Source: Dyella sp. RRB7
GTDB lineage: Bacteria; Pseudomonadota; Gammaproteobacteria; Xanthomonadales; Rhodanobacteraceae
DNA length: 64,000 nt
Direction: 5' to 3'
NCBI RefSeq assembly: GCF_022761115.1
Contig: NZ_JAKWJS010000006.1
Location: 124,001 to 188,000 of the forward strand
The notes beneath the pieces were generated by a model. It saw only the letters and a list, made by a program, of their open reading frames with translations, searched no databases and was not told where the DNA came from. Made by a program: the position numbers and the translations under genes. This document shows positions 1-64,000 of this stretch, in pieces. How positions within the stretch are numbered: the stretch's first letter is position 1; every line of letters begins with the position of its first letter.

Positions 1-433
1 AGGGCAGGTTGCGCGCACCGTAGTAGCTCACCGAGGGCAGGCCCAGGCGCAGCGCTGCCAGCAGGGCCACCGTGCCACCCCAGCAATAGCCCACCGTGCC
101 GATACGGCCGGCGGAGGCGATCGCCTCGGCGGCGCTGGCCACATCCTCCAGCGCGCGGTCCAGGCCCAGTTCCGCCACCAGCGCCCTGCCGCGCGTAAAG
201 CCGGCTTCGTCGTAGCCAAGCTCCACACCGGTTTCCAGATGGTCGAAGAAGCAGGGCGCGATGGCCGTGTAGCCGGCTTCGGCAAAGCGGTCGGTGACGC
301 TGCGCACATGCGCGTTGACGCCGAAGATTTCCTGGATCACCACGATGCCGCCCTTGGGTTTGCCGGCCGGCTGGGCCAGGTAGGCGCCGATGCACTGCGT
401 GCGCGTGGTGTTGAGGCTGATGGTGTGGCCCAT
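1..433 (-). CDS. Dienelactone hydrolase family protein (3' part cut by window edge)
   Basis: Read on the minus strand from ATG at 433, preceded by GGGAGACA. The frame is open to the window edge, so about 144 N-terminal residues are present. It starts MGHTISLNTT and carries the family motif IVVIQEIFGVN near residue 30. The nucleophile elbow GYCWGG follows near residue 115, where Cys replaces the usual Ser of alpha/beta hydrolases. This is the dienelactone hydrolase (carboxymethylenebutenolidase) signature. The family hydrolyses dienelactones or related esters in the cytoplasm, but the true substrate of chromosomal members is usually unknown. It is divergent from rimO. The Asp and His of the triad lie outside the window. 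Confidence 0.85.
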   Translation of the reverse strand, partial: MGHTISLNTTRTQCIGAYLAQPAGKPKGGIVVIQEIFGVNAHVRSVTDRFAEAGYTAIAPCFFDHLETGVELGYDEAGFTRGRALVAELGLDRALEDVASAAEAIASAGRIGTVGYCWGGTVALLAALRLGLPSVSYYGARNLP

Positions 434-471
434 GGCGGTGTCTCCCTGGCGGTAAAGGCGAATTCTAGCCA

Positions 472-502
472 TTCAGGGATCAGGCCGGCCGTCACGTATA
501 AT
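472..502 (+). promoter_or_regulatory. Candidate sigma-70 promoter of rimO
   Basis: A perfect -10 hexamer TATAAT lies at 497-502, about 35 bp before the rimO start. The best upstream -35-like hexamer is TTCAGG at 472-477, with a long 19-bp spacer, so the -35 is weak. The element lies in the divergent gap between the dienelactone hydrolase and rimO. Only the -10 is convincing. Confidence 0.4.
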
Positions 503-536
503 GGTCCGTTTTCCGCATAGTTACGGTTGCACATCC

Positions 537-1856
537 ATGTCGCAGGCCTCCCCCAAAGTCGGTTTCGTCAGTCTTGGCTGCCCCAAGGCGCTGGTCGACT
601 CCGAGCGCATCCTCACCCAGCTGAAGGTCGAGGGCTACGAGATCGTGCCCAGCTACGGCGCGGCCGATGCGGTGGTGGTCAACACCTGCGGCTTCATCGA
701 TGCCGCCGTGCAGGAGTCGCTGGACGCCATCGGCGAGGCGCTGCACGAGAACGGCAAGGTGATCGTCACCGGCTGCCTGGGCAAGCGCTCGGAGCTGATC
801 CGCGAGGCCTACCCGGACGTGCTCGCCATCACCGGCCCGCAGGACTACGCCAGCGTGATGAGCGCAGTGCACAGCGCGCTGCCGCCCAGGCGCAACCCGC
901 TGCTGGACATCATTCCCGATACCGGCGTGAAGCTCACGCCCAAGCACTATGCGTACCTGAAGATTTCCGAGGGCTGCAATCACCGCTGCAGCTTCTGCAT
1001 CATCCCGTCGATGCGTGGCGATCTGGTTTCACGCCCGGTCGATGAAGTGCTGATCGAGGCCGAGCGTCTCGTGAAGGGCGGCGTGAAGGAGTTGCTGGTG
1101 ATCTCGCAGGACACCAGCGCCTACGGCGTGGACGTGAAGTACGCCGAGCGCCAGTGGCGCGACAAGCGCTATCGCACGCGCATGACCGAGCTGTGCGAGG
1201 GCCTGTCCGAACTGGGCGCGTGGACGCGCCTGCACTACGTCTACCCGTACCCGCATGTGGACGAGGTGATGCCGCTGATGGCGGAGGGCAAGATCCTGCC
1301 GTACCTGGACATCCCGTTCCAGCACGCCAGCCCGCGCATCCTCAAGCTGATGAAGCGCCCGGGCAATATCGACAAGACGCTGGAGCGCATTCGCAACTGG
1401 CGCAAGGCGGTGCCGGACATCACGCTGCGCAGCACCTTCATCGTCGGCTTCCCCGGCGAGACGGACGCGGAGTTCGAGGAGCTGCTCGACTTCCTGCGCG
1501 AGGCCGAGCTGGATCGCGTGGGCGCGTTCGCCTATTCGCCGGTGGACGGCGCCAAGGCCAACGAGCTGCCCGATCCGGTATCCGAGGAATTGAAGGAAGA
1601 CCGCCTGGAACAGTTCATGGCGGTGCAGGCGGAAATCTCTGCCGCCAAGCTGCAGCGCAAGATCGGCCGCACCATCAAGGTGCTGGTGGACGAGGCCGGT
1701 GCCGAAGGTGCCGTTGCGCGTTCGGCCGCCGATGCGCCGGAGATCGATGGCGTGGTGCATATCGCCAACGGTCAGCTGCTCAAGCCGGGCCAGTTCGTCG
1801 AGGTGGTGGTGGAAGACGCCGACGAGCACGACCTGCACGCGCGCCTCGCGGGCTGA
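537..1856 (+). CDS. rimO: Ribosomal protein S12 methylthiotransferase RimO
   Basis: 439 residues from ATG 537 ([23 protein letters not shown]). RimO is a radical-SAM enzyme that methylthiolates the conserved Asp of ribosomal protein S12. The three parts of the family are visible: the N-terminal MTTase domain with conserved Cys (SLGCPKA, NTCGF, TGCLGK), the radical-SAM CNHRCSFC motif that binds the SAM [4Fe-4S] cluster near residue 150, and a C-terminal TRAM domain. An in-frame upstream extension to 501 exists, but the family start matches 537 and TATAAT overlaps 501. No strong Shine-Dalgarno sequence is seen. Confidence 0.96.
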
Positions 1857-1876
1857 GTGGCCAGAAGGATGGCGTG

Positions 1877-2680
1877 ATGCGTTATGTCGCGCCAGCACGT
1901 GGAGCGGTCGAGCCGGCGGTGTTCTCACGCTTGCCGCTGGCTGCCTGGCGAGCGCACGCCGGGTGGTTGCAAGGCGTCGATTGGCCGTCCGTCGATACGC
2001 TCAATGCGGCGCGGCCGGCGGCGATGGCCGCGCGCTTTGTCGCCCAGACGCAGGCCTTGCTGGGCGATGGCCTGCATTACGAGCAACGCATCGCCGAACG
2101 CGGGGCCATCGCCACGCGCGAGGCGAACTGGCACGACCTGTTCAACGCGCTGATATGGCTGCGCTATCCCGCCATCAAGCAGGCGCTCAATGCCCGGCAG
2201 GTGGCCGAGATCGCTCGCATGGGCACGCGCGAGCGTTCGCGCGCGCAGTACGCGATGACGCATTTCGACGAAGCCGGCGTCATCGTGGCGTTGCGTGACC
2301 CGGCGTTGTTGCGCTTGTGGGATGCGCATGACTGGCATGGCCTGTTCTGGCGCGAACGCGCCGCATGGCAGGATGGCCGAGCCTCGATCGAGGTGTTTGG
2401 CCATGCCCTGCTGGAACATGCGCTGTCGCCGGGCAAGCTGCTGGTGGGCAAGGCGCTGGTCTTTCTGGCCGACAGCGAAGGCGGTGCGGCCGAACATGCC
2501 TGTGCGACGGCGATTGCCGGCGGGAACCTGTTGCACGACCCGCTGGAGCTGCGGCCGTTGCCGCTATCGGGCCTGCCTGGCTGGCATCCCGCCAATGACG
2601 AAGAGGCGTTCCACAGGAATGCCGTGTGCTATCAGCCGCGCAGGGAAGGGCGCAGTTATCCGCCTGCGGCGCGTCTTTGA
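1877..2680 (+). CDS. DUF3025 domain-containing protein
   Basis: 267 residues from ATG 1877 (GTG at 1874 is an alternative), 20 bp after rimO, so probably cotranscribed. The protein is soluble, with no signal peptide or membrane segment. It is rich in Trp and Arg, with the stretch ANWHDLFNALIWLRYPAIKQALN near residues 85-110, which fits the DUF3025 family found mainly in beta- and gammaproteobacteria. The family function is unknown. The assignment rests on recognising the NWHDLFNAL block and the length. Confidence 0.75.
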   Translation: MRYVAPARGAVEPAVFSRLPLAAWRAHAGWLQGVDWPSVDTLNAARPAAMAARFVAQTQALLGDGLHYEQRIAERGAIATREANWHDLFNALIWLRYPAIKQALNARQVAEIARMGTRERSRAQYAMTHFDEAGVIVALRDPALLRLWDAHDWHGLFWRERAAWQDGRASIEVFGHALLEHALSPGKLLVGKALVFLADSEGGAAEHACATAIAGGNLLHDPLELRPLPLSGLPGWHPANDEEAFHRNAVCYQPRREGRSYPPAARL

Positions 2681-2772
2681 GGCCGTAGCCGCCAGGTAGT
2701 AGCCCCGGCAAATTGCGGTGCCGCCGCAATCGCGCTACAACGCCTGGGCAGCGAGGGCGCTGGGAGCGGACC

Positions 2773-3822
2773 ATGGACAAGGGTTGTCGCATGCGCTTGG
2801 GAGAGAGGCGAAGGTGGTGGCTTCGGGCCGGCCTGCTGGCCTGCCTGCTCGGCTTCGGCGTGTCGCTGCGGGCGGACGACGCAGCGGCGGGGATGGGCGA
2901 AGATTCCACCGCCATCCGGTTTGGCATCCTGCCGATCGGCAGCGCAGCCGAGTCGCGCGAGCAGTGGCAGCCCTTGCTGGCGGACATGGAGAAGAAGCTG
3001 GGGCACCCGGTGACGGCCGTATCGGTAAGCAGCTATGCGGGCTTGTCCGGTGCCATCGGTGACCAGCGCGTCGATATCGCATTCCTGTCCGGGCGGTTGG
3101 CGATCGAGGCTGTCGCACACCAACATATGAGCGTGGTGGCGCAGTTCGTGCGCAGCGACGGCGCCAGGGGCAACGTAGCCATGCTGCTGGTGCGCAACGA
3201 TAGCGCGATCCACAACCTCAATGACCTGCTCGATCATCCACGCCATTGGCGTTACGCGCGCGGCGAGCCGCTTTCGGTGACGGGCTACGTGATGCCTGAG
3301 GCGCAGGTGTTTGCCTCGCGCGGGCTCAATTCGGACACCTTCTTTGCCAGCGTGCGCGTGGGCAACCACCAGAACAACGCGCTCGCCGTCGTCAATCGCG
3401 AGGTAGACGTGGCCACCGGCAACAATCCAGACCTGGATCTGTTCCGCAGGAACTTTCCCAGCGAGGCCTCGCAGCTCAAGGTGATCTGGCAATCCAGCCT
3501 CATCCCTTCGGGCGTATTGGTGGTGCGCGATGGCATGCCCGAACCGCTGCGCAGCCGGCTGATCGCGGCCATGCGCGGGTATGGGCAGTCAGCGGGAGCG
3601 GCAGGCGAGCGAGAACGCGCCAATCTTGCGCGCATCCCGGACCTGGCCGGGTTTGCACCGGCCGACAACAGCGTGCTGAAACCCTTCGTCGACATGGAGT
3701 TCCAGTTGGTCCGCGAGCAGGCGGAGCACGGCCATTGGGTCAACGAATCGGCCCGCCATGCAAGGCTCAAGCAGATCGACATGGACTATCAGAACGCCCT
3801 CCAGCAGCTGCAGCGGCACTGA
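2773..3822 (+). CDS. PhnD-like phosphate/phosphonate ABC substrate-binding protein (orphan)
   Basis: 349 residues from ATG 2773. MRLGERRR at 2791 is an alternative start. The N terminus has a positive stretch and a hydrophobic core (WLRAGLLACLLGFGVSL), a Sec signal. The mature part begins IRFGILPIGSAAESREQWQPLLADMEKKLG, the usual opening of PhnD-type periplasmic binding proteins. It continues with QRVDIAFLSGRLAIEA and a second-lobe block near VVNREVDVATGNNPDL. No permease or ATPase gene lies beside it. It could supply a distant transporter or act as a sensory binding protein. The ligand is not predictable. Confidence 0.8.
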   Translation: MDKGCRMRLGERRRWWLRAGLLACLLGFGVSLRADDAAAGMGEDSTAIRFGILPIGSAAESREQWQPLLADMEKKLGHPVTAVSVSSYAGLSGAIGDQRVDIAFLSGRLAIEAVAHQHMSVVAQFVRSDGARGNVAMLLVRNDSAIHNLNDLLDHPRHWRYARGEPLSVTGYVMPEAQVFASRGLNSDTFFASVRVGNHQNNALAVVNREVDVATGNNPDLDLFRRNFPSEASQLKVIWQSSLIPSGVLVVRDGMPEPLRSRLIAAMRGYGQSAGAAGERERANLARIPDLAGFAPADNSVLKPFVDMEFQLVREQAEHGHWVNESARHARLKQIDMDYQNALQQLQRH

Positions 3823-3876
3823 GCAGCCATTTCGTTGTCCAATACCCACTTGTTTTTGCCCGTTCTGGAGATATCG

Positions 3877-4371
3877 ATGCCTGCTTTCGATCGTGTACTG
3901 CGCGCCTGCGCCCTGGGCGTGCTGGCTGTTGCCGTTGGCGTGGTGCCCTGTGTTCATGCCCAGCTCGCGCCTGCCGGTTTGCCGGAAGCGGACAAGCAGC
4001 AGATCAAGGGCTATACGTTGAACGACGACGTATTCAATCGCCTGGTCGCCGCCACCGAGGAAGCGCGTGCGTCAGGCATTCCGCCGCAGGCGGCGCCCGA
4101 CCCAGGCAAGGTGCACAGCTTGAATGACCTGGCCGCGCAGGCGATGGCGGGCGATCCGCGCATTCCGGCATTGGTGAAGAAGTACGGCTTCACGCCACGC
4201 GAGTTCATGCTGGCCAATATCGCGCTGTTGAACGCGGCGATGGCGGCGCAGGCGCGCAATGATCCTGCGCTGGCCCATAACCTCAACCAGGTATGGGTCA
4301 ATCCCGACAATATCCGTTTTGTCGATGCGCACCAGGCCCAGGTGGCGGCGTTGTTGCAGGGTGGCCACTAA
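3877..4371 (+). CDS. Secreted protein of unknown function
   Basis: 164 residues from ATG 3877, preceded by a GGAG-like sequence (TGGAGATATCG). The N terminus is a clear Sec signal peptide ending near AHA (ALGVLAVAVGVVPCVHAQ). The mature part is mostly helical, with KYGFTPREFMLANIALLNAAMAA near residues 105-127. It lies 54 bp after the PhnD-like gene and may share its transcript. I do not recognise a family. It is probably a small periplasmic helical protein. A longer in-frame start at 3835 exists but would precede the signal peptide with a non-signal stretch. Confidence 0.7.
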   Translation: MPAFDRVLRACALGVLAVAVGVVPCVHAQLAPAGLPEADKQQIKGYTLNDDVFNRLVAATEEARASGIPPQAAPDPGKVHSLNDLAAQAMAGDPRIPALVKKYGFTPREFMLANIALLNAAMAAQARNDPALAHNLNQVWVNPDNIRFVDAHQAQVAALLQGGH

Positions 4372-4379
4372 TGGGCCAG

Positions 4380-4408
4380 CTGAGCGGGGCGTGGCACGCG
4401 CCGCTCAG
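4380..4408. terminator. Long hairpin between convergent genes
   Basis: Arms CTGAGCGG (4380-4387) and CCGCTCAG (4401-4408) enclose a second inner pair GCGT/ACGC, giving a long stem. It sits between the convergent secreted-protein gene and greB and overlaps the greB stop codon. No T-run follows on either strand, so it is a possible bidirectional terminator or barrier rather than a classic intrinsic terminator. Confidence 0.45.
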
Positions 4409-4902
4409 TAATTCACCGCCACGATCGCAAAACGCGTTCGCCCACCGGGCAGTTCCGCCTCGAACTCATCGTCCAGGCGCTTCTTCAGGGCGGCGCGTGC
4501 CAGTGGCGAGTCGATGCTGATCCAGCCCAGGCGTGCATCGGTTTCGTCAGGACCGACGATGCGATAAAGCACGCTTTCCCCGGATTCGACGTTTTCCAGC
4601 TCGATGCTCGCGCCAAAGAACACCACGTCGCGATCGGCTGGCGCGCCCTCGGCCACCTTGAGCGACGGGATGCGCTTGCTCAGGTAGCGCACGCGGCGAT
4701 CGATCTCGCCCAACTGCTTCTTGCGATAGGTGTACTCGGCGTTCTCGGAGCGATCACCCTCGGCGGCGGCGGCCGCCAGCGCCTTCACCACTTCCGGGCG
4801 CAGCGTGTGCCACAGGTGGTCGAGTTCCGCCTTGAGCTTCTCGAAGCCTTCGCGCGTGATGATGGCGGTGGAATGCGGTGCGGGTGGGCGCCAGCGGCTC
4901 AT
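4405..4902 (-). CDS. greB: Transcription elongation factor GreB
   Basis: 165 residues on the minus strand. GreB enters the RNA polymerase secondary channel and stimulates transcript cleavage in backtracked complexes. The N-terminal coiled coil is visible ([24 protein letters not shown]), with the acidic tip [17 protein letters not shown] near residues 47-63. The C-terminal FKBP-like domain follows ([17 protein letters not shown] to [12 protein letters not shown]). The length is close to E. coli GreB (158). The lack of a GreA-like C terminus and the [14 protein letters not shown]-type block favour GreB. It is divergent from mltD. Confidence 0.93.
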
Positions 4903-5102
4903 GGTCGGTATATCCGTGGTGCTGAATGTCGGTGGGCGATTTTATGCGGACGTCCCGTGCGCAGGATATCGGTGTTGCTGCCCGGTGCGCCGCAGGTGCG
5001 GCGGCACGGCGTCTTCACGTGGATGCGACGACATGCTGCGGCGATAAACACTGGTTGAGCCATTGACCCTGGGCGCAGTAAGGTCGGCCCTTCGATCTGA
5101 CA

Positions 5103-6611
5103 ATGAAGTCGTCCATGGCTCCCCGTGCCCTCCTCAACTCCTTGCGTCTGGCTCCTTTGGCCTGCGCGCTCACCTTGCTGGCTGCCTGTGCGTCTTCCGC
5201 TGCCCCCAAGCCTTCCCCCCAGACCAGCCAGCTGTATGCGCAGCTTGACCAGGCCAGCAAGGGTTATGAAACGGCCCTGGAGCAGGCGCGCGCCGGCCAT
5301 GCGCAGGCCTCGCAGCAAACCCTGGATGCTTCGTTGAACCAGCTGAAGGATGCGGCGGCCCATTGCCCGGGCACGGCGGGTTGCGACCCGCAGCGTTTCT
5401 TCTCGGTGTTCGATCGCCTGCTGCGCCTGAAGGATGGCAATTTCGCGCTGGGCGATGACCTGGACGGCATGGACGACGATATGCCCGAGGGCAGCAACAG
5501 CGGCAAGACCGGCGCGGCCAGCCTGCCCGAGGCGCAACGCAGCGTGACCTTGCTGCGCGGTCAGCAGCTGTCGCAGCTGATCGCCATGAATGGCCCGGTC
5601 AAGGCGGCGCTGGAGATGTGGCTCACCCAGTGGCGCGGCAACCTGATGGATGCCTACGTCAATTACGAATTCCTGCGCTACCAGATGTGGCCGGAGTACC
5701 AGAAGCAGGATCTGCCCGAGGCGCTGCTGTTCGGCATCCTGGCCAAGGAATCCGGCGGCAAGGTGCATGCGGTGTCGCGCTCGGGCGCGGCGGGCCCGTT
5801 GCAGTTCATGTACGCCACCGGCCTGCGCTTTGGCCTCAATACCGAAGACGGTTTCGATTCACGCTTCGATCCGGCCGAGGCGGCGCGCGCCAATGCCGAG
5901 TACATGGACGAACAGCTCAAGGCCTTCAACAATAATCTGGAGTTGACCCTGGCCGCCTATAACGGCGGCGAGGGGCGCATGCGCCGGTTGGTGGGCGACA
6001 ACACCTCGGTGAGCCTGTACGACCCCACCATCTACAACCAGCTTTCGCAGGAAACCCGTGACTACGTGCCGTCGGTGCTGGCGGCTGCCTGGCTGTTCCT
6101 GCATCCGGAAAGCTACAACCTGCGTTTCCCGCGGGTGGACGGCGCGCCGGGTAGCATCGTGCTCAAGCGGCCGGCCTCGCTCACCGAGCTGACCGTCTGC
6201 CTGGGCTCGGCCGGTGGCATGAGCGACGGCTGGTTCCGCACCTTGCGCAACCTCAACCCGAGACTCGACCCGCAGGTGGCGCAGCCCGTTGGCGTGCGCA
6301 TCATGGTGCCCAAGATGCTCGAACGGCCCTATGAGGCGCGTTGCACGGATGGCCCCTGGCCGATCCTGGCCAACGACCTGCATACCGCCGTGTTGCCGGT
6401 GGTGCCGCCCGCGCCGGTGGCGACGTCGGCGCCGACGCATTCATCCAGTTCCGGCAAGACCCGCAGTTATGTGGTCAGGCGCGGCGACACGCTCACCAGC
6501 ATCGTCAACAAGCTGGGCTGCTCCAGCGTGCAAGAAGTGGCGGAGATGAATGACCTCAGTCGCCAGCACATCAAGCCGGGCCAGACGCTGAAATTGCCGA
6601 CCTGTCGATAA
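5103..6611 (+). CDS. mltD: Membrane-bound lytic murein transglycosylase D (lipoprotein)
   Basis: 502 residues. The protein has a lipoprotein signal with lipobox LLAAC near residue 28. The SLT domain contains the catalytic Glu in FGILAKESGGKVHAVSRSGAAGPLQFM, followed by AAYNGGEGRMRR, all typical of family-1 lytic transglycosylases. The enzyme cleaves the MurNAc-GlcNAc bond to give 1,6-anhydro ends and acts in the periplasm at the outer membrane. A single LysM domain (SYVVRRGDTLTSIVNKL to IKPGQTLKL) closes the protein, whereas E. coli MltD has more than one. An acidic linker precedes the catalytic domain. A terminator follows directly. Confidence 0.92.
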   Translation: MKSSMAPRALLNSLRLAPLACALTLLAACASSAAPKPSPQTSQLYAQLDQASKGYETALEQARAGHAQASQQTLDASLNQLKDAAAHCPGTAGCDPQRFFSVFDRLLRLKDGNFALGDDLDGMDDDMPEGSNSGKTGAASLPEAQRSVTLLRGQQLSQLIAMNGPVKAALEMWLTQWRGNLMDAYVNYEFLRYQMWPEYQKQDLPEALLFGILAKESGGKVHAVSRSGAAGPLQFMYATGLRFGLNTEDGFDSRFDPAEAARANAEYMDEQLKAFNNNLELTLAAYNGGEGRMRRLVGDNTSVSLYDPTIYNQLSQETRDYVPSVLAAAWLFLHPESYNLRFPRVDGAPGSIVLKRPASLTELTVCLGSAGGMSDGWFRTLRNLNPRLDPQVAQPVGVRIMVPKMLERPYEARCTDGPWPILANDLHTAVLPVVPPAPVATSAPTHSSSSGKTRSYVVRRGDTLTSIVNKLGCSSVQEVAEMNDLSRQHIKPGQTLKLPTCR

Positions 6612-6630
6612 GGGGAAGGCATGGCCAAAA

Positions 6631-6658
6631 AAACGCCGCCCCGCAGGGCGGCGTTTTT
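6631..6658. terminator. Bidirectional intrinsic terminator
   Basis: Arms AAACGCCGCC (6631-6640) and GGCGGCGTTT (6647-6656) form a perfect 10-bp stem with a 6-nt loop. The stem is flanked by an A-run on the left and a T-run on the right. It ends mltD (plus) and the convergent unknown gene (minus). Confidence 0.9.
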
Positions 6659-6678
6659 CTTTCACGGTGCGTGCGGGG

Positions 6679-7116
6679 TCAGGCGGCCGCATGCGGTGTG
6701 TGCATCCAGGACTGCATCGGATCGGAGTTGTGTTCTTCCTTCAGTCCGCGCAGCACCCGCATCAGTTCGCGGTGGTGCGGCTGCATGTTCGGGTGAGGGC
6801 TGTCCTTGGTCTCGTGGTAGGCCACGGCCAGCCACAGGGCGATGCCGCGCATGGCTACCTCGGCGTTGTCCGAGCGGGAGCGGGCAAAGCCGATATCGGT
6901 GCCCTGGCCCCACGGCAGGTAGCGCTCCCCCGGCGGCGTGCCATACAGGTGCGGGAAATCACTGCGCGAGGCGTGGCCGATCTCGCGCAAGGCCAGGGTC
7001 CCCAGACGAGCGCGGTTGCGCTTGGGCAGGGCGCGGATGCTGCGCTCGATCTCGCGCAGTTGGCGGCCGATCTGGCGGCCACGATTCATCGCAATAAGGC
7101 GGGTGACGATGCGCAT
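6679..7116 (-). CDS. Protein of unknown function
   Basis: 145 residues from ATG 7116 (MRIVTRLIAMNRG), preceded by AAGGA seven bases upstream. An upstream in-frame start at 7167 lacks this site. The N-terminal half is highly basic (IGRQLREIERSIRALPKRNRARLG), and the middle part contains HLYGTPPGERYLPWGQG. The C-terminal part is helical and His-rich. There is no signal peptide or membrane segment. I do not recognise the family. Its upstream region (7117-7271) is unusually AT-rich and full of inverted repeats, so the gene may be tightly regulated. Confidence 0.65.
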   Translation of the reverse strand: MRIVTRLIAMNRGRQIGRQLREIERSIRALPKRNRARLGTLALREIGHASRSDFPHLYGTPPGERYLPWGQGTDIGFARSRSDNAEVAMRGIALWLAVAYHETKDSPHPNMQPHHRELMRVLRGLKEEHNSDPMQSWMHTPHAAA

Positions 7117-7217
7117 GGATGTCCTTGGTTTGTCCCTTGGGGTGGCGCCCGCGCAGGGCGACACCAAGAGGGAAGCATGGGTCTGCTCCTTCTACATATA
7201 GTTATAAGCCCAAAAAA

Positions 7218-7266
7218 GTCACAAAATGACGAGGCGCGTCACTGTGCGCGTCAAAAAATTGACGCG
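7218..7266. promoter_or_regulatory. Cluster of TGACGCG-type inverted and direct repeats
   Basis: CGCGTCAA (7247-7254) and TTGACGCG (7259-7266) form a perfect 8+4+8 palindrome. GCGCGTCA recurs at 7234-7241 and 7246-7253. GTCA/TGAC (7218-7221 and 7227-7230) forms a smaller pair. The cluster lies in an AT-rich gap upstream of the minus-strand gene starting at 7116 and downstream of psd. It may be an operator for that gene, or the palindrome with its T-run may terminate psd. Which role applies is inference. Confidence 0.5.
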
Positions 7267-7271
7267 ATTGA

Positions 7272-8117
7272 TCAGACGCCTGGCTGGATGCCCATACGCT
7301 GGCCCACCTGCACGTGCTGCTGCGGCATCAGGGCATCCAGCGTCACCGAGTCTTCGGGGAACAGCATGATCACCGTGGAGCCCATGTTGAAACGGGCCAT
7401 CTCGGCGAAGCGGTCCAGCGTGATGTTCTGTCCGATGAAGGACTTGCGGCGGATGGACGAGGCATACGGGGGAATCACCAGGCCGTCCCACACAGTGGCC
7501 ACGCTGGACACCAGGATGGCGCCCACCATCACCACCACGAACGGCCCGTGCTCGCCCTCGAAGTGGCACACCAGGCGCTCGTTGCGGGCGAACAGGCGGG
7601 GAATGGCTTCCACCGCGAACGGCGCCACGCTGAAGATGCGGCCGGGCACGTGCACGGTTTCCTTCAGCGTGCCCTTCAGTGGCATGTGCACGCGATGGTA
7701 GTCGCGCGGCGACAGGTAGATGGTGGCGAAGCGGCCGTTGCGGTACGGCGCGGCGCTGGCTTCATCGCCCAGCAGCTCGGCGGCGGTGTATTCCTGGCCC
7801 TTGGCCTGGAAGATGCGGCCGTCGACGATCTTGCCCAGCTGGCTGATCCGGCCGTCGGCGGGCGAGAGCAGCGCGGCCGGATTGGCGTCGGCATGGCGCG
7901 CATCGGCACGCAGCTTGCGCGTGAAGAACGCATTGAAGTGCTGGTAGGCCAGCGGATCGGGCTGCGCCGCCTCGGCCATGTTGACCTGATACTCGCGCAC
8001 GATGGTGCCGATCAGGAAGTTCTTCCACGGCTTGAAGGTCCAGCGCGTGGCCCAGTAGACCACCCGCGACAGCGCGCGATGGGGCAGGATGTACTGCAGG
8101 AATACGTTGAAGGTCAT
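7272..8117 (-). CDS. psd: Phosphatidylserine decarboxylase proenzyme
   Basis: 281 residues. Psd makes phosphatidylethanolamine from phosphatidylserine at the inner membrane. The proenzyme self-cleaves to form a pyruvoyl group at the site FNMGSTVI, between Gly246 and Ser247. The more usual residue before the GST is Leu, and here it is Met. Other family blocks are visible: LSPADGRISQLG, the catalytic-region YLSPRDYHRVHMP, and FEGEHGPFVVVMVGA. The length fits type I gammaproteobacterial enzymes. It is divergent from prmB, with 93 bp between the starts. Confidence 0.95.
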   Translation of the reverse strand: MTFNVFLQYILPHRALSRVVYWATRWTFKPWKNFLIGTIVREYQVNMAEAAQPDPLAYQHFNAFFTRKLRADARHADANPAALLSPADGRISQLGKIVDGRIFQAKGQEYTAAELLGDEASAAPYRNGRFATIYLSPRDYHRVHMPLKGTLKETVHVPGRIFSVAPFAVEAIPRLFARNERLVCHFEGEHGPFVVVMVGAILVSSVATVWDGLVIPPYASSIRRKSFIGQNITLDRFAEMARFNMGSTVIMLFPEDSVTLDALMPQQHVQVGQRMGIQPGV

Positions 8118-8210
8118 CCCGCAAGTATGAACGATGCGCGGCCGTATTACGCCTGGGTGACGACCCGGCTCCGGCTATACTTGGCGATCCCCTGACGCCC
8201 AGACGCCGCC

Positions 8211-9137
8211 GTGACCCACGAACTCGCCTCCATCATCGACTTCATCCGCTACGGCGCCAGCCGTTTCTCGGCGGCCGGGCTCACCTTCGGCCACAGCCAC
8301 GACAACCCCATCGATGAGGCCACCCACCTGGTGCTGGCCAGCCTGCATCTGCCGCCGGATATCCCGCCGGCCTATGGCGCGGGCCGGCTCACCACGGCGG
8401 AGCGCGAGCGCGTGCTGGCGCTGATCGAGCGCCGCGTCAACGAGCGGCTGCCGGTGGCCTATCTGGTGGGCGAAACCTGGTTCGCCGGCCTCAAGTTCAA
8501 GAGCGATCGCCGCGCCCTGGTGCCGCGCTCGCCGATCGCCGAGCTGATCGAGTCGGGCTTCACGCCGTGGCTCGACCATCGTCAGGTCGAGCGCGCGCTG
8601 GACCTGTGCACCGGCTCGGGCTGCATCGGCATCGCCATGGCCGAGTACCACCCCGACTGGCAGGTCGACATCGTCGACATCAGCGACGAGGCGCTGTCGC
8701 TGGCGCGCGAGAACATTGTGTTCCAGCATGTGGAAGGCCGCGTCGAGGCGATCAAGTCCGACCTGTTCGACGGGCTCAAGGGTCGCCGCTACGACCTCAT
8801 CGTGTCTAATCCGCCCTACGTCACCGAGGACGAATACGCCGCGCTGCCGGGCGAGTACAGCCACGAGCCCAAGCTCGGCCTGACCTCGGGCGAGGATGGC
8901 CTGGATATCTGCGTGCGCATGCTCAACGAGGCCGCCGATTACCTCACCGAGGATGGCCTGCTGATCGTGGAAGTGGGCGAGAGCGAGCACGCGCTGGCGG
9001 CGTTGCTGCCGGAGGTGCCGTTCGTGTGGATCGAATTCAAGGTGGGCGCGATGGGCGTGTTCGCGCTGGAGCGCCGCGACCTGATCGAGCATGCCGGGGC
9101 GATCCGCGCGGCCGCCGAAGCCCGCCAGGGACGCTGA
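8211..9137 (+). CDS. prmB: 50S ribosomal protein L3 glutamine methyltransferase PrmB
   Basis: 308 residues from a GTG start (MTHELASIIDFIRYGASRF). PrmB N5-methylates a Gln of ribosomal protein L3. The SAM-binding motif I is DLCTGSGCIGIAMA, and the glutamine-amide catalytic motif NPPYV is in LIVSNPPYVTEDEY. The N-terminal helical domain and the block VPRSPIAELIE are typical of PrmB rather than PrmC, which has VPRPETE. The next gene begins 8 bp after the stop, so the two are probably cotranscribed. Confidence 0.94.
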   Translation: MTHELASIIDFIRYGASRFSAAGLTFGHSHDNPIDEATHLVLASLHLPPDIPPAYGAGRLTTAERERVLALIERRVNERLPVAYLVGETWFAGLKFKSDRRALVPRSPIAELIESGFTPWLDHRQVERALDLCTGSGCIGIAMAEYHPDWQVDIVDISDEALSLARENIVFQHVEGRVEAIKSDLFDGLKGRRYDLIVSNPPYVTEDEYAALPGEYSHEPKLGLTSGEDGLDICVRMLNEAADYLTEDGLLIVEVGESEHALAALLPEVPFVWIEFKVGAMGVFALERRDLIEHAGAIRAAAEARQGR

Positions 9138-9144
9138 TCCGGCG

Positions 9145-9687
9145 ATGGAGCTGGTGACGGATCGCCTCCGGCTCGATGCACTTCAGCTCGCCGATGCGCC
9201 AGGCTTGTTCAGCTACCGCGCCGATCCCGAGGTGTGGCGCTACCAGGGCTGGCGGCCGGAGTCGCTGGCCGAGGTCGAGCGCTTCATCCAACACCAGTCG
9301 GCGATCACCGCGCCGGTAGCGGGCCAATGGTTCCAGCGGGCTATCCGGCTGCGTGCCGATGGTGCGTTGGCCGGTGACCTGGGGTTCTGCCTCTCCGGTG
9401 ATGGCCAGGCCGAATTCGGCATCAACCTGGCGCCGTCATGGCAGGGGCGGGGCATGGCCCGCGAGGCGAGCCGGGCGCTGTTGGACTTCCTGTTCGGCGC
9501 GCTGAAGGTCCATCGCGTGCATGCCTCGGTCGATCCACGCAATACGTCGAGCATGACCTTGATGCGTGCGCTGCGCTTGCGTCAGGAGGCTCACATGCTC
9601 GAAAGCCTGTGGTTTCGCGGCGAATGGGTGGATGACGTGGTGTTCGCCCTGCTGGCGCGGGAATGGCGCGGGATGTCCGCCGGGTAG
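9145..9687 (+). CDS. GNAT family N-acetyltransferase (RimJ/RimL-like)
   Basis: 180 residues from ATG 9145, 8 bp after prmB. The opening MELVTDRLRLDAL and the block GINLAPSWQGRGMAREASRALLDFLF, which holds the acetyl-CoA-binding Q/R-x-x-G-x-A motif, are typical of GNAT proteins of the RimJ/RimL type. The later block HRVHASVDPRNTSSMTLMRALRLR completes the fold. Such proteins acetylate N-terminal amines or small molecules. The substrate cannot be read from the sequence. An upstream in-frame start at 9091 would overlap prmB by 47 bp and is not favoured. Confidence 0.88.
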   Translation: MELVTDRLRLDALQLADAPGLFSYRADPEVWRYQGWRPESLAEVERFIQHQSAITAPVAGQWFQRAIRLRADGALAGDLGFCLSGDGQAEFGINLAPSWQGRGMAREASRALLDFLFGALKVHRVHASVDPRNTSSMTLMRALRLRQEAHMLESLWFRGEWVDDVVFALLAREWRGMSAG

Positions 9688-9820
9688 GAGCGCCCCCGCT
9701 GTGCGACCCGCCATTCCGGCATCGTTACAACTAAAACCATCGGGAAAACAAGGCGGGAATCCACCCGGCGATGCTCAACGGGGTTAAGCTGTGCAGCTTT
9801 CCCGGCTGTCGCGACGCCCC

Positions 9821-10909
9821 GTGTCCAGCAACTCCTTCGGCAAACTCTTCACCGTCACCACCTTTGGCGAAAGCCACGGTCCCGCCATCGGCTGCGTGAT
9901 CGATGGTTGCCCGCCGGGGCTGCCCATCGCGGCGGAAGAGTTCCGCGCCGACCTGGATCGCCGCGCCACCGGCAGGAGTCGCCACACGTCGCAGCGACGC
10001 GAGGCGGACGATATCGAGATCCTCTCCGGCGTCTACGAAGGCAAGACCACCGGCACGCCGATCGCGCTGCTGATCCGCAATACCGACCAGCGCAGCAAGG
10101 ACTACGGCAACATCGTCGAGACCTTCCGTCCCGGCCACGCCGATTACACCTATTGGCAGAAGTACGGCATCCGCGATCCGCGCGGCGGCGGGCGTTCCTC
10201 GGCGCGCGAAACCACCATGCGCGTGGCGGCGGGCGTGATCGCCAAGAAATGGCTGGCCGAACGCCATGGCGTGCGCGTGCGTGGCTACATGGCGCAGATC
10301 GGCGAGATCACCCCCGGCTCGTTCGACTGGAGCGTGGTGGAGCAGAATCCGTTCTTCTGGCCCGATGCCCACGAGGTGCCGGTGCTGGAGTCGTATATGG
10401 ATGCGCTGCGCAAGTCGGGTGATTCGGTCGGCGCGCGCATCAACGTGGTGGCCGATGGCGTGCCGCCGGGCTGGGGCGAGCCGATCTACGGCAAGCTCGA
10501 TGGCGACCTCGCCGCGGCGCTGATGTCGATCAACGCGGTCAAGGGCGTGGAGATCGGCGACGGCTTTGGCGTGGTCACCCAGCACGGCAGCCAGCATCGC
10601 GACGAAATGTCGATGGACGGCTTTGCGTCCAATCATGCGGGCGGCATCCTCGGCGGCATCAGTTCCGGACAGCCCATCGTGGCCTCGATGGCGCTCAAGC
10701 CCACGTCGAGCATCCTCATCCCGGGGCGCAGCGTGAACCTGGCCGGCGAAGCAGTCGAAGTGGTCACCAAGGGGCGGCACGATCCCTGCGTCGGCATCCG
10801 CGCCACGCCCATCGCCGAGGCGATGATGGCCTTGGTGCTGATGGATCACGCCTTGCGACATCGTGCGCAATGCGGTGACGTGGGCGACGTGGGGCCGCGC
10901 ATCCCCTGA
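9821..10909 (+). CDS. aroC: Chorismate synthase
   Basis: 362 residues from GTG 9821 ([19 protein letters not shown]), matching the family start and length. Another GTG at 9791 would add ten residues. AroC converts EPSP to chorismate with reduced FMN, the last shikimate step that feeds the tryptophan pathway. Conserved blocks are [21 protein letters not shown], the RP.HADYT region ([15 protein letters not shown]), [17 protein letters not shown] and [17 protein letters not shown]. It is followed after 40 bp by the hydroxyacid dehydrogenase on the same strand. Confidence 0.96.
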
Positions 10910-10949
10910 CGGGCTGGCAGGATGGATTAGAGAGCAGAAGTACGCATCG

Positions 10950-11969
10950 ATGACTGTGAAGCTGAAAGTCTGGGTATCACGCCCCCTGTTTCCCGAAGTG
11001 CTGGCGCGGCTGGCCGAATATGTCGACGTGCAGGCCGAGGCGGTGGAGCGTCCGCACAGTGCCGCCGAGCTCAAGGAAAAACTGGCCGGCGTGGATGGCG
11101 CCATCGTCGCGCTGTCCGATCGCGTGGACGCCTCGGTGCTGGAAGGGAACCGGCGCCTGAAGGTATTGGCCAATCTCGGCGTCGGCTACAACAACCTCGA
11201 TGTCGAGGCGCTGACCCGCGCGGGTGTGCTGGCCAGCAATACCCCCGAGGTGCTCAACGAGAGCGTGGCCGACTATGCCTGGGCGCTGATGCTGGCCGCC
11301 GCGCGCCGGGTGGGCGCGGCCGAGCGCTGGCTGCGGGCAGGGCAGTGGGCCGGCAGCCGCATGCGTTTCGACGACTGGCTCGGGCTGGATGTGCATGGCC
11401 GCACGCTGGGCATCCTCGGCATGGGGCGCATTGGCCAGGCCATTGCACGCCGGGCCGCCGGTTTCGACATGCGGGTGCTCTATCACAACCGTTCGCGGCT
11501 GCCCGAACCGGTGGAGCGCGAATGCCGCGCCACCCTGGTCGGCAAGCCCGAGCTGCTGCGCCAGGCGGATTTCCTGGTGCTGGTGCTGCCCTTCACGCCG
11601 GAAAACCGCCATGCCATCGGTGCGGCGGAGCTGGCGCAGATGAAGCGCACGGCCGTGCTGGTGAATATCGCCCGCGGCGGCATCGTGGACGATGCCGCCC
11701 TGGCCGAGGCGTTGCGCGACGGGCGCCTGGCCGCCGCCGGCCTGGACGTGTTCGAGGGCGAGCCGGTGGTGCATCCGGACCTCCTGCTGTTGGACAATGT
11801 CGTGCTTAGCCCGCATATCGCCAGCGCCAGCGAAGATACGCGCCGCGGCATGGCCAACATCGCCGTCGACAATGTGCTCGCGGCACTGGGCTATGGCGAG
11901 GCGGCAGGAAAGCCGCCTACGCCGCTCAATCCGGCGGTGATGAACCGCTGGAAGGCACCCAAAGCGTGA
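10950..11969 (+). CDS. D-isomer 2-hydroxyacid dehydrogenase (GhrB-like)
   Basis: 339 residues from ATG 10950. The family reduces 2-oxoacids such as glyoxylate, hydroxypyruvate or 2-ketogluconate with NAD(P)H. The N-terminal block NLGVGYNNLDVEALTRAGV is followed by the Rossmann motif LGILGMGRIGQAIARRA. The catalytic Arg is in NIARGGIVDD, the Glu in DVFEGEPVVH and the His in LSPHIASAS. The residues fit the glyoxylate/2-ketogluconate reductase branch, but the substrate is not determined. It lies between aroC and asd on the same strand. A coenzyme-specific residue cannot be called with confidence. Confidence 0.88.
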   Translation: MTVKLKVWVSRPLFPEVLARLAEYVDVQAEAVERPHSAAELKEKLAGVDGAIVALSDRVDASVLEGNRRLKVLANLGVGYNNLDVEALTRAGVLASNTPEVLNESVADYAWALMLAAARRVGAAERWLRAGQWAGSRMRFDDWLGLDVHGRTLGILGMGRIGQAIARRAAGFDMRVLYHNRSRLPEPVERECRATLVGKPELLRQADFLVLVLPFTPENRHAIGAAELAQMKRTAVLVNIARGGIVDDAALAEALRDGRLAAAGLDVFEGEPVVHPDLLLLDNVVLSPHIASASEDTRRGMANIAVDNVLAALGYGEAAGKPPTPLNPAVMNRWKAPKA

Positions 11970-12090
11970 TGACTTTCACGCCCATGCGTGTCGCAGGTTG
12001 TTTTGCGCGCCGCCCCGGCTAGATTTCCGCAGATGCGGAGATCGGTACCGCCGGGACGGTTTTCCGATTCCTCCAACCTGATAATGGAAC

Positions 12091-13119
12091 ATGAGCAAGA
12101 AGAGCAGTTACAAGGTGGCAATGGTCGGCGCGACGGGCGCCGTGGGCGAAACCCTGCTGGCCATCCTGGCCGAGCGCGAGTTTCCGGTCAGCGAACTGGT
12201 GCCCCTGGCGAGCGAGCGCTCGGCAGGCGGGAAAATCGAGTTCGATGGCAAACAGGTCACCGTGCGCCATCTTGCCGACTACGACTTCGACGGCGTGGAC
12301 ATCGCCTTCTTCTCGGCCGGCGGCTCGGTGAGCCGCGAGCACGCCGCGCGTGCGGCGGCGGCTGGTGCGGTGGTGATCGACAACACCTCCGAGTTCCGCT
12401 ACCAGGACGATATCCCGCTGGTGATCAGCGAGGTGAACCCGCACGCCATCGCCGAGTACACCACCCGCGGCATCATCGCCAACCCCAACTGCTCGACCAT
12501 GCAGATGCTGGTGGCGCTGGCGCCGATCCATCGCGCGGCCGGCATCGAGCGCATCAACGTGGCCACCTACCAGTCGGTGTCCGGCGCGGGGCGCAGTGGC
12601 ATGGAGGAGCTCGGCCAGCAGACCGCCGCCATGCTCAGCTTCCAGGACGTGGAGCCGAAGAAGTTTTCCAAGCAGATCGCCTTCAACGTCATTCCGCACA
12701 TCGACGACTTCCAGCCCAACGGCTACACCAAGGAAGAAATGAAGATGGTGTGGGAGACGCGCAAGATCCTCGAGGACAACACCATCCAGGTGAATCCCAC
12801 CGCGGTGCGCGTGCCGGTGTTCTACGGCCATGCCGAGGCCGTGCACGTGGAGACGCGCGAGAAGATCGGCGCCGACGAAGCACGCAAGCTGCTGGAGCAG
12901 GCCGAGGGCGTGGTGGTGATGGACGAGCGCAAGGCCGGTGGCTATCCGACCCCGGTGGGCGATGCCGCGGGCAAGGATCCGGTGTTCGTCGGCCGCATCC
13001 GCGAGGACATCTCGCACGAGCGCGGCCTGGATATGTGGATCGTGGCGGACAATATCCGCAAGGGCGCGGCACTGAACGCCGTGCAGATCGCCGAACTGTT
13101 GATCAGGGATTATCTGTAA
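12091..13119 (+). CDS. asd: Aspartate-semialdehyde dehydrogenase
   Basis: 342 residues. Asd makes aspartate semialdehyde for lysine, diaminopimelate, threonine and methionine synthesis. The NADP-binding start VAMVGATGAVGETLLAIL and the catalytic Cys134 in NPNCSTMQM are clear. YQSVSGAGRSGMEEL and VRVPVFYGHAEAVHVET complete the family pattern. The length and the sequence QxxSGAG are typical of the bacterial class that is shared with many Gram-positives, rather than the long E. coli type. The small downstream gene starts on the base after the stop codon, so translation is probably coupled. Confidence 0.96.
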   Translation: MSKKSSYKVAMVGATGAVGETLLAILAEREFPVSELVPLASERSAGGKIEFDGKQVTVRHLADYDFDGVDIAFFSAGGSVSREHAARAAAAGAVVIDNTSEFRYQDDIPLVISEVNPHAIAEYTTRGIIANPNCSTMQMLVALAPIHRAAGIERINVATYQSVSGAGRSGMEELGQQTAAMLSFQDVEPKKFSKQIAFNVIPHIDDFQPNGYTKEEMKMVWETRKILEDNTIQVNPTAVRVPVFYGHAEAVHVETREKIGADEARKLLEQAEGVVVMDERKAGGYPTPVGDAAGKDPVFVGRIREDISHERGLDMWIVADNIRKGAALNAVQIAELLIRDYL

Positions 13120-13419
13120 ATGAAACTCGTGCTGTCCGGGCTGGTATGTGGTGTGTTGGCATTCGCGGCGCCAGCCTGGGCAGCGCAGGTTCCGGCGTCG
13201 TCGTCCGCCGGCCAGGTCGCCGGCCAGGCCGGGCAGGTGGACCAGGCGATCATCCGGCAGCAGGCCAAGGTCCGGCAGCTCCAGGACGAGGTGGGCAAGC
13301 AGGAATCCAAGACCCACCAGGCCGATGACAAGCTGAAACAGCAGGACCAGGCCATCGCCGACCTGCAACGCCAGCTCGATGCATTGAAGGCCGCGCCGCA
13401 AGGCAGCGGCCACCCCTGA
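13120..13419 (+). CDS. Small secreted coiled-coil protein between asd and fimV
   Basis: 99 residues. The ATG follows the asd stop codon with no gap. A signal peptide (MKLVLSGLVCGVLAFAAPAWA) precedes a Gln/Ala-rich linker. A coiled coil then runs from about residue 45 to 92 with heptad-like spacing (QAKVRQLQDEVGKQESKTHQ and DLQRQLDALKAA). There is no lipobox. I recognise no named family. The position between asd and fimV suggests an envelope role alongside FimV, but that is inference from context only. A weak CCGGG/CCCGG hairpin lies just after the stop (13422-13437). Confidence 0.7.
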   Translation: MKLVLSGLVCGVLAFAAPAWAAQVPASSSAGQVAGQAGQVDQAIIRQQAKVRQLQDEVGKQESKTHQADDKLKQQDQAIADLQRQLDALKAAPQGSGHP

Positions 13420-13599
13420 GCCGGGCTTATCCCGGAAAGCTTTTTCAGGCAAGAACAAACTGCAGCAAGATGTTGTAAGCATTGGCCGGCGCTATTGTTG
13501 ATTGGCCTGTACCTAACTAAAGTGACCCCTCGTTCCGGGCGCTGCCGCCTTACGGCAGGCCTACAAGAAACGTCACGGGGTCGTTCGGGGGAATACACG

Positions 13600-15936
13600 A
13601 TGAATCGTTCGTTGAAGCTGTCGATGCTGCTGGCGCTTGCCTTGGGCAGCACCCAGGCGGCGGCCATGGAGCTGGGCCAGATCCAGGTCAAGTCGGCGCT
13701 GGGGCAGCCGCTGCTGGCCGAAATCCCCGTCAATCCCAGTAGCCCGGCGGAGCTGCAGAACCTCACCGCGCAGCTGGCCTCCGCGGCGGATGCCGCGCAG
13801 GCAGGCGTCGCGGCTGGCCCGACGGTGCCATTGCAGTTTGCCGTGGTCGATGGCGCCAATGGCCACAAGGTCATCCGCATCACCAGCAGCGCCCCGGTCA
13901 ACGATCCCTATCTCGACCTGCTGGTCGAGGTGAACAACGCCGCCGGCAAGAGCCTGCGCGAATTCACCATACTGCTCGACCCGCCCAGCAGCCAGGCCAG
14001 CAGCGTGCCCGCCACGCAGGCGCCGGTGCAGCCCGCCGCCAAGCCGTCACGCCGCGCCGCTGCCGCCGCGCCGAGCAGCAGCCCGAGCACGGCCGCCGCC
14101 GCGCCAGCGCCGGCCCCCGAGGCGAAGCCGGCCAAGCCCGCCGCCGCGCCGCGTGTGGCGGCAAGCGGCACGTTCGGCCCGGTCGAGCGCGGCGAGACGC
14201 TCACCGCCATTGCGCACCAGACCGCGCCCGATGGCATCGACGTCAACCAGATGCTGTTGGCGCTCAAGCAGGCCAATCCGGACGCGTTCTACCGCGACAA
14301 CATCAATGCGCTGAAGACCGGCGCCGTGCTGCGCGTGCCCTCCCGCGAGGACGCCCAGGCCATGGCGCTGGCCGCCGCCGCCGAAGAAGTGCGCCGCCAG
14401 AACAGCGACTGGCGCTCGGGCGCCGCACGCACGCCGACCACGGTCGCCGATGCCGGCACGCGCGCGGCAGCCTCTTCGGCCCCTGCCGCCGCCGCACCCA
14501 CGGGCGATCACCTGGCCCTGGTGCCGGCCAAGGAAGGTTCCGACAACGCCGCCGGCCACGGTGGCAAGGGCGACAAGGCCGAGAAGGGCATGGCCGCGCT
14601 CCATCAGGATTTGCTGCGCAGCCAGGAGGCGCTGGCCACCCTGCAGCAGCAGGGCGACGAGTTGAAGTCGCGCCTGAAGGACCTGGAAGACATCAACAGC
14701 AAGAACGAACGCCTGCTATCGCTCAAGGACAACGAAATCGCCGAGCTGCAGCACAAGCTCGCCGAGGCCCGCAAGGCCGCCGGCCTGCCGGCCGATGCCG
14801 CGGTGGCAGCGGCCAAGCCGGCGGCGGCAGCCAGCGCGCCGGCCAAGGTGGAAGACACCGTCGTCAAGGCCAGCGCACCCGCCACGACGCCGACGCCGGC
14901 GGCCAGTGCGCAGGCTGCGGCCACGTCGCCGACGACGGCGGCTGCCGCCGCGCCGGCGCATGCCAGCACGGCCCCGGCCGCTGCCAAGCCCGCTGCCGCG
15001 GCCAAACCCGTGACCAAGCCGGCTGCCGCGCCGGCGCCGGTGGCGGAGGAAGAACCCTGGTACATGCAGACCTGGGCCTGGGGCGCCGGTGCGGCCGCCG
15101 CCGTGGTGCTGCTCCTGCTGGCCCTGCGTGGCCGCAGCCGCAAGCCGGCTGCCACGGCGGCGGGTGCGGCTTCGCTGGCCGATCGTTTCGGCACCGTGCC
15201 GCCGTCGCTGCCTGGCAGCGCGGATCCGGACCAGGACGAATTGCTCGACCAGCTGGCCGAGCATCCGGATGACATCGGCCTGCACCTGGAACTGGTGGGC
15301 CTCTACTACAGCCGTCGCGACGTCGAGCATTTCGAGGCCGCCGCCGAGGCCATGCACGCGCATATCGCCGACCCGCAGCAGCCGGAATGGCAGGACGTGG
15401 TGCACATGGGCGAAGACCTGGTGCCCGAGCACCCGCTGTTTGCGCATGGCGTGCCGTCGGCGCACGGCGAGGACGAGCACGAGGCCCCGCACCATTTCGA
15501 CCTGGGCAACTACGCCGCCGATCACGAGGAAGAGGAACTTCCCCCGATTCCGTCGCCGCCGGCGCCGTCCAAGGTCAACGAATACCACTTCGATTTCGAC
15601 CTGACGCCGCGTCCGGCCCCGGCCGGCGGCGCCGGCCCGGTGCACGCGCCGGTAGCTGCCGACGAGGAAAAGGATGCCGAGGAAGACGTAGTCACCCACT
15701 CGTCGAGCTGGGAATTCGCCGAACCCTCCGAGGGTCTGCCGGCCCATGAGCTGCACCATGAGCATGAGCTTGGCCAGTTCAGCGACGACCCGGTGGACAC
15801 CAAGCTCGACCTGGCGCGCGCCTATCTGGACATGGGCGATCCGGACGGTGCGCAGGCGATGCTGGAGGAAGTGCTGCAAGAGGGCACGCAGATACAGAAG
15901 GACGTGGCCAAGCGCCTGCTCGACAGCATCCGCTGA
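13600..15936 (+). CDS. fimV: FimV-type pilus assembly and polarity hub protein
   Basis: 778 residues from ATG 13600, with GGGGA nine bases upstream. FimV organises the cell pole and type IV pilus secretin assembly and supports twitching. A signal peptide is followed by the FimV N-terminal domain (MELGQIQVKSALGQPLLAEIP). A LysM-like domain follows (FGPVERGETLTAIA to GAVLRVPS), then a coiled coil near residues 330-390. Long Ala/Pro-rich low-complexity linkers lead to one transmembrane segment near 490-510. The cytoplasmic part is acidic, and the C-terminal TPR-like FimV domain (KLDLARAYLDMGDPDGAQAMLEEVL) ends the protein. Its place between asd and truA matches other gammaproteobacteria. Confidence 0.93.
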   Translation: MNRSLKLSMLLALALGSTQAAAMELGQIQVKSALGQPLLAEIPVNPSSPAELQNLTAQLASAADAAQAGVAAGPTVPLQFAVVDGANGHKVIRITSSAPVNDPYLDLLVEVNNAAGKSLREFTILLDPPSSQASSVPATQAPVQPAAKPSRRAAAAAPSSSPSTAAAAPAPAPEAKPAKPAAAPRVAASGTFGPVERGETLTAIAHQTAPDGIDVNQMLLALKQANPDAFYRDNINALKTGAVLRVPSREDAQAMALAAAAEEVRRQNSDWRSGAARTPTTVADAGTRAAASSAPAAAAPTGDHLALVPAKEGSDNAAGHGGKGDKAEKGMAALHQDLLRSQEALATLQQQGDELKSRLKDLEDINSKNERLLSLKDNEIAELQHKLAEARKAAGLPADAAVAAAKPAAAASAPAKVEDTVVKASAPATTPTPAASAQAAATSPTTAAAAAPAHASTAPAAAKPAAAAKPVTKPAAAPAPVAEEEPWYMQTWAWGAGAAAAVVLLLLALRGRSRKPAATAAGAASLADRFGTVPPSLPGSADPDQDELLDQLAEHPDDIGLHLELVGLYYSRRDVEHFEAAAEAMHAHIADPQQPEWQDVVHMGEDLVPEHPLFAHGVPSAHGEDEHEAPHHFDLGNYAADHEEEELPPIPSPPAPSKVNEYHFDFDLTPRPAPAGGAGPVHAPVAADEEKDAEEDVVTHSSSWEFAEPSEGLPAHELHHEHELGQFSDDPVDTKLDLARAYLDMGDPDGAQAMLEEVLQEGTQIQKDVAKRLLDSIR

Positions 15937-15962
15937 GGCGTTCGTCCCAGGCATGATCCCAG

Positions 15963-15990
15963 GCGGGCCGGCGTTTAGCCGGCCCGCTTC
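15963..15990 (+). terminator. Probable fimV terminator hairpin
   Basis: Perfect 10-bp arms GCGGGCCGGC (15963-15972) and GCCGGCCCGC (15978-15987) with a 5-nt loop GTTTA, followed by TTCGTT. The stem is very strong and the T-run is short. It lies 26 bp after fimV and 50 bp before truA. Confidence 0.7.
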
Positions 15991-16040
15991 GTTGGTGGCC
16001 TGCTAACCTGTGCGCTTCCGTTTCCTGCACCTGTTACTTC

Positions 16041-16808
16041 ATGCGCATTGCTCTGGGTATCGAATACGACGGCACCGATTTCTCCGGCTGGCAGCGTTTG
16101 AGCCATGGCGAAACCGTGCAGGGCGCACTGGAGCGGGCACTGTCGTTCGTGGCGGCGCATCCGGTGGAAGTGACCTGCGCCGGGCGTACCGATGCCGGCG
16201 TGCATGGGCGCTGCCAGGTGGTGCACTTCGATACCCTGGCGCCGCGCGACATGCGTAGCTGGGTGCTCGGTACCTGCTCCAACCTGCCTGGCAGCGTGGC
16301 CGTGCTGTGGGCGCAGCCGGTGGCCGAGGCTTTCCATGCGCGCTTCTCCGCACGCAGCCGGCGCTATCGCTATCGCATCCTCAATCGACAGGTGCGCGCG
16401 GCGCTGGACGCGCGCTATGTCACCTGGGAGCGTCTGCCGCTGGATGCCGCGCGCATGCACGAGGCGGCCCAGGTGCTGGTGGGCGAGCATGATTTCAGCG
16501 CGTTCCGCGCCATCTCGTGCCAGGCGGCGCATGCGCGCCGCGAAGTGCTGGCGGTGAGCGTGCGGCGTGAGGATGAGCAGGTCATCGTCGAGATCGAGGC
16601 CAATGCCTTCCTGCACCATATGGTGCGCAACATCGTGGGTTCGCTGCTGCCGATCGGGCGCGGCGAGCAGCCGGTGTGCTGGATGGGCGAACTGCTGGCC
16701 GGCCGCAACCGCGAGGTCGCCGGCCCCACCGCGCTGGCGTCGGGCCTGACCTTTCTCGGTCCCCGTTATGAATCGCATTGGGGCTTGCCGCCGGAGGTGA
16801 GCCAATGA
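16041..16808 (+). CDS. truA: tRNA pseudouridine(38-40) synthase TruA
   Basis: 255 residues. TruA makes pseudouridine at positions 38-40 of the tRNA anticodon arm. The catalytic Asp51 sits in [18 protein letters not shown]. The opening [16 protein letters not shown] and the C-terminal block [23 protein letters not shown] are hallmarks of the family. The stop codon overlaps the trpF start in an ATGA arrangement, so the two genes are translationally coupled. It follows fimV as in many gammaproteobacteria. Confidence 0.96.
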
Positions 16809-17422
16809 CCCGCATCAAGTGTTGCGGCATGACCCGCGTCGAGGATGCGCTGCTGGCGGCATCGCTGGGCGCCGATGCGATCGGGCTGGTGTTCACGGCC
16901 CGCAGCCGGCGCCGGGTATCCATCGAACAGGCGCGCGCGATCGTTCGTGCGCTGCCGCCGTTCGTCACCGTCGTCGCATTGTTGATGGACGACGAGGCGC
17001 TGCTGGTGCAGGAGGTGATCGATGCCGTGCAGCCGGACCTGCTGCAGTTTCACGGCAGCGAGCGTGACGACTGGTGCGCGCAATTCGGTCGCCGCTATCT
17101 GAAGGCCATCGCGATGGGCGAAGGCGCTGCGGCACTGCCGCAGTTGCGCCACTACCCCGGCGCATCGGGGCTGCTGCTGGATGGTCACGGCCTGGGCGAG
17201 GCGGGGGGCAGCGGCAAGGCGTTCGACTGGTCATTGATGCCCAGGGACCTCGCGCAGCCGTTGATCCTGGCCGGCGGCCTGACCCCGCTGAACGTGGCCG
17301 AGGCCATTCGCGTCGCGAGCCCGTGGGCGGTGGACGTGGCCAGCGGCATCGAGTCGGCGCCCGGCATCAAGGATCCGCGGAAGATGGCGGACTTTATCCA
17401 GGCCGTGCGCAGCGCCTTGTAG
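16805..17422 (+). CDS. trpF: Phosphoribosylanthranilate isomerase
   Basis: 205 residues from ATG 16805, which overlaps the truA stop by four bases. TrpF catalyses the Amadori rearrangement of phosphoribosylanthranilate in tryptophan synthesis. The catalytic Cys is in [12 protein letters not shown] near residue 6, where most enzymes have KICG. The general-acid Asp is in [21 protein letters not shown] near residue 122, and the phosphate-binding block [16 protein letters not shown] is present. trpF is separated from trpBA by a divergent LysR gene, an arrangement also seen in related genera. Confidence 0.95.
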
Positions 17423-17453
17423 GGGCGCACCCTGCACGGAGTCCCCGATTGCC

Positions 17454-18350
17454 TCAATGCTGGGGCTTCGCAAACTCCGCCCGCAGCCAGGCCGCCAACG
17501 CTGCCGAGCGCTCGATGGGCGCCCGTGATGGTGTCGCCAGCACCCACTGCGCGGCGGTGTCCTGGAAGCCCCAGGGCGCGAGCAGTCGTCCCGAGGCCAG
17601 GTCATCGGCGACCAGCTGCAGCGGTGCGATAGCGACGCCGCGGCCCGCGACGGCCGCTTCGATCAGGTGATACAGATGCGGGTAGCCTTGGCCTAGCGGC
17701 AGCTCGTGGGTCGACAAGCCAGTGCTTTGCGCCCAGCTCGACCAGGCCTGCGGCCGCGACAGCGTATGCAGCAGCGGCAGTTCTGGCAGCACCTGCGGAT
17801 CGCTGCCGGCTAAGGCATGCGCCTGGGCGAAGGAAGGGCTCACTACCGGCCCCACGCGTTCACGCGCCAGCGGATGTACCTGCCATGCCGCTGGCCACGG
17901 CGGTTCGCCGGCTAGTACCGCGGCATCCAAGCCGGTCAATGCGTCGTCGAAGGGGGCTTCCTGCGGGCGCAGGTGCAATGCCAGTTCGGGCAGCTCGGCC
18001 ATCAGCCGTTCCAGCCGGGGGATCATCCAGCGCGCCAGCAGGCTCACCGGGCAGCCGAGCACGAACGGCGCCTGGGCGGTGTCCTGGCGCAACTCGTCGC
18101 AAACCTCGCGCAGCTGGGCGAATGCCGCCGTGCTGGTGTCGCGCAGGCGCTGGCCGGCCGGAGTGAGCGCCAGCCCGCGTCCCTGGCGCTGGAACAGGGC
18201 CACGCCCAGTTCTTCCTCGAGTGAGCGAATGTGTCGGCTCACCGCCCCATGGGTGACGTGCAGTTCGGCCGCCGCGCGATTGACGCTGCCTAGCCGTGCC
18301 ACGGCTTCGAAGGCATGCAGGGCATTCAGCGAGGGCAGTGGCCGGGGCAT
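17454..18350 (-). CDS. LysR-family regulator next to trpBA (TrpI-like candidate)
   Basis: 298 residues on the minus strand. The N-terminal helix-turn-helix is LGSVNRAAAELHVTHGAVSRHIRSLEEELGVALFQR, with the LTPAG end of the linker. The C-terminal effector domain follows and resembles the GcvA/TrpI subgroup. The gene is divergent from trpB, with a 109-bp shared gap, as TrpI is from trpBA in pseudomonads, where it activates trpBA in response to indoleglycerol phosphate. That role here is inferred from position and subgroup. I cannot define an operator with confidence. Confidence 0.85.
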   Translation of the reverse strand: MPRPLPSLNALHAFEAVARLGSVNRAAAELHVTHGAVSRHIRSLEEELGVALFQRQGRGLALTPAGQRLRDTSTAAFAQLREVCDELRQDTAQAPFVLGCPVSLLARWMIPRLERLMAELPELALHLRPQEAPFDDALTGLDAAVLAGEPPWPAAWQVHPLARERVGPVVSPSFAQAHALAGSDPQVLPELPLLHTLSRPQAWSSWAQSTGLSTHELPLGQGYPHLYHLIEAAVAGRGVAIAPLQLVADDLASGRLLAPWGFQDTAAQWVLATPSRAPIERSAALAAWLRAEFAKPQH

Positions 18351-18459
18351 CTAACGTGTGACTTTTCCTGACGTATCGTGGCCATCATATCGCTTTTGGC
18401 CGCGGTGGCTTTGGGGTAGGGTGGCGGGCGCGTTTCGCCGTCTTCCCCGAGTGCCGCCC

Positions 18460-19667
<1,208 letters not shown>

Positions 19668-19671
<4 letters not shown>

Positions 19672-20468
19672 GCCGCATCGACCGTCGTTTCGTCCAGCTC
19701 AAGGCCGCCGGCCGCACCGGACTGATTCCCTTCGTCACCGCGGGCGATCCGTCGCCGGCGCATGCCGTCGCGCTGATGCACGCACTGGTGGATGCCGGCG
19801 CCGACGTGATCGAGCTGGGCGTGCCGTTTTCCGATCCGATGGCCGATGGCCCGGTAATCCAGCATGCCAGCGAGCGCGCCATCGAGAAGGGCGTCGGGCT
19901 CGCCGATGTGCTGGGCTGGGTGGCCCAGTTCCGCCAGCGCGACGCGGACACGCCGATCGTGCTGATGGGCTACCTCAACCCGATCGAGATCCATGGCTAT
20001 GCGCGCTTCGCCGCCGAGGCTGTGCAGGCCGGCGTGGACGGCGTGCTGGTGGTCGATTGCCCGCTGGAGGAGTCGGCCGTGCTGCAGCCGCTGCGCGACG
20101 CCGGGCTGCAGCAGATCCTGCTGGCGGCGCCCACCACCGCACCCGCGCGTATGGTGCAGTTGTGCGGGTCGGCCCGGGGTTTCCTGTACTATGTCTCGTT
20201 CGCCGGCATCACGGGCGCGGCGCGATTGAGCACGGGCGACATCGCCGCGCGCGTGGCCGATATCCGGGCGAAGTCGAAGGCTCCGGTGGCCGTCGGCTTT
20301 GGCGTGCGCGATGCGCAGTCGGCCAAGGCGATCGCCGGTTTTGCCGACGCGGTAGTGATCGGCAGTGCGCTGGTGGAGCGCCTGGCCGGCGCGGACGATG
20401 TCGATGACATCACCGCGCGGGCAAGCGCTTTTCTCGCGCCGATCCGCGCCGCGCTGGATGCGCATTGA
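19668..20468 (+). CDS. trpA: Tryptophan synthase alpha chain
   Basis: 266 residues from ATG 19668, overlapping the trpB stop. TrpA cleaves indoleglycerol phosphate to indole, which is channelled to TrpB. The catalytic Glu49 is in [20 protein letters not shown], and the second catalytic Asp lies in the same stretch. The phosphate-binding C-terminal part [14 protein letters not shown] and VVIGSALV is intact. The Tyr in [14 protein letters not shown] matches the active-site position. accD follows after 52 bp on the same strand. Confidence 0.97.
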
Positions 20469-20520
20469 GGACACGCTGCGTCATGACGCGGCGTCGCGTC
20501 ATGAACGTTGAGGTGTTGCG

Positions 20521-21390
20521 ATGAACTGGCTGCAGAAAATCATGACTCCGCGTGCTCGCACGCAGGCCACCAACGGCGGCAAGGGCAAGGTGCCCGAAGG
20601 CGTGTGGGAGAAGTGCGGCGGTTGCGGCACGGTGCTGTATCGGCCGGAGCTGGAACGCAACCTGATGGTCTGCCCCAAGTGCGGCTACCACCACGCCATC
20701 GATGCGCGCGCGCGGCTGGATTCGTTCCTCGATCCCGGCTCCACGCAGGAGCTGTGGGCCAGCATGGAGCCGAACGATCCGCTGAAGTTCCGTGATTCCA
20801 AGAAGTACCGCGACCGCATCGTCGCCGCGCAGAAGTCCACCGGCGAGAAGGACGCCATGCTGGCGATGAGTGGCCGCCTCAAGGGGCGCCCGCTGATGGC
20901 GGTGGCGTTCGAGTTCGCCTACATGGGCGGCTCGATGGGTTCGGTGGTGGGCGAGAAATTCACCCGTGCCGCCGAACGTGCGCTGGCCGATCGCAGCGCG
21001 CTGGTGTGCTTCTCGGCGACGGGTGGCGCGCGCATGCAGGAGTCGCTGTTCTCGCTGATGCAGATGGCCAAGACCTCCGCGGCGCTGGCGCGCATGCGCG
21101 ATGCGGGCGTGCCGTATATCAGCGTGCTGACCAATCCCACCACCGGCGGCGTTTCCGCCAGCCTTGGCATGCTGGGCGACATCAATGTCGCCGAACCGAA
21201 GGCCTTGATCGGTTTCGCCGGGCCGCGCGTGATTGCGCAGACCGTGCGCGAAACCTTGCCGGAGGGGTTCCAGACCTCGGAATTCCTGGTCGAACACGGT
21301 GCCGTCGATCTCATCGTCGATCGCCGCGAGATGCGCGACAAGCTGGCCGACCTGCTGGGCATCCTGATGAAGGCGCCGCAGGCTGCCTGA
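20521..21390 (+). CDS. accD: Acetyl-CoA carboxylase carboxyltransferase subunit beta
   Basis: 289 residues. AccD and AccA form the carboxyltransferase that makes malonyl-CoA for fatty acid synthesis. The N-terminal zinc ribbon has four Cys in [24 protein letters not shown]. The carboxyltransferase core follows, with the blocks [34 protein letters not shown] and [16 protein letters not shown]. In many gammaproteobacteria folC follows accD. Here a terminator and a DnaA-box-like array follow instead. Confidence 0.97.
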
Positions 21391-21410
21391 TCGCGTTCGA
21401 CGCATCGCCC

Positions 21411-21440
21411 AAAAAACAGCGCCCCATGGGCGCTGTTTTT
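21411..21440 (+). terminator. accD intrinsic terminator
   Basis: An A-rich left side and the stem AACAGCGCC with GGCGCTGTT, followed by a run of T. The A-run on the left makes it potentially bidirectional. It separates the trpBA-accD genes from the repeat array. Confidence 0.88.
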
Positions 21441-21455
21441 GTATGCGCGCGCGAG

Positions 21456-21860
21456 TTGTCCACAGCGGCTGTGGACCTGTTCCGGGTAAGCCTGTGGAAA
21501 AGCCTTGTGGCGACCTTTGGCAACAGGCACTTGCACCATCGTGATGATGTTTTGACCAGTGCGTCCGCGCATCCACGTGGTTTTCCACAGCGACTGTGGA
21601 TGGTGTTTGCATAAGCCTGTGGACAAGCGCGTTTGCGGCATTTGCGAACAGTGACTTGTGACGTCGTGCCTAAGTTTTGAGCAGCGCATGCATGATGTTT
21701 TCCACAGCGCCTGTGGATGCCGCACCAACAAAGCTGTGGAAAAGTATCGCAACTGTCTGGTGCGGCAGGGCATGGCCACGCCGTGGCGAACTTTTGCCCA
21801 GCGCGCACATGATGTTTTCCACAGCAGATGTGGATGCCTGCGGGAAAAGCTTGTGGATAG
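21456..21860. repeat. Tandem array of twelve DnaA-box-like motifs in four units
   Basis: The 594-bp gap 21391-21984 has no gene. It holds four units of three TCCACA/TGTGGA motifs, starting at 21456, 21581, 21698 and 21815 (periods 125, 117 and 117 bp). In every unit the second motif begins 14 bases after the first and the third 37 bases after the first. The first is TTTTCCACA (TTGTCCACA in unit 1), inverted to the second, TGTGGATGC-like. The third is TGTGGAAAA, TGTGGACAA, TGTGGAAAA or TGTGGATAG. TTTTCCACA fits the relaxed DnaA consensus TTWTNCACA. Each first/second pair is also a potential RNA hairpin. No dnaA, dnaN, gyrB or rpmH is present, so it is not the usual oriC locus. Confidence 0.8.
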
Positions 21861-21984
21861 ATGTGCTATCCGCTTGAACGCAAAGACGTTGCGACGCGGT
21901 GGGCAGGAAATGCGCAGGTGATGCGATGAGGTGTTCGTGTATCGCGCACAGGGTGCGCTCCCTGGCGGCAGCGCCGTCAGTGGA

Positions 21985-22557
21985 TCACACCATCAACGCA
22001 TGCATCGGCAACAACCACAGCGAGAGCGCACCCAGCGCACTGCCGATGGCGGTGGCGGCGATCACGTCGCTCGGGTAATGCAGGCCAAGGATCACGCGCG
22101 ATGCACCCACTAACGCGGTGAAGGTGAGCAGCAGCGGCGCCAGCACCGGATACCAGGCCAGCGCCACGACGGTGAAGCTCACGGCCTGCAGCGTGTGGCC
22201 CGAGGGGAAGCTGAACTCGTCCAGCGGCGGCACGTGTGCGATCACGCCGGGGCAGGCGCGGAACGGACGCGGACGACGCGTCCAGCGCTTGAGCAGGCGA
22301 TAGAGCAGCAGCGCCGCCAGGCCCGTCACCGCCATCTGCGCCGCGGCGAAGCGGCCGCGATGGCCGTCGATGAGAGCGAGCACGAGCATCAGCGAGTACC
22401 AGAACACGCCATCGCCCAGTCGGCTGATGACGCCAAAGAACGCACCGACGGCGCGGCGCGTGCCCCAGCGGTTGGCCGCCACGCACATGCGGCGATCGAT
22501 CGCGAACCTCGGGCCTGCGGGCAACTCAGGCGTGTGCAGCGGTGGCATGGTGTTCAT
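21985..22557 (-). CDS. PAP2-family phosphatase, membrane bound
   Basis: 190 residues from ATG 22557, with AGGAG seven bases upstream. This start lies 32 bp inside the 3' end of the upstream glycosyltransferase. The PAP2 catalytic signature is complete: KRWTRRPRPF (motif C1), SFPSGHT (C2) and SRVILGLHYPSD (C3). Several hydrophobic segments indicate an inner-membrane protein with its active site at the periplasmic face. Substrates in the family include undecaprenyl diphosphate and phosphatidic acid. Overlap with a glycosyltransferase suggests lipid-linked glycan or glycolipid work, which is inference. Confidence 0.88.
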   Translation of the reverse strand: MNTMPPLHTPELPAGPRFAIDRRMCVAANRWGTRRAVGAFFGVISRLGDGVFWYSLMLVLALIDGHRGRFAAAQMAVTGLAALLLYRLLKRWTRRPRPFRACPGVIAHVPPLDEFSFPSGHTLQAVSFTVVALAWYPVLAPLLLTFTALVGASRVILGLHYPSDVIAATAIGSALGALSLWLLPMHALMV

Positions 22558-23686
22558 GCGGATGCTCCTGGGCCAGTTCACGCAACAGGTTTTCGAATTC
22601 GCCGATGACGGCGTCCGGTGAGAGGTTGGCAATGCTGGCGTGGGCGGCGCGGCCCATGTGGCGGATCAGGCTCGCGTTGCTGGCCAGGGTGGTGGCGGCG
22701 TCGATGAAGGCGTTCTCGTTGCCGGCATCGATGCGATAGCCGTTATGGCCACTGCGCAGATGCTCGCGTGCGGCGCCTTCCTCATAGGCCACTACCGGCA
22801 GGCCGGAGGCGAGCGCTTCGAGGATGACGTTGCCGAACGTCTCGCTGAGGCTGGGGAAGGGGAACAGGTCCGCGCTGGCGTAGTGGCGGGACAGCATCTC
22901 GCCGCGCTGCATGCCGGCGAAGATGAAATCCGGATTGGCCGCCTGCAAGGCCGCGCGCGCCGGTCCGTCGCCGACCCAGACGTAGCGCGCATGGGGCACC
23001 TGCTGCTGGATCGAGCGGAAGCTGCGCACGGCAAGGTCGAGATTCTTCTCCGGCGCAATGCGTCCCACGTACAACACCACCGGTGAGTTGCCATCCACGC
23101 CCCACTGGCGGCGCAATCCGGCGTCGCGATGGCGGGGATGGAACAGCTGCGTGTCGACGGCGCGTCGCAGCAGGCGCGCGGTATCGACGCCGAGTGTTTT
23201 CAGCTCATCGGCCAGGGCTTCCGTGGGCACCAGCGTCGCCGCGGCGCGGCGATGGAAGCGGCGCAGATAGTTGCGCACCACCGGCGTGAGGAAGCCCACC
23301 CCATAGTGATCCGCATAGGTGTCGAAGCGGGTGTGGAAGCCGGTGGCGGTGGGAATGCCGAGCCGTTTCGCGGTGCGCACCGCCGACCAGCCCAGCGGGC
23401 CTTCGGTGGCGACGTAGATCGCATCCGGGCGCAGCCGCGTCCAGCGCTCGCGCAGGATGTCGCTGGCCGGAAGCCCGAAGCGCAGGCCGGGATAGCGGGG
23501 CAGCGAGGCGCCGCGAACCTCAAGGGTGACGATGCCGGGCTCGTCGTCGAACGGCTGCCGCTGACGCGGGCGGATCAGGTCGACCGTGTGCCCCTGCGAC
23601 GCCAGACCGGCGGCGAGGCTGTGCACGGTCAGTGCCACGCCGTTGATCTCGGGTGGATAGGTTTCGCTGACAATGCCGATGCGCAC
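22526..23686 (-). CDS. Glycosyltransferase family 4 protein
   Basis: 386 residues from a GTG at 23686 (VRIGIVSETYPPEINGVALTV, read as Met). An open frame extends upstream to 23821 but has no family similarity. The N-terminal GT-B domain opens with ETYPPEINGVA, typical of the mannosyltransferase-like branch. The C-terminal domain has the sugar-nucleotide block VVLYVGRIAPEKNLDLAV and the catalytic EX7E region FPSLSETFGNVILEALASG. The protein is cytoplasmic or membrane-associated. The acceptor is unknown. A His-rich tail follows. The PAP2 gene starts within its last codons. Confidence 0.88.
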   Translation of the reverse strand: MRIGIVSETYPPEINGVALTVHSLAAGLASQGHTVDLIRPRQRQPFDDEPGIVTLEVRGASLPRYPGLRFGLPASDILRERWTRLRPDAIYVATEGPLGWSAVRTAKRLGIPTATGFHTRFDTYADHYGVGFLTPVVRNYLRRFHRRAAATLVPTEALADELKTLGVDTARLLRRAVDTQLFHPRHRDAGLRRQWGVDGNSPVVLYVGRIAPEKNLDLAVRSFRSIQQQVPHARYVWVGDGPARAALQAANPDFIFAGMQRGEMLSRHYASADLFPFPSLSETFGNVILEALASGLPVVAYEEGAAREHLRSGHNGYRIDAGNENAFIDAATTLASNASLIRHMGRAAHASIANLSPDAVIGEFENLLRELAQEHPHEHHATAAHA

Positions 23687-23833
23687 TTGAACATACCGTT
23701 GGCTGGCCCGGAGCAGGTTCCACCTTGGGCGTTGCGGGGCCGTGGCGTATGTATGACGCCCGCGTGACGGAGCGCCACTCGCGGCGGGTGCCACGAGTAC
23801 ACTGGGCGGACTTGCCATCATGGAGACACGTCG

Positions 23834-24268
23834 ATGAAACGCATTCTGCTTGCCCTGGCACTGGCTACCCTGACCGGCACCGCGTTCGCCACCGATGCTC
23901 CGGCACTCCCGATCACCAAGGCTCCCGCGGGCGCCGAGGTCTACATCGTGTCACCCAAGGACGGCGCCACCGTGGGCCAGGAATTCACCGTGGTGTTCGG
24001 CCTCAAGGGCATGGGCGTGGCGCCTGCGGGGGTGAAGAAGGAAGGCACCGGGCATCACCATCTGCTGGTGGATGTGACCGAGCTGCCACCCGCCGGTCAG
24101 CCCATTCCGAAGGACGAGCACCATCTGCACTTCGGCAACGGCCAGACTGAAACCACGCTCAAGCTGGCGCCGGGCAAGCACACGCTGCAGCTGGAGCTGG
24201 CCGATGAAAACCATGTTCCGTTCGACCCGCCGATCGTGTCCAGGCCGATCACCGTCAACGTGAAGTGA
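23834..24268 (+). CDS. DUF4399 periplasmic protein
   Basis: 144 residues with a clear signal peptide ([19 protein letters not shown]). The mature part contains [30 protein letters not shown], then [24 protein letters not shown] and [14 protein letters not shown]. These blocks match DUF4399. The cluster of His residues could bind a metal, but this is not shown. It stands alone, divergent from the glycosyltransferase and upstream of gltX. A GC-rich hairpin near 24280-24305 follows and may end its transcript. Confidence 0.85.
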
Positions 24269-24371
24269 AGCCGCTGGTGCGGCGGCCCGTCATGGCCGCC
24301 GCCCGCGGGTGCCGGTCTGGGTGCCGGATCGGCTAAAATCGCGCCTTTCGCCTTTCAAGACAGCCGCGTCC

Positions 24372-25772
24372 ATGACCGTCCGCACCCGTTTCGCCCCCAG
24401 TCCCACCGGCTTCCTGCACATCGGCGGCGCCCGCACGGCGCTGTATTGCTGGCTGGAGGCCCGCCGCCGCGGCGGTGAATTCGTGCTGCGCATCGAGGAT
24501 ACCGACCGCGAACGCTCCACCGAGGCGGCCGTGCAGGCCATCCTGGACGGCATGCAGTGGCTGGGCCTGAACCACGACGAAGGCCCGATCTACCAGACCG
24601 CTCGCCTGGAGCGCTACAAGCAGGTCGCCGACGAGCTGCTCAAGGCCGGCAAGGCCTACTACGCCTACGAGAGCAAGGACGAGATCGAGGCCATGCGCAA
24701 CGAGGCGATGGCCAAGGGCGAGAAGCCTCGCTACAACGGCTATTACCGCGACCGCAACGAGCCGTATCGCGACGACCCCAACCGCGTGATCCGTTTCAAG
24801 AACCCGACCGAGGGCTCGGTGGTGTTCGAGGACAAGGTGAAGGGACGGGTGGAGTGGAGCAACGCCGAACTGGACGATCTGGTGATCTTCCGTTCCGATG
24901 GCTGGCCTACCTACAACTTTGCCGTGGTGGTGGACGATATCGACATGGGCATCACCGAGGTGATCCGTGGCGACGACCACGTCAACAACACGCCGCGCCA
25001 GATCAACATCTATCACGCGCTCGGCGCGCCGGTGCCGGAGTTCGCGCACCTGCCGATGATCCTCGGCCCTGATGGCCAGAAGCTCAGCAAGCGCCATGGC
25101 GCGGTGAGCGTGATGCAGTACCGCGACGACGGTTTCCTGCCGCACGCGCTGCTCAACTACCTGGTGCGCCTGGGCTGGTCGCATGGCGACCAGGAAATCT
25201 TCTCGGAAGAGGAGATGATCCGCCTGTTCGATATCGGCGACGTGAACAAGGCCGCATCGCGTTTCGACGTCACCAAGCTGTCGTGGCTCAACCAGCATTA
25301 CCTGAAGACCGACGACCCGGCGGCCATCGCACCGGAATTCGAATGGCACCTCACGCAGGCCGGCATCGACTTCAGCAAGGGGCCCAAGCCCGCCGACGTC
25401 ATCGTCGCCCTGCGTGATCGCGTGCAGACGCTGAAGGAAATGGCCGAGCGCGCCAAGATCTGGTACGGCCCGATCCTGGAGTGGGACGACAAGGCCGTTG
25501 CCAAGCATCTGCAGAACGACACCGCCGTGCCGGTGCTGGAAGCGGCCAAGTCACTGCTGGCCGCGTGCGAGTGGACGCCCGCGGCGATCCACCAGGTGAT
25601 CGAACAGGTCGCCGCGAAGCTCGAGCTGGGCATGGGCAAGATCGCCCAGCCGCTGCGCGTGGCGATGACCGGTACGCAGGTGTCGCCGTCGATCGAGCAC
25701 ACCATCTATCTGGCGGGGCGCGAGGAAGCGCTCAAGCGCGTCGATGATGCGCTTGCCAAGGCCAGGGCCTGA
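24372..25772 (+). CDS. gltX: Glutamate-tRNA ligase
   Basis: 466 residues from ATG 24372 ([19 protein letters not shown]). GltX charges tRNA-Glu with glutamate. The class I signatures are HIGG near residue 16, in place of HIGH as usual in this family, and KLSKRHG near residue 236. The blocks [15 protein letters not shown] and [23 protein letters not shown] are typical of bacterial GluRS. The length fits the discriminating single-copy enzyme. An upstream in-frame start at 24309 lacks family similarity. Confidence 0.97.
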
Positions 25773-25780
25773 CGCTCTGC

Positions 25781-25808
25781 TCCCTCCCCCTGCAAGCAGG
25801 GGGAGGAG
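25781..25808. terminator. Strong hairpin between convergent gltX and the efflux operon
   Basis: CCCCCTG (25786-25792) and CAGGGGG (25797-25803) pair around a 4-nt loop, and the flanking TCCCT/AGGAG extends the stem with one bulge. Only TT follows on the plus strand, so it is a stem-loop barrier between convergent transcripts rather than a textbook terminator. Confidence 0.5.
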
Positions 25809-25811
25809 TTA

Positions 25812-27290
25812 TCAGGATGACTTGCTCGTCTGCCCTGACTGCCAGCCACCGCCCAGCGCCTGTATCAACGCCGCCGTATCGCTAAGCCGCATGGCCTGTG
25901 CCTGGATGCGCGTGATGCGTGCCTGCTGATAGGCCTGTTGCGCATTGATCAGCACCAGCGAGTCCACATAGCCGAGCTGCTGCTGCTTCCGGGTGAGTTC
26001 CAGCGTGCGCATGGCGGCACGTTCGGCATCGTCGGCAGCGGCCAGTGCGCGCGCGTCGCTGTCGATGGCGTACAGCGTGTCGGCCACGTTCTGGAAAGCG
26101 CCGAGCACCACGCTGCGGTACTGCGCGGCAGACTGCTGCAAGGCGGCTTCCGCGGCACGTTGCTTGTGCTTCAACGCGCCGAAGTCGAACACGGTCTGGC
26201 TGACGCTGCCGGCGAGCGCCCAGAACACGTTGTCGTCGGTGAACATGCGGGTGAACGAGGTGGAACTGCCGCCATAGGCGCCGGAGAGGGTGAACTGTGG
26301 CAAGCGATTGGCCAGGGCCACGCCGACCTGGGCGCTTGCCGCATGCACGTTTTCCTCGGCGGCACGTACGTCGGGGCGCTGGTCCACCAGTTGCGAGGGC
26401 ACGCCCTGCGGCAGCGTCACCGGCAGGGTGAGGTGTTCGAGATCGAACTGCGGTGCGCCGGCCTGGTCCGGTGTGTCGCCGCACAATACGGCCAGCAGGT
26501 CGCGATTCTGCGCCAGCTGCTTCTGCAACCCGGGCAAGGCCTGCCTGGCCTGGGCGAGCGCGCTTTCCTGGGCGGCAACATCGAGTCCCGAGGCATAACC
26601 GAGCCGTGCCTGGTGGTGCAGGATATCCAGCGCCTGTGTCTGCGCGGCAATGACCGCCTCGGTCGCCTCGATCTGCGCGCGCAGCGACGCTTCCTGGATC
26701 GCCGCATTCACCACGTTGGAGGCCAGGCTCAGGCGCGCAGCTTCGAGCTGGTAGCGCTGGTTTTCGGCCTGCGCCTGCAGCGACTCCACCGTGCGCCGGT
26801 TGAGGCCGAACACATCCGGCGCATAGGTGATATTCAACTGCGCGGTGTGCAGCGTGTAGTACGTCGCGTTGGAGGTGAGCGCGGGAGACAGCGTACCCAC
26901 CGCATCGCGCTGGCGTGACGGCGTGTAGTTGAGCTGGGCGGAGGGAAAGTAGGTGGCACGCTGTGCCGCGACGCTTTCCTGCGCCTGGCGCAGCGCCGCC
27001 ATGGCGGCATCCAGATCCGGGTTGTGGGCCAGCGCACGCTGCACCCGATCGTTCAAGGCGTCGGAGCCGAACACCTGCCACCACGTCTGCGCGATGGCCT
27101 GGCCGGAGGCGAGCCGCTGCGGCCGGGCGGCGTCGTCACCGGCCGTGGCAGGCAGCGCCTCGCGGGTGAACTGCGCGGGCGAGGGCGTCGCCGGGCGCTG
27201 GTAGGCGGGACCCACGGCGCAACCCGCGCAGGCCGCAGCCAGCGCCGCGGCCAGCAGCGTGCGACGCCAGGCATGCATGGAACGGCTCAT
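25812..27290 (-). CDS. RND efflux outer-membrane channel lipoprotein (OprM/NodT type)
   Basis: 492 residues from ATG 27290, which overlaps the stop of the RND pump by four bases. The signal ends in a lipobox (LAAACAGC), followed by AVGPAYQRP, the usual start of NodT-type channels. Two OEP repeats are present: RALAHNPDLDAAMAALRQAQESVAAQRA, and a second half starting at LVDQRPDVRAAEENVHAASAQVGVALANRLPQ. The C-terminal part has QLGYVDSLVLINAQQAYQQAR. It forms the trimeric outer-membrane exit duct for the pump encoded just upstream. It is the last gene of the operon. Confidence 0.93.
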   Translation of the reverse strand: MSRSMHAWRRTLLAAALAAACAGCAVGPAYQRPATPSPAQFTREALPATAGDDAARPQRLASGQAIAQTWWQVFGSDALNDRVQRALAHNPDLDAAMAALRQAQESVAAQRATYFPSAQLNYTPSRQRDAVGTLSPALTSNATYYTLHTAQLNITYAPDVFGLNRRTVESLQAQAENQRYQLEAARLSLASNVVNAAIQEASLRAQIEATEAVIAAQTQALDILHHQARLGYASGLDVAAQESALAQARQALPGLQKQLAQNRDLLAVLCGDTPDQAGAPQFDLEHLTLPVTLPQGVPSQLVDQRPDVRAAEENVHAASAQVGVALANRLPQFTLSGAYGGSSTSFTRMFTDDNVFWALAGSVSQTVFDFGALKHKQRAAEAALQQSAAQYRSVVLGAFQNVADTLYAIDSDARALAAADDAERAAMRTLELTRKQQQLGYVDSLVLINAQQAYQQARITRIQAQAMRLSDTAALIQALGGGWQSGQTSKSS

Positions 27291-30200
27291 CGCGCACCTC
27301 CATCCGGTCGACGCTGCTTGCGCTTCTGCGACCACTCCACCACCAGCACCTGCAGTGCCGGCGCAACGATCAGCAGCATCACCGGACCCAGCAGCATGCC
27401 GCCAACCACCACGGTGGCCAGCGGTCGCTGCACCTGGCTGCCGATGCCGGTGGACAGGGCCGCCGGCAACAGGCCGATGCAGGCGGACAGCGCCGTCATC
27501 AGCATCGGGCGCATGCGCTGCTCGGCGGCCTGGGTCATGGCGTCGAGCGGTGTATGGCCGGCGAATACGAGGTGGTTGAAGTAGGTGATGACCAGGATGC
27601 CGTTCATCACCGACACGCCGAACAGCGACACGAAGCCGATCGCCGCCGAAATGCTGAAGTCCAGTCCGGAGAGGTAGAGCGCGATGATGCCGCCGGCAAT
27701 GGAGAACGGGATCGCCGCGAGCGTGAGCAGGCTGTCGCGCCACGAGTTGAACAAGGCGAACAGCAGGGCGAGGATCAGCCCCATCGCGATGGGCAGCACC
27801 ACCGCCAGTCGTTGCTTGGCCTGTTGCAGGTCGTTGAATTCGCCGGCCCACGCCAGGTGATAGCCCGGCGGCAACGTCACCTGCTCGGCGATGCGCCGCT
27901 GGGCATCGGCCACGGTGCTGCCCAGGTCGCGGCCGCGCACGCTGAATTTCACCGGCACGAAGCGCTCGTTGCGCTCGTGGTAGATGTACGAAGCACCGGT
28001 ATCCAGCGTGATGCTGGCCACGTCGCGCAAGGGCACATAGCCGGTGCCGCCATTGGGCAGGTTGTAACCCACCTGGATGTTGCCGACGTCCTCGATGCTC
28101 TGGCGATACTTCGGCGCCAGTCGCACCACCAGGTTGAACTGGCGATCGCCTTCGAGCACGGTGGTGGCCGAGGTGCCTCCCGCCGCCGCCTGCACCACCG
28201 TGTTGATGTCGCCGGTATTGAGGCCGTAGCGCGCCGCCCTGGCGCGATCGATGGTGATGTTGAGGTTGGGCTGGCCCAGCACGTGGAACACGCCCAGGTC
28301 CTGCACGCCGGGCACCTGCTGCATCACACGCATGACCTGGTCGGCCAGGCGTTCGAGTTCCGGCAGCTCGGGGCCGACGATCTTCACCGAGTTGGCGCCC
28401 TTCACGCCGGACAGGCCTTCCTCGATGTTGTCCTGGATGTACTGCGAGAAGTTGAACTCGACGCCGGGCATGGCGTTCTCGAATTCACCCTGCAGGTCGG
28501 CCACCAGTTTCTCCTTGGTGTGACCGCTGGGCCAGTCGTCCTGTGGCTTGAGCGGCACGAACAGCTCCACGTTGTAGAAACCCGACGCGTCGCTGCCGTC
28601 ATCGGGGCGGCCGTGCTGCGACACCACCGTCACCACTTCCGGATGCTTGAGCAGGATGCGGCGCAACTGGCCCACCTTGTCCTCGCCCGCTTCCAGCGAG
28701 ATGGTGGAAGGCATCGAGGCGCGAATCCACAGGTTGCCTTCTTCCAGCGCGGGCAGGAACTCCGTGCCCACGCGGGTCAGCAGCAGCACGGCCAGCAGCA
28801 GGAAGCCCACGCCCAGGCCCACGGTGGTGCGGCGGCGCCTCAGCGCCCAGCGCAGCACGGGTGTATAGACATGGCGGATGCCACGCACGAACCACGTCTC
28901 GGTTTCCTTCACGTGCTGCGGCAGCAACAGCGAGGCCAGCACCGGCGAGACGGTGAAGGTGGCGATCAGGGCGCCGGACAGCGCGTACGCATAAGTGCGG
29001 GCCATCGGATTGAAGATCTGGCCTTCCACGCCCTGCATGGTGAACAGCGGAATGAACGCCGCCACGGTGATGGCCGAGGAGAACAGCACCGCGCGGTCCA
29101 CCTGCATGGCGCTGATGAACAGCAGGCGCAGGCGTTCGGTCCAGCCATGGGTGGCGCCGCCGCGCATGTAGGTGCCCAGGTCGCTCTGCGCCGCCTCGTG
29201 CAGCAGTTCCTGGCGCTCGGCCGCGTTCTTCTGGAAGTTGCGGAAGATGTTCTCGATCAGGATCACCGCCGAGTCGACGATGATGCCGAAGTCCACCGCG
29301 CCCAGTGACAGCAGGTTGGCCGAATCGCCCAGCAGCACCAGGATGATCACGCTGAAGAACAGCGCCACCGGAATGTTGGCGCTGACGATGATGGCGCTGC
29401 GCAAATCGCCCAGGAAGATCCACTGGATCAGGAACACCAGCAGGCAGCCGAACACCAGGTTGTGCAAGACGGTGTGGGTGGTCACCGCCACCAGGGTCGA
29501 GCGGTCGTAGAACGGCACCAGTTTCACGCCGGGCGGCAACGTGCCATCGCTGTTGAGCTTGGCGACTTCGTCCTTGACCCGCGCCACCACTTCGTTGGTC
29601 TGCAGCGTGCGGTTCATCACCACGATGCCGGTGACCACGTCGTCCTGCGTGTCGCGGCCGGCGCGGCCCAGGCGGGGCACCGCGCCCACGTCCACCTTCG
29701 CCACGTCCTTGACCAGTACCGGCGTGCCGTTGGACTGGTTGAGCACGGTGTTGCCGATGTCGTCGACATCCTTGATCAGGCCCACGCCACGGATGTTCAC
29801 CGACTGCTGGCCGATGTTGATGGTGCGGCCGCCCACGTTGCTGTTGGCGTTGCCGATGGCGGCCACCAGCTGGGGCAGGGTGATGCCATAGCCCTGCAGT
29901 TTGGCGAGGTCGGCCTCGACGTCGTATTCCTTGGTGGTTCCGCCCCAGGTGACCACCTGCGCCGTGCCCGGCACCGACAGCAGGCGTCGCGTCACCACCC
30001 AGTCCTGCAAGGTACGCAGTTCGGTGAGGCTCATCGACGGCGGGCCCACCAGCTGGTAGCGGAAGATCTCGCCGACCAGGCTGGAGGCCTGGATCTGCGG
30101 CTGCACGTTGTTAGGCAGGCTGACGTTCTGCTGCAGCGCCAGCGCGGCCTGGGTGTAGTCGAAGTAATAGTCGGTGCCGTACTTGAAGGTGACGCGCACG

Positions 30201-30475
30201 AACGACAGCCCGTAGAACGAGGTCGAGCGGATGCTCTCCACGCCAGGGGTGGTGGCCAGGCCCACTTCCATCGGGCGCGTATAGCTGCGTTCCATTTCCT
30301 CGGCCGACAGCCCGGGCGCCTGCGCGGTGATCTCCAGGATCACCGGCGCCGGGTTGGGGTAGGCCTCGATGTTGAGCTTGGCATAGGCAATCAGACCGGC
30401 GATGACGAAGGCGGCCAGCGCCATCAGCACGATGGCGCGGCGGGTCAGCGCGAACGCGACGAGACCTCTGAACAC
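27287..30475 (-). CDS. HME-type RND efflux pump (CzcA/CusA family)
   Basis: 1062 residues. The inner-membrane proton antiporter starts MFRGLVAFALTRRAIVLM. The TM4 signature VDFGIIVDSAVILIEN, near residues 393-407, carries two Asp and a Glu in the order seen in heavy-metal RND pumps (DFGxxxDxxxxxxEN). This separates it from the HAE drug-pump family. Two large periplasmic loops (about residues 35-330 and 550-860) follow the usual plan. The substrate is likely a metal cation such as zinc, cobalt, cadmium or copper, but some HME-like pumps lack metal specificity. It is cotranscribed with the fusion protein and channel. Confidence 0.92.
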   Translation of the reverse strand: MFRGLVAFALTRRAIVLMALAAFVIAGLIAYAKLNIEAYPNPAPVILEITAQAPGLSAEEMERSYTRPMEVGLATTPGVESIRSTSFYGLSFVRVTFKYGTDYYFDYTQAALALQQNVSLPNNVQPQIQASSLVGEIFRYQLVGPPSMSLTELRTLQDWVVTRRLLSVPGTAQVVTWGGTTKEYDVEADLAKLQGYGITLPQLVAAIGNANSNVGGRTINIGQQSVNIRGVGLIKDVDDIGNTVLNQSNGTPVLVKDVAKVDVGAVPRLGRAGRDTQDDVVTGIVVMNRTLQTNEVVARVKDEVAKLNSDGTLPPGVKLVPFYDRSTLVAVTTHTVLHNLVFGCLLVFLIQWIFLGDLRSAIIVSANIPVALFFSVIILVLLGDSANLLSLGAVDFGIIVDSAVILIENIFRNFQKNAAERQELLHEAAQSDLGTYMRGGATHGWTERLRLLFISAMQVDRAVLFSSAITVAAFIPLFTMQGVEGQIFNPMARTYAYALSGALIATFTVSPVLASLLLPQHVKETETWFVRGIRHVYTPVLRWALRRRRTTVGLGVGFLLLAVLLLTRVGTEFLPALEEGNLWIRASMPSTISLEAGEDKVGQLRRILLKHPEVVTVVSQHGRPDDGSDASGFYNVELFVPLKPQDDWPSGHTKEKLVADLQGEFENAMPGVEFNFSQYIQDNIEEGLSGVKGANSVKIVGPELPELERLADQVMRVMQQVPGVQDLGVFHVLGQPNLNITIDRARAARYGLNTGDINTVVQAAAGGTSATTVLEGDRQFNLVVRLAPKYRQSIEDVGNIQVGYNLPNGGTGYVPLRDVASITLDTGASYIYHERNERFVPVKFSVRGRDLGSTVADAQRRIAEQVTLPPGYHLAWAGEFNDLQQAKQRLAVVLPIAMGLILALLFALFNSWRDSLLTLAAIPFSIAGGIIALYLSGLDFSISAAIGFVSLFGVSVMNGILVITYFNHLVFAGHTPLDAMTQAAEQRMRPMLMTALSACIGLLPAALSTGIGSQVQRPLATVVVGGMLLGPVMLLIVAPALQVLVVEWSQKRKQRRPDGGAR

Positions 30476-30510
30476 GATCAGTCCTTATGGAAAACGAATG
30501 GCTTGCGCGC

Positions 30511-31689
30511 TCACTGCGACTGCAGTGCTAGCGCGTTGCTCAGGAACAGTGCGCCTTCGGCGGCGATGCGCTCATGCGGCGGCAGGCCGGCCAGCACCGG
30601 GTAGTAGCCATCCTGCAGCTGGCCCAGTTGCACTGGGTGGCGCGTGAAATGCAGGCCATCGGTAGTGGTGAACACCACCATCGCGCCGGTGCCCTCGCGC
30701 ACCACGGCATCCACCGGCACCGCATCGTGGCGGGTCGGCGCGGCGGTGGTGATGCGGTAGTTGGCCAGCATCTGCGGGCGCAGGCCGGCCGGCGGCGCAT
30801 GCAGCACCGCGCGCAGCGTCACGCGGTGCGTGGCCGGGTCGGACGCGCTGCCGACGTAGTCGACGCGAGCGCTGATGGGGTGCTCCGGCAGCGCGGGCAG
30901 GGTCGCGGCAAGCGGCTCGCCGACGTGCACCAGCGGCGCATCCGCTTCGGCGACATTCGCCACCAGCCACAGGCTGCTGGCATCGGAAATATCGAACGGC
31001 ACTGGCGTGCCGCCCGGCTGCACCAGGTCGCCGGGTGCCACGTTGCGCGCAGTGACCGTGCCGGTGATCGGGCTGGCGATGCGCCATTCGCCATCGACAC
31101 GATGCGTCGAGGCGATGCGGTCGATCTCCGCATCGCTCTTGTCGAAGATGCGCAGCGCCCGTCGCGCCGCCTGGTAATTGCCCTCGGCCGTCTGCTGGTC
31201 CGAAATGGCCTGCTCCAGATCGCGCGGCGCATTGGCCTGCACCTGCGCCATGCCCTTGGCGCGCTCCAGTGCCTGGGTGGTCTGCGCACGCGCGGCGGCG
31301 GCGCTCACCAGGGTGGCTTCGGCCTGGGCGAGGTCGGGACTGTCGACCGAGAACAGCACCTGGCCGCGGGTGACGTTGTCCCCGGCCTTGGCAAACACTT
31401 CGCGCACCCGCCCCGAATACGGCGAACTCACCTGGGCGAAGTGGTCCTGGTCGAAATCCACGTAGCCCACGGCATCGATGCGCGGCGAAAACTCGCGCTG
31501 GGTAACCTCGGAAATACTGACCTGCTTCGCCTGCTGGGCATTGATGGCAACCGTTTGCGGGTCGCTTGGCTTGGCCGCCTGCGGCGCTATCTGTGCCGAG
31601 GCCGGCGAACCCTGGCGCGCGATCACCACCAGCAGGATGGCCGCCAGCATGCAGCAGCCCGCGATAAGTCGTCCTTGGTGCTTTTTCAT
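30511..31689 (-). CDS. RND periplasmic adaptor (membrane fusion protein, CzcB-like)
   Basis: 392 residues. A single N-terminal hydrophobic anchor (IAGCCMLAAILLVVIA) is followed by the barrel-sandwich start VDFDQDHFAQVSSPYSGRVREVFAKAGDNVTRGQVL. A helical hairpin, rich in Ala and Gln, runs from about residue 125 to 180, and the lipoyl half closes with GEWRIASPITGTVTARNVAPGDLV. The adaptor joins the pump to the outer-membrane channel. The Met-rich N terminus of CusB and the His-rich stretch of some CzcB proteins are absent. The pump gene begins 35 bp downstream. Confidence 0.92.
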   Translation of the reverse strand: MKKHQGRLIAGCCMLAAILLVVIARQGSPASAQIAPQAAKPSDPQTVAINAQQAKQVSISEVTQREFSPRIDAVGYVDFDQDHFAQVSSPYSGRVREVFAKAGDNVTRGQVLFSVDSPDLAQAEATLVSAAAARAQTTQALERAKGMAQVQANAPRDLEQAISDQQTAEGNYQAARRALRIFDKSDAEIDRIASTHRVDGEWRIASPITGTVTARNVAPGDLVQPGGTPVPFDISDASSLWLVANVAEADAPLVHVGEPLAATLPALPEHPISARVDYVGSASDPATHRVTLRAVLHAPPAGLRPQMLANYRITTAAPTRHDAVPVDAVVREGTGAMVVFTTTDGLHFTRHPVQLGQLQDGYYPVLAGLPPHERIAAEGALFLSNALALQSQ

Positions 31690-31857
31690 GTACCTGTTGC
31701 CGTTGCTCGCCGGCGCCGGGGAATGCGCACGAAATCCGCCAGGCGCATGCGCCTGGTCACCACGACTTCTCTGGTGCCCGCCAGCACGTTGCCCGATCCG
31801 GCGGACACGACAAAAACGTCCGCTGGAAACTTAGTCCGGTGCCGGCGGCGGCGACAG

Positions 31858-33231
31858 TTACGGTTTGGAAAGGCTGGCCGCGGGAAGCATGATGTCGACC
31901 TTCAGGCCGGGCGAAGTGTTTTCCAGGGTGAGCTGGCCGCGATGTAGCGCCACCACTGCCGCCACGATGCTCAGGCCCAGCCCGTTGCCGCGCTGGTGCC
32001 GGCTGGCATCCACCCGGAAGAAGCGCTCGGTGGCCCGCGACAGCGCCGCTTCCGGAATACCGGGGCCATCGTCCCGCACGCTGATGTTCACCCGCTCGCC
32101 GTCCTGCATCGCCAACACCTGGACGTTGGCGCCCTCGCCGGCGTACTTGAACGCGTTGTCGAGCAGATTGGCCAATACCCCGGCAAGCAGGTGCCGGTCG
32201 GCCAGTACCCGGGGTTCGCCTTGGACCGTGCATTGCAGGCCGATGGAGTGGGCTTCGGCGGCCGGCTGGTAAAGCTCCATGATGTCGTCGAGCAGCCCGC
32301 GCACGGCCAGCGGCTCGAAGCTTTGCCGGCGCACTCCCGATTCGGCCTCGGCGATCTGCAGCAGTTTGTCCAGTACCGCGATCAGGCCGTCGATCTCGTC
32401 GATGGCGTATTGCGCGCCCTGCGGCAGCCGTTCTTCGCGCTGGGGCGAGCGCAGGGCCTGTTCCAGCGCGCCGCGCACCCGGCCCAGCGGTGTGCGCAGG
32501 TCATGCGCAATGGCATTGGAGACGTTGCGCGAGGTGTCCATCAGGCGCTCGATTTCATCGAGCATGTCGTTGATGTCGCGAGCGACCACCGCAAATTCAT
32601 CGCGCGAGCGTCCCACCGCGACACGCCGATGGAGCCGGCCGGCGGCGATCTCGGTAGTGGTGCGGTGGATCGCCTTGAGCTGGCGCTGGAGTTGCGCGCG
32701 GAACAGCACGGCGCCGCCACCGGCCAGCATCACCGCCAGGATGCCGCCCAGCGCCAGCGCCACCAGGATCATGTGTTCGAGCTCGCGCACGTCGCGCATG
32801 TCACGCCCCACCAGCAGCACGCTGCCATCGGCGAAGCGATAGCTGAGTACGCGGCTCAGCGAGTGGCGGCCCAGGCGCCGCACTTCGAGCTGGCGCAGGC
32901 CATCGCTGGTGACGGCCGAGGGTGGCCACGCGGTGAGGTTGCCGATCAGCGGGTGCCCGCTGGCGTCGAGCAGCAGGTAGATCTCGGTGTCGCTGTCCTG
33001 GTTGTCGGTGAGCAGGCCATGGACCTCCAGTGCCAGCGCGCCGATGCCCTGTTGCTGCTCCACCTGGATCAAGTGGCGCGAGGTGCTGCGCAGTTGTTCG
33101 TCGATATTGCGACGGAGCAGCCCGGCGGTGGCGACATAGAACACGGTGGAGATCACCGCCACCGACAGCAGCAACAGCAGGCCATAGCCTGCGGCCATGC
33201 GGAACACCACCGAATGGCGAAAACTAGCCAT
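31858..33231 (-). CDS. Sensor histidine kinase of the efflux operon
   Basis: 457 residues from ATG 33231, overlapping the response-regulator stop by eight bases. An upstream TTG at 33249 is possible but less likely. The first transmembrane segment (GYGLLLLLSVAVISTVFYVA) and the second (ILVALALGGILAVMLAGGGAVLF) flank a periplasmic sensor domain of about 130 residues. A HAMP domain follows. The H-box is NAIAHDLRTPLGR, the N-box LLDNAFKYA, G1 VRDDGPGIP and G2 GNGLGLSIV. The kinase is EnvZ/CusS-like in layout. It probably senses a periplasmic metal or stress that induces the downstream pump. Confidence 0.92.
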   Translation of the reverse strand: MASFRHSVVFRMAAGYGLLLLLSVAVISTVFYVATAGLLRRNIDEQLRSTSRHLIQVEQQQGIGALALEVHGLLTDNQDSDTEIYLLLDASGHPLIGNLTAWPPSAVTSDGLRQLEVRRLGRHSLSRVLSYRFADGSVLLVGRDMRDVRELEHMILVALALGGILAVMLAGGGAVLFRAQLQRQLKAIHRTTTEIAAGRLHRRVAVGRSRDEFAVVARDINDMLDEIERLMDTSRNVSNAIAHDLRTPLGRVRGALEQALRSPQREERLPQGAQYAIDEIDGLIAVLDKLLQIAEAESGVRRQSFEPLAVRGLLDDIMELYQPAAEAHSIGLQCTVQGEPRVLADRHLLAGVLANLLDNAFKYAGEGANVQVLAMQDGERVNISVRDDGPGIPEAALSRATERFFRVDASRHQRGNGLGLSIVAAVVALHRGQLTLENTSPGLKVDIMLPAASLSKP

Positions 33232-33913
33232 CGACGTCGCTGCCGCCAATGGTGAAGCCCACGCCGCGCACGGTGCGGATCAGCGTCGCGGCACCGTCCT
33301 TGTCGATCTTGTTGCGCAGGCGGCTCATCTGCACGTCGATCACATTGGTTTCGGGGTCGAAGTGATAACCCCACACCGCTATCAGCAGCATCTTGCGCGT
33401 CACCACTTCGCCCTGGTGGCGCATCAGGTATTCCAGCAACTGATACTCGCGCGGCTGCAACAGGACCGGCCGGCCGCCACGGAAGACCCGGCGCGTGCGC
33501 GGTTCCAGGGTGAGGTCATCGACGCGAAGCAGTGCAGGTTCGGCGCGCTGGCCGGCGCGCCGGGCCAACGCTTCGATGCGCGCCAGCAATTCATCGAGTG
33601 CGAACGGCTTGGTCAGGTAGTCGTCGCCACCGCTGCGCAAGCCGCGGATGCGTTCGTCCAGGCTGCTCAGTGCGCTGAGCACCAGCACCGGCGTGCGGTC
33701 GTCGCGCAGGCGCATCGCGGCGAGGATGTCCAGCCCGTCCAGGCCACCGGGCAGCATGCGGTCCAGCAACACCAGATCCCACAGTTCGCCGGTGGCGCGC
33801 GCCAGGCCACTGGTGCCGTCATGGCACACCTCGACCTCGTGGCCCGCCTGGCCCAGGCTTTCGCGGATCAACGCGGCGGTTTGGGTGTCATCCTCGATCA
33901 GCAGGCAGCGCAT
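33224..33913 (-). CDS. OmpR-family response regulator of the efflux operon
   Basis: 229 residues from ATG 33913 (MRCLLIEDDTQTAALIRESL). The phospho-acceptor is Asp51 in VLLDRMLPGG, with the acidic pocket EDD at 7-9 and the signalling Lys in YLTKPFALDELLARI. The C-terminal winged helix contains LLQPREYQLLEYLMRHQGEVVTRKMLL and the ending VIDVQMSRLRNKIDKDG. It is the first gene of the colinear RR-HK-adaptor-pump-channel operon, so the system probably regulates itself. A binding site cannot be assigned. Confidence 0.93.
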   Translation of the reverse strand: MRCLLIEDDTQTAALIRESLGQAGHEVEVCHDGTSGLARATGELWDLVLLDRMLPGGLDGLDILAAMRLRDDRTPVLVLSALSSLDERIRGLRSGGDDYLTKPFALDELLARIEALARRAGQRAEPALLRVDDLTLEPRTRRVFRGGRPVLLQPREYQLLEYLMRHQGEVVTRKMLLIAVWGYHFDPETNVIDVQMSRLRNKIDKDGAATLIRTVRGVGFTIGGSDVDG

Positions 33914-34015
33914 GGCTTCCGGTCCGGCAAATAGGTGGGGCAGGCAAGGCGGTGGGTGCATGCCACGCGCGCAGGCCGCATCATCCGCCTATCGTAGTCA
34001 GTTGGCGGGGGGCTC

Positions 34016-34300
34016 GTGGAGCAGTGGCTGGACAAGGCGATGCAGGGCGTGGATCCGGACAGCCCGGATGCCTTCCTGCGGATCTTCGTCAACCTGATGG
34101 CGGCGATGCCATGGGCGGCCCTGTTCTGGTGGAGCGTGGTGTTTGTGGTGGTGGGTGCGTTGCTCGGTTGGTGGCGGGGGCGACTGCTGGAAGGCATCGC
34201 ATGGGCCGCCGCGCTCGGCCCGTTCGGCTGGGTCGTGGTGCTGATGCGCCCGCGTCCCAGGCCAAGGGCGGTGCCGCCGCCGCTGCCGCGCCGGCGTTGA
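34016..34300 (+). CDS. Small membrane protein of unknown function
   Basis: 94 residues from a GTG at 34016, preceded by GGGG. A cytoplasmic acidic start (MEQWLDKAMQGVDPDSPDAF) is followed by two hydrophobic segments (PWAALFWWSVVFVVVGALLGWW and GIAWAAALGPFGWVVVLM). The tail is Pro/Arg rich, rather like small phage-shock or transporter-accessory proteins. I recognise no family. It is 25 bp upstream of zur and may be in the same transcript. Confidence 0.6.
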   Translation: MEQWLDKAMQGVDPDSPDAFLRIFVNLMAAMPWAALFWWSVVFVVVGALLGWWRGRLLEGIAWAAALGPFGWVVVLMRPRPRPRAVPPPLPRRR

Positions 34301-34325
34301 ATCGAGGGATCTTGCGCAGGGGTGT

Positions 34326-34835
34326 ATGATGAAACGCGAGGTGAACCCATTGAGCCAGACCGTCTCCAGCAAGCCGCATGTGCATGACCACCATCACGAC
34401 GATGCCCAGAGCTTCGTGCGCGCGGTGGAGCACGCCAGCGAGGAGCGCGGCCTGCGCCTCACGCCGCTGCGCAAGGAAGTGCTGGAACTGGTCGCCGCCG
34501 CCGGCAAGCCGGTGAAGGCTTATGACCTGCTCGACCAACTGCGCGAGCGCCATGGCAATGCGGCGCCACCCACGGTGTACCGCGCGCTCGACTTCCTGCT
34601 CGAGCACGGTTTCATCCACAAGTTGGAATCCATCAACGCCTTCGTCTCCTGCCATCATCCGGCCGAGGCACACCAGGTGCCGTTCCTCATCTGCGACCAC
34701 TGCTCCAGCGCGCAGGAAGTGTGCGACGAGCGCGTGGCCGAGCTGATCGAGGCACAAGCCAAGGCCTTCGGCTTCCGCCCGCAGGCGCAGACGCTGGAAG
34801 TGCACGGCCTCTGCAAGAACTGTCGCAAGGCTTAA
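34326..34835 (+). CDS. zur: Zinc uptake regulator Zur (Fur family)
   Basis: 169 residues from ATG 34326, preceded by AGGGGTG. An ATG at 34329 is also possible. The N terminus is His-rich (HVHDHHHDDAQSF). The DNA-binding domain is GLRLTPLRKEVLELVAAAGKPVKAYDLLDQLRE with the recognition block PPTVYRALDFLLEHGFIHKLES. Metal ligands include CHHPAEAH and two CxxC pairs, CDHC and CKNC, which form the structural zinc site. The pattern is typical of Zur rather than Fur. A Zur-box-like palindrome lies 44 bp downstream of the gene, before merC. Confidence 0.92.
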   Translation: MMKREVNPLSQTVSSKPHVHDHHHDDAQSFVRAVEHASEERGLRLTPLRKEVLELVAAAGKPVKAYDLLDQLRERHGNAAPPTVYRALDFLLEHGFIHKLESINAFVSCHHPAEAHQVPFLICDHCSSAQEVCDERVAELIEAQAKAFGFRPQAQTLEVHGLCKNCRKA

Positions 34836-34878
34836 GCAGGCTCCGCGGTCCCGCGCGGGGTCGGTTTGCGTTTGCGAC

Positions 34879-34893
34879 GTTATAATGTAACAT
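34879..34893 (+). promoter_or_regulatory. Zur box overlapping a sigma-70 -10 element
   Basis: GTTATAATGTAACAT is a near-perfect match to the gammaproteobacterial Zur box core (GTTATAATATAAC type), an AT-rich island in GC-rich DNA. GTTA and TAAC are mirrored arms. The same bases contain TATAAT at 34881-34886, a consensus -10. The site is 53 bp upstream of the MerC-domain gene. Binding of zinc-loaded Zur here would block the promoter. Confidence 0.8.
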
Positions 34894-34945
34894 GCGCAGC
34901 CTAGGGTGATCTTGCCCGACTTGCGATGCGCTCCGGTCCAAACCG

Positions 34946-35371
34946 ATGGATGCCAGACAAGCAAACAAATCCCGCTGGTGGTTCCTGGCCGACCGGCTTG
35001 GCGCAACGGCCTCGTTCCTGTGCGCCATCCACTGTGCGGCGCTGCCGTTCGTGCTGGCGGTGTTGCCGCTGCTTGGGCTGAGCTTTCTTGCCGATCATCG
35101 TTTCGAGCGCGGTTTTGTGATGTTTGCCTGCGCGCTCGCGTTGACCAGCCTGATCACCGGTTATCGCCGCCATCATCAGCCGCTGCCGTTGCTGCTGGCG
35201 CTGCCCGGGTTGGCGCTGCTGATCACCGGCGTCACCTTCGCCGAAAACTATTCCATCGCGCTGCATAGCGTGCTGGTGACGTGCGGTGGCCTGCTGGTCG
35301 CATCGGCACACTTCGTCAACCTGCGCAAGCACCGGGCCACGCACGTGCACGGTCCCCAGTGTGCGCATTGA
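34946..35371 (+). CDS. MerC-domain membrane protein
   Basis: 141 residues. Four hydrophobic segments are visible. The first contains the MerC motif FLCAIHCAALPFVLAVLPLLG with the Cys-x-x-x-Cys pair near residues 26-30. The tail is His- and Cys-containing (HVHGPQCAH). MerC in mercury resistance takes up Hg(II), and many chromosomal MerC-domain proteins sit under Zur control and are thought to handle zinc. It lies 53 bp after a Zur box and 60 bp before a CDF gene. Zinc uptake is the most likely role, inferred from Zur control. Confidence 0.85.
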   Translation: MDARQANKSRWWFLADRLGATASFLCAIHCAALPFVLAVLPLLGLSFLADHRFERGFVMFACALALTSLITGYRRHHQPLPLLLALPGLALLITGVTFAENYSIALHSVLVTCGGLLVASAHFVNLRKHRATHVHGPQCAH

Positions 35372-35431
35372 GGCCACCGGTCGGGACCCTCGTGATTGTG
35401 TAACGGGCCTTGCGGTTTCTAGCATTCGCCC

Positions 35432-36412
35432 ATGAACACGGCCCGCGCCCATACCCACGACCACCACGATCATGACCACGCCCACGGTCATGCGCACGGC
35501 CACTCCCACGATGAAGACCATGGCGGTATCAGCGGGCGCGAGCGCAAGCTGATCTTCGCGTTCGTGCTCACCACGCTGATGATGCTGGTGGAGATGGTGG
35601 GTGGTTTCTGGTCGGGCTCGCTCGCCCTGGTGGCCGATGCCGGCCATATGCTGATCGACGCGCTGGCGCTGCTGCTGGCGGTGGTCGGCGCATGGTTCGC
35701 CCGGCGGCCTGCGGATGCGCGTCGCAGCTATGGCTATGGGCGTCTCGAAGTGCTGGCCGGCTTCGTCAATGCGCTCACCCAGTTCGTGCTGGTCGCCTTC
35801 ATTGCCTATGAGGCGATCACGCGCCTGTTCAGCCCGTCGCACATCCTGTCCGGGATGATGCTGGTGGTGGCCATAGCCGGCCTTGTCGTGAACCTGTTGG
35901 TGCTGCGCACGCTGCACGGTCATGCGCATGACGACGTCAACCTTGCTGGCGCCACCTTGCACGTGCTGGGTGACTTGCTGGGTTCGGTAGCCGCGGTGGT
36001 GGCCGCGCTGCTGGTGCGCTGGCTGGACTGGAACTGGGCCGACCCGGTGCTTTCCCTGCTGGTGTCGCTGCTCATCCTCAATAGCGCGTGGCGCCTGTTG
36101 CGTCGCTCGGCGCATATCCTGCTGGAAGGCGTGCCCGAGGGCATGAATACCGGCGACGTGGCCGACGCGCTGCGCCTGGCCGATGCCTCGATCCGCGATA
36201 TCCACCATCTGCATGTCTGGCAGCTGGCCTCGGGTTCGCGCATGGCCACCCTGCATGCGCAACTGCACGATGAGGGCAGCAGCACGGCCGCGATCACCGC
36301 GATCAACCAGGTGCTGGCCGAGCGTTTTGGCATCCAGCACGTGACGGTGCAGATCGATGCGGAGCCGTGTTCGGACCAGATGCATGGATGCGCCGGGCAC
36401 GGTCACCGCTGA
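35432..36412 (+). CDS. Cation diffusion facilitator, zinc exporter (CzcD/ZitB-like)
   Basis: 326 residues. The N terminus is extremely His-rich over residues 6-31, a likely zinc-binding tail. Six transmembrane helices follow. The two HxxxD metal sites appear in ALVADAGHMLIDALAL (TM2) and LHVLGDLLGSV (TM5), the HD pair of zinc CDF proteins. A cytoplasmic C-terminal domain follows (VADALRLADASIRDIHHLHVWQLASG), then a His/Cys tail. The family exports zinc or other divalent cations with proton antiport. It follows merC after 60 bp on the same strand and may share the Zur-box promoter. Confidence 0.92.
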   Translation: MNTARAHTHDHHDHDHAHGHAHGHSHDEDHGGISGRERKLIFAFVLTTLMMLVEMVGGFWSGSLALVADAGHMLIDALALLLAVVGAWFARRPADARRSYGYGRLEVLAGFVNALTQFVLVAFIAYEAITRLFSPSHILSGMMLVVAIAGLVVNLLVLRTLHGHAHDDVNLAGATLHVLGDLLGSVAAVVAALLVRWLDWNWADPVLSLLVSLLILNSAWRLLRRSAHILLEGVPEGMNTGDVADALRLADASIRDIHHLHVWQLASGSRMATLHAQLHDEGSSTAAITAINQVLAERFGIQHVTVQIDAEPCSDQMHGCAGHGHR

Positions 36413-36481
36413 CTATTGCGCTTTGGGCGGTGGCTGATACGATGGTCGGCCGTTCACCCTAACGAATCAAGGAGTTCCCTC

Positions 36482-36643
36482 ATGGGCAAGGGCGATCGCA
36501 AGACCCGTCGTGGCAAGACTTACCGTGGCAGCTATGGCAACAGCCGCGCGCATTCGCTGCAGCCGGCCGTGGCCGGTGCCAAGGCGACCGTGACCAAGCC
36601 GGCCGCCGCCAAGAAGGCTGCTCCCAAGAAGAAGTCGGCCTAA
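36482..36643 (+). CDS. 30S ribosomal protein bTHX
   Basis: 53 residues, strongly basic. The start MGKGDRKTRRGKTYRGSYGN is the bTHX signature (MGKGDRKTxxGK), a short peptide in the head of the 30S subunit. The C-terminal tail is Ala/Lys-rich. The start is preceded by AAGGAG seven bases upstream (CAAGGAGTTCCCTC). A terminator follows directly. It is a single gene downstream of the zinc exporter. Confidence 0.9.
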   Translation: MGKGDRKTRRGKTYRGSYGNSRAHSLQPAVAGAKATVTKPAAAKKAAPKKKSA

Positions 36644-36658
36644 GCCGGCATTCCTTCG

Positions 36659-36689
36659 AAAAAAAGCCCCGCCCTGGCGGGGCTTTTTT
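36659..36689 (+). terminator. bTHX intrinsic terminator
   Basis: AAGCCCCGCC and GGCGGGGCTT pair around a short CT loop, with an A-run before and a run of T after. It is potentially bidirectional and very strong. Confidence 0.92.
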
Positions 36690-36690
36690 G

Positions 36691-36994
36691 TTTTTGGCCG
36701 CGCGGTTGGGGCGGTAGCCGCCATTCGGCGGACTCGCGCCGTGCCTTGCCCGCGGAGAACCGGGGCGAGGGCAGTTGAGCGTGCGGCGCCTGATCTTGCC
36801 GGGTGCCCCATCGACCGATTCGGGAAACCTGATTGCTGCGACGCACGGCGCGCCAGGCGCCGGAGATTGCGTACCTCGCGACATTTTTAGTTGCGATGCA
36901 GCAAGCATGCCTCGCATTCGCTAAACAACATGTGTTGCTTTTCTGTGCCGAGGGGTTCACCTTTTGCGGGCCCGCCGGACATCAGGTTCACCGC
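36691..36994. other. Intergenic region before the TetR gene
   Basis: No gene is supported here. It starts with GTAG followed by a 5-bp hairpin, CCGCC-ATTC-GGCGG (36714-36731), which looks like a single repetitive extragenic palindrome. GC content falls near 36890-36950. CAACA-TG-TGTTG (36926-36937) is a perfect short inverted repeat 57 bp before the TetR start and is the best candidate for that regulator's operator. An in-frame upstream extension of the TetR gene to 36833 is not credible. Confidence 0.4.
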
Positions 36995-37666
36995 ATGACA
37001 CCGATCGATAGCACCAGCGTCTCCCCGCACGAGGACGCGCGCATCACCAACACCCGTCGTCGTCTTGTCGAAGCCGTGCTCCAACTGGCAAGCGAAAAAT
37101 CGATCACCAACACATCCGTTCTGGAAATCACCCAGCGTGCCGGGATCAACCGCAGTACGTTTTACGCGCATGCGGACAGCCCCATGCAGCTGCTGACGCG
37201 GGCGCTTTCGGCCGAACTTGACGAGGTGTATCGCGCGGCCATGGAAGAGATCGAGCGCGATGGTCTTCTGTATCGCGACCTCACCCGCCACGCCATGAAC
37301 CAGATCGCCGACCACGTCATTAGGCACGAGGCCGTGTATGCCGGATCGGCCCACGGGTCCTCGCTGTTCGCCCTGCGTGTCGTGCTTGCCGAGCACGTGG
37401 AGCGATCGGTGCTCAATATCTTCCGCGAAGGCTTTTCCGGCGCGCCCGTTTGTACACCCGAAGCCGCGACGTTGTACGCCGGCTTCCTTTCGCACGGCAT
37501 CGCCGGCGCATTCGAGGCATGGCTTCGCCTGCCCGCGCCGCGCAATCGAGAGCTGTTGTTGAGCGCCGTCGAAGCCATGTACCCGTCCTGGTACGCCCCC
37601 GAATCCCACCGCGCAAAGCCGGCGAAGGCGTCGCCCGCGCCGAAAATGCACATCGAGAAGCAGTGA
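36995..37666 (+). CDS. TetR/AcrR-family regulator
   Basis: 223 residues from ATG 36995 (MTPIDSTSVSPHEDARITNTRRRLVEAVLQLASEK). The N-terminal helix-turn-helix is ITNTSVLEITQRAGINRSTFYAHADSPMQLL. The C-terminal part is helical, with a ligand-binding type fold (HGSSLFALRVVLAEHVERSVLNIFREGF). The alcohol dehydrogenase gene starts 20 bp downstream. The regulator probably represses its own operon and responds to an alcohol, aldehyde or related toxic compound. The ligand is unknown. Confidence 0.9.
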   Translation: MTPIDSTSVSPHEDARITNTRRRLVEAVLQLASEKSITNTSVLEITQRAGINRSTFYAHADSPMQLLTRALSAELDEVYRAAMEEIERDGLLYRDLTRHAMNQIADHVIRHEAVYAGSAHGSSLFALRVVLAEHVERSVLNIFREGFSGAPVCTPEAATLYAGFLSHGIAGAFEAWLRLPAPRNRELLLSAVEAMYPSWYAPESHRAKPAKASPAPKMHIEKQ

Positions 37667-37686
37667 AACAGGTCAAGGAGAGCATC

Positions 37687-38778
37687 GTGAAAGCAGCTGT
37701 ACTCAACGCGATAAGCGGCAAGTTCGACATAGAGAACATCCATATCGCCGCGCCGGAAGGCCGCGAAGTGCTAATCCAGGTCAAGGCCTCTGGCCTTTGC
37801 CACTCGGATCTGCATATGGCCGAGAGCGACTTCGGCGTGCCTCTTCCCGCCGTTTTTGGCCATGAATTGGCTGGCATCGTGAAGGAAGTCGGTCCAGGCG
37901 TGCGCGAGTTTGCCGTTGGCGACCACGTAGTGGCATCGCTGGTGCAGTTCTGCGGCCATTGCGACGCCTGTCTCGGCGGGCGTACCTATCAGTGCCGCCA
38001 TCCGGGCGAGACGCTTCGCGCTCCCGGCGAAGCCCCTCGCCTCGACAAGGACGGCAAACCCGTCACGCAGGTCTTCGGCACCGCCGGTTTCGCGGAGCAG
38101 GCGCTGGTCCACGAGAACCAGCTGGCGAAGGTGCCCAAGGAAATCCCGTTCGCGCAGGCATGCATCCTCGGCTGCGGCACGGTCACCGGCGCGGGCGCCG
38201 CGATCAACACGGCGGGCATCAAGCCTGGCGACAGCGTGGTCGTGATCGGCGTCGGTGGCGTGGGCCTCAACGTGATTTCCGGCGCCCGCCTCGCCGGTGC
38301 CGCGCAGATCATCGCGGTCGACATGCAGCCGAAGAAGGAGGCCCTGGCACGCAAGTTCGGTGCCACCGACTTCGTCAACGCCGGCAACGGCGACTCGGTG
38401 GAAGCCGTGCGCGCGCTCAGCAACGGCGGCGTGGACCATGCGTTCGAGGTCATCGGCCTGAAGTCGACGTCCGAGCAGGCCGTGCAGATGGCGAAGCTCG
38501 GCGGTGGCGCCTACATGATCGGCGTGCACAAGCCCGGCAGTGCCATCGCCGTCGACGTCCTCGCCGACCTCATCAGTCGTCAGGTCACGGTAAAGGGTGT
38601 GTACATGGGTTCGAGCAATATCAAGCACGATATCCCGATGTATGCCGATCTCTATCTGCAAGGCCGCTTCAATCTCGACGACCTGATCTCGAGAGAAATC
38701 AAGCTCGCCGACATCAACGATGCCTACGAAGAGTTGAAGGGCGGCGCCATCGCGCGCAGCGTCATCACTTCGTTTTGA
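37687..38778 (+). CDS. Zinc-dependent alcohol dehydrogenase (MDR family)
   Basis: 363 residues from GTG 37687, preceded by AAGGAGAG. The catalytic zinc ligands are Cys in GLCHSDLHMAE and His in FGHELAG, with a third Cys in ILGCGTVTGAG. Four structural zinc Cys lie in CGHCDACLGGRTYQC. The Rossmann motif VVVIGVGGVGLNVISGARLAGA is followed by an acidic residue (VDMQPKK), suggesting NAD. The order resembles class-III-like or aryl-alcohol dehydrogenases. Its neighbour aldehyde dehydrogenase begins 36 bp downstream, so the two may oxidise an alcohol in sequence. Confidence 0.9.
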   Translation: MKAAVLNAISGKFDIENIHIAAPEGREVLIQVKASGLCHSDLHMAESDFGVPLPAVFGHELAGIVKEVGPGVREFAVGDHVVASLVQFCGHCDACLGGRTYQCRHPGETLRAPGEAPRLDKDGKPVTQVFGTAGFAEQALVHENQLAKVPKEIPFAQACILGCGTVTGAGAAINTAGIKPGDSVVVIGVGGVGLNVISGARLAGAAQIIAVDMQPKKEALARKFGATDFVNAGNGDSVEAVRALSNGGVDHAFEVIGLKSTSEQAVQMAKLGGGAYMIGVHKPGSAIAVDVLADLISRQVTVKGVYMGSSNIKHDIPMYADLYLQGRFNLDDLISREIKLADINDAYEELKGGAIARSVITSF

Positions 38779-38814
38779 TCCGGTTTCCCATTGAAGTATT
38801 GCCAAAGGATTGCC

Positions 38815-40227
38815 ATGAGCTACAGACTTCTCATCGACGGCAAGCTCACCGATGGAGCTTCCACTCTCGACGTCATCGACCCGGCCACCGGCAAGGTATT
38901 CGCAAGCTGCGCGCGTGCCGACGAGGCGCAGTTGAATGCGGCGATCGCCGCCGCGAAGAAAGCCTTTCCGGCCTGGTCCGCGCTGACCCACGCGCAACGC
39001 AAGGCCTATATCGACAGGCTGGCCGATGCCATGCAGGCCCGCCAGGCGGAGTTCTGCGAACTGCTTACGCGTGAGCAGGGCAAGCCGCTCGATCAGGCCG
39101 GCTTTGAAATCGGCGGTGCGATCGCCGCGCTGCGCTACTTCGGCGCGCTCGAACTCCCGCTGGAAACCATCCGCGATACCGCTGGTGAGCGCATTCTCGA
39201 ACAGCGCACGCCGCTGGGTGTCGTCGCCGCGATTACACCGTGGAACTTCCCGGTCATCCTGCTGATGATGAAGCTTGCCCCCGCGCTCAGCGTGGGCAAT
39301 ACGCTTATTGCCAAGCCCGCGCCGTCGACGCCGCTGACCACGGCGTTGCTCGGTGAGGTCGCCGCGACGATCCTGCCACCCGGCGTGCTCAACGTCATCA
39401 TCGACGCCAACGACCTCGGAGCGGCGATCACCCGGCATCCCGATATCGCCAAGGTGAGCTTCACCGGTTCCACCGGCACCGGCAAGCGCGTGATGGAAAG
39501 CGCCGCCGGCACGTTGAAGCGCGTGACGCTGGAGCTGGGCGGCAACGATGTGGCCATCATCCTCGATGACATCGAGGTAAAGGACGTCGCCCCGAAAGTG
39601 TTCGCCGCATCCATGGTCAACGCCGGACAGGTTTGCATGGCAGCGAAACGCATCTATGCACCGCGTGCGATGTACGACGCGCTTTGCGAAGAACTGAACT
39701 GGCTGGCGCGTGCCGCCAAGGTCGACAATGGCCTGGCCGCCGGCGTGCAGATCGGTCCCGTGCAGAACAAGGCGCAGTACGACAAGGTACTGGCGCTGAT
39801 CGAGGACGCGCGCAGCAAGGGCAAGGTGATGGATGGTGGTGGCGCGGTCGACCGCGATGGTTATTTCATCGCACCAACCATCGTGCGCGACCTGCCCGAT
39901 GACGCTCGCCTGGTGAAGGAAGAGCAGTTCGGCCCGGTCATCCCCGTACTTGCCTATGACACCATCGACGACGTCATCGCACGCGCCAACGACAGCGAAT
40001 ACGGGCTGGGCGGCAGCATCTGGACGAGCAATCCGGAGCGCGGCCAGGAAATCGCCATGCGCATCCAGAGCGGCACCGTCTGGGTCAACAAGCATCTCGA
40101 CATGCCGTTCGACATTCCGTTCGGCGGCGCCAAGCAGTCGGGTATCGGCCGCGAGCAAGGCGTGGAAGGCATGAAGGAATTCACGCAGTCCAAGATCATC
40201 AACGTCGCGAAGAACAAGGCCGCATAG
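38815..40227 (+). CDS. NAD(P)-dependent aldehyde dehydrogenase
   Basis: 470 residues from ATG 38815, with AAGGA seven bases upstream. It has the standard layout of the ALDH superfamily. The catalytic Cys is in NAGQVCMAAKRIY near residue 279 and the general-base Glu in LELGGNDVAIILDD. The cofactor block is GVVAAITPWNFPVILLMMKLAPAL, followed by FTGSTGTGKRVM. It is closest in style to semialdehyde and aliphatic aldehyde dehydrogenases. It is the third gene of the TetR operon. The substrate is unknown. Confidence 0.9.
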   Translation: MSYRLLIDGKLTDGASTLDVIDPATGKVFASCARADEAQLNAAIAAAKKAFPAWSALTHAQRKAYIDRLADAMQARQAEFCELLTREQGKPLDQAGFEIGGAIAALRYFGALELPLETIRDTAGERILEQRTPLGVVAAITPWNFPVILLMMKLAPALSVGNTLIAKPAPSTPLTTALLGEVAATILPPGVLNVIIDANDLGAAITRHPDIAKVSFTGSTGTGKRVMESAAGTLKRVTLELGGNDVAIILDDIEVKDVAPKVFAASMVNAGQVCMAAKRIYAPRAMYDALCEELNWLARAAKVDNGLAAGVQIGPVQNKAQYDKVLALIEDARSKGKVMDGGGAVDRDGYFIAPTIVRDLPDDARLVKEEQFGPVIPVLAYDTIDDVIARANDSEYGLGGSIWTSNPERGQEIAMRIQSGTVWVNKHLDMPFDIPFGGAKQSGIGREQGVEGMKEFTQSKIINVAKNKAA

Positions 40228-40260
40228 AGTCGCATCCGCACGGACGCGGCGTTCTGCTTG

Positions 40261-40290
40261 AGGAGAGCCTGCGTTATCGCGGGCTCTCCT
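40261..40290. terminator. Hairpin between convergent aldehyde dehydrogenase and hutI
   Basis: AGGAGAGCC (40261-40269) pairs with GGCTCTCCT (40282-40290), and GCG/CGC continue the stem inside around loop TTAT with one wobble pair. The arms are 13 bp in total. No long T-run follows. It is a likely bidirectional transcript end. Confidence 0.6.
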
Positions 40291-40370
40291 GGTGGCAGCA
40301 GTCGTGAACCACGGTATCGGCGGCAGGCATGTTCATGCCCTGGGACACTGGGATCGGCCTTGGGGCGTAC

Positions 40371-41606
40371 TCAGGCCTGCGGCGCCAATGGCGCGCCACC
40401 GAGGAAAACGTCGCGCAACACGTTGCTGCCGCCGATCCAGTAGCAGAGTTCGGCCGGCTCGCGCACATGCCACACCGCCAGGTCGGCGCGCTGGCCGATG
40501 GCGAGCGTGCCTCGATCGGACAATCCCAACGCCTTGGCGGCGTTCACGGTGACGCCGCGCAGCGCTTCCTCCGGGGTGAGGCGGAACAGCGTGCAAGCCA
40601 TGCTGGCGGCCAGCCGCAGCGAAAGCAGGGGCGAGGTGCCCGGGTTGCAGTCGGTCGCCACCGCCATGGCGACACGTTGTTCGCGCAGTCCGGCGATCGG
40701 CGGTAGCTTGCTTTCGCGCAGCGCATAGAACGCGCCCGGCAGCAGCACCGCGACGGTGCCGGCCGCGGCCATGGCGCGGATGCCGCTGTCGCTGAGGTGT
40801 TCCAGATGATCGGCAGACAGGCCACGGTAGGACGCGACCAGCGCCGCGCCGTCGAGATCGGACAGCTGCTCGGCATGGAGCTTCACCGGCAGGCCCAGCT
40901 GCGTGGCCCGTTCGAACACGCGGCGGGTTTCGGCGGGCGTAAACCCGATGCTTTCGCAGAAGGCGTCCACCGCATCGACCAGGCCTTCGTGGGCCAGCGT
41001 GGGCAGCATGTCATCGCAGACCTGTGCCACATAGGCGTCGCGATCGTCGCGGTATTCGGGCGGCAACGCATGCAGGCCGAGAAAGGTCGTGCGCACGCTG
41101 ATGCCCAGCGCTTCGCCCAGGCGACGCGCTACGCGCAGCATGCGTCGCTCGGTGTCCAGGTCCAGCCCGTAGCCGGATTTGATCTCCAGCGTGGTGACGC
41201 CATCGGCCAGCAACGCCTGCGCGCGCGGCAGTGCCTGGGCGAACAAGGCATCTTCGCTGGCTTCGCGGGTGGCCTTCACGGTGGAGACGATGCCGCCACC
41301 GGCGCGGGCGATCTCCTCGTAGCTGGCACCGTTGAGGCGCAGGTCGAACTCGTGCGCGCGGTTGTCGCCAAACACCAGGTGGGTGTGGCAGTCGATCAGG
41401 CCTGGCGTCACCAATGCGCCGCCGAGATAGTCGACATGGGCCGTCCGTTCCACCGCATCGGCGGGCAACTCGCCTTGTGGGCCGACCCAGGCGATGCGCC
41501 CCCGGTGCAGCGCGATGGCGCCGTGGGCGATGAGTCCATAAGGCACGTCGCCGGTGAAGGTCGCCAGTGTGGCATCGAGCAGCAGGTGGTCCCAATGTCG
41601 GGTCAT
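40371..41606 (-). CDS. hutI: Imidazolonepropionase
   Basis: 411 residues from ATG 41606, which overlaps the clcA stop by four bases. HutI hydrolyses 4-imidazolone-5-propionate to N-formimino-glutamate in histidine breakdown. Metal and catalytic blocks are visible: [22 protein letters not shown] near residue 70, [30 protein letters not shown] and [13 protein letters not shown] with the metal Asp. The protein belongs to the amidohydrolase family. It is the last gene of a three-gene operon whose other members are unrelated to histidine, while hutF is divergent 3.1 kb away. Confidence 0.94.
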
Positions 41607-43087
41607 GGCGCGGGACGTTCGTGCGGGGGCGGAATCGGGGTGGCGGGATCTTCCACCATGGGCGGTGGTTCCTGCACCGTGGCGGCATCCAGGTCGTCGC
41701 CCTTGTCGGCCTCGCTCGGTGTTTCGGCGGCGCGGCGAGCCAGTTCCTGCTCGTAACCTTCGATCAGCCGGTCGGCCAGTGCGCGATAGACCGGCTTGCG
41801 CGAGAGGATGGACGAGGCCGCGCGTGCCAGCAGGCAGGTGGCCATGATCGGCAGCACCATCTGCTGGTTGGCGGTGAGCTCCATCGAGATCACGGTGGCG
41901 GTGAGCGGCGCCTGGGTTACGCCCGACAGATAGGCGGCCATCGCCAGCAACGCCACGGCGGAGGGATCGACGCCGGGCAGGATGGCGCTGAGGTTGTTGC
42001 CCAGGCCCGCACCCACCGCCAGCGCCGGCGAGAAGATGCCACCCGGGATGCCGGCCCAGTACGAGGCGATGTTGCCCAGGAACTTCAGCACGCCAAAAGC
42101 CGAAACGGTATCCGAATGGCCTTCCAGGATGTCCTTGGCCTGCGCATAGCCGGTGCCGTAGAGGCCGGTATGGGTGAGCTGGCTGAGCAACACCAGGGCA
42201 AGCCCGCACGCTGCCGCGAACACCACCGGCTGGCGGGCACGCAGGCGGCCGACCATGCCGCGCAGTCCGGCATCGCTGGGCAGGATCAAGCGCGCAAACA
42301 GGCCGCCGGCGAGGCCGCAGACGATGCCGGTGGCCAACACCGCCCACCACGCCTTGCCCAGCGGGAGGCCGATGTCGAAATGGCCGAAGTAGGCGTAGTT
42401 GCCCAGGATGCCCAGCGACACCACGCCGGAGACGATCACGGCGGTGAGCAGGGTGCCGCTCATGCGGTGCTCGAAGGCGCCGCTCATTTCCTCGATGGCA
42501 AACACCACGCCAGCCAAGGGCGTGTTGAATGCCGCGGCAAGCCCGGCCGCCGAGCCGGCCAGGATGAAGCGGCCGGCCGCGGCGGGGTCGGCAAAGCCGA
42601 AGCGCCGGCCCAGCGAGTAGAGCAGGCCGGCGCCGACGTGCACGGTGGGGCCTTCGCGTCCCACCGATGCGCCGCCGAGCAGGGCGGCCAAGGTCAACGC
42701 CATCTTGCCGATCGCCACGCGCAGCGAGAGCAGGCTCTGGCGGAAGCTCTCGTCTTCCACCTTGAGTGCGGCGATGGCCTGCGGAATACCCGAGCCACGC
42801 GTCGGCTTGAGTGCGCCCTGGGTCAGCCACGCCAGCACGGCGAAGGTGAACGGCGTGATCAGGAACGCCCAGAAGCGGTTGTGCGCCACCACCCCGCGAA
42901 AGATGCCGAACACATAGTCGGCCGCCTGTGCGAAGCCCACCGCGGCCAGGCCCACCAGCACCGCGCCGCTCCAGAACAGCACGCGACGGCGCCATTGCAC
43001 GGGCGAGAACAGCTCCGAATCGGCGAGCCGCTGCAGCCGGCCCGAGGTCGCGGATGTCTTGCTACCGCCTTCTTCCGCTGGGCTCAC
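41603..43087 (-). CDS. clcA: ClC-family chloride channel/antiporter
   Basis: 494 residues from a GTG at 43087, overlapping the stop of the upstream fusion gene. The ion-pathway signatures are [16 protein letters not shown] and [16 protein letters not shown]. The gating Glu is in GREGP. About ten hydrophobic helices are present. The C terminus has an acidic, Pro-rich tail of about 45 residues and no CBS domains. ClcA-type proteins exchange chloride for protons and help in acid resistance. It lies between the GNAT-nitrilase gene and hutI, overlapping both. Confidence 0.93.
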
Positions 43088-44658
43088 GAGGTCGCCTCGG
43101 ATTTGCGCGTCCAGCGCGTCTCGTAAAGATCGAAGCGACGATCCTTGAGGTTTTGCACGGCGCCGGCATTGCGGGCGCGGGCGAGGCTGCCGAGGTGGAG
43201 ATCAGCGAATAGCACGGTTTCGATGTTCGGGGTGGAGTCGGCGGCGATGCCATCGCGCGCGAACGGGAAATCGCTCGGCGTAAGGATGCAGCTCTGGCCG
43301 TACTGGATGTCGAAATTGTTGACGCCGGGCAGGTTGCCCACATTGCCTGACAGCACCACGTAGCACTGGTTTTCGATGGCGCGGGCCTGCGAGCAGTAGC
43401 GCACGCGCAGGTAACCCTCGCGCACATCGGTGCAGAACGGCACGAACAGGATCAGCGCGCCCTGATCCACCAGGTGCCGCGCCACCTCGGGGAATTCGGA
43501 GTCGTAGCAGATCATCACGCCGATGGGGCCGCAGTCGGTGGGGATGGTCGCCGCGCTGTCGCCGCCGGTGATGTTCCACACCGTGCGCTCGCTCGGCGTG
43601 GGGTGGATCTTTTCCTGCTCGTGGATCGAGCCGTCGCGCAGGCACACGTAGCAGACGTTGTGGATGTCGCCGTTGGCCTGCTCGGTCGGGTGCGAGCCGG
43701 CGATGATGTTGATGTTGTAGTGCACGGCCAGATGGCTGAAAAGCGCCTTCACCTGCGGCGTGTACTGGCTGAGCTTGCGGATCGAGTCGACTGGCGACAG
43801 TTCCTCGTTCTCGATCGACAGCAATTGCAGCGTGATGAGCTCGGGGAAGGTGACGAAATCGGCGTTGTAGTCGGCGGCGATATCGGTGAAATACTCCACC
43901 TGCGTGGCGAACTCCTCGAACGAACGGATACGTCGCTGCAGGTATTGCACCGAGGCGACGCGCACCATGTCGGGCAGGCGCTGGGTCGAGGGAATCGACG
44001 GGATGTCCGGTTGATTGAGCAGTTCCGGATTGCGCCACACCAGGTGCGCGGCATAGCCCAGCGACTCATAGTCGGACGGCACATAGCCGCGCAGCAGGCC
44101 GATCACCTCGAAATCGTTGCTGAGCTGGAAGCTCAGGGTAAGGTCACGGCGCTTGCCTTCCACCACGGCCTGCACATAGGCATCGGCGCTGCCATAGCGA
44201 TGCAGGTTGCGCGCCAGGCCGGGAATGCGTCCACCGAACACGATGCCGCGCAGCTTCAGGTCCGTGCACAAGCGCTTGCGGGCATGGTACAGGCGCTGGC
44301 CGATGCGCATGTTGCGGTAGTCCGGATGTACCACCACTTCCATGCCGTACAGCCAGTTGCCGTCGGGCTTGTGGCGCGAGCCCATGCCGCCGCCGGTGAT
44401 CTGCATCCAGGTATGTGGCGCCAGGGCCGTGGCTTCGTCGATGCGGAAGGTGGCGCAATACCCCACGATCCGGCCTTCGTACTCGACCACGAACTGGCCC
44501 TCGGGGAAATGCGTTTGCTGGGAGCGCAGCATTTCCGCCGAGTGACCCCACTCGGGCGTGTAGACGCGGGCGGTCAGTTCGACCAGTGCGGGCACGTCCG
44601 CCGGCCTCGCCTGGCGCACGAGCAGTTTGGGAGCGTCTTCCGGGGTCTTCTTGGCCAT
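43084..44658 (-). CDS. Bifunctional GNAT acetyltransferase / nitrilase-family hydrolase
   Basis: 524 residues from ATG 44658 (MAKKTPEDAPKLLVRQARPADV). The N-terminal GNAT domain (about residues 10-210) shows VEYEGRIVGYCATFRIDE and MEVVVHPDYRNMRIGQRLYHARKRL. The C-terminal carbon-nitrogen hydrolase domain (about 225-515) has the triad Glu in DFVTFPELITLQ, Lys in QEKIHPTPSE and Cys in GVMICYDSEFPEVARHL. The fusion is known in several bacterial groups, and the substrate is not established. The start of clcA overlaps its stop (GTGA). Divergent from hutF with an 82-bp gap. Confidence 0.92.
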   Translation of the reverse strand: MAKKTPEDAPKLLVRQARPADVPALVELTARVYTPEWGHSAEMLRSQQTHFPEGQFVVEYEGRIVGYCATFRIDEATALAPHTWMQITGGGMGSRHKPDGNWLYGMEVVVHPDYRNMRIGQRLYHARKRLCTDLKLRGIVFGGRIPGLARNLHRYGSADAYVQAVVEGKRRDLTLSFQLSNDFEVIGLLRGYVPSDYESLGYAAHLVWRNPELLNQPDIPSIPSTQRLPDMVRVASVQYLQRRIRSFEEFATQVEYFTDIAADYNADFVTFPELITLQLLSIENEELSPVDSIRKLSQYTPQVKALFSHLAVHYNINIIAGSHPTEQANGDIHNVCYVCLRDGSIHEQEKIHPTPSERTVWNITGGDSAATIPTDCGPIGVMICYDSEFPEVARHLVDQGALILFVPFCTDVREGYLRVRYCSQARAIENQCYVVLSGNVGNLPGVNNFDIQYGQSCILTPSDFPFARDGIAADSTPNIETVLFADLHLGSLARARNAGAVQNLKDRRFDLYETRWTRKSEATS

Positions 44659-44740
44659 CCGCGCATTATGCAGCAGCGGACTGAACGACGCGGGCCGGCG
44701 GGCCGGGTAAACTCGAACACATTTCCCGGGGAGCAGGCCG

Positions 44741-46108
44741 ATGGGCATCACCATTCCGACCAGGTACACCGCAGACCGCCTCTGGACCGTGCACGGCTGG
44801 ACCCGTGATGGCGGCCTGCTGATCGACGACGGTGGGCAGATCACCGGCCTGTCGGGCGGCGAAGGCGAGCGGCTGGGGCACTGGGTGCTGCCGGGCATGC
44901 CGAACCTGCATTCCCATGCCTTCCAGCGCGCGATGGCCGGGCTGGCCGAGCGCAAGGGGCGCAGCGACGACAGCTTCTGGACCTGGCGCGAGACCATGTA
45001 TGCGTTCGCCGCGGCGATCGGTCCGGACGAACTGCAGGCGATTGCCGCCCAGCTCTACGTGGAGATGCTCAAGAGCGGCTATACCCAGGTGTGCGAGTTC
45101 CATTACCTGCACCACCAGCCGGACGGCACGCCTTACGCACAACCCGAAGCCATGTCGCTGGCGCTGATCGAGGCCGCTCGCGAAGCAGGCATCACGCTTA
45201 CCCTGCTGCCGGTGCTCTACATGAGTGGCGGCTTCGACGGGCGACCGCTGACGGTTCGTCAACGCCGCTTTGGTCATGACGTGCCGTCCTACCTGCGCTT
45301 GCTCGAAACGCTGCGCGCGCACGAAAGCGACAGCCTGCGCGTAGGCATGGCCCTGCACTCGCTGCGCGCGGTACCGGAAGACGCTTTGCGCGAAGTGCTG
45401 GCCGACGACACCACCAGGCACGGCCCCATCCATATCCATATCGCCGAGCAGCTCGGCGAAGTGCAGGACTGCCTGGCCACCCGTCGCGCGCGTCCAGTCG
45501 AATGGTTGCTCGATCACGCCGAGGTGGATGCACGCTGGACATTGGTGCATGCCACCCACCTGAGCCCGCATGAGACCTCGCGGCTTGCCCGCAGCGGCGC
45601 GGTGGCCGGCGTGTGCCCCACCACCGAAGCCAACCTGGGCGACGGATTGTTTCCGCTGGCCGATTACCTGGATGCGCATGGCACGCTCGGTATCGGTTCG
45701 GACTCGCACATCTCCGTGTCGCCGGTAGAGGAGTTGCGCTGGCTCGAATACGGCCAGCGCCTGTCGACACGGCACCGCAATATCGCCGCGCGACACCAGG
45801 GCGACAGCGTGGGCGAAACCTTGTGGCCAGCGGCCTTGCGTGGTGGTGCGCTTGCTGCGGGGCTGCCGGTCGGCGAGCTTCGCGCCGGCGCACGCGCCGA
45901 CCTGCTGGTGCTGGACGATCGCGCGCCGCTGCTGGCGGCGCGTGACGAAGCGTCGGTGATCGATAGTTTCCTGTTCGCCGGCAACGTACCGCTGGTACGT
46001 GACGTGATGGTGGGCGGCCAGTGGGTGGTGCGCGACTTCACCCATCGCGACGAGGACCGCATTGCTGCACGCTATCGTTCCACCATGGAGCGACTGGCGC
46101 AGCATTGA
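44741..46108 (+). CDS. hutF: Formimidoylglutamate deiminase HutF
   Basis: 455 residues. HutF deiminates N-formimidoyl-L-glutamate to N-formyl-L-glutamate in the five-step histidine pathway. The amidohydrolase-type metal residues are in MPNLHSHAFQRAMAG, MALHSLRAVPEDALREVL, HIHIAEQLGEVQD and IGSDSHISVSPVEELRWLEYGQRL. The start is preceded by GGGGAGCAGGCCG. Its presence implies HutG rather than formiminoglutamase completes the pathway. hutH, hutU and hutG are not in the window. Confidence 0.93.
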   Translation: MGITIPTRYTADRLWTVHGWTRDGGLLIDDGGQITGLSGGEGERLGHWVLPGMPNLHSHAFQRAMAGLAERKGRSDDSFWTWRETMYAFAAAIGPDELQAIAAQLYVEMLKSGYTQVCEFHYLHHQPDGTPYAQPEAMSLALIEAAREAGITLTLLPVLYMSGGFDGRPLTVRQRRFGHDVPSYLRLLETLRAHESDSLRVGMALHSLRAVPEDALREVLADDTTRHGPIHIHIAEQLGEVQDCLATRRARPVEWLLDHAEVDARWTLVHATHLSPHETSRLARSGAVAGVCPTTEANLGDGLFPLADYLDAHGTLGIGSDSHISVSPVEELRWLEYGQRLSTRHRNIAARHQGDSVGETLWPAALRGGALAAGLPVGELRAGARADLLVLDDRAPLLAARDEASVIDSFLFAGNVPLVRDVMVGGQWVVRDFTHRDEDRIAARYRSTMERLAQH

Positions 46109-46244
46109 CGCCCACGTTCGATCGCAACATGAATGGCGGCTGCCAATGGCATGAACCGTAGCCATCGTGTGCCGGTCCCGATCGTCATCGGGCCATCGCG
46201 GCTGGCGTTCTCCGGGACAAGTCCCACTACTTCAGGAGAGCGTT

Positions 46245-46415
46245 ATGCGTCGACTCATGCTGATCGGTCTTGGCCTCGCCGTCATGTTCAGCGCCAGCCT
46301 TTCGCTGACGGGCTGCGTTGTCGTGGCACCGCGGCCGCACTACGCAGCACGCGCGTGGGTGCCCGGTTATTGGGCGCCAGGCAGCGTGTGGGTATCCGGG
46401 CATTGGCGTGCGTGA
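46245..46415 (+). CDS. Small YXWXPG-like lipoprotein
   Basis: 56 residues, preceded by AGGAGAG. A signal peptide with lipobox SLTGC is followed by a short mature peptide of about 33 residues rich in aromatic residues (ARAWVPGYWAPGSVWVSGHW). The Y/W-x-x-G-x-W repeat is like YXWGXW-type outer-membrane peptides. Function unknown, probably a small outer-membrane lipoprotein. A longer in-frame start at 46167 would put the signal peptide inside the protein. Confidence 0.65.
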   Translation: MRRLMLIGLGLAVMFSASLSLTGCVVVAPRPHYAARAWVPGYWAPGSVWVSGHWRA

Positions 46416-46463
46416 TGCAAGTGGCAACGCTGCGTAGCGTGCACTCCGGCGCCCCGCAGCGCA

Positions 46464-47390
46464 CTAGCGGAAGACACCTGCCTTTTTCAGCAATGAATAG
46501 ACCGCTATGGCCAGCACCAGCCCCAGGATGCCCATCCAGAGCCTGAAGGGTTTGCCATGGCGCAGAAATGCCCAACCCTCTTGGTCGGCGCATGCGTCGG
46601 CGAGCGACCCCGCATCCATCCATGCTGCGATGTTGTAGAAGGCCGCGAATCCCGCGATGCCGACGACTGCGTTGCGTGCGACAGGCGCTTCGCGGAAGGC
46701 ATCAAATTGCGTGGCGCCTCGCTCGACATAAGCGTCGGTGACGCCCCATCGCTGCAGCTGTGTCTTCACCGTATCGCTCGCGTTGGGTTGATTCATCAGC
46801 GCCCAAGTCTTGTAAGCCGCCACCTCAGTGCTTCCGGTCAGGCCGGTATTTTTTGCCAGTGCGACATAGGGTGCCGGGTGATGATCCGCGGGTTTGACGC
46901 AGTCCGGGGCGAGGCGACGCCTCAGCGAGGATTGTAGCGCGGCCCAGTGACCCGGCGGCGGAGGCGTTTGTAGGTGTATCAACGCGTTGTCGGCAAGGAT
47001 TGGGTTCTCGGTCGTCGTTGCGTGCCGCAGCGCAGGCTGAAGGAGCCGCTGTTGCGCTAACGCCTCCGTGTCCATGCTCTGGCCGTTCGGCGGTGACGGT
47101 AAATCCGGCAACGTGGGCGCGTCCAAATCGCTTCCGCTCGACTCAAGCAGCCGCGTGACGAGGGTGGATGACGATGTAGGCAGGGGGCGAGGCGCCAGCT
47201 TTTGCAAAAGCATGCGGTGCACCGGGTCGTCGGGCGCAACGGAGGGCGGGGGCGCTGCCGGTAGCTCAGCGGGTGGCGCTGTCGCGGCCGCTGCGGGCAT
47301 ATCGACGTGCTGGCCGGCCGCAAACCCGTAGCTTGGGCTTACGGCCAAGCAAACGATCCAGCCAAGGCCGAGATGCACGTTGCCAGGCAT
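46464..47390 (-). CDS. Secreted or membrane-anchored protein of unknown function
   Basis: 308 residues on the minus strand. A signal-like start (LGLGWIVCLAVSPSYGFA) leads into an Ala/Pro-rich linker. A folded middle part includes PPGHWAALQSSLRRRLAPDCVKPADHH. A C-terminal hydrophobic segment (FRLWMGILGLVLAIAVYSLLKK) anchors it, with a basic tail. I recognise no family. A secreted domain with a membrane anchor at the C terminus is the best structural reading. Codon use appears ordinary. It is divergent from lacI-like gene with a 201-bp gap. Confidence 0.6.
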   Translation of the reverse strand: MPGNVHLGLGWIVCLAVSPSYGFAAGQHVDMPAAAATAPPAELPAAPPPSVAPDDPVHRMLLQKLAPRPLPTSSSTLVTRLLESSGSDLDAPTLPDLPSPPNGQSMDTEALAQQRLLQPALRHATTTENPILADNALIHLQTPPPPGHWAALQSSLRRRLAPDCVKPADHHPAPYVALAKNTGLTGSTEVAAYKTWALMNQPNASDTVKTQLQRWGVTDAYVERGATQFDAFREAPVARNAVVGIAGFAAFYNIAAWMDAGSLADACADQEGWAFLRHGKPFRLWMGILGLVLAIAVYSLLKKAGVFR

Positions 47391-47591
47391 CGCACATACC
47401 TGCTTGCACGGACATGGTCCGACGAGGGCGAGTATACGCCTGTCTCCCTCCGCCGACGGAGTGCGGGCTGCCCGCAGCGGTGCTCGACCTGCGGCGGAAT
47501 CAGCGGTATCCGGTCAACCGGCGCCGCTTCTTGTAAAGCGCCGGGCGCGAGAGGCATAGTCACCCGCAGCACTTTGATGCCGGGAGAAATC

Positions 47592-48605
47592 ATGCGGGTC
47601 CGCCTGGAAGATGTAGCACGCGCGACGGGCGTCTCGCCTAAGACGGTTTCCCGTGTCTTGAACGAAGAGTCCTCGGTCAAGGATTCCACGCGCCAGCGCG
47701 TGCTGGCCGCCATGGAGTCGATGAACTATCGGCCAAGCCCATCCGCACGCGGGCTGGCGGGCAGCCGTTCGTTCCTGGTGGCCATGTTGTACGACAACAA
47801 CAACAATCCCGCATCGACCTACCTTGCCGAGATCCAGGACGGCGTGCTGGATGCCTGCGATGCCCACCGCTACAGCATGATGGCGTGCCCGCTGCGCATG
47901 CGGGGACAGGACTTCATCCGGCGCGTCGACGCGCTGGTGTCCGATCACCACATCGATGGCGTGATCGTGACGCCGCCACTCACCGACTACCCGGCGCTGC
48001 TGAAACGCCTGCAGGAGCACGGTGTGCCACATGCCAGCATCTCGCCGCTCCATCGCGAGGGCACCATAGGGGTGTGCATGGACGAACAGCAGGCGGCCAA
48101 GGCCCTGGTCACCCATCTCATCGAACTGGGGCATCGGCGCATTGCCCACATCGTCGGCATCGCCAACCATGGCGCCAGTCGCTGGCGACTGGCCGGCTAC
48201 AAGGAAGCGCTGGCCACTGCCGGGTTGCCCAACGATCCCGACTACGTGGTGCAGGGCGAATTCACCTTCGGCTCCGGCGTGATGGCGGCGCGGCAGCTTT
48301 TCGCACTGCCGGTGTGTCCCACCGCGATCTTCGCCGCCAACGACGATATGGCGGCAGGCGTGATGTGGGCCGCGAACGAGCGTGGCTTGAAAGTGCCGCG
48401 CGATCTGTCGGTGTGCGGCTTTGACGACACGCCGCTGGCAACCCAGTTGTGGCCCCCATTGACCACGGTGCGGCAGCCGAGCCGCGAGATGGGGAAGCTT
48501 GCGGCGTTGCAGTTGATGGAGAAGCTGCGTGGGCGTGGTACGGGGTTGCTGGTGCAGGTGCCTTATTCGCTGGAATTGAGGGAGTCGACTTCGGTTGCCC
48601 CTTGA
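47592..48605 (+). CDS. LacI-family regulator of the sugar regulon
   Basis: 337 residues from ATG 47592 (MRVRLEDVARATGVSPKTVSRVLNEESSV). The helix-turn-helix and hinge helix (NYRPSPSARGLAGSRS) are followed by the periplasmic-binding-like effector domain (AIFAANDDMAAGVMWAANERGLKVPRDLSVCGFDDTPLA). Upstream in-frame sequence to 47307 has no similarity and is not used. The regulator lies just before GH3 and near three identical TGACAGCGCTGTCA palindromes, which fit the LacI-type operator shape with a central CG. It therefore most likely represses the GH3 gene and the TonB receptor until a sugar appears. Confidence 0.92.
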   Translation: MRVRLEDVARATGVSPKTVSRVLNEESSVKDSTRQRVLAAMESMNYRPSPSARGLAGSRSFLVAMLYDNNNNPASTYLAEIQDGVLDACDAHRYSMMACPLRMRGQDFIRRVDALVSDHHIDGVIVTPPLTDYPALLKRLQEHGVPHASISPLHREGTIGVCMDEQQAAKALVTHLIELGHRRIAHIVGIANHGASRWRLAGYKEALATAGLPNDPDYVVQGEFTFGSGVMAARQLFALPVCPTAIFAANDDMAAGVMWAANERGLKVPRDLSVCGFDDTPLATQLWPPLTTVRQPSREMGKLAALQLMEKLRGRGTGLLVQVPYSLELRESTSVAP

Positions 48606-48770
48606 TGGGGTGGTGTTGAGAGGCGGCAACCTGGCGATCACGCCACAAATCGCGGCCAATCACCTCCATCTTCCATCGAGATTCGACTGCCGCCCCTGCC
48701 GGCCATGTTTGGATTAAGTCATTGATGGAAATAGGTATATGAGGGCGGTCGGCATTGTTGCGCCGCAAAT

Positions 48771-48784
48771 TGACAGCGCTGTCA
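48771..48784. promoter_or_regulatory. LacI-type operator upstream of the GH3 gene
   Basis: TGACAGCGCTGTCA is a perfect 14-bp palindrome with the central CG expected of LacI-family operators. It lies 51 bp before the GH3 start and overlaps a TTGACA -35-like hexamer at 48770-48775. Two identical copies occur upstream of the TonB receptor. Confidence 0.85.
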
Positions 48785-48835
48785 TTTCTGTCAGTCTGCC
48801 AGCACCGGCTCCGAGGGGGCCACCCCTTAAGCCTG

Positions 48836-51367
48836 ATGGAGAGAGCCGTGCTGGCGACCGTTCGCCGTTTGCGTTGTGCCCCGACAGTCCTGGCCATGGC
48901 ATTGGCCTGCATGCAAAGCGGCCAAGCATGGGCCGATGAGGCCGCGACCGTGCATCCCGGGCAGTGGCCGCGCGCCACCTGGCCATTGCCGAAGGACGCC
49001 GCACTGGAACAGCGCGTCGCCTCGTTGATGGCGAGGATGACGGTGGAAGAGAAGGTGGGCCAGTTGATCCAGGCCGATATCCTCAGCGTCACGCCCGATG
49101 ACGTGCGCAAATACCGGCTCGGTTCGATTCTCGCTGGTGGCAACTCCAAGCCTCATGGTGCGCTGCTGGCCAATGCCGAGCAGTGGAAGGAGCTGGCCGA
49201 TGCGTTCTATCGCGCGTCGATGGATACCTCGGGTGGCCACGTCGCCATTCCCTTGCTGTTCGGCATCGACGCCGTGCATGGGCACAACAATGTGGTCGGT
49301 GCCACGCTGTTTCCGCAGAACTCCGCCCTGGGCTCCGCCCACGATCCCGAGCTGATACGCGAGATCGGTGCGGCAACCGCCGCCGAAGTGCGGGCTACCG
49401 GCCTCAACTGGACCTTCGCGCCTACCGTGGCCGTACCGCAGGACGTGCGTTGGGGGCGCTCGTACGAAGGCTACTCGCAGGACCCGCAATTGGTCGCGCA
49501 GTATGGCGCGGCGATGGTGGAGGGCCTGCAGGGCAAGGTGGGCAGCGCGGAGTTCCTCGACAGTTCGCATGTCGTCGCCACGGCCAAGCACTTTGTCGCC
49601 GATGGCGGTACGAAGAACGGCAAGGATCAGGGCGATGCGCAGATCAGCGAAGCGACCTTGCGCAGCGTGCACGCTGCCGGCTATCCGCCGGCGATCGAGG
49701 CGGGCGTGCAGACGGTGATGGCGTCGTTTTCCAGCTGGAACGGCGAGAAGATGCATGCCAACAAGGGCCTGCTGACCGATGTGCTCAAGGGGCGCCTGGA
49801 CTTCCAGGGCATCGTGGTCGGCGACTGGAACGCCCACGGCCAGGTTCCGGGTTGCAGCAACGACGATTGCCCGGCGGCGATCAATGCCGGTCTCGACATG
49901 CTGATGGGGCCGGACAGCTGGCGTGGCTTGTACGAGCACACGCTTGCGGAGGTGAAATCGGGGCTTATCTCTCAGTCCCGGCTGGATGATGCGGTGGCGC
50001 GCATCCTGCGCGTGAAGATTCGCGCCGGCCTGTTCGGGCAGGGCGCGCCCTCCACGCTGCCGCTTGCCATGAAATCGACCGAAGTGGTCGGCAGCCCGGC
50101 GCACCGCGCCATTGCACGGCGCGCCGTGCGCGAAACGCTGGTGTTGCTGAAGAACAACGGTGGCGTGCTGCCGATCGATCCGCGCCAGCACATCCTGGTG
50201 GCCGGTGATGGTGCGGACAATATTTCCCGCCAGAGCGGCGGCTGGACCCTGACCTGGCAAGGCGCGGGTTTGAAGAACGAGAATTTCCCCGGCGCGCAGT
50301 CGATCGGCGCAGGCCTGGCCGAGCAGGTAAGGGCGGCGGGCGGCACCACGGAGATCGCGGCGGACGGCCACTACACCCGCAAGCCCGACGTGGCCGTGGT
50401 GGTGTTTGGCGAAGATCCGTATGCCGAATTCCAGGGTGATATTCCCAACCTGATGTATCGCCCTGGCGATGACCACGACCTGGAGCTGATCAGGCAGCTG
50501 CATGGCCAGGGCATTCCGGTGGTGGCGGTGTTTCTCAGCGGTCGTCCGCTTTGGGTGAATCGCGAGATCAATGCCGCCGACGCGTTTGTCGCAGCGTGGC
50601 TTCCGGGCAGCGAAGGTGGCGGCGTGGCCGACGTATTGCTGCGTACGCGTGACGGACGCATCGGTCATGACTTTCACGGCAAGCTGGCCTATGCGTGGCC
50701 ACGCTCGGCCGTCGCGGGCGATGGGCCGGCGCAGTTTCCGCTCGGCTACGGCCTGACTTATGCCGATCACGCGGACGTGCCGACGCTGCCCGAGGCATCG
50801 GGGATCAGCGGCGTGCAGGTTCCGGTAGGCAACTACCTGGAGCGCGGCAAGGCCGTGCACGGTTACACCTTTACCCTGGCGGGTGGTACGGGTACTGCCG
50901 TTTCGGCGGATGTGTCGCCCGCCGAGACCGCGGACGGCAGCTTGCGCATGACCGCGCTCGACTACAAGGCACAGGAAGATGCGCGCCGCTTCAGCTGGAA
51001 CAAGGACAGTGCCGAACTCGCCATCCATGCGCAATCGCCGATCGATCTCGATCGTGAAACCAATGGCGATGTGCTGCTGGTGACGACGTTGCGCGTGGAT
51101 GCGCTGCCGACAGCGCAGGCGTGGATTGGCATGGAATGCGGCGGGCATTGCCAGGGACATGTCGCCATTGGCGCACAACTGGCCAAGTTGGCGCCGGGGC
51201 AGTGGGTGCGTGTTGGCGTGCCGCTCAAGTGTTTCCGGGCGGCGGGTGCGGACATGCATCACATCGACCAGCCGTTTGTCCTGGGAGCAGGCAACGGCGA
51301 TGTGTTGGCGATCCATCGCGTCGCGTTGGGCACGGACGTGGACCAGGTTATCGACTGCGCCAAATAG
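48836..51367 (+). CDS. Glycoside hydrolase family 3 beta-glucosidase
   Basis: 843 residues from ATG 48836 (MERAVLATVRRL). A signal peptide ends near AWA (MQSGQAWADEAATV), so the protein is exported to the periplasm. The GH3 N-terminal domain shows KVGQLIQADI, GIDAVHGHNNVVGATLFPQN, ATAKHFVADGGT and the nucleophile Asp330 in GIVVGDWNAHGQ. The C-terminal GH3 domain includes RETLVLLKNNGGVLPI and GEDPYAEFQGD. A further C-terminal domain of about 150 residues carries a carbohydrate-binding-like beta fold. It resembles the CelD/BglX type that cleaves beta-glucosides and cello-oligosaccharides. An alternative start at 48755 would overlap the operator. Confidence 0.92.
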   Translation: MERAVLATVRRLRCAPTVLAMALACMQSGQAWADEAATVHPGQWPRATWPLPKDAALEQRVASLMARMTVEEKVGQLIQADILSVTPDDVRKYRLGSILAGGNSKPHGALLANAEQWKELADAFYRASMDTSGGHVAIPLLFGIDAVHGHNNVVGATLFPQNSALGSAHDPELIREIGAATAAEVRATGLNWTFAPTVAVPQDVRWGRSYEGYSQDPQLVAQYGAAMVEGLQGKVGSAEFLDSSHVVATAKHFVADGGTKNGKDQGDAQISEATLRSVHAAGYPPAIEAGVQTVMASFSSWNGEKMHANKGLLTDVLKGRLDFQGIVVGDWNAHGQVPGCSNDDCPAAINAGLDMLMGPDSWRGLYEHTLAEVKSGLISQSRLDDAVARILRVKIRAGLFGQGAPSTLPLAMKSTEVVGSPAHRAIARRAVRETLVLLKNNGGVLPIDPRQHILVAGDGADNISRQSGGWTLTWQGAGLKNENFPGAQSIGAGLAEQVRAAGGTTEIAADGHYTRKPDVAVVVFGEDPYAEFQGDIPNLMYRPGDDHDLELIRQLHGQGIPVVAVFLSGRPLWVNREINAADAFVAAWLPGSEGGGVADVLLRTRDGRIGHDFHGKLAYAWPRSAVAGDGPAQFPLGYGLTYADHADVPTLPEASGISGVQVPVGNYLERGKAVHGYTFTLAGGTGTAVSADVSPAETADGSLRMTALDYKAQEDARRFSWNKDSAELAIHAQSPIDLDRETNGDVLLVTTLRVDALPTAQAWIGMECGGHCQGHVAIGAQLAKLAPGQWVRVGVPLKCFRAAGADMHHIDQPFVLGAGNGDVLAIHRVALGTDVDQVIDCAK

Positions 51368-51677
51368 CCTGTGCGCGGCGCAAGTTGCTGGGCGGTCGGG
51401 GAGGACATCCATGAATGTCACGGGGATGGCCGGTTTGTACGGCTCATGGGATGGGCAGCAGGTTTCACCGGCGTGCCTGTCGGTATCGCGGGTCCGGTGG
51501 ATGGTCGCTGCGCTCGCGCTATCGGACGGCGAAACGGCTATTTGCTCTGCACCATAAATGCTCGTGCAGATAGTCGTCGAAACCTCTCCGCACCAGCTGT
51601 ATCAACGGTTTTTTCCATCGCCTTGGCGTGCTGCCACGCGTCAAGCTTCTGCGGGAAAACCGGTCTATCATCCAATA
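51368..51677. other. Intergenic region after the GH3 gene
   Basis: The gap 51368-51791 (424 bp) has no supported gene. Short open frames here have no start signal and no recognisable product. The 3' part holds two operators (see next entries). I see no clear intrinsic terminator. Confidence 0.5.
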
Positions 51678-51691
51678 TGACAGCGCTGTCA
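51678..51691. promoter_or_regulatory. LacI-type operator, distal copy before the TonB receptor
   Basis: TGACAGCGCTGTCA, identical to the copy before the GH3 gene. Its centre is 24 bp from that of the next copy, about two helical turns, so two repressors could bind on the same face. TTTTAATGG lies between the two and may be part of the promoter -10 region. Confidence 0.85.
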
Positions 51692-51701
51692 TTTTAATGG
51701 A

Positions 51702-51715
51702 TGACAGCGCTGTCA
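51702..51715. promoter_or_regulatory. LacI-type operator, proximal copy before the TonB receptor
   Basis: TGACAGCGCTGTCA, the third identical copy, 76 bp before the TonB receptor start. The tandem pair implies tighter control of the receptor than of the GH3 gene. Confidence 0.85.
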
Positions 51716-51791
51716 TCGGGGGCAAAGACAACCGCGTCACCGTCGAGGACGGTGATACACAACAATCCGTACGATTTGGAGGGGAAGGCAA

Positions 51792-54224
51792 ATGAAGTTG
51801 CGCTACTCGGCGTTGTATATCGCCATGTCAGTCGTGTTCGCACCGGGCATTGCGCTCGCCGCGGATCAGGATGCATCACCGCAGAGCTCGTCTTCGCAGA
51901 ATCCGGCCCCGCCAGTCGAGAAGAAGGTCAAGCAACTGGACGCCATCTCGGTGAGCGCCACCAAGCGTGAGACGCCGCTGCAGAAAACGCCGGTGGCCGT
52001 CAGCGCCATCACGCCCGACACGCTCGACAAAGAGCGCGTGATGACGGTGCAGGATCTCACCAAACTCGTACCGGGCCTGCAGGGCACCAGCGAAGGCGAT
52101 CATGGCGTGGTCACGCTGACCTTGCGCGGCATCGGCAACGATAGCGCCAAGACCGAATACGCCGATCCCGAGGTGGCCACCTTCGTCGATGGCGTGTACG
52201 CGCCGCGCGCCGAGGCGGCCTCCGGCCTGCTGCTGGACATGGACGGCGTCGAAGTGCTGCGCGGCCCGCAGGGCACGTTGTGGGGCCGCAACTCCACCGC
52301 CGGCGCCATCAGCTTTCAGACGGCCAAACCGGATATCAGCGCCGGCTTCTACGGCAATGCGCAGGTGGAGGCGGGCAACTACAACCAGATGGGCGCGCGT
52401 GCCGCCTTCAACCTGCCGATCAGCAGCACCTTCGCCATGCGCGTGGCCGTTGTGCACGAGCAGCACGACGGCTACGTCGATTACCAGAACCCCGCTAGCG
52501 AGCTGCCCAGCGTGGCGCAGCAGCAGGCGACTTATCTGGCATCGGGCGGTGACCCGGCCAAGTTCCAGCCGATCAACGCCGACCAGTTCATCCACGGCGG
52601 CCAGAAATACAGCGCGCAGGATCAGTCGGCCGCGCGTGTCAGCGCGCTGTGGCAGCCCAGCGATTCGTTCAAGTGGAACCTGTCGTACGAGTACTTCATC
52701 GACCGCGGCACGCCCAGCCTCAGCCTGATGCAGACGCCGCGTCCGGGGCAGGATTTCTGGTCGGCGCTGATCGACACCGCGCCGTACCTGGACCGCACCT
52801 CCAAGACGGTGCGCAGCCGCATGGACTGGGACATCAACGATGGCCTGGAACTGAGCTACATCGCCGGCTACAACCGCTACTCGGGCAAGAGCGACTACGA
52901 CCAGGACGTCGGTGTCTCGGTGCCCACCAGCTTCACCACGGGCGGCATCTATCAGGACGACCGCACCAACTACTCCAACTACGAAAGCTATAGTCAGGAA
53001 GTCGACTTGAAGTCGCGCGGCGAGCAGGCGGTGGACTGGATCGTGGGCGCGTACTACGCCTACGAGGACAACAACATCCGCTTCGACATCCCGCAGATGA
53101 ACGGCACCCAGAACGGCACCGTGGCCTGGCAGGGTTCCTTCATCCAGCCGAAGGAAACGGTGGAGTCCAAGGCGATCTTCGGCCAGGCCACCTGGCATAT
53201 CTCCGATCACTGGCGCCTCACCGGCGGCGCGCGCTGGTCGCATGACGACAAGGCCAACGACGGCGGCATCAACTGGGGCTGGGACTACGACCCGTCCGTG
53301 CCGCAGGTGCCGATCGCGCCCAGCACCATTCCAGGCCCGGACAACGGCTTCACCGTGTCGACCTACAACAGCGCCAAGTACAGCAAGAGCAAGGTGACCT
53401 GGCTTACCCGCGTCGACACCGACCTGGGCGAGCACGGCCTGCTGTATGCCAGCGTGTCCACCGGCTACAAGTCCGGCGGCACCCAGGACGGTGGCGCGCT
53501 GTACAAGCCCGAGTCGCTGACCAACTACGAAATCGGCACCAAGTTCACCTTCCTCGATGGCCACATGACGTGGAACTCGGCCGTCTATTACGAAGACTTC
53601 AAGAACTTCCAGCTGTCGGCGCCCATCACCTATCCGAACGGCAACCTGGGCCTGGGCTTCTCCAACGTGGGCGGCAGCACCGAAGTGCTGGGTATCGAGT
53701 CGGAGCTGGCCTACCAGCAGAAGGACGATCGCGTGGACTTGGTGTTCTCGGCCATTCCCAAGAAGAAGCTGGGCACGCTGATCTACGCCGGCAGCAACGA
53801 CTACCAGGGCCTGCCGGCCTGCCCGCCGCAGTCCGGTCTGGCCAATTGCATGAACGTGAGCGGCAATGACCTGCCGCATGCGCCCAACGTATCGCTCACC
53901 GCGATCTACGAGCACGATTTCCACCTGGGCAACGGTGGCCGCCTGACGCCGCGCATCAGCGCGCAGTACCAGAGCTCGCAATGGCTCAGCTATTTCAATC
54001 TCGGCGATGGCGACAAGCAGTCGGCGTATACGCGTGGCGATGTCTCGCTGCGTTACACCGAGCCGGGTGATCGTTGGTGGGCCAGTGCCTATGTGCAGAA
54101 CGTGTCCGATGGCAAGGTGCGCACCAGTGCTGGCCGCTTCCTGATGGCCAATGGTTCGTTCGAGTACGTCTCGCAGTACCTGGCACCGCGCACTTATGGC
54201 GTCCAGCTGGGTGTCTGGTTCTAA
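51792..54224 (+). CDS. TonB-dependent outer-membrane receptor
   Basis: 810 residues, preceded by TTGGAGGGG. The protein has a signal peptide ending near ALA and a Pro/Gln-rich mature start. The plug domain shows VSATKRETPLQKTPVAVSAITPDTLD and MDGVEVLRGPQGTLWGRNSTAGAISF. The beta barrel ends with the typical aromatic terminus (TYGVQLGVWF). The pattern fits receptors for oligosaccharides, phenolics or siderophores. With a LacI operator pair, GH3 enzyme and halogenase close by, a plant-derived glucoside is a reasonable substrate, but this is inference. A terminator follows the gene. Confidence 0.94.
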   Translation: MKLRYSALYIAMSVVFAPGIALAADQDASPQSSSSQNPAPPVEKKVKQLDAISVSATKRETPLQKTPVAVSAITPDTLDKERVMTVQDLTKLVPGLQGTSEGDHGVVTLTLRGIGNDSAKTEYADPEVATFVDGVYAPRAEAASGLLLDMDGVEVLRGPQGTLWGRNSTAGAISFQTAKPDISAGFYGNAQVEAGNYNQMGARAAFNLPISSTFAMRVAVVHEQHDGYVDYQNPASELPSVAQQQATYLASGGDPAKFQPINADQFIHGGQKYSAQDQSAARVSALWQPSDSFKWNLSYEYFIDRGTPSLSLMQTPRPGQDFWSALIDTAPYLDRTSKTVRSRMDWDINDGLELSYIAGYNRYSGKSDYDQDVGVSVPTSFTTGGIYQDDRTNYSNYESYSQEVDLKSRGEQAVDWIVGAYYAYEDNNIRFDIPQMNGTQNGTVAWQGSFIQPKETVESKAIFGQATWHISDHWRLTGGARWSHDDKANDGGINWGWDYDPSVPQVPIAPSTIPGPDNGFTVSTYNSAKYSKSKVTWLTRVDTDLGEHGLLYASVSTGYKSGGTQDGGALYKPESLTNYEIGTKFTFLDGHMTWNSAVYYEDFKNFQLSAPITYPNGNLGLGFSNVGGSTEVLGIESELAYQQKDDRVDLVFSAIPKKKLGTLIYAGSNDYQGLPACPPQSGLANCMNVSGNDLPHAPNVSLTAIYEHDFHLGNGGRLTPRISAQYQSSQWLSYFNLGDGDKQSAYTRGDVSLRYTEPGDRWWASAYVQNVSDGKVRTSAGRFLMANGSFEYVSQYLAPRTYGVQLGVWF

Positions 54225-54330
54225 CGCCGTGGCCGGGCGGCGACCCACTTCGCCTTTGCCGCCCATGGTTTGCCGTTCTGAGGGCGACGCATCTCCCGCA
54301 GATCGCCCTTCCTCCCCATGAATGGCTTTT

Positions 54331-54364
54331 GCCGGATCCCCGTTGGGTGATCCGGCTTTTCTTT
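54331..54364 (+). terminator. Intrinsic terminator between TonB receptor and halogenase
   Basis: GCCGGATC (54331-54338) pairs with GATCCGGC (54349-54356) around a 10-nt loop, followed by TTTTCTTT. It sits 106 bp after the receptor stop and 54 bp before the halogenase start, so the halogenase is either read through at a lower level or has its own promoter. Confidence 0.85.
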
Positions 54365-54417
54365 GGCCCCCGGTCGCATGCGCGTGTTGCCGAAGGGCCG
54401 CCGATAGGAAGACTTCC

Positions 54418-55995
54418 ATGGCACGCTTGAAGAAAGTACTGGTGGTGGGCGGTGGCACGGCCGGCTGGCTGGCCGCGTGTTATCTCGCCAAGGCCGTCCA
54501 TGCGGTCGATCCGAACAGCGTGCAGGTGCACCTGGTGGAGTCGTCCAACATCGGGCTGCTGGGGGTGGGCGAGGCCACCTTTCCCTCCATCCGGGGCACG
54601 CTGTCGGCGATTGGTCTTGATGAGCGTCGTTTCCTCGTCGGCGCCACGGCAACCTACAAACAAGGCATCCACTATCGTCACTGGGTACGGCCGCCGGGTG
54701 CCGAGGGCAGCGATCATTTCTTCCACCCGTTCAGTGTGCCGAGCCAGCGTCCCGGTGGCCCGGAGCTGCTGCCTTACTGGCTGCTGGGTGGCGCGCCCGA
54801 AGGCGTGTCCTTCGCCGATGCCGTGACCATGCAGAGCATGCTGGTCGATCACGGCCGCGGCCCCAAGCGCCTGAAGGACCCCGACTATCTCGGGCCGATG
54901 AACCATGCCTTCCACTTCGACGCGGCGCGTTTCGCGAAAGTGCTGGCCGAACATGGACAGCAGGCGCTGGGCGTGAAGCGGCACGTCGCCACCGTCGAGC
55001 GCACCGAACTGGACGGGCAGGGCGCCATTGCGCGTGTCATCACGACGGAGCTGGGCGAGCTCACGGCCGATCTTTACGTGGATTGCACGGGCCTGCGCGG
55101 CGCCCTGATCGGCGGCGTCATGCAGTCGCCGTTCCGCAGCCGGCGCGACGTGCTGTTTGCCGATCGCGCGGTGGCGATGCAGGTGCCTTACGAGCGGCCG
55201 GATACGCCAATTCCTTCGTACACCATGTCCACCGCGCAGGAGGCGGGTTGGATCTGGGACATCGGCCTGCAGAAGCGACGCGGCGTGGGTTACGTGTATT
55301 CCTCGCGGCATACGGACGACGCGCGCGCCGAGGATGTGTTCCGTCGCTACCTTGGCTCCGCGGCGGATGGCCTCAAGGCCATGCATATCCAGTTCGAGAC
55401 CGGCTATCGGCCCGAGCACTGGCGCAAGAACTGCGTGGCGGTGGGGTTGGCCGGTGGTTTCGTCGAGCCGCTGGAATCCACCGGCATCGCGCTTATCGAG
55501 CTGGCTACCTACCTGCTGACGCACCTGTTGCCGGGCGACACCGACGACATGGAGCGCGCCGCCAGGCACTTCAACGACATGATGATCGCGCGTTACGACC
55601 GCATCATCGATTTCATCAAGATGCACTACTGCCTGAGCCAGCGCCGCGATTCGCCGTTCTGGATCGACAACACCGATGCGGCCAGCATCCCGCCGACGCT
55701 GCAGGACAAGCTCGCCCTGTGGAAGCATCGGCCACCGCATCGCCTGGACTTCATCGGCGATCTGGAGATGTTCCTCGTATCGAGCTGGCAGTACGTGCTC
55801 TACGGCATGGAGTTCACGACGAACCTGGAGCCCATGCGCAGCGCGTATCCACGCATGGACGAAGCGCGTCGGGAGTTCGCCATGATCCAGCAGGCGGCGG
55901 CGCAGGCGTTGAGCGATCTGCCTGACCATCGCACGCTGGTCGAGCAGATGTGCAGCCAATATCACCAACAGGCCGGCGTGGAGCGCGTAGCGTAG
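54418..55995 (+). CDS. Flavin-dependent tryptophan halogenase family protein
   Basis: 525 residues from ATG 54418, with AGGAAG upstream. The FAD-binding start is VLVVGGGTAGWLAACYLAKA, followed by GVGEATFPSIRGTL. The catalytic Lys that carries the chloramine is Lys81 in ATYKQGIHYRHW, matching Lys79 of PrnA. The second catalytic residue is Glu353 in PLESTGIALIE. The signature WxWxIP appears as WIWDIG (Trp278 and Trp280), with Pro replaced by Gly. The family halogenates indoles or other arenes using reduced flavin. It lies directly after a sugar-type TonB receptor, a known recurrent association in Xanthomonadales and Caulobacterales. Confidence 0.9.
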   Translation: MARLKKVLVVGGGTAGWLAACYLAKAVHAVDPNSVQVHLVESSNIGLLGVGEATFPSIRGTLSAIGLDERRFLVGATATYKQGIHYRHWVRPPGAEGSDHFFHPFSVPSQRPGGPELLPYWLLGGAPEGVSFADAVTMQSMLVDHGRGPKRLKDPDYLGPMNHAFHFDAARFAKVLAEHGQQALGVKRHVATVERTELDGQGAIARVITTELGELTADLYVDCTGLRGALIGGVMQSPFRSRRDVLFADRAVAMQVPYERPDTPIPSYTMSTAQEAGWIWDIGLQKRRGVGYVYSSRHTDDARAEDVFRRYLGSAADGLKAMHIQFETGYRPEHWRKNCVAVGLAGGFVEPLESTGIALIELATYLLTHLLPGDTDDMERAARHFNDMMIARYDRIIDFIKMHYCLSQRRDSPFWIDNTDAASIPPTLQDKLALWKHRPPHRLDFIGDLEMFLVSSWQYVLYGMEFTTNLEPMRSAYPRMDEARREFAMIQQAAAQALSDLPDHRTLVEQMCSQYHQQAGVERVA

Positions 55996-56017
55996 GTGCT
56001 TCAGGCGGGCGGCGATC

Positions 56018-56062
56018 AAAAAAAGAACGGCGCCAGCATGCAGGCTGGCGCCGATGGTTTTT
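56018..56062. terminator. Bidirectional intrinsic terminator
   Basis: CGGCGCCAGC (56028-56037) and GCTGGCGCCG (56044-56053) pair perfectly over 10 bp around a 6-nt loop. An A-run lies on the left and a run of T on the right. It ends the halogenase (plus) and the Spy-like gene (minus). Confidence 0.92.
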
Positions 56063-56113
56063 GCCGACGCGAGAGGCGCCGCTATAAGTCTTGTTGTGGT
56101 GACGTCGCCCGAA

Positions 56114-56611
56114 TTACTGGCCCGAGGTCGAGCCCGACACCGGGTGCTGGGCCTTGAACTGCTGCCACTGCTGGCGGCGGGCCTGGTTGGCGGCCTGGAT
56201 CGAAGCCAGCTGGGCCTGCTGGGCCGGGGTCAGCACGGCGTAGATCTGGGCGCGGATGGCGGCACGCTGCTGCGTACGGGCCACGGCGGCAGCGCCTTCG
56301 GCCTGGGCGAGGCTGGCGGCGGCAGCCTGGTAGCCGGCGGAGTTCGGGGTCAGCGCGGCAAAGGCCTGACGCTGCTGGCGCAGGGCCTGGAACTGGCCCT
56401 TGTTCTGGGCAAAGCTGCTCTGGAAGATCTGCTTGATGCTGGCCTTCTGCGCGTCGGTCAGGTTGAGCTTGCTGAACGCCTGGAAGCCACCGTGGTGACC
56501 GTGACCCTGCCAGCCGCCGTGCGGGCCACCGTCCTGTGCGGCAGCAATGGCGAAGGGTGCGAGAGCCATGGCCGAAGCGAGTACCAGGGCGAGAGAAAGG
56601 TTCTTGCGCAT
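56114..56611 (-). CDS. Spy/CpxP-family periplasmic chaperone
   Basis: 165 residues from ATG 56611, preceded by AAGGAATT. A signal peptide (MRKNLSLALVLASAMALAPFAIA) leads to a Gly/His-rich segment, then two copies of the LTxxQ motif of the family: LTDAQKASIKQIF and LTPAQQAQLASIQ. The mature protein is all-helical. Spy and CpxP bind unfolded periplasmic proteins, and CpxP also inhibits CpxA. The gene is divergent from the cpxRA-like pair with a CpxR box in the gap, so it is likely a target of that system. Confidence 0.9.
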   Translation of the reverse strand: MRKNLSLALVLASAMALAPFAIAAAQDGGPHGGWQGHGHHGGFQAFSKLNLTDAQKASIKQIFQSSFAQNKGQFQALRQQRQAFAALTPNSAGYQAAAASLAQAEGAAAVARTQQRAAIRAQIYAVLTPAQQAQLASIQAANQARRQQWQQFKAQHPVSGSTSGQ

Positions 56612-56692
56612 GGGGGAATTCCTTGGTCGTTGGAGGTGGACTTGCTGGTGCCCATTTGACGACAAGGCTATGTGTCTGTTCTTTGCCGGAAC

Positions 56693-56707
56693 GTAAAGAA
56701 GCGTAAA
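56693..56707. promoter_or_regulatory. CpxR box between spy-like gene and cpxR
   Basis: GTAAAGAAGCGTAAA is an exact match to the CpxR consensus GTAAA-N5-GTAAA. It lies in the 153-bp divergent gap, 82 bp from the Spy-like start and 58 bp from the cpxR start. This fits autoregulation and joint control of both transcripts. Confidence 0.85.
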
Positions 56708-56764
56708 GCCGGTAGAGTTCTCGCCGTGGCGCGGCTTGAATCCGGCCAGGAGATAGCGAACACC

Positions 56765-57451
56765 ATGCCCAGAATCCTGATTGTCGACGACGACCGCGCC
56801 TTGGCGGGCTTGCTGGCCGAGTACCTCCAGCGCGAGGGTTTCGTGGTGGATGTCGCCTATGACAGCGAGACGGGGCTGGCGCAATTGCACAACCAGGCCT
56901 CGCGACCCGACCTGCTGATTCTCGATGTGATGATGCCCGGGCGGGATGGCCTGGAAACGTTGCGCGAGCTGCGCCTGAAGCATCGCCTGCCGGTGATCAT
57001 GCTGTCGGCGCGGGGCGAGCCGGTGGACCGGGTCATCGGCCTGGAGCTTGGCGCGGACGATTACCTCACCAAGCCCTGCTTGCCGCGCGAGCTGCTGGCC
57101 CGCGTGCGCGCGCAACTGCGCCGCCATACCCCGGCCACCGCGGGCAGCCTGCAGATCGGCACGCTGCGGCTGGAGCCGGGCGAGCGCCGCGCCTATGTGG
57201 GCGAGCAGGAACTGTCGCTGACCGGGGCCGAGTTCCAGTTGCTGCTGGCGCTGGCGCAACGTGCCGGCGAACTGGTGGACAAGGCGACGCTGACCCGCAT
57301 GGCGCTCGGTCGCGAACTGGAGCGCTTCGACCGCAGCATCGACGTGCACGTGAGCCGCCTGCGCCACAAGCTCACCGAAGCCTCGCCACAATCCCCGCGC
57401 ATCGAATCGGTGCGCGGCGCCGGCTACAGCCTGGTGGCGGGGGCGGCGTGA
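56765..57451 (+). CDS. cpxR: CpxR-like OmpR-family response regulator
   Basis: 228 residues from ATG 56765 (MPRILIVDDDRALAGLLAEYL). The phospho-acceptor Asp54 is in LILDVMMPGRDG, and Lys in DDYLTKPCLPRELLARV completes the site. The winged-helix effector domain includes LSLTGAEFQLLLALAQRAGELVDKATLT and FDRSIDVHVSRLRHKLTE. Similarity, the adjacent CpxA-like kinase, the divergent Spy-like gene and the CpxR box all support the name. An in-frame extension to 56672 would span the box and is rejected. Its stop overlaps the cpxA start (GTGA). Confidence 0.9.
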   Translation: MPRILIVDDDRALAGLLAEYLQREGFVVDVAYDSETGLAQLHNQASRPDLLILDVMMPGRDGLETLRELRLKHRLPVIMLSARGEPVDRVIGLELGADDYLTKPCLPRELLARVRAQLRRHTPATAGSLQIGTLRLEPGERRAYVGEQELSLTGAEFQLLLALAQRAGELVDKATLTRMALGRELERFDRSIDVHVSRLRHKLTEASPQSPRIESVRGAGYSLVAGAA

Positions 57452-58815
57452 ATCCATTCAAGAGTTCGCTCTACTGGCGCCTGCTGATCTTCCTCTGCGC
57501 GGCGAACCTGTTGGCGCTGGGCGTGGGCGGCTTGCTGACCCAGCGCTTCATCGAATACACCACGGCGGTGGAGATCAACTGGGGCGCGCTGGCGCAGAGC
57601 GCCGACCAGGCCTATGAGAGCGGCGGCACCGCCGCGCTTGCGGACTGGTCGGCACAGCAACGCCACGAAGGCATCGACGCCACGCTGTTCGAGCAAGGGC
57701 AGGCCTTGGTGCCGATCCGGCTGCCGCCCTCCGTGCAGGCCTCGCTGCAAACCTGGCTGGACGAGAAACGCGATGTCGTGCTGCAGCCCTGGCCGAATCT
57801 CTATCTGGCGGTACAGCAGGTGCAGGGCCACGACGGCCGGACCCGTCAGCTGGTCGCGCTCAGCCGCACGCACTCGCGGCTGCGCCAGCAGACACGCCAG
57901 ACCATCTTCCTGGCGATCCAGGGCGTGTTGTCGCTGCTGTTCATCGGCATCATCGGTTGGTGGGTCGCGCGTAGCGTGGCCCGTCCGGTGGAAGCCATCA
58001 GCAAGGCGACCCGGCGCATGGCATCTGGCGAATTGTCCGCTCGCGTGGGTCATCAGGGTGACCGCGCCCATGACGAGCTGTCCGCTCTGGCCCGCGATTT
58101 CGATGCCATGGCCGAACGCATCGAGGCGCTGGTAGCGCACGATCGCAGCGTGCTGCAGGACCTATCGCATGAGCTGCGTTCGCCGTTGGCCCGGCTGCAC
58201 CTGATTCTCGACCTGGCCCGGCGCAGCACCGATGCGAACGAAGCGGCGGGTTATTTCCAGCAGGCCGAACAGGAGATCGCGCGGCTGGACAGCATGACCG
58301 GTGAAATGCTCGCACTCTCGCGCCTGGAAGGCGGCATCCCCGGCGTCAATCGCGAGCCGGTCGACGTGGTGGCCTTGCTGCGCGAGAGCGTGCGGCGTGC
58401 CGAACTGGAAGCGCAGGCGCGCGACATCACCATGACGCTCCATGCGGTCGGGCCGATAACCGTATCGGGCAGCGAGCTACTGTTGGAGCGCGCGTTCGAT
58501 AACCTGATCGCCAACGCCATCAAGTTCAGTCCGCGCGGCGGTCAGGTGGCGTTGACCATGCAGGCGGGCGGTGAGCAGGTGGAGCTGGCCATCCGTGATC
58601 ACGGCCCAGGCGTGCCGGATGCGGAACTGGAATCCCTGTTCCGGCCGCTGTTTCGCGGCAGCAATGCGGCGCGTGCTGATGGGCATGGCCTGGGGCTGGC
58701 CATCGTGCAGCGGGTGGTGCGGGCGCATGGGGGGGATATCCGTGCCAATAACGCGGAGGGTGGCGGGTTGGTCGTGCATCTGATATTGCCGTTGGCGCTT
58801 GATCACATGGGGTGA
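57448..58815 (+). CDS. cpxA: CpxA-like sensor histidine kinase
   Basis: 455 residues from GTG 57448. The first transmembrane segment (LLIFLCAANLLALGVGGLL) and the second (IFLAIQGVLSLLFIGIIGWWVA) flank a periplasmic sensor domain of about 120 residues. A HAMP domain follows. The H-box is VLQDLSHELRSPLARL, N-box FDNLIANAIKFS, G1 IRDHGPGVPD and G2 GHGLGLAIVQRV. It probably senses envelope stress and phosphorylates CpxR. The assignment to CpxA relies on the linked CpxR box and Spy-like gene. Confidence 0.88.
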   Translation: MNPFKSSLYWRLLIFLCAANLLALGVGGLLTQRFIEYTTAVEINWGALAQSADQAYESGGTAALADWSAQQRHEGIDATLFEQGQALVPIRLPPSVQASLQTWLDEKRDVVLQPWPNLYLAVQQVQGHDGRTRQLVALSRTHSRLRQQTRQTIFLAIQGVLSLLFIGIIGWWVARSVARPVEAISKATRRMASGELSARVGHQGDRAHDELSALARDFDAMAERIEALVAHDRSVLQDLSHELRSPLARLHLILDLARRSTDANEAAGYFQQAEQEIARLDSMTGEMLALSRLEGGIPGVNREPVDVVALLRESVRRAELEAQARDITMTLHAVGPITVSGSELLLERAFDNLIANAIKFSPRGGQVALTMQAGGEQVELAIRDHGPGVPDAELESLFRPLFRGSNAARADGHGLGLAIVQRVVRAHGGDIRANNAEGGGLVVHLILPLALDHMG

Positions 58816-58825
58816 AGCGTGGCTG

Positions 58826-58866
58826 TTATCCCGGCGAAAGCGGGGGCCCAGGGACTTTCGTCTTTG
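58826..58866. repeat. Dispersed palindromic repeat (REP-like) copy
   Basis: The sequence ATCCCGGCGAAAGCGGGG, followed by CCAGGGACTTTCGTC, belongs to the widespread proteobacterial palindrome whose minus-strand translation reads PAFAGIT. The CCCG/CGGG stem is imperfect. Only one copy occurs in this window. It lies between cpxA and the DMT gene. Confidence 0.7.
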
Positions 58867-58965
58867 TTGGCGTCAACGCCGCAAACCATGCCGCAATAAC
58901 CACCCAAAAACCCTACGAAAACACCCCCGCAACTGCCACACTCAAGCTTTTGCAGCAGGATATCG

Positions 58966-59952
58966 ATGCGCTCGAACGCTTTCGCCGCAGTAGGCTTGGC
59001 GCTGTGCGCCGCGCTGTTCTTCACCATGACCTATGTGCTCAACCGCAGCCTGGTGGCAGGTGGGGGTCATTGGGCATGGGCGGTGATCTTGCGTTACCTG
59101 ATCACGTTGCCGCTGTTGGCGCTGGTGTTGCCATGGCAGGGCGGCCTGGGGGCGTTACCGCAGGAGCTGCGGCGGTATCCGCGTACCTGGCTGCGCTGGA
59201 GCGCGGTGGGTTTCGTGCTGTTTGGCCTGCCGCTCACCTGGGCGGCCAATAGCGGGCCGTCATGGCTGGTGGCCGGCAGTTTCCAGACCACCGTGCTGGC
59301 CGGTCCGTTGCTGGCTCCTTTCATCTATCGCGACGAGCGACGGCGCCTGGCCTGGCGAAGCGTGGCGATCGGCGTGCTGATCGTCGCCGGGGTGTTCGCG
59401 TTGCAGTGGGGACATGCACAAGGGCAACTGCGCGCCAGCGACTGGCTGGCGATGGCGGCGGTGGTGTTCTCGGCGTTTGCGTATCCACTGGGCAATCGCA
59501 TGCTGCTGTTGCACCTGGAGCAGAGCGGCACGCACATCGGCGCGACCCAGCGCGTGTTCGGCATGACCTTGTGCAGCTGGCCGTTCTGGCTGCTGTTGGC
59601 GGCGCTGTCGTGGTTCACCATCGGGCCGCCGGGATGGCGCGAGATACTGCTGGCCGGTGGCGTGGCGCTGTCCTCGGGCGTGATTGCCACGGTGCTGTTC
59701 TTCCGCGCCACCGACATGGTGCGCAGTGAGCCGACCGCGCTCGCCGCGGTGGAGGCCATGCAGGCGGCGGAATTGTTGTTCGCCACCGTGATCGGGGCGT
59801 GCTTTCTGGGCGAGGCATGGCCGCATGGCTTCTCTGCCGCAGGGGCGCTGATGATCATCGCGGGCATCGCACTGTTTGGCTGGGTGAGTGGCCGATCGGC
59901 AGCGGGACACGATGAAGCAGTGCGCACCTTGCGCAGCGATCGCGGCGCCTGA
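58966..59952 (+). CDS. DMT-superfamily exporter (EamA-like, EmrE multidrug type)
   Basis: 328 residues from ATG 58966, preceded by AGGA. About ten hydrophobic segments form two EamA-type repeats. The first repeat has LCAALFFTMTYVLNRSLVAGGGHWAWAVILRY and the second VVFSAFAYPLGNRMLLLHLEQ. The EPTALAAVEAMQAAELLFATVIGACFLGE segment is typical of DMT transporters. The family moves metabolites or drugs across the inner membrane. The substrate is unknown. The position after cpxA suggests no fixed operon, because a repeat lies between the genes. Confidence 0.85.
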   Translation: MRSNAFAAVGLALCAALFFTMTYVLNRSLVAGGGHWAWAVILRYLITLPLLALVLPWQGGLGALPQELRRYPRTWLRWSAVGFVLFGLPLTWAANSGPSWLVAGSFQTTVLAGPLLAPFIYRDERRRLAWRSVAIGVLIVAGVFALQWGHAQGQLRASDWLAMAAVVFSAFAYPLGNRMLLLHLEQSGTHIGATQRVFGMTLCSWPFWLLLAALSWFTIGPPGWREILLAGGVALSSGVIATVLFFRATDMVRSEPTALAAVEAMQAAELLFATVIGACFLGEAWPHGFSAAGALMIIAGIALFGWVSGRSAAGHDEAVRTLRSDRGA

Positions 59953-60101
59953 CCGGCGCCTTGTGCATGGATCGTGGCGGGCGTGTTGCTTTGCTGCAGG
60001 CGTGCCGACCGCATTTGCTGATCGACCTGCATTGGGACTGTCACCCGGCAAGGGCTGGTTTGTTTATCGTGGTGGAATGAATGCGGAAAGAGGGGAGCGG
60101 C

Positions 60102-61088
60102 ATGGACGGAAAATCATGGCGGCTTGCTGGACTGGCGCTGCTGGTGATGCTTGGCGTGAGCGGCCCGTCGACGGCCGCGCCTGCTGCCGACGATGGCATC
60201 GAGGTGAAGACGCTGGCGCTGGAGGCGAAGGCGTTTGCGCCCGAGCAGATCAAGCTCACCGTGTACCTGCCGCCGGGTTATGCAACGGCGGGCACGCGTT
60301 ACCCGGTGCTCTACGCCAATGACGGCCAGGACATGGCCGCGGTGGGGCTGCGCGAGACACTGGACCAGCTGTACGCCGATCACGCGATCGGGCCGGTGAT
60401 CGTGGTGGCTATCGACATGCTGGCCGATCGCGCGTCCGGCTACGGTCTGTCCGACCGCAAGGCCAGGAAGAGCGTGGCGGGGGATTCGCGCATCGGGCCG
60501 ATCGGCAGTCGTGCCTATGACTACTCCGACTGGCTGGCCACCCAGCTGGTGCCCTACATCGATGCGCATTACCGCACCCAGGCCTCGGCGCGTGGGCGCA
60601 CCATCCTGGGGTGGTCGCTCGGGGGACTCAATGCGTTCAATCTCGGTTGGCAATATCCCGACGTGTTCGGTCGCGTGGGGGCTTTTTCCCCTTCGTTCTG
60701 GCTGGCGGCGGATCGCAGCAGCGCGCAGGCGATCGAGACGTCACGCCTGGCCCAGGCCATGGTGAGCGGTTCGCCGCGACGAAACGGCATGCGCTGGTGG
60801 TTTTCGGTCGGTGCTCGCGAGGAAACCGATGACCGCAACGGCAACGGCATCATCGATGCCGTCGAGGACGTGCAGGATCTCATCAACGGTTATCGCTCGC
60901 CCGATGGCACTTATCTGCGCGGACTGCGCGATCTCGGCTATAGCGTGGAGATGGACTACGCCCATCATCCCTCGAGCGGCACCGACGTGGCGTTTTACCT
61001 GTTGCCCGATGGCGAGCACAACCAGGCGACCTGGAAGCGCGTGCTGCCGTTATTCCTGCAGTGGGCCTACGGGACCCGCGGGGAGTAG
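60102..61088 (+). CDS. Secreted esterase-D-like alpha/beta hydrolase with an EF-hand loop
   Basis: 328 residues from ATG 60102 (MDGKSWRLAGLALLVMLGVSG), preceded by GGGGAG. A start at 60081 is possible. A signal peptide ends near the AAPAA region. The esterase fold is clear, with the nucleophile Ser172 in LGWSLGGLNAF. The C-terminal His is in LLPDGEHNQATW. A complete EF-hand-like calcium loop spans residues 244-255 (DRNGNGIIDAVE), with ligand positions 1, 3, 5, 9 and 12 filled. The family (Pfam esterase, S-formylglutathione hydrolase and trilactone esterase types) cleaves varied esters. Substrate unknown. Confidence 0.85.
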   Translation: MDGKSWRLAGLALLVMLGVSGPSTAAPAADDGIEVKTLALEAKAFAPEQIKLTVYLPPGYATAGTRYPVLYANDGQDMAAVGLRETLDQLYADHAIGPVIVVAIDMLADRASGYGLSDRKARKSVAGDSRIGPIGSRAYDYSDWLATQLVPYIDAHYRTQASARGRTILGWSLGGLNAFNLGWQYPDVFGRVGAFSPSFWLAADRSSAQAIETSRLAQAMVSGSPRRNGMRWWFSVGAREETDDRNGNGIIDAVEDVQDLINGYRSPDGTYLRGLRDLGYSVEMDYAHHPSSGTDVAFYLLPDGEHNQATWKRVLPLFLQWAYGTRGE

Positions 61089-61114
61089 GTTGCCCGTCCC
61101 GAATGGACGTCGCA

Positions 61115-62827
61115 TCAGGAACCGGCGGTGGCGAGCGGCGCCGCATGGGCGACGATGCGGTTGCGGCCATCGGTCTTGGCGCTGTAGAGCGCCGCATCGG
61201 CCCGGGCGATGAGTTCGTCCGCGGTGTCGGTGTAACCATCCAGGCTGGCCACGCCGATGCTTACCGTGGTCTGCAGGGTGCAGCCGCGCGAATGCACGTG
61301 CAGGTTCTCGATGCATTGGCGAATACGCTCGCCGATGAGCATGGCCTGGTCATGCGTGGCACCGGGCAGGCCGATGACAAACTCCTCGCCACCGTAGCGG
61401 CCCAGCCAGTCGGAAGGGCGCAGTTCGTCGGCGATCGTTTCCACCACCGCGCGCAGGCAGGCGTCGCCCGCCGGGTGGCCGTAGCGGTCGTTGATGGACT
61501 TGAAGTGGTCCATGTCCAGGAACAACAGGGCAAGCGGCTCTTTTTGCAGGCGTGCATCGTTGATGCACCCGTGCAGTCGGCGCACCAGCGCGCGGCGGTT
61601 GAGCACGCCGGTCAGCGCGTCGTGGTCGGCCAGGTGGTGCGCCATGTCGCGCTCGCGCCGCGCGCGCAACGACATGTCGGCCAGGCCGATGGTAAGCACG
61701 ATGCTGGAGAACGCGATGCTGAAGGGAAAGCCGTATTCGAGCCAGCGTGGCTGATCCAGGCCGAGCACCACCTGGCCCAGACGCGTGAGCGTGAACAGCA
61801 CCTGCGGCAACCATGCGATCAGGAAGAACTTCGCCTGCCGGCCATGACGCGACATCGCCAGCAATACCGTGCCCAGTGCCCACAACGAGGAAATCATGAA
61901 CCACAGGTTGAACCCGCTGGCCAACGCGTGAACGCGCTCGGCGAATGGCAGGCACAGCAATACCGCGGCAACCAGGAACGGCCAGCGCATCCAGCCAAGT
62001 ATCCTGGCGGCGATCGGGGTGATCTGGCGGAGATCGCAGAACTCGAGGATGAAGGAGAGCGACAACGGTGCGCTCAGCGCGGTGAACAGCCATGGCGCAT
62101 GCGTGCCCAGCGGCACCAGCCATCGGGCGCCGGGCAGTTCGTAGATCTCCCCGCTGACCAGCATCTGGTACATCAGCTGGAAGGTGGCGTAGCCGATGAA
62201 GTACACCAGCACGCGATCGCGCAGCACCAGCCACAGGCACAATGCCGCCAGGATCATGGTGACCTGCACGCTCGCGAACATCGTGGTCAGCCGCACGTGC
62301 TGCAAGTCCTCCGCCTGATACGCGGCCATGTCGGTAAGGGCGGGCTTGATGTGCCGGGTGAAATTGTCCGCGGCGATCTCCACGTAAATCGGCTGTCCGG
62401 CGCGCAGGTCGCGCGGCAGTTCCATGGCGAGGTGGTGGCGGGAGAAACGCGGTGCGGTTTCGGTCTGCGCGAACCAGAGCTCATGCGGCTGGTAGTCCGG
62501 CGGGGCATAAACGGTGATGCGGATATAGGTCGCGCCGGTGAAGTTAAGCACGGGCGACGTCGCGCCGTTCCAGTCGATGTTGGTGGTCAGGCGGTACCAG
62601 CGCTTGGTCTCGATGGCATTGGGCGTATAGGGCGATGGGGACGGGACAAAGGACGCATCCATGCCGCCTTGCACGACCTTGGCGGGCGAGGGCGCCGGTA
62701 TCGTGGCGGGAAGGGCCGCGATCTGCAGCGTGGGCTGGGGCGGGGCCGTCGGCGAGGCATGCGCGGCCAGCGCAAAAAGCGCTGCAAACAAGCATGCGAC
62801 GAAAACCACGACGGGCTCGCGAATCAC
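61115..62827 (-). CDS. Membrane diguanylate cyclase (7TMR-DISM plus GGDEF)
   Basis: 570 residues from a GTG at 62827 with AAGGGGGAAC upstream. A clean signal peptide (VVVFVACLFAALFALAAHA) supports this start over GTG 62902 or ATG 62863. The periplasmic 7TMR-DISMED2-like sensor domain (about residues 55-185) is followed by seven transmembrane helices. The GGDEF domain closes the protein with DHDALTGVLNRRALV, LLFLDMDHFKSINDRYGHPAGD and RYGGEEFVIG near residue 480. RPSD, five residues before GGEEF, is a complete inhibitory I-site, so product feedback is expected. It makes cyclic di-GMP. Confidence 0.9.
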   Translation of the reverse strand: MIREPVVVFVACLFAALFALAAHASPTAPPQPTLQIAALPATIPAPSPAKVVQGGMDASFVPSPSPYTPNAIETKRWYRLTTNIDWNGATSPVLNFTGATYIRITVYAPPDYQPHELWFAQTETAPRFSRHHLAMELPRDLRAGQPIYVEIAADNFTRHIKPALTDMAAYQAEDLQHVRLTTMFASVQVTMILAALCLWLVLRDRVLVYFIGYATFQLMYQMLVSGEIYELPGARWLVPLGTHAPWLFTALSAPLSLSFILEFCDLRQITPIAARILGWMRWPFLVAAVLLCLPFAERVHALASGFNLWFMISSLWALGTVLLAMSRHGRQAKFFLIAWLPQVLFTLTRLGQVVLGLDQPRWLEYGFPFSIAFSSIVLTIGLADMSLRARRERDMAHHLADHDALTGVLNRRALVRRLHGCINDARLQKEPLALLFLDMDHFKSINDRYGHPAGDACLRAVVETIADELRPSDWLGRYGGEEFVIGLPGATHDQAMLIGERIRQCIENLHVHSRGCTLQTTVSIGVASLDGYTDTADELIARADAALYSAKTDGRNRIVAHAAPLATAGS

Positions 62828-63056
62828 AGTTCCCCCTTTTCCGACCCCCTGTAGCCGGTCCATGAGCTCAGCCGATCCTTCGGATGAGGCCTCAATGCGC
62901 ACTATGTATCACGTTTTCCCGAACGGCATGCAGTGACCGATGGGAGGGACGCCCCGCAAGGAAGTGCTTTCCCCACAGGTGTTTGAGCGTTCGCTCGATC
63001 GCTGTCGCGGCAAGTTCTATGCTGTGTACTGTCGAAATGGGCAAGGCAGTTCAGGC

Positions 63057-64000
63057 ATGGCAAGGCAGGATGACGTGGAAGCGGTGACTCGTCAGGATCA
63101 TCGGCCGCGCGCGCAGGAACTTGAGTCCCATGGCTTCATCCGCCACGGCACGCCGGTTTTTCGCCAGGCCAACCTGGCGCTGTTCGCCGCGGGCGTGGCG
63201 ACCTTCGGCTTGCTGTATTGCACGCAGCCGCTGATGCCCGAATTCAGCAAGGACTATGGCGTGAGCGCCGCCACCGCGGCGTTGTCGCTGTCGCTCACCA
63301 CCGGCGTGCTGGCGTTCGCGATGCTGTTCGCGGGCGGCGTTTCCGACGCCTGGGGACGCAAATCGGTGATGACGGTGTCGCTGCTCGCTTCAGCCGTCCT
63401 GGTACTGCTTACGGCGCTGGTGCCGGACTGGCACATGCTGTTGATCCTGCGCGCGCTGCTTGGCGTCACGCTCAGTGGCTTGCCTGCGGTGGCGATGACC
63501 TATCTCAGCGAGGAAATGCACCCCGAATCGATCGGCTTGGGCATGGGCTTGTATATCAGCGGCAACGCCATCGGCGGCATGGCTGGGCGACTGATCGCCG
63601 GCGTGCTCGCCGACTTCGTGGGCTGGCGCGCGGGCGTGGCCACGGTCGGTGTGATCGGCCTGGTGGCCGGCTTGATCTTCTGGCGCAGCCTGCCGCCGTC
63701 ACGCCACCACGTGCGCCATCCGCTGGCGCTGGGGACGCTGGTGGGACGGTTTGCGCTGGCCTTCCGTGACGCGGGCCTGCCATGGCTGTTCGCCGAGGGT
63801 TTCCTGTTGCTGGGTGCGTTCGTCACCATCTACAACTACATCGGCTATCGGCTGCTGGCACCGCCTTACGGGCTGAGCCAGGCGGTGGTCGGCGCGATTT
63901 TCAGCGTGTACCTCATTGGCACGTTCAGTTCGGCGTGGATGGGGCACCTGGCCGGCCGGTTGGGCCGCCGCAAGGTGCTGTGGACCGCCTTCGCGCTGAT
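63057..64000 (+). CDS. MFS transporter, YnfM-like (cut by window end)
   Basis: The open frame starts at ATG 63057 (MARQDDVEAVTRQDHRPRAQ) and runs off the window, with about 314 residues visible. A long cytoplasmic N terminus leads to the first helix (LALFAAGVATFGLLYCTQPLMPEF). The MFS loop motif FAGGVSDAWGRKSVMT between helices 2 and 3 is complete. Nine or so helices are visible. The fold and the YCTQPLMPEFSKDYGVS block resemble the YnfM/YdhC arabinose-efflux group. The substrate is unknown. Confidence 0.88.
   Translation, partial: MARQDDVEAVTRQDHRPRAQELESHGFIRHGTPVFRQANLALFAAGVATFGLLYCTQPLMPEFSKDYGVSAATAALSLSLTTGVLAFAMLFAGGVSDAWGRKSVMTVSLLASAVLVLLTALVPDWHMLLILRALLGVTLSGLPAVAMTYLSEEMHPESIGLGMGLYISGNAIGGMAGRLIAGVLADFVGWRAGVATVGVIGLVAGLIFWRSLPPSRHHVRHPLALGTLVGRFALAFRDAGLPWLFAEGFLLLGAFVTIYNYIGYRLLAPPYGLSQAVVGAIFSVYLIGTFSSAWMGHLAGRLGRRKVLWTAFAL

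Follow-up and report, generated by a model that had tools for sequence, protein, structure and literature searches.

The closest described systems are the two DARS loci of Escherichia coli. According to the excerpted text of PMC5742627, the cores of DARS1 and DARS2 each contain three DnaA boxes at the same spacing, with box I opposite in direction to boxes II and III, and ADP-DnaA molecules on boxes I and II are thought to meet head-to-head, upon which ADP leaves; DARS1 acts without added factors. The same account is given in the corresponding section of PMC8682772, where DARS2 is traced in seven E. coli-proximal species. Vibrio and Shewanella are among the species compared for DARS in these two sources, in whose excerpted parts it is otherwise a feature of E. 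coli (PMC5742627, PMC8682772). The two loci are situated upstream of uvrB (DARS1) and of mutH (DARS2), respectively (PMC11317965, in part). In E. coli MG1655 we find the cores at 813107 (TTATCCACT-5-TGTGGATAA-3-TGTGTATTA, the figures being the bp between 9-mers) and at 2969135 (TTATTCACC-5-TGTGGATAG-3-TGTGAAGAA), the latter falling between the primer sequences given in the available part of PMC4585315 for replacement of DARS2 boxes I-III.

Other clusters of DnaA boxes are known outside oriC, and in this respect resemble the array described here. The E. coli datA locus acts on ATP-DnaA and has IHF bound among its boxes (PMC5742627, PMC4585315, both in part), whereas the 460 bp of the array contain no IHF-like site within two mismatches; this is a weak test and the absence says little, since only 0.66 sites would be expected by chance. 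Regulation of the DARS2 type is marked by IHF and Fis sites at fixed positions, and for it the IHF result is of equally little weight. Bacillus subtilis has several DnaA-box clusters outside oriC, for which, however, DARS geometry is not reported in the excerpted text of PMC13220808; the species is without Hda, datA and DARS, according to the portion of a review consulted. Titration of DnaA by the chromosome is supported in E. coli (PMC12371093, in part).

The window, by which we mean the whole 64-kb stretch of DNA analysed, is G000:C16:124001-188000, from a genome of 4.08 Mb in 19 contigs. Judged by AccD, its closest named records are Rhodanobacter sp. C03 and Dyella marensis, at 89% each, and we accordingly treat the source as a member of the Rhodanobacteraceae. 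Reading its sequence directly, we find the four-unit array that had been described in the earlier note from the letters alone: twelve TCCACA/TGTGGA hexamers, 9-mers starting at 21456, 21581, 21698 and 21815 with periods of 125, 117 and 117 bp, and boxes at 0, +14 and +37 in all four units, correct to the base (Table 1). The hexamer TCCACA by itself shows no enrichment across the window, with 27 occurrences against 24.6 expected. The three-box pattern, by contrast, matches exactly four times there and seven times at up to three mismatches, the other three matches overlapping the array, and at that same tolerance was found in none of 100 dinucleotide shuffles. The proposed fit to the relaxed DnaA box TTWTNCACA is borne out for boxes I and III, where it rests on the 9-mer flanks lying outside the searched hexamers. 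All five exact 9-mers of this kind in the window are within the array, whose 460 bp hold 5 exact boxes and 10 with at most one mismatch, compared with 0.00 and 0.09 for an equal length of the remaining window sequence. The array went unreported by Tandem Repeats Finder. DNA between the units can still be aligned (62-80% over 61-76 nt), so that the array is a tandem duplication whose units have diverged while the boxes stayed strongly constrained. The earlier view that spacing is conserved while intervening bases have drifted stands, except that the drifting DNA is not wholly unconstrained.

The array is flanked by convergent genes, accD and a PAP2-type phosphatase gene, the latter named by reading since its nearest NCBIfam profiles, SepP and PgpB, both score below cut-off. 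The hairpin that follows accD was found as an inverted repeat and was not flagged by a simple terminator scan. Within the annotated interval 16041-23821 the neighbours of the array are truA, trpF, a lysR-type gene, trpB, trpA, accD, the PAP2-type gene and a glycosyltransferase; the earlier observation that oriC marker genes are lacking thus holds for this interval. The dnaA gene sits on a different contig (C1), with two copies of TTATCCACA directly after it, two of ATATCCACA upstream of it at a distance of 12 bp from each other, and a following gene that we read by eye as dnaN. The suggestion of a secondary, oriC-like origin at the array was rejected: its neighbours do not include dnaA or dnaN, no AT-rich stretch was seen on reading its sequence, and oriC-type boxes are instead present at dnaA on C1.

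Table 1. Features at and around the array, in coordinates of the 64-kb window.
Feature	Coordinates	Strand	Hexamers (TCCACA/TGTGGA)	Details
accD (acetyl-CoA carboxylase carboxyltransferase beta)	20521..21390	+		TIGR00515 above cut-off; upstream neighbour of array
Terminator-like hairpin after accD, before array	21412..21440	+		13-nt arms, fully complementary; T run ends second arm
Unit 1	21456..21501	+	21459, 21470, 21493	box I TTGTCCACA 21456-21464 (+); box II 21470-21478 (-); weak box IIb register 21481-21489; box III TTTTCCACA 21493-21501 (-)
Unit 2	21581..21626	+	21584, 21595, 21618	box I TTTTCCACA 21581-21589 (+); box II 21595-21603 (-); weak box IIb TTATGCAAA 21606-21614 (-); box III TTGTCCACA 21618-21626 (-)
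Unit 3	21698..21743	+	21701, 21712, 21735	box I TTTTCCACA 21698-21706 (+); box II 21712-21720 (-); IIb register 21723-21731, match poor; box III TTTTCCACA 21735-21743 (-)
Unit 4	21815..21860	+	21818, 21829, 21852	box I TTTTCCACA 21815-21823 (+); box II 21829-21837 (-); IIb register 21840-21848; box III CTATCCACA 21852-21860 (-)
PAP2-type phosphatase gene	21985..22632	-		name by reading; convergent with accD

A search of the array's own genome with the first gap allowed to vary from N3 to N9 and the second from N5 to N30, along the lines that the earlier note had proposed, gave six places: the four array units, a further unit at C15:66694 and a core at C15:59751. The C15:66694 unit is downstream of an SDR gene, and the unit that comes after it has a changed box II. 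At this SDR site one unit (L118 14807-14852) carries the box II variant TGGGGA in several genomes, and the variant is shared at the SDR-site loci L098, L101, L102, L104, L108, L153, L232 and L233, which suggests a retained version with a weaker predicted box II.

The exact pattern TCCACA-N5-TGTGGA-N17-TGTGGA (hereafter the N17 unit) occurs in 109 of 197 genomes of the family Rhodanobacteraceae, representing 18 of 26 genera, with between 1 and 14 copies in each genome having any; a reversed-pattern control gave none among the rows listed. The element is not universal, there being no site in the other 88 family genomes (exact pattern) or in 8 of 16 single-contig genomes of a sister family (at most one mismatch). 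Synteny is evident among 29 new family loci that were fetched, of which 19 lie between accD and PAP2, five at the SDR site, four between trpF and lysR and one elsewhere; the first three of these sites are all convergent gene ends. For sister-family loci, gene context typed by the longest ORF proved unreliable in high-GC DNA and does not enter any count. The orthologous accD region was also compared in 19 named records, looking for units at up to two mismatches within 5 kb on each side. Units are present in five, namely Rhodanobacter C03, C01 and B05, a Rhodanobacter MAG and Dyella marensis, so that close relatives do have the array; by the same measure they are absent from Luteibacter dw_328 and 13 other Xanthomonadales records. 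One of the three units in Dyella marensis is inverted. We found no report of the N17 element in the open-access literature searched, where most subscription papers are missing.

The spacing of the boxes is constrained. In the own-genome scan all six places have N5 as the first gap, although only one genome is involved; the figure of 184 out of 184 at N5 among fetched loci is biased, those loci having been retrieved with N5 patterns, and the N3-N9 scan is the fairer guide. For the second gap we allowed any value between N0 and N30 and scanned 54 genomes of the family, of which 50 had a match. Among the 150 matches listed, out of a larger total, it was N6 in 40, N16 in 6, N17 in 103 and N18 in one. 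Between the 9-mers of boxes II and III the offset is accordingly 12, equal to one step, or else 22, 23 or 24, equal to two steps of 11 or 12 bp. A similar picture emerged from 24 genomes in other families of the order, chosen for having an earlier match and counted by eye, whose 79 rows comprise 8 at N6, 64 at N17, 5 at N18 and one each at N0 and N4. DnaA ChIP-seq in E. coli shows a preference for head-to-tail box pairs 2 or 3 bp apart (PMC11317965, in part), which translates into offsets of 11 or 12. The predicted boxes II and III obey this spacing rule of DnaA, and the earlier idea of selection on geometry gains support across two families.

How well each box resembles the DnaA consensus was assessed in 141 distinct family units and 45 from the sister family. 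Box I is an exact TTWTNCACA in 121 of the 141 and has at most one mismatch in 140, the sister-family figures being 10 and 44 of 45. For box III the corresponding values are 27 and 128 of 141, and 35 and 45 of 45. Box II, mostly TGTGGATG, is an exact DnaA box in none of the units of either family (0/141 and 0/45), and comes within one mismatch in 20 of the 141 and 14 of the 45.

A II-III gap of two steps predicts a box in the middle. In both families, each considered separately, the register of the 17-nt spacer that best fits a DnaA box is at offset 22, 2 bp after box II and 3 bp before box III. With every offset counted, column shuffles attained the best score in 5 of 500 trials for the family and 21 of 500 for the sister family, and at offset 22 itself in 0 and 2 of 500, respectively. 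The family consensus at this box, which we call IIb, has GG at +25/+26 (88% and 82%) and AA at +29/+30 (81% and 98%), fitting TGTGGATAA in register; AA at +29/+30 (86% and 97%) fits likewise in the sister family. In the window IIb reads TTATGCAAA in unit 2, and little of it is to be seen in unit 3. In both families a degenerate, predicted DnaA box is kept in register within the N17 spacer; the support for IIb is moderate in the sister family and comes from pooled, related units.

The remaining place in the own genome, which has N6 as its second gap, is of a different kind. This core, TTATCCACAGCAGCTGTGGATAAGTCTGTGGA (G000:C15:59751-59785; L118 7752-7786), lies 45 bp upstream of the first start of the priA reading frame, although the real priA start may be further away since priA profiles begin near residue 44. 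Its I/II part is identical to that of the array units in the same genome, from which it differs in being a single copy, in having a strong box II (TGTGGATAA) and in its 3-bp II-III gap. With 3 bp between 9-mers II and III, the core reproduces the sequence geometry of E. coli DARS exactly. It is present in at least 40 family genomes, once per genome among the matches listed, and in 17 of 24 family loci fetched from the spacing scan (L132-L140, L142, L146, L148-L150, L152, L154 and L155 among the family loci having it); priA adjoins all 17. A stricter DARS-geometry pattern was found in 155 of 370 sampled gammaproteobacterial genomes, its control giving none among the rows listed, and tblastn places a priA homologue beside 12 of 30 such loci that were fetched. 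The N6 core is possibly a widespread, priA-linked DARS. The strict DARS pattern was not found in the 190 bp of DNA examined upstream of E. coli priA.

Set beside DARS1 and DARS2, the array units have much in common with them: three DnaA boxes, judged by sequence, at a non-coding locus away from oriC; a box I in the reverse orientation to boxes II and III; and, in four of four units, 5 bp between the head-to-head 9-mers I and II. On the other hand, the II-III gap is 3 bp in E. coli but 14 bp (2+9+3) in the array, the array has its weak extra box between II and III, and box II is strong in E. coli but weak here. The array units are moreover in tandem at a site where gene 3' ends converge, as opposed to lying upstream of uvrB or mutH. 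Because the II-III gap, a defining feature of the E. coli core, is different, we call the units DARS-like and do not class them as DARS.

Our preferred reading, to which we would assign a probability of about 0.55, is that the array consists of four tandem DARS-like, predicted DnaA-binding elements, each carrying a weak additional box. Throughout the array box I faces box II head-to-head across 5 bp; boxes II and III are head-to-tail, and the gap between them is covered in two steps (2 bp and 3 bp) around the degenerate IIb, in place of the 3 bp of E. coli. ADP-DnaA may bind box I and the II-IIb-III row; head-to-head contact of AAA+ domains at I/II would then promote loss of ADP, and the apo-DnaA would depart and reload with ATP. 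The tandem units might in this way raise or time the supply of ATP-DnaA, besides holding (titrating) DnaA. The array's genome encodes Hda, so that ADP-DnaA is presumably made and must be recharged or replaced. Among the roles that the earlier note had listed, a DnaA-reactivating or titrating site appears the best supported, by box fit, I/II geometry, the II-III rule and the priA core. The DnaA binding, nucleotide exchange and cell-cycle role envisaged here are predictions from sequence, and the weak box II and altered II-III spacing point against simple DARS activity. Further points against the reading are that no more than 10 of 45 sister-family units have an exact box I, that IIb is weak and, in unit 3, nearly absent, and that many genomes are without an N17 site.

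The main rival to this reading keeps DnaA and dispenses with nucleotide exchange: the array would act as a dense sink for free DnaA, and titration only would set the threshold for initiation. The extreme density of boxes in the array and the variation in copy number from 1 to 14 exact units, which a sink would permit, both accord with this, as does the literature on titration in E. coli and on the B. subtilis clusters, in the parts of PMC12371093 and PMC13220808 drawn on above. A sink requires neither a fixed 5-bp I/II gap nor a quantised II-III gap, however, and both are found in two families; loci with a single unit also exist. We consider titration only a credible reading, if on balance an unlikely one.

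Chromosomal position was expressed as distance from dnaA as a share of the half-chromosome, the terminus being taken as the antipode of dnaA. On this scale E. coli DARS1 lies at 0.66 and DARS2 at 0.41, compared with 0.57-0.82 for those arrays of single-contig relatives that have accD or PAP2 in view: arrays with accD seen alongside (G113, G124, G179, G045, G006) span this whole range, and one with PAP2 alongside (G017) lies at 0.82. The arrays of G031 and G046, whose context is by inference, are at 0.77-0.79. SDR-site units are at 0.32-0.38 where the context was seen (G113, G124) and at 0.21-0.29 where it was inferred (G045, G179), and N6 cores at 0.07-0.48. As to orientation, 40 of 43 sister-family N17 sites (at most one mismatch) point along the fork. 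Six single-contig genomes from two genera of that family (G655, G633, G662, G666, G665, G757), with 5-7 sites each at 0.47-0.99 of the origin-terminus distance, account for 37 sites, all co-oriented; in G658 and G745, from two other genera, three of six sites run along the fork and three against it. One of these three is a one-mismatch, probable chance match at 0.21. The other two stay as exceptions, since no dif-like sequence that might explain them was found in 280 kb of the two genomes and GC skew, positive in 13 of 14 stretches, does not rescue them. For the family, 32 sites from ten single-contig genomes were entered and 31 of these run along the fork, one site per array having been entered for G113, G124 and G179; the exception is in G021.

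A more ambitious version of the DARS-like reading, which we put forward tentatively and hold to be rather doubtful, is that the N17 elements form an undescribed second class of DnaA-reactivating element, with the extra weak box between II and III, alongside a widespread priA-linked DARS core. Dispersed or in tandem, mostly terminus-proximal and fork-oriented, they might be so placed that late replication and fork passage set the ATP-DnaA supply for the next round. The orientation data would also suit a replication-polar element of chromosome organisation, such as a fork trap or a signal for segregation or for the terminus, recognised either by DnaA or by another protein with a similar site. 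We judge this improbable: besides the anti-oriented sites in G658, G745 and G021, the SDR-site units of the family, at 0.21-0.38, are away from the terminus. Independent events of orientation are, moreover, few, since within a genus the sites of different genomes look orthologous (some six loci for the main sister-family genus, by eye, from unit sequence), and the orientation counts are uncorrected for co-orientation of genes with replication.

A neutral extragenic repeat of the REP type, with no regulatory role, would account for the extragenic 3'-end location in the family, for the tandem amplification with some near-identical units in G113 and for four near-identical dispersed copies in G013. 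Yet copies are few, 1-14 exact ones per genome and not the hundreds that the earlier note had associated with a generic repeat; box bases and spacing are held while much else drifts, the same sites are retained across genera and the 9-mer matches the site of the initiator, all of which makes this explanation decidedly improbable.

Least likely of all, to the point of being barely tenable, is a transcribed hairpin RNA or terminator, for which boxes I and II could pair (CCACAG/CTGTGG), with folding z of -3.4 for unit 3 and -1.4 to -1.6 for the other three, and the unit 2 hairpin flagged by a simple terminator scan (one found against 0.9 expected in shuffles), but which is disfavoured by the changes seen among 37 degenerate units: of 31 altered pair cells none is compensatory, 23 are one-sided breaks of a box I/II pair and 8 become G-U. 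These units, with 1-4 of 18 box bases changed, are a small set and in part a single orthologous locus (TGGGGA at the SDR site), and the six with four changes look like chance or overlapping matches; as most of them (30 of 37) show one change only, the argument is that breaks persist uncompensated. The array also lies beyond the terminator-like hairpin that follows accD, no promoter-like site was found, and no Rfam family reaches its gathering score in 21300-22100, the best by E-value being MAT2A_A at 28.9 bits against a cut-off of 40.

If the DARS-like reading is true, the exact-geometry core in 155 of 370 gammaproteobacteria, together with the tandem four-box form in two families, would make DnaA recharging a widespread trait. 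The natural variants in spacing and copy number could then be used to test how head-to-head DnaA contacts expel ADP, and the tandem arrays would offer a natural dosage series for models of initiation timing.

Two minor observations concern mobility. The four nearly identical dispersed unit copies in G013, a genus mate, are at C1:963370, C1:1119856, C13:281979 and C15:599943, and look as if carried by a mobile element. In G017, six weak extra matches on contig C1 to the profile for the DnaA ATPase fall short of its cut-off, and five of them score identically; at a guess, these are perhaps the transposition ATPases of a repeated element.
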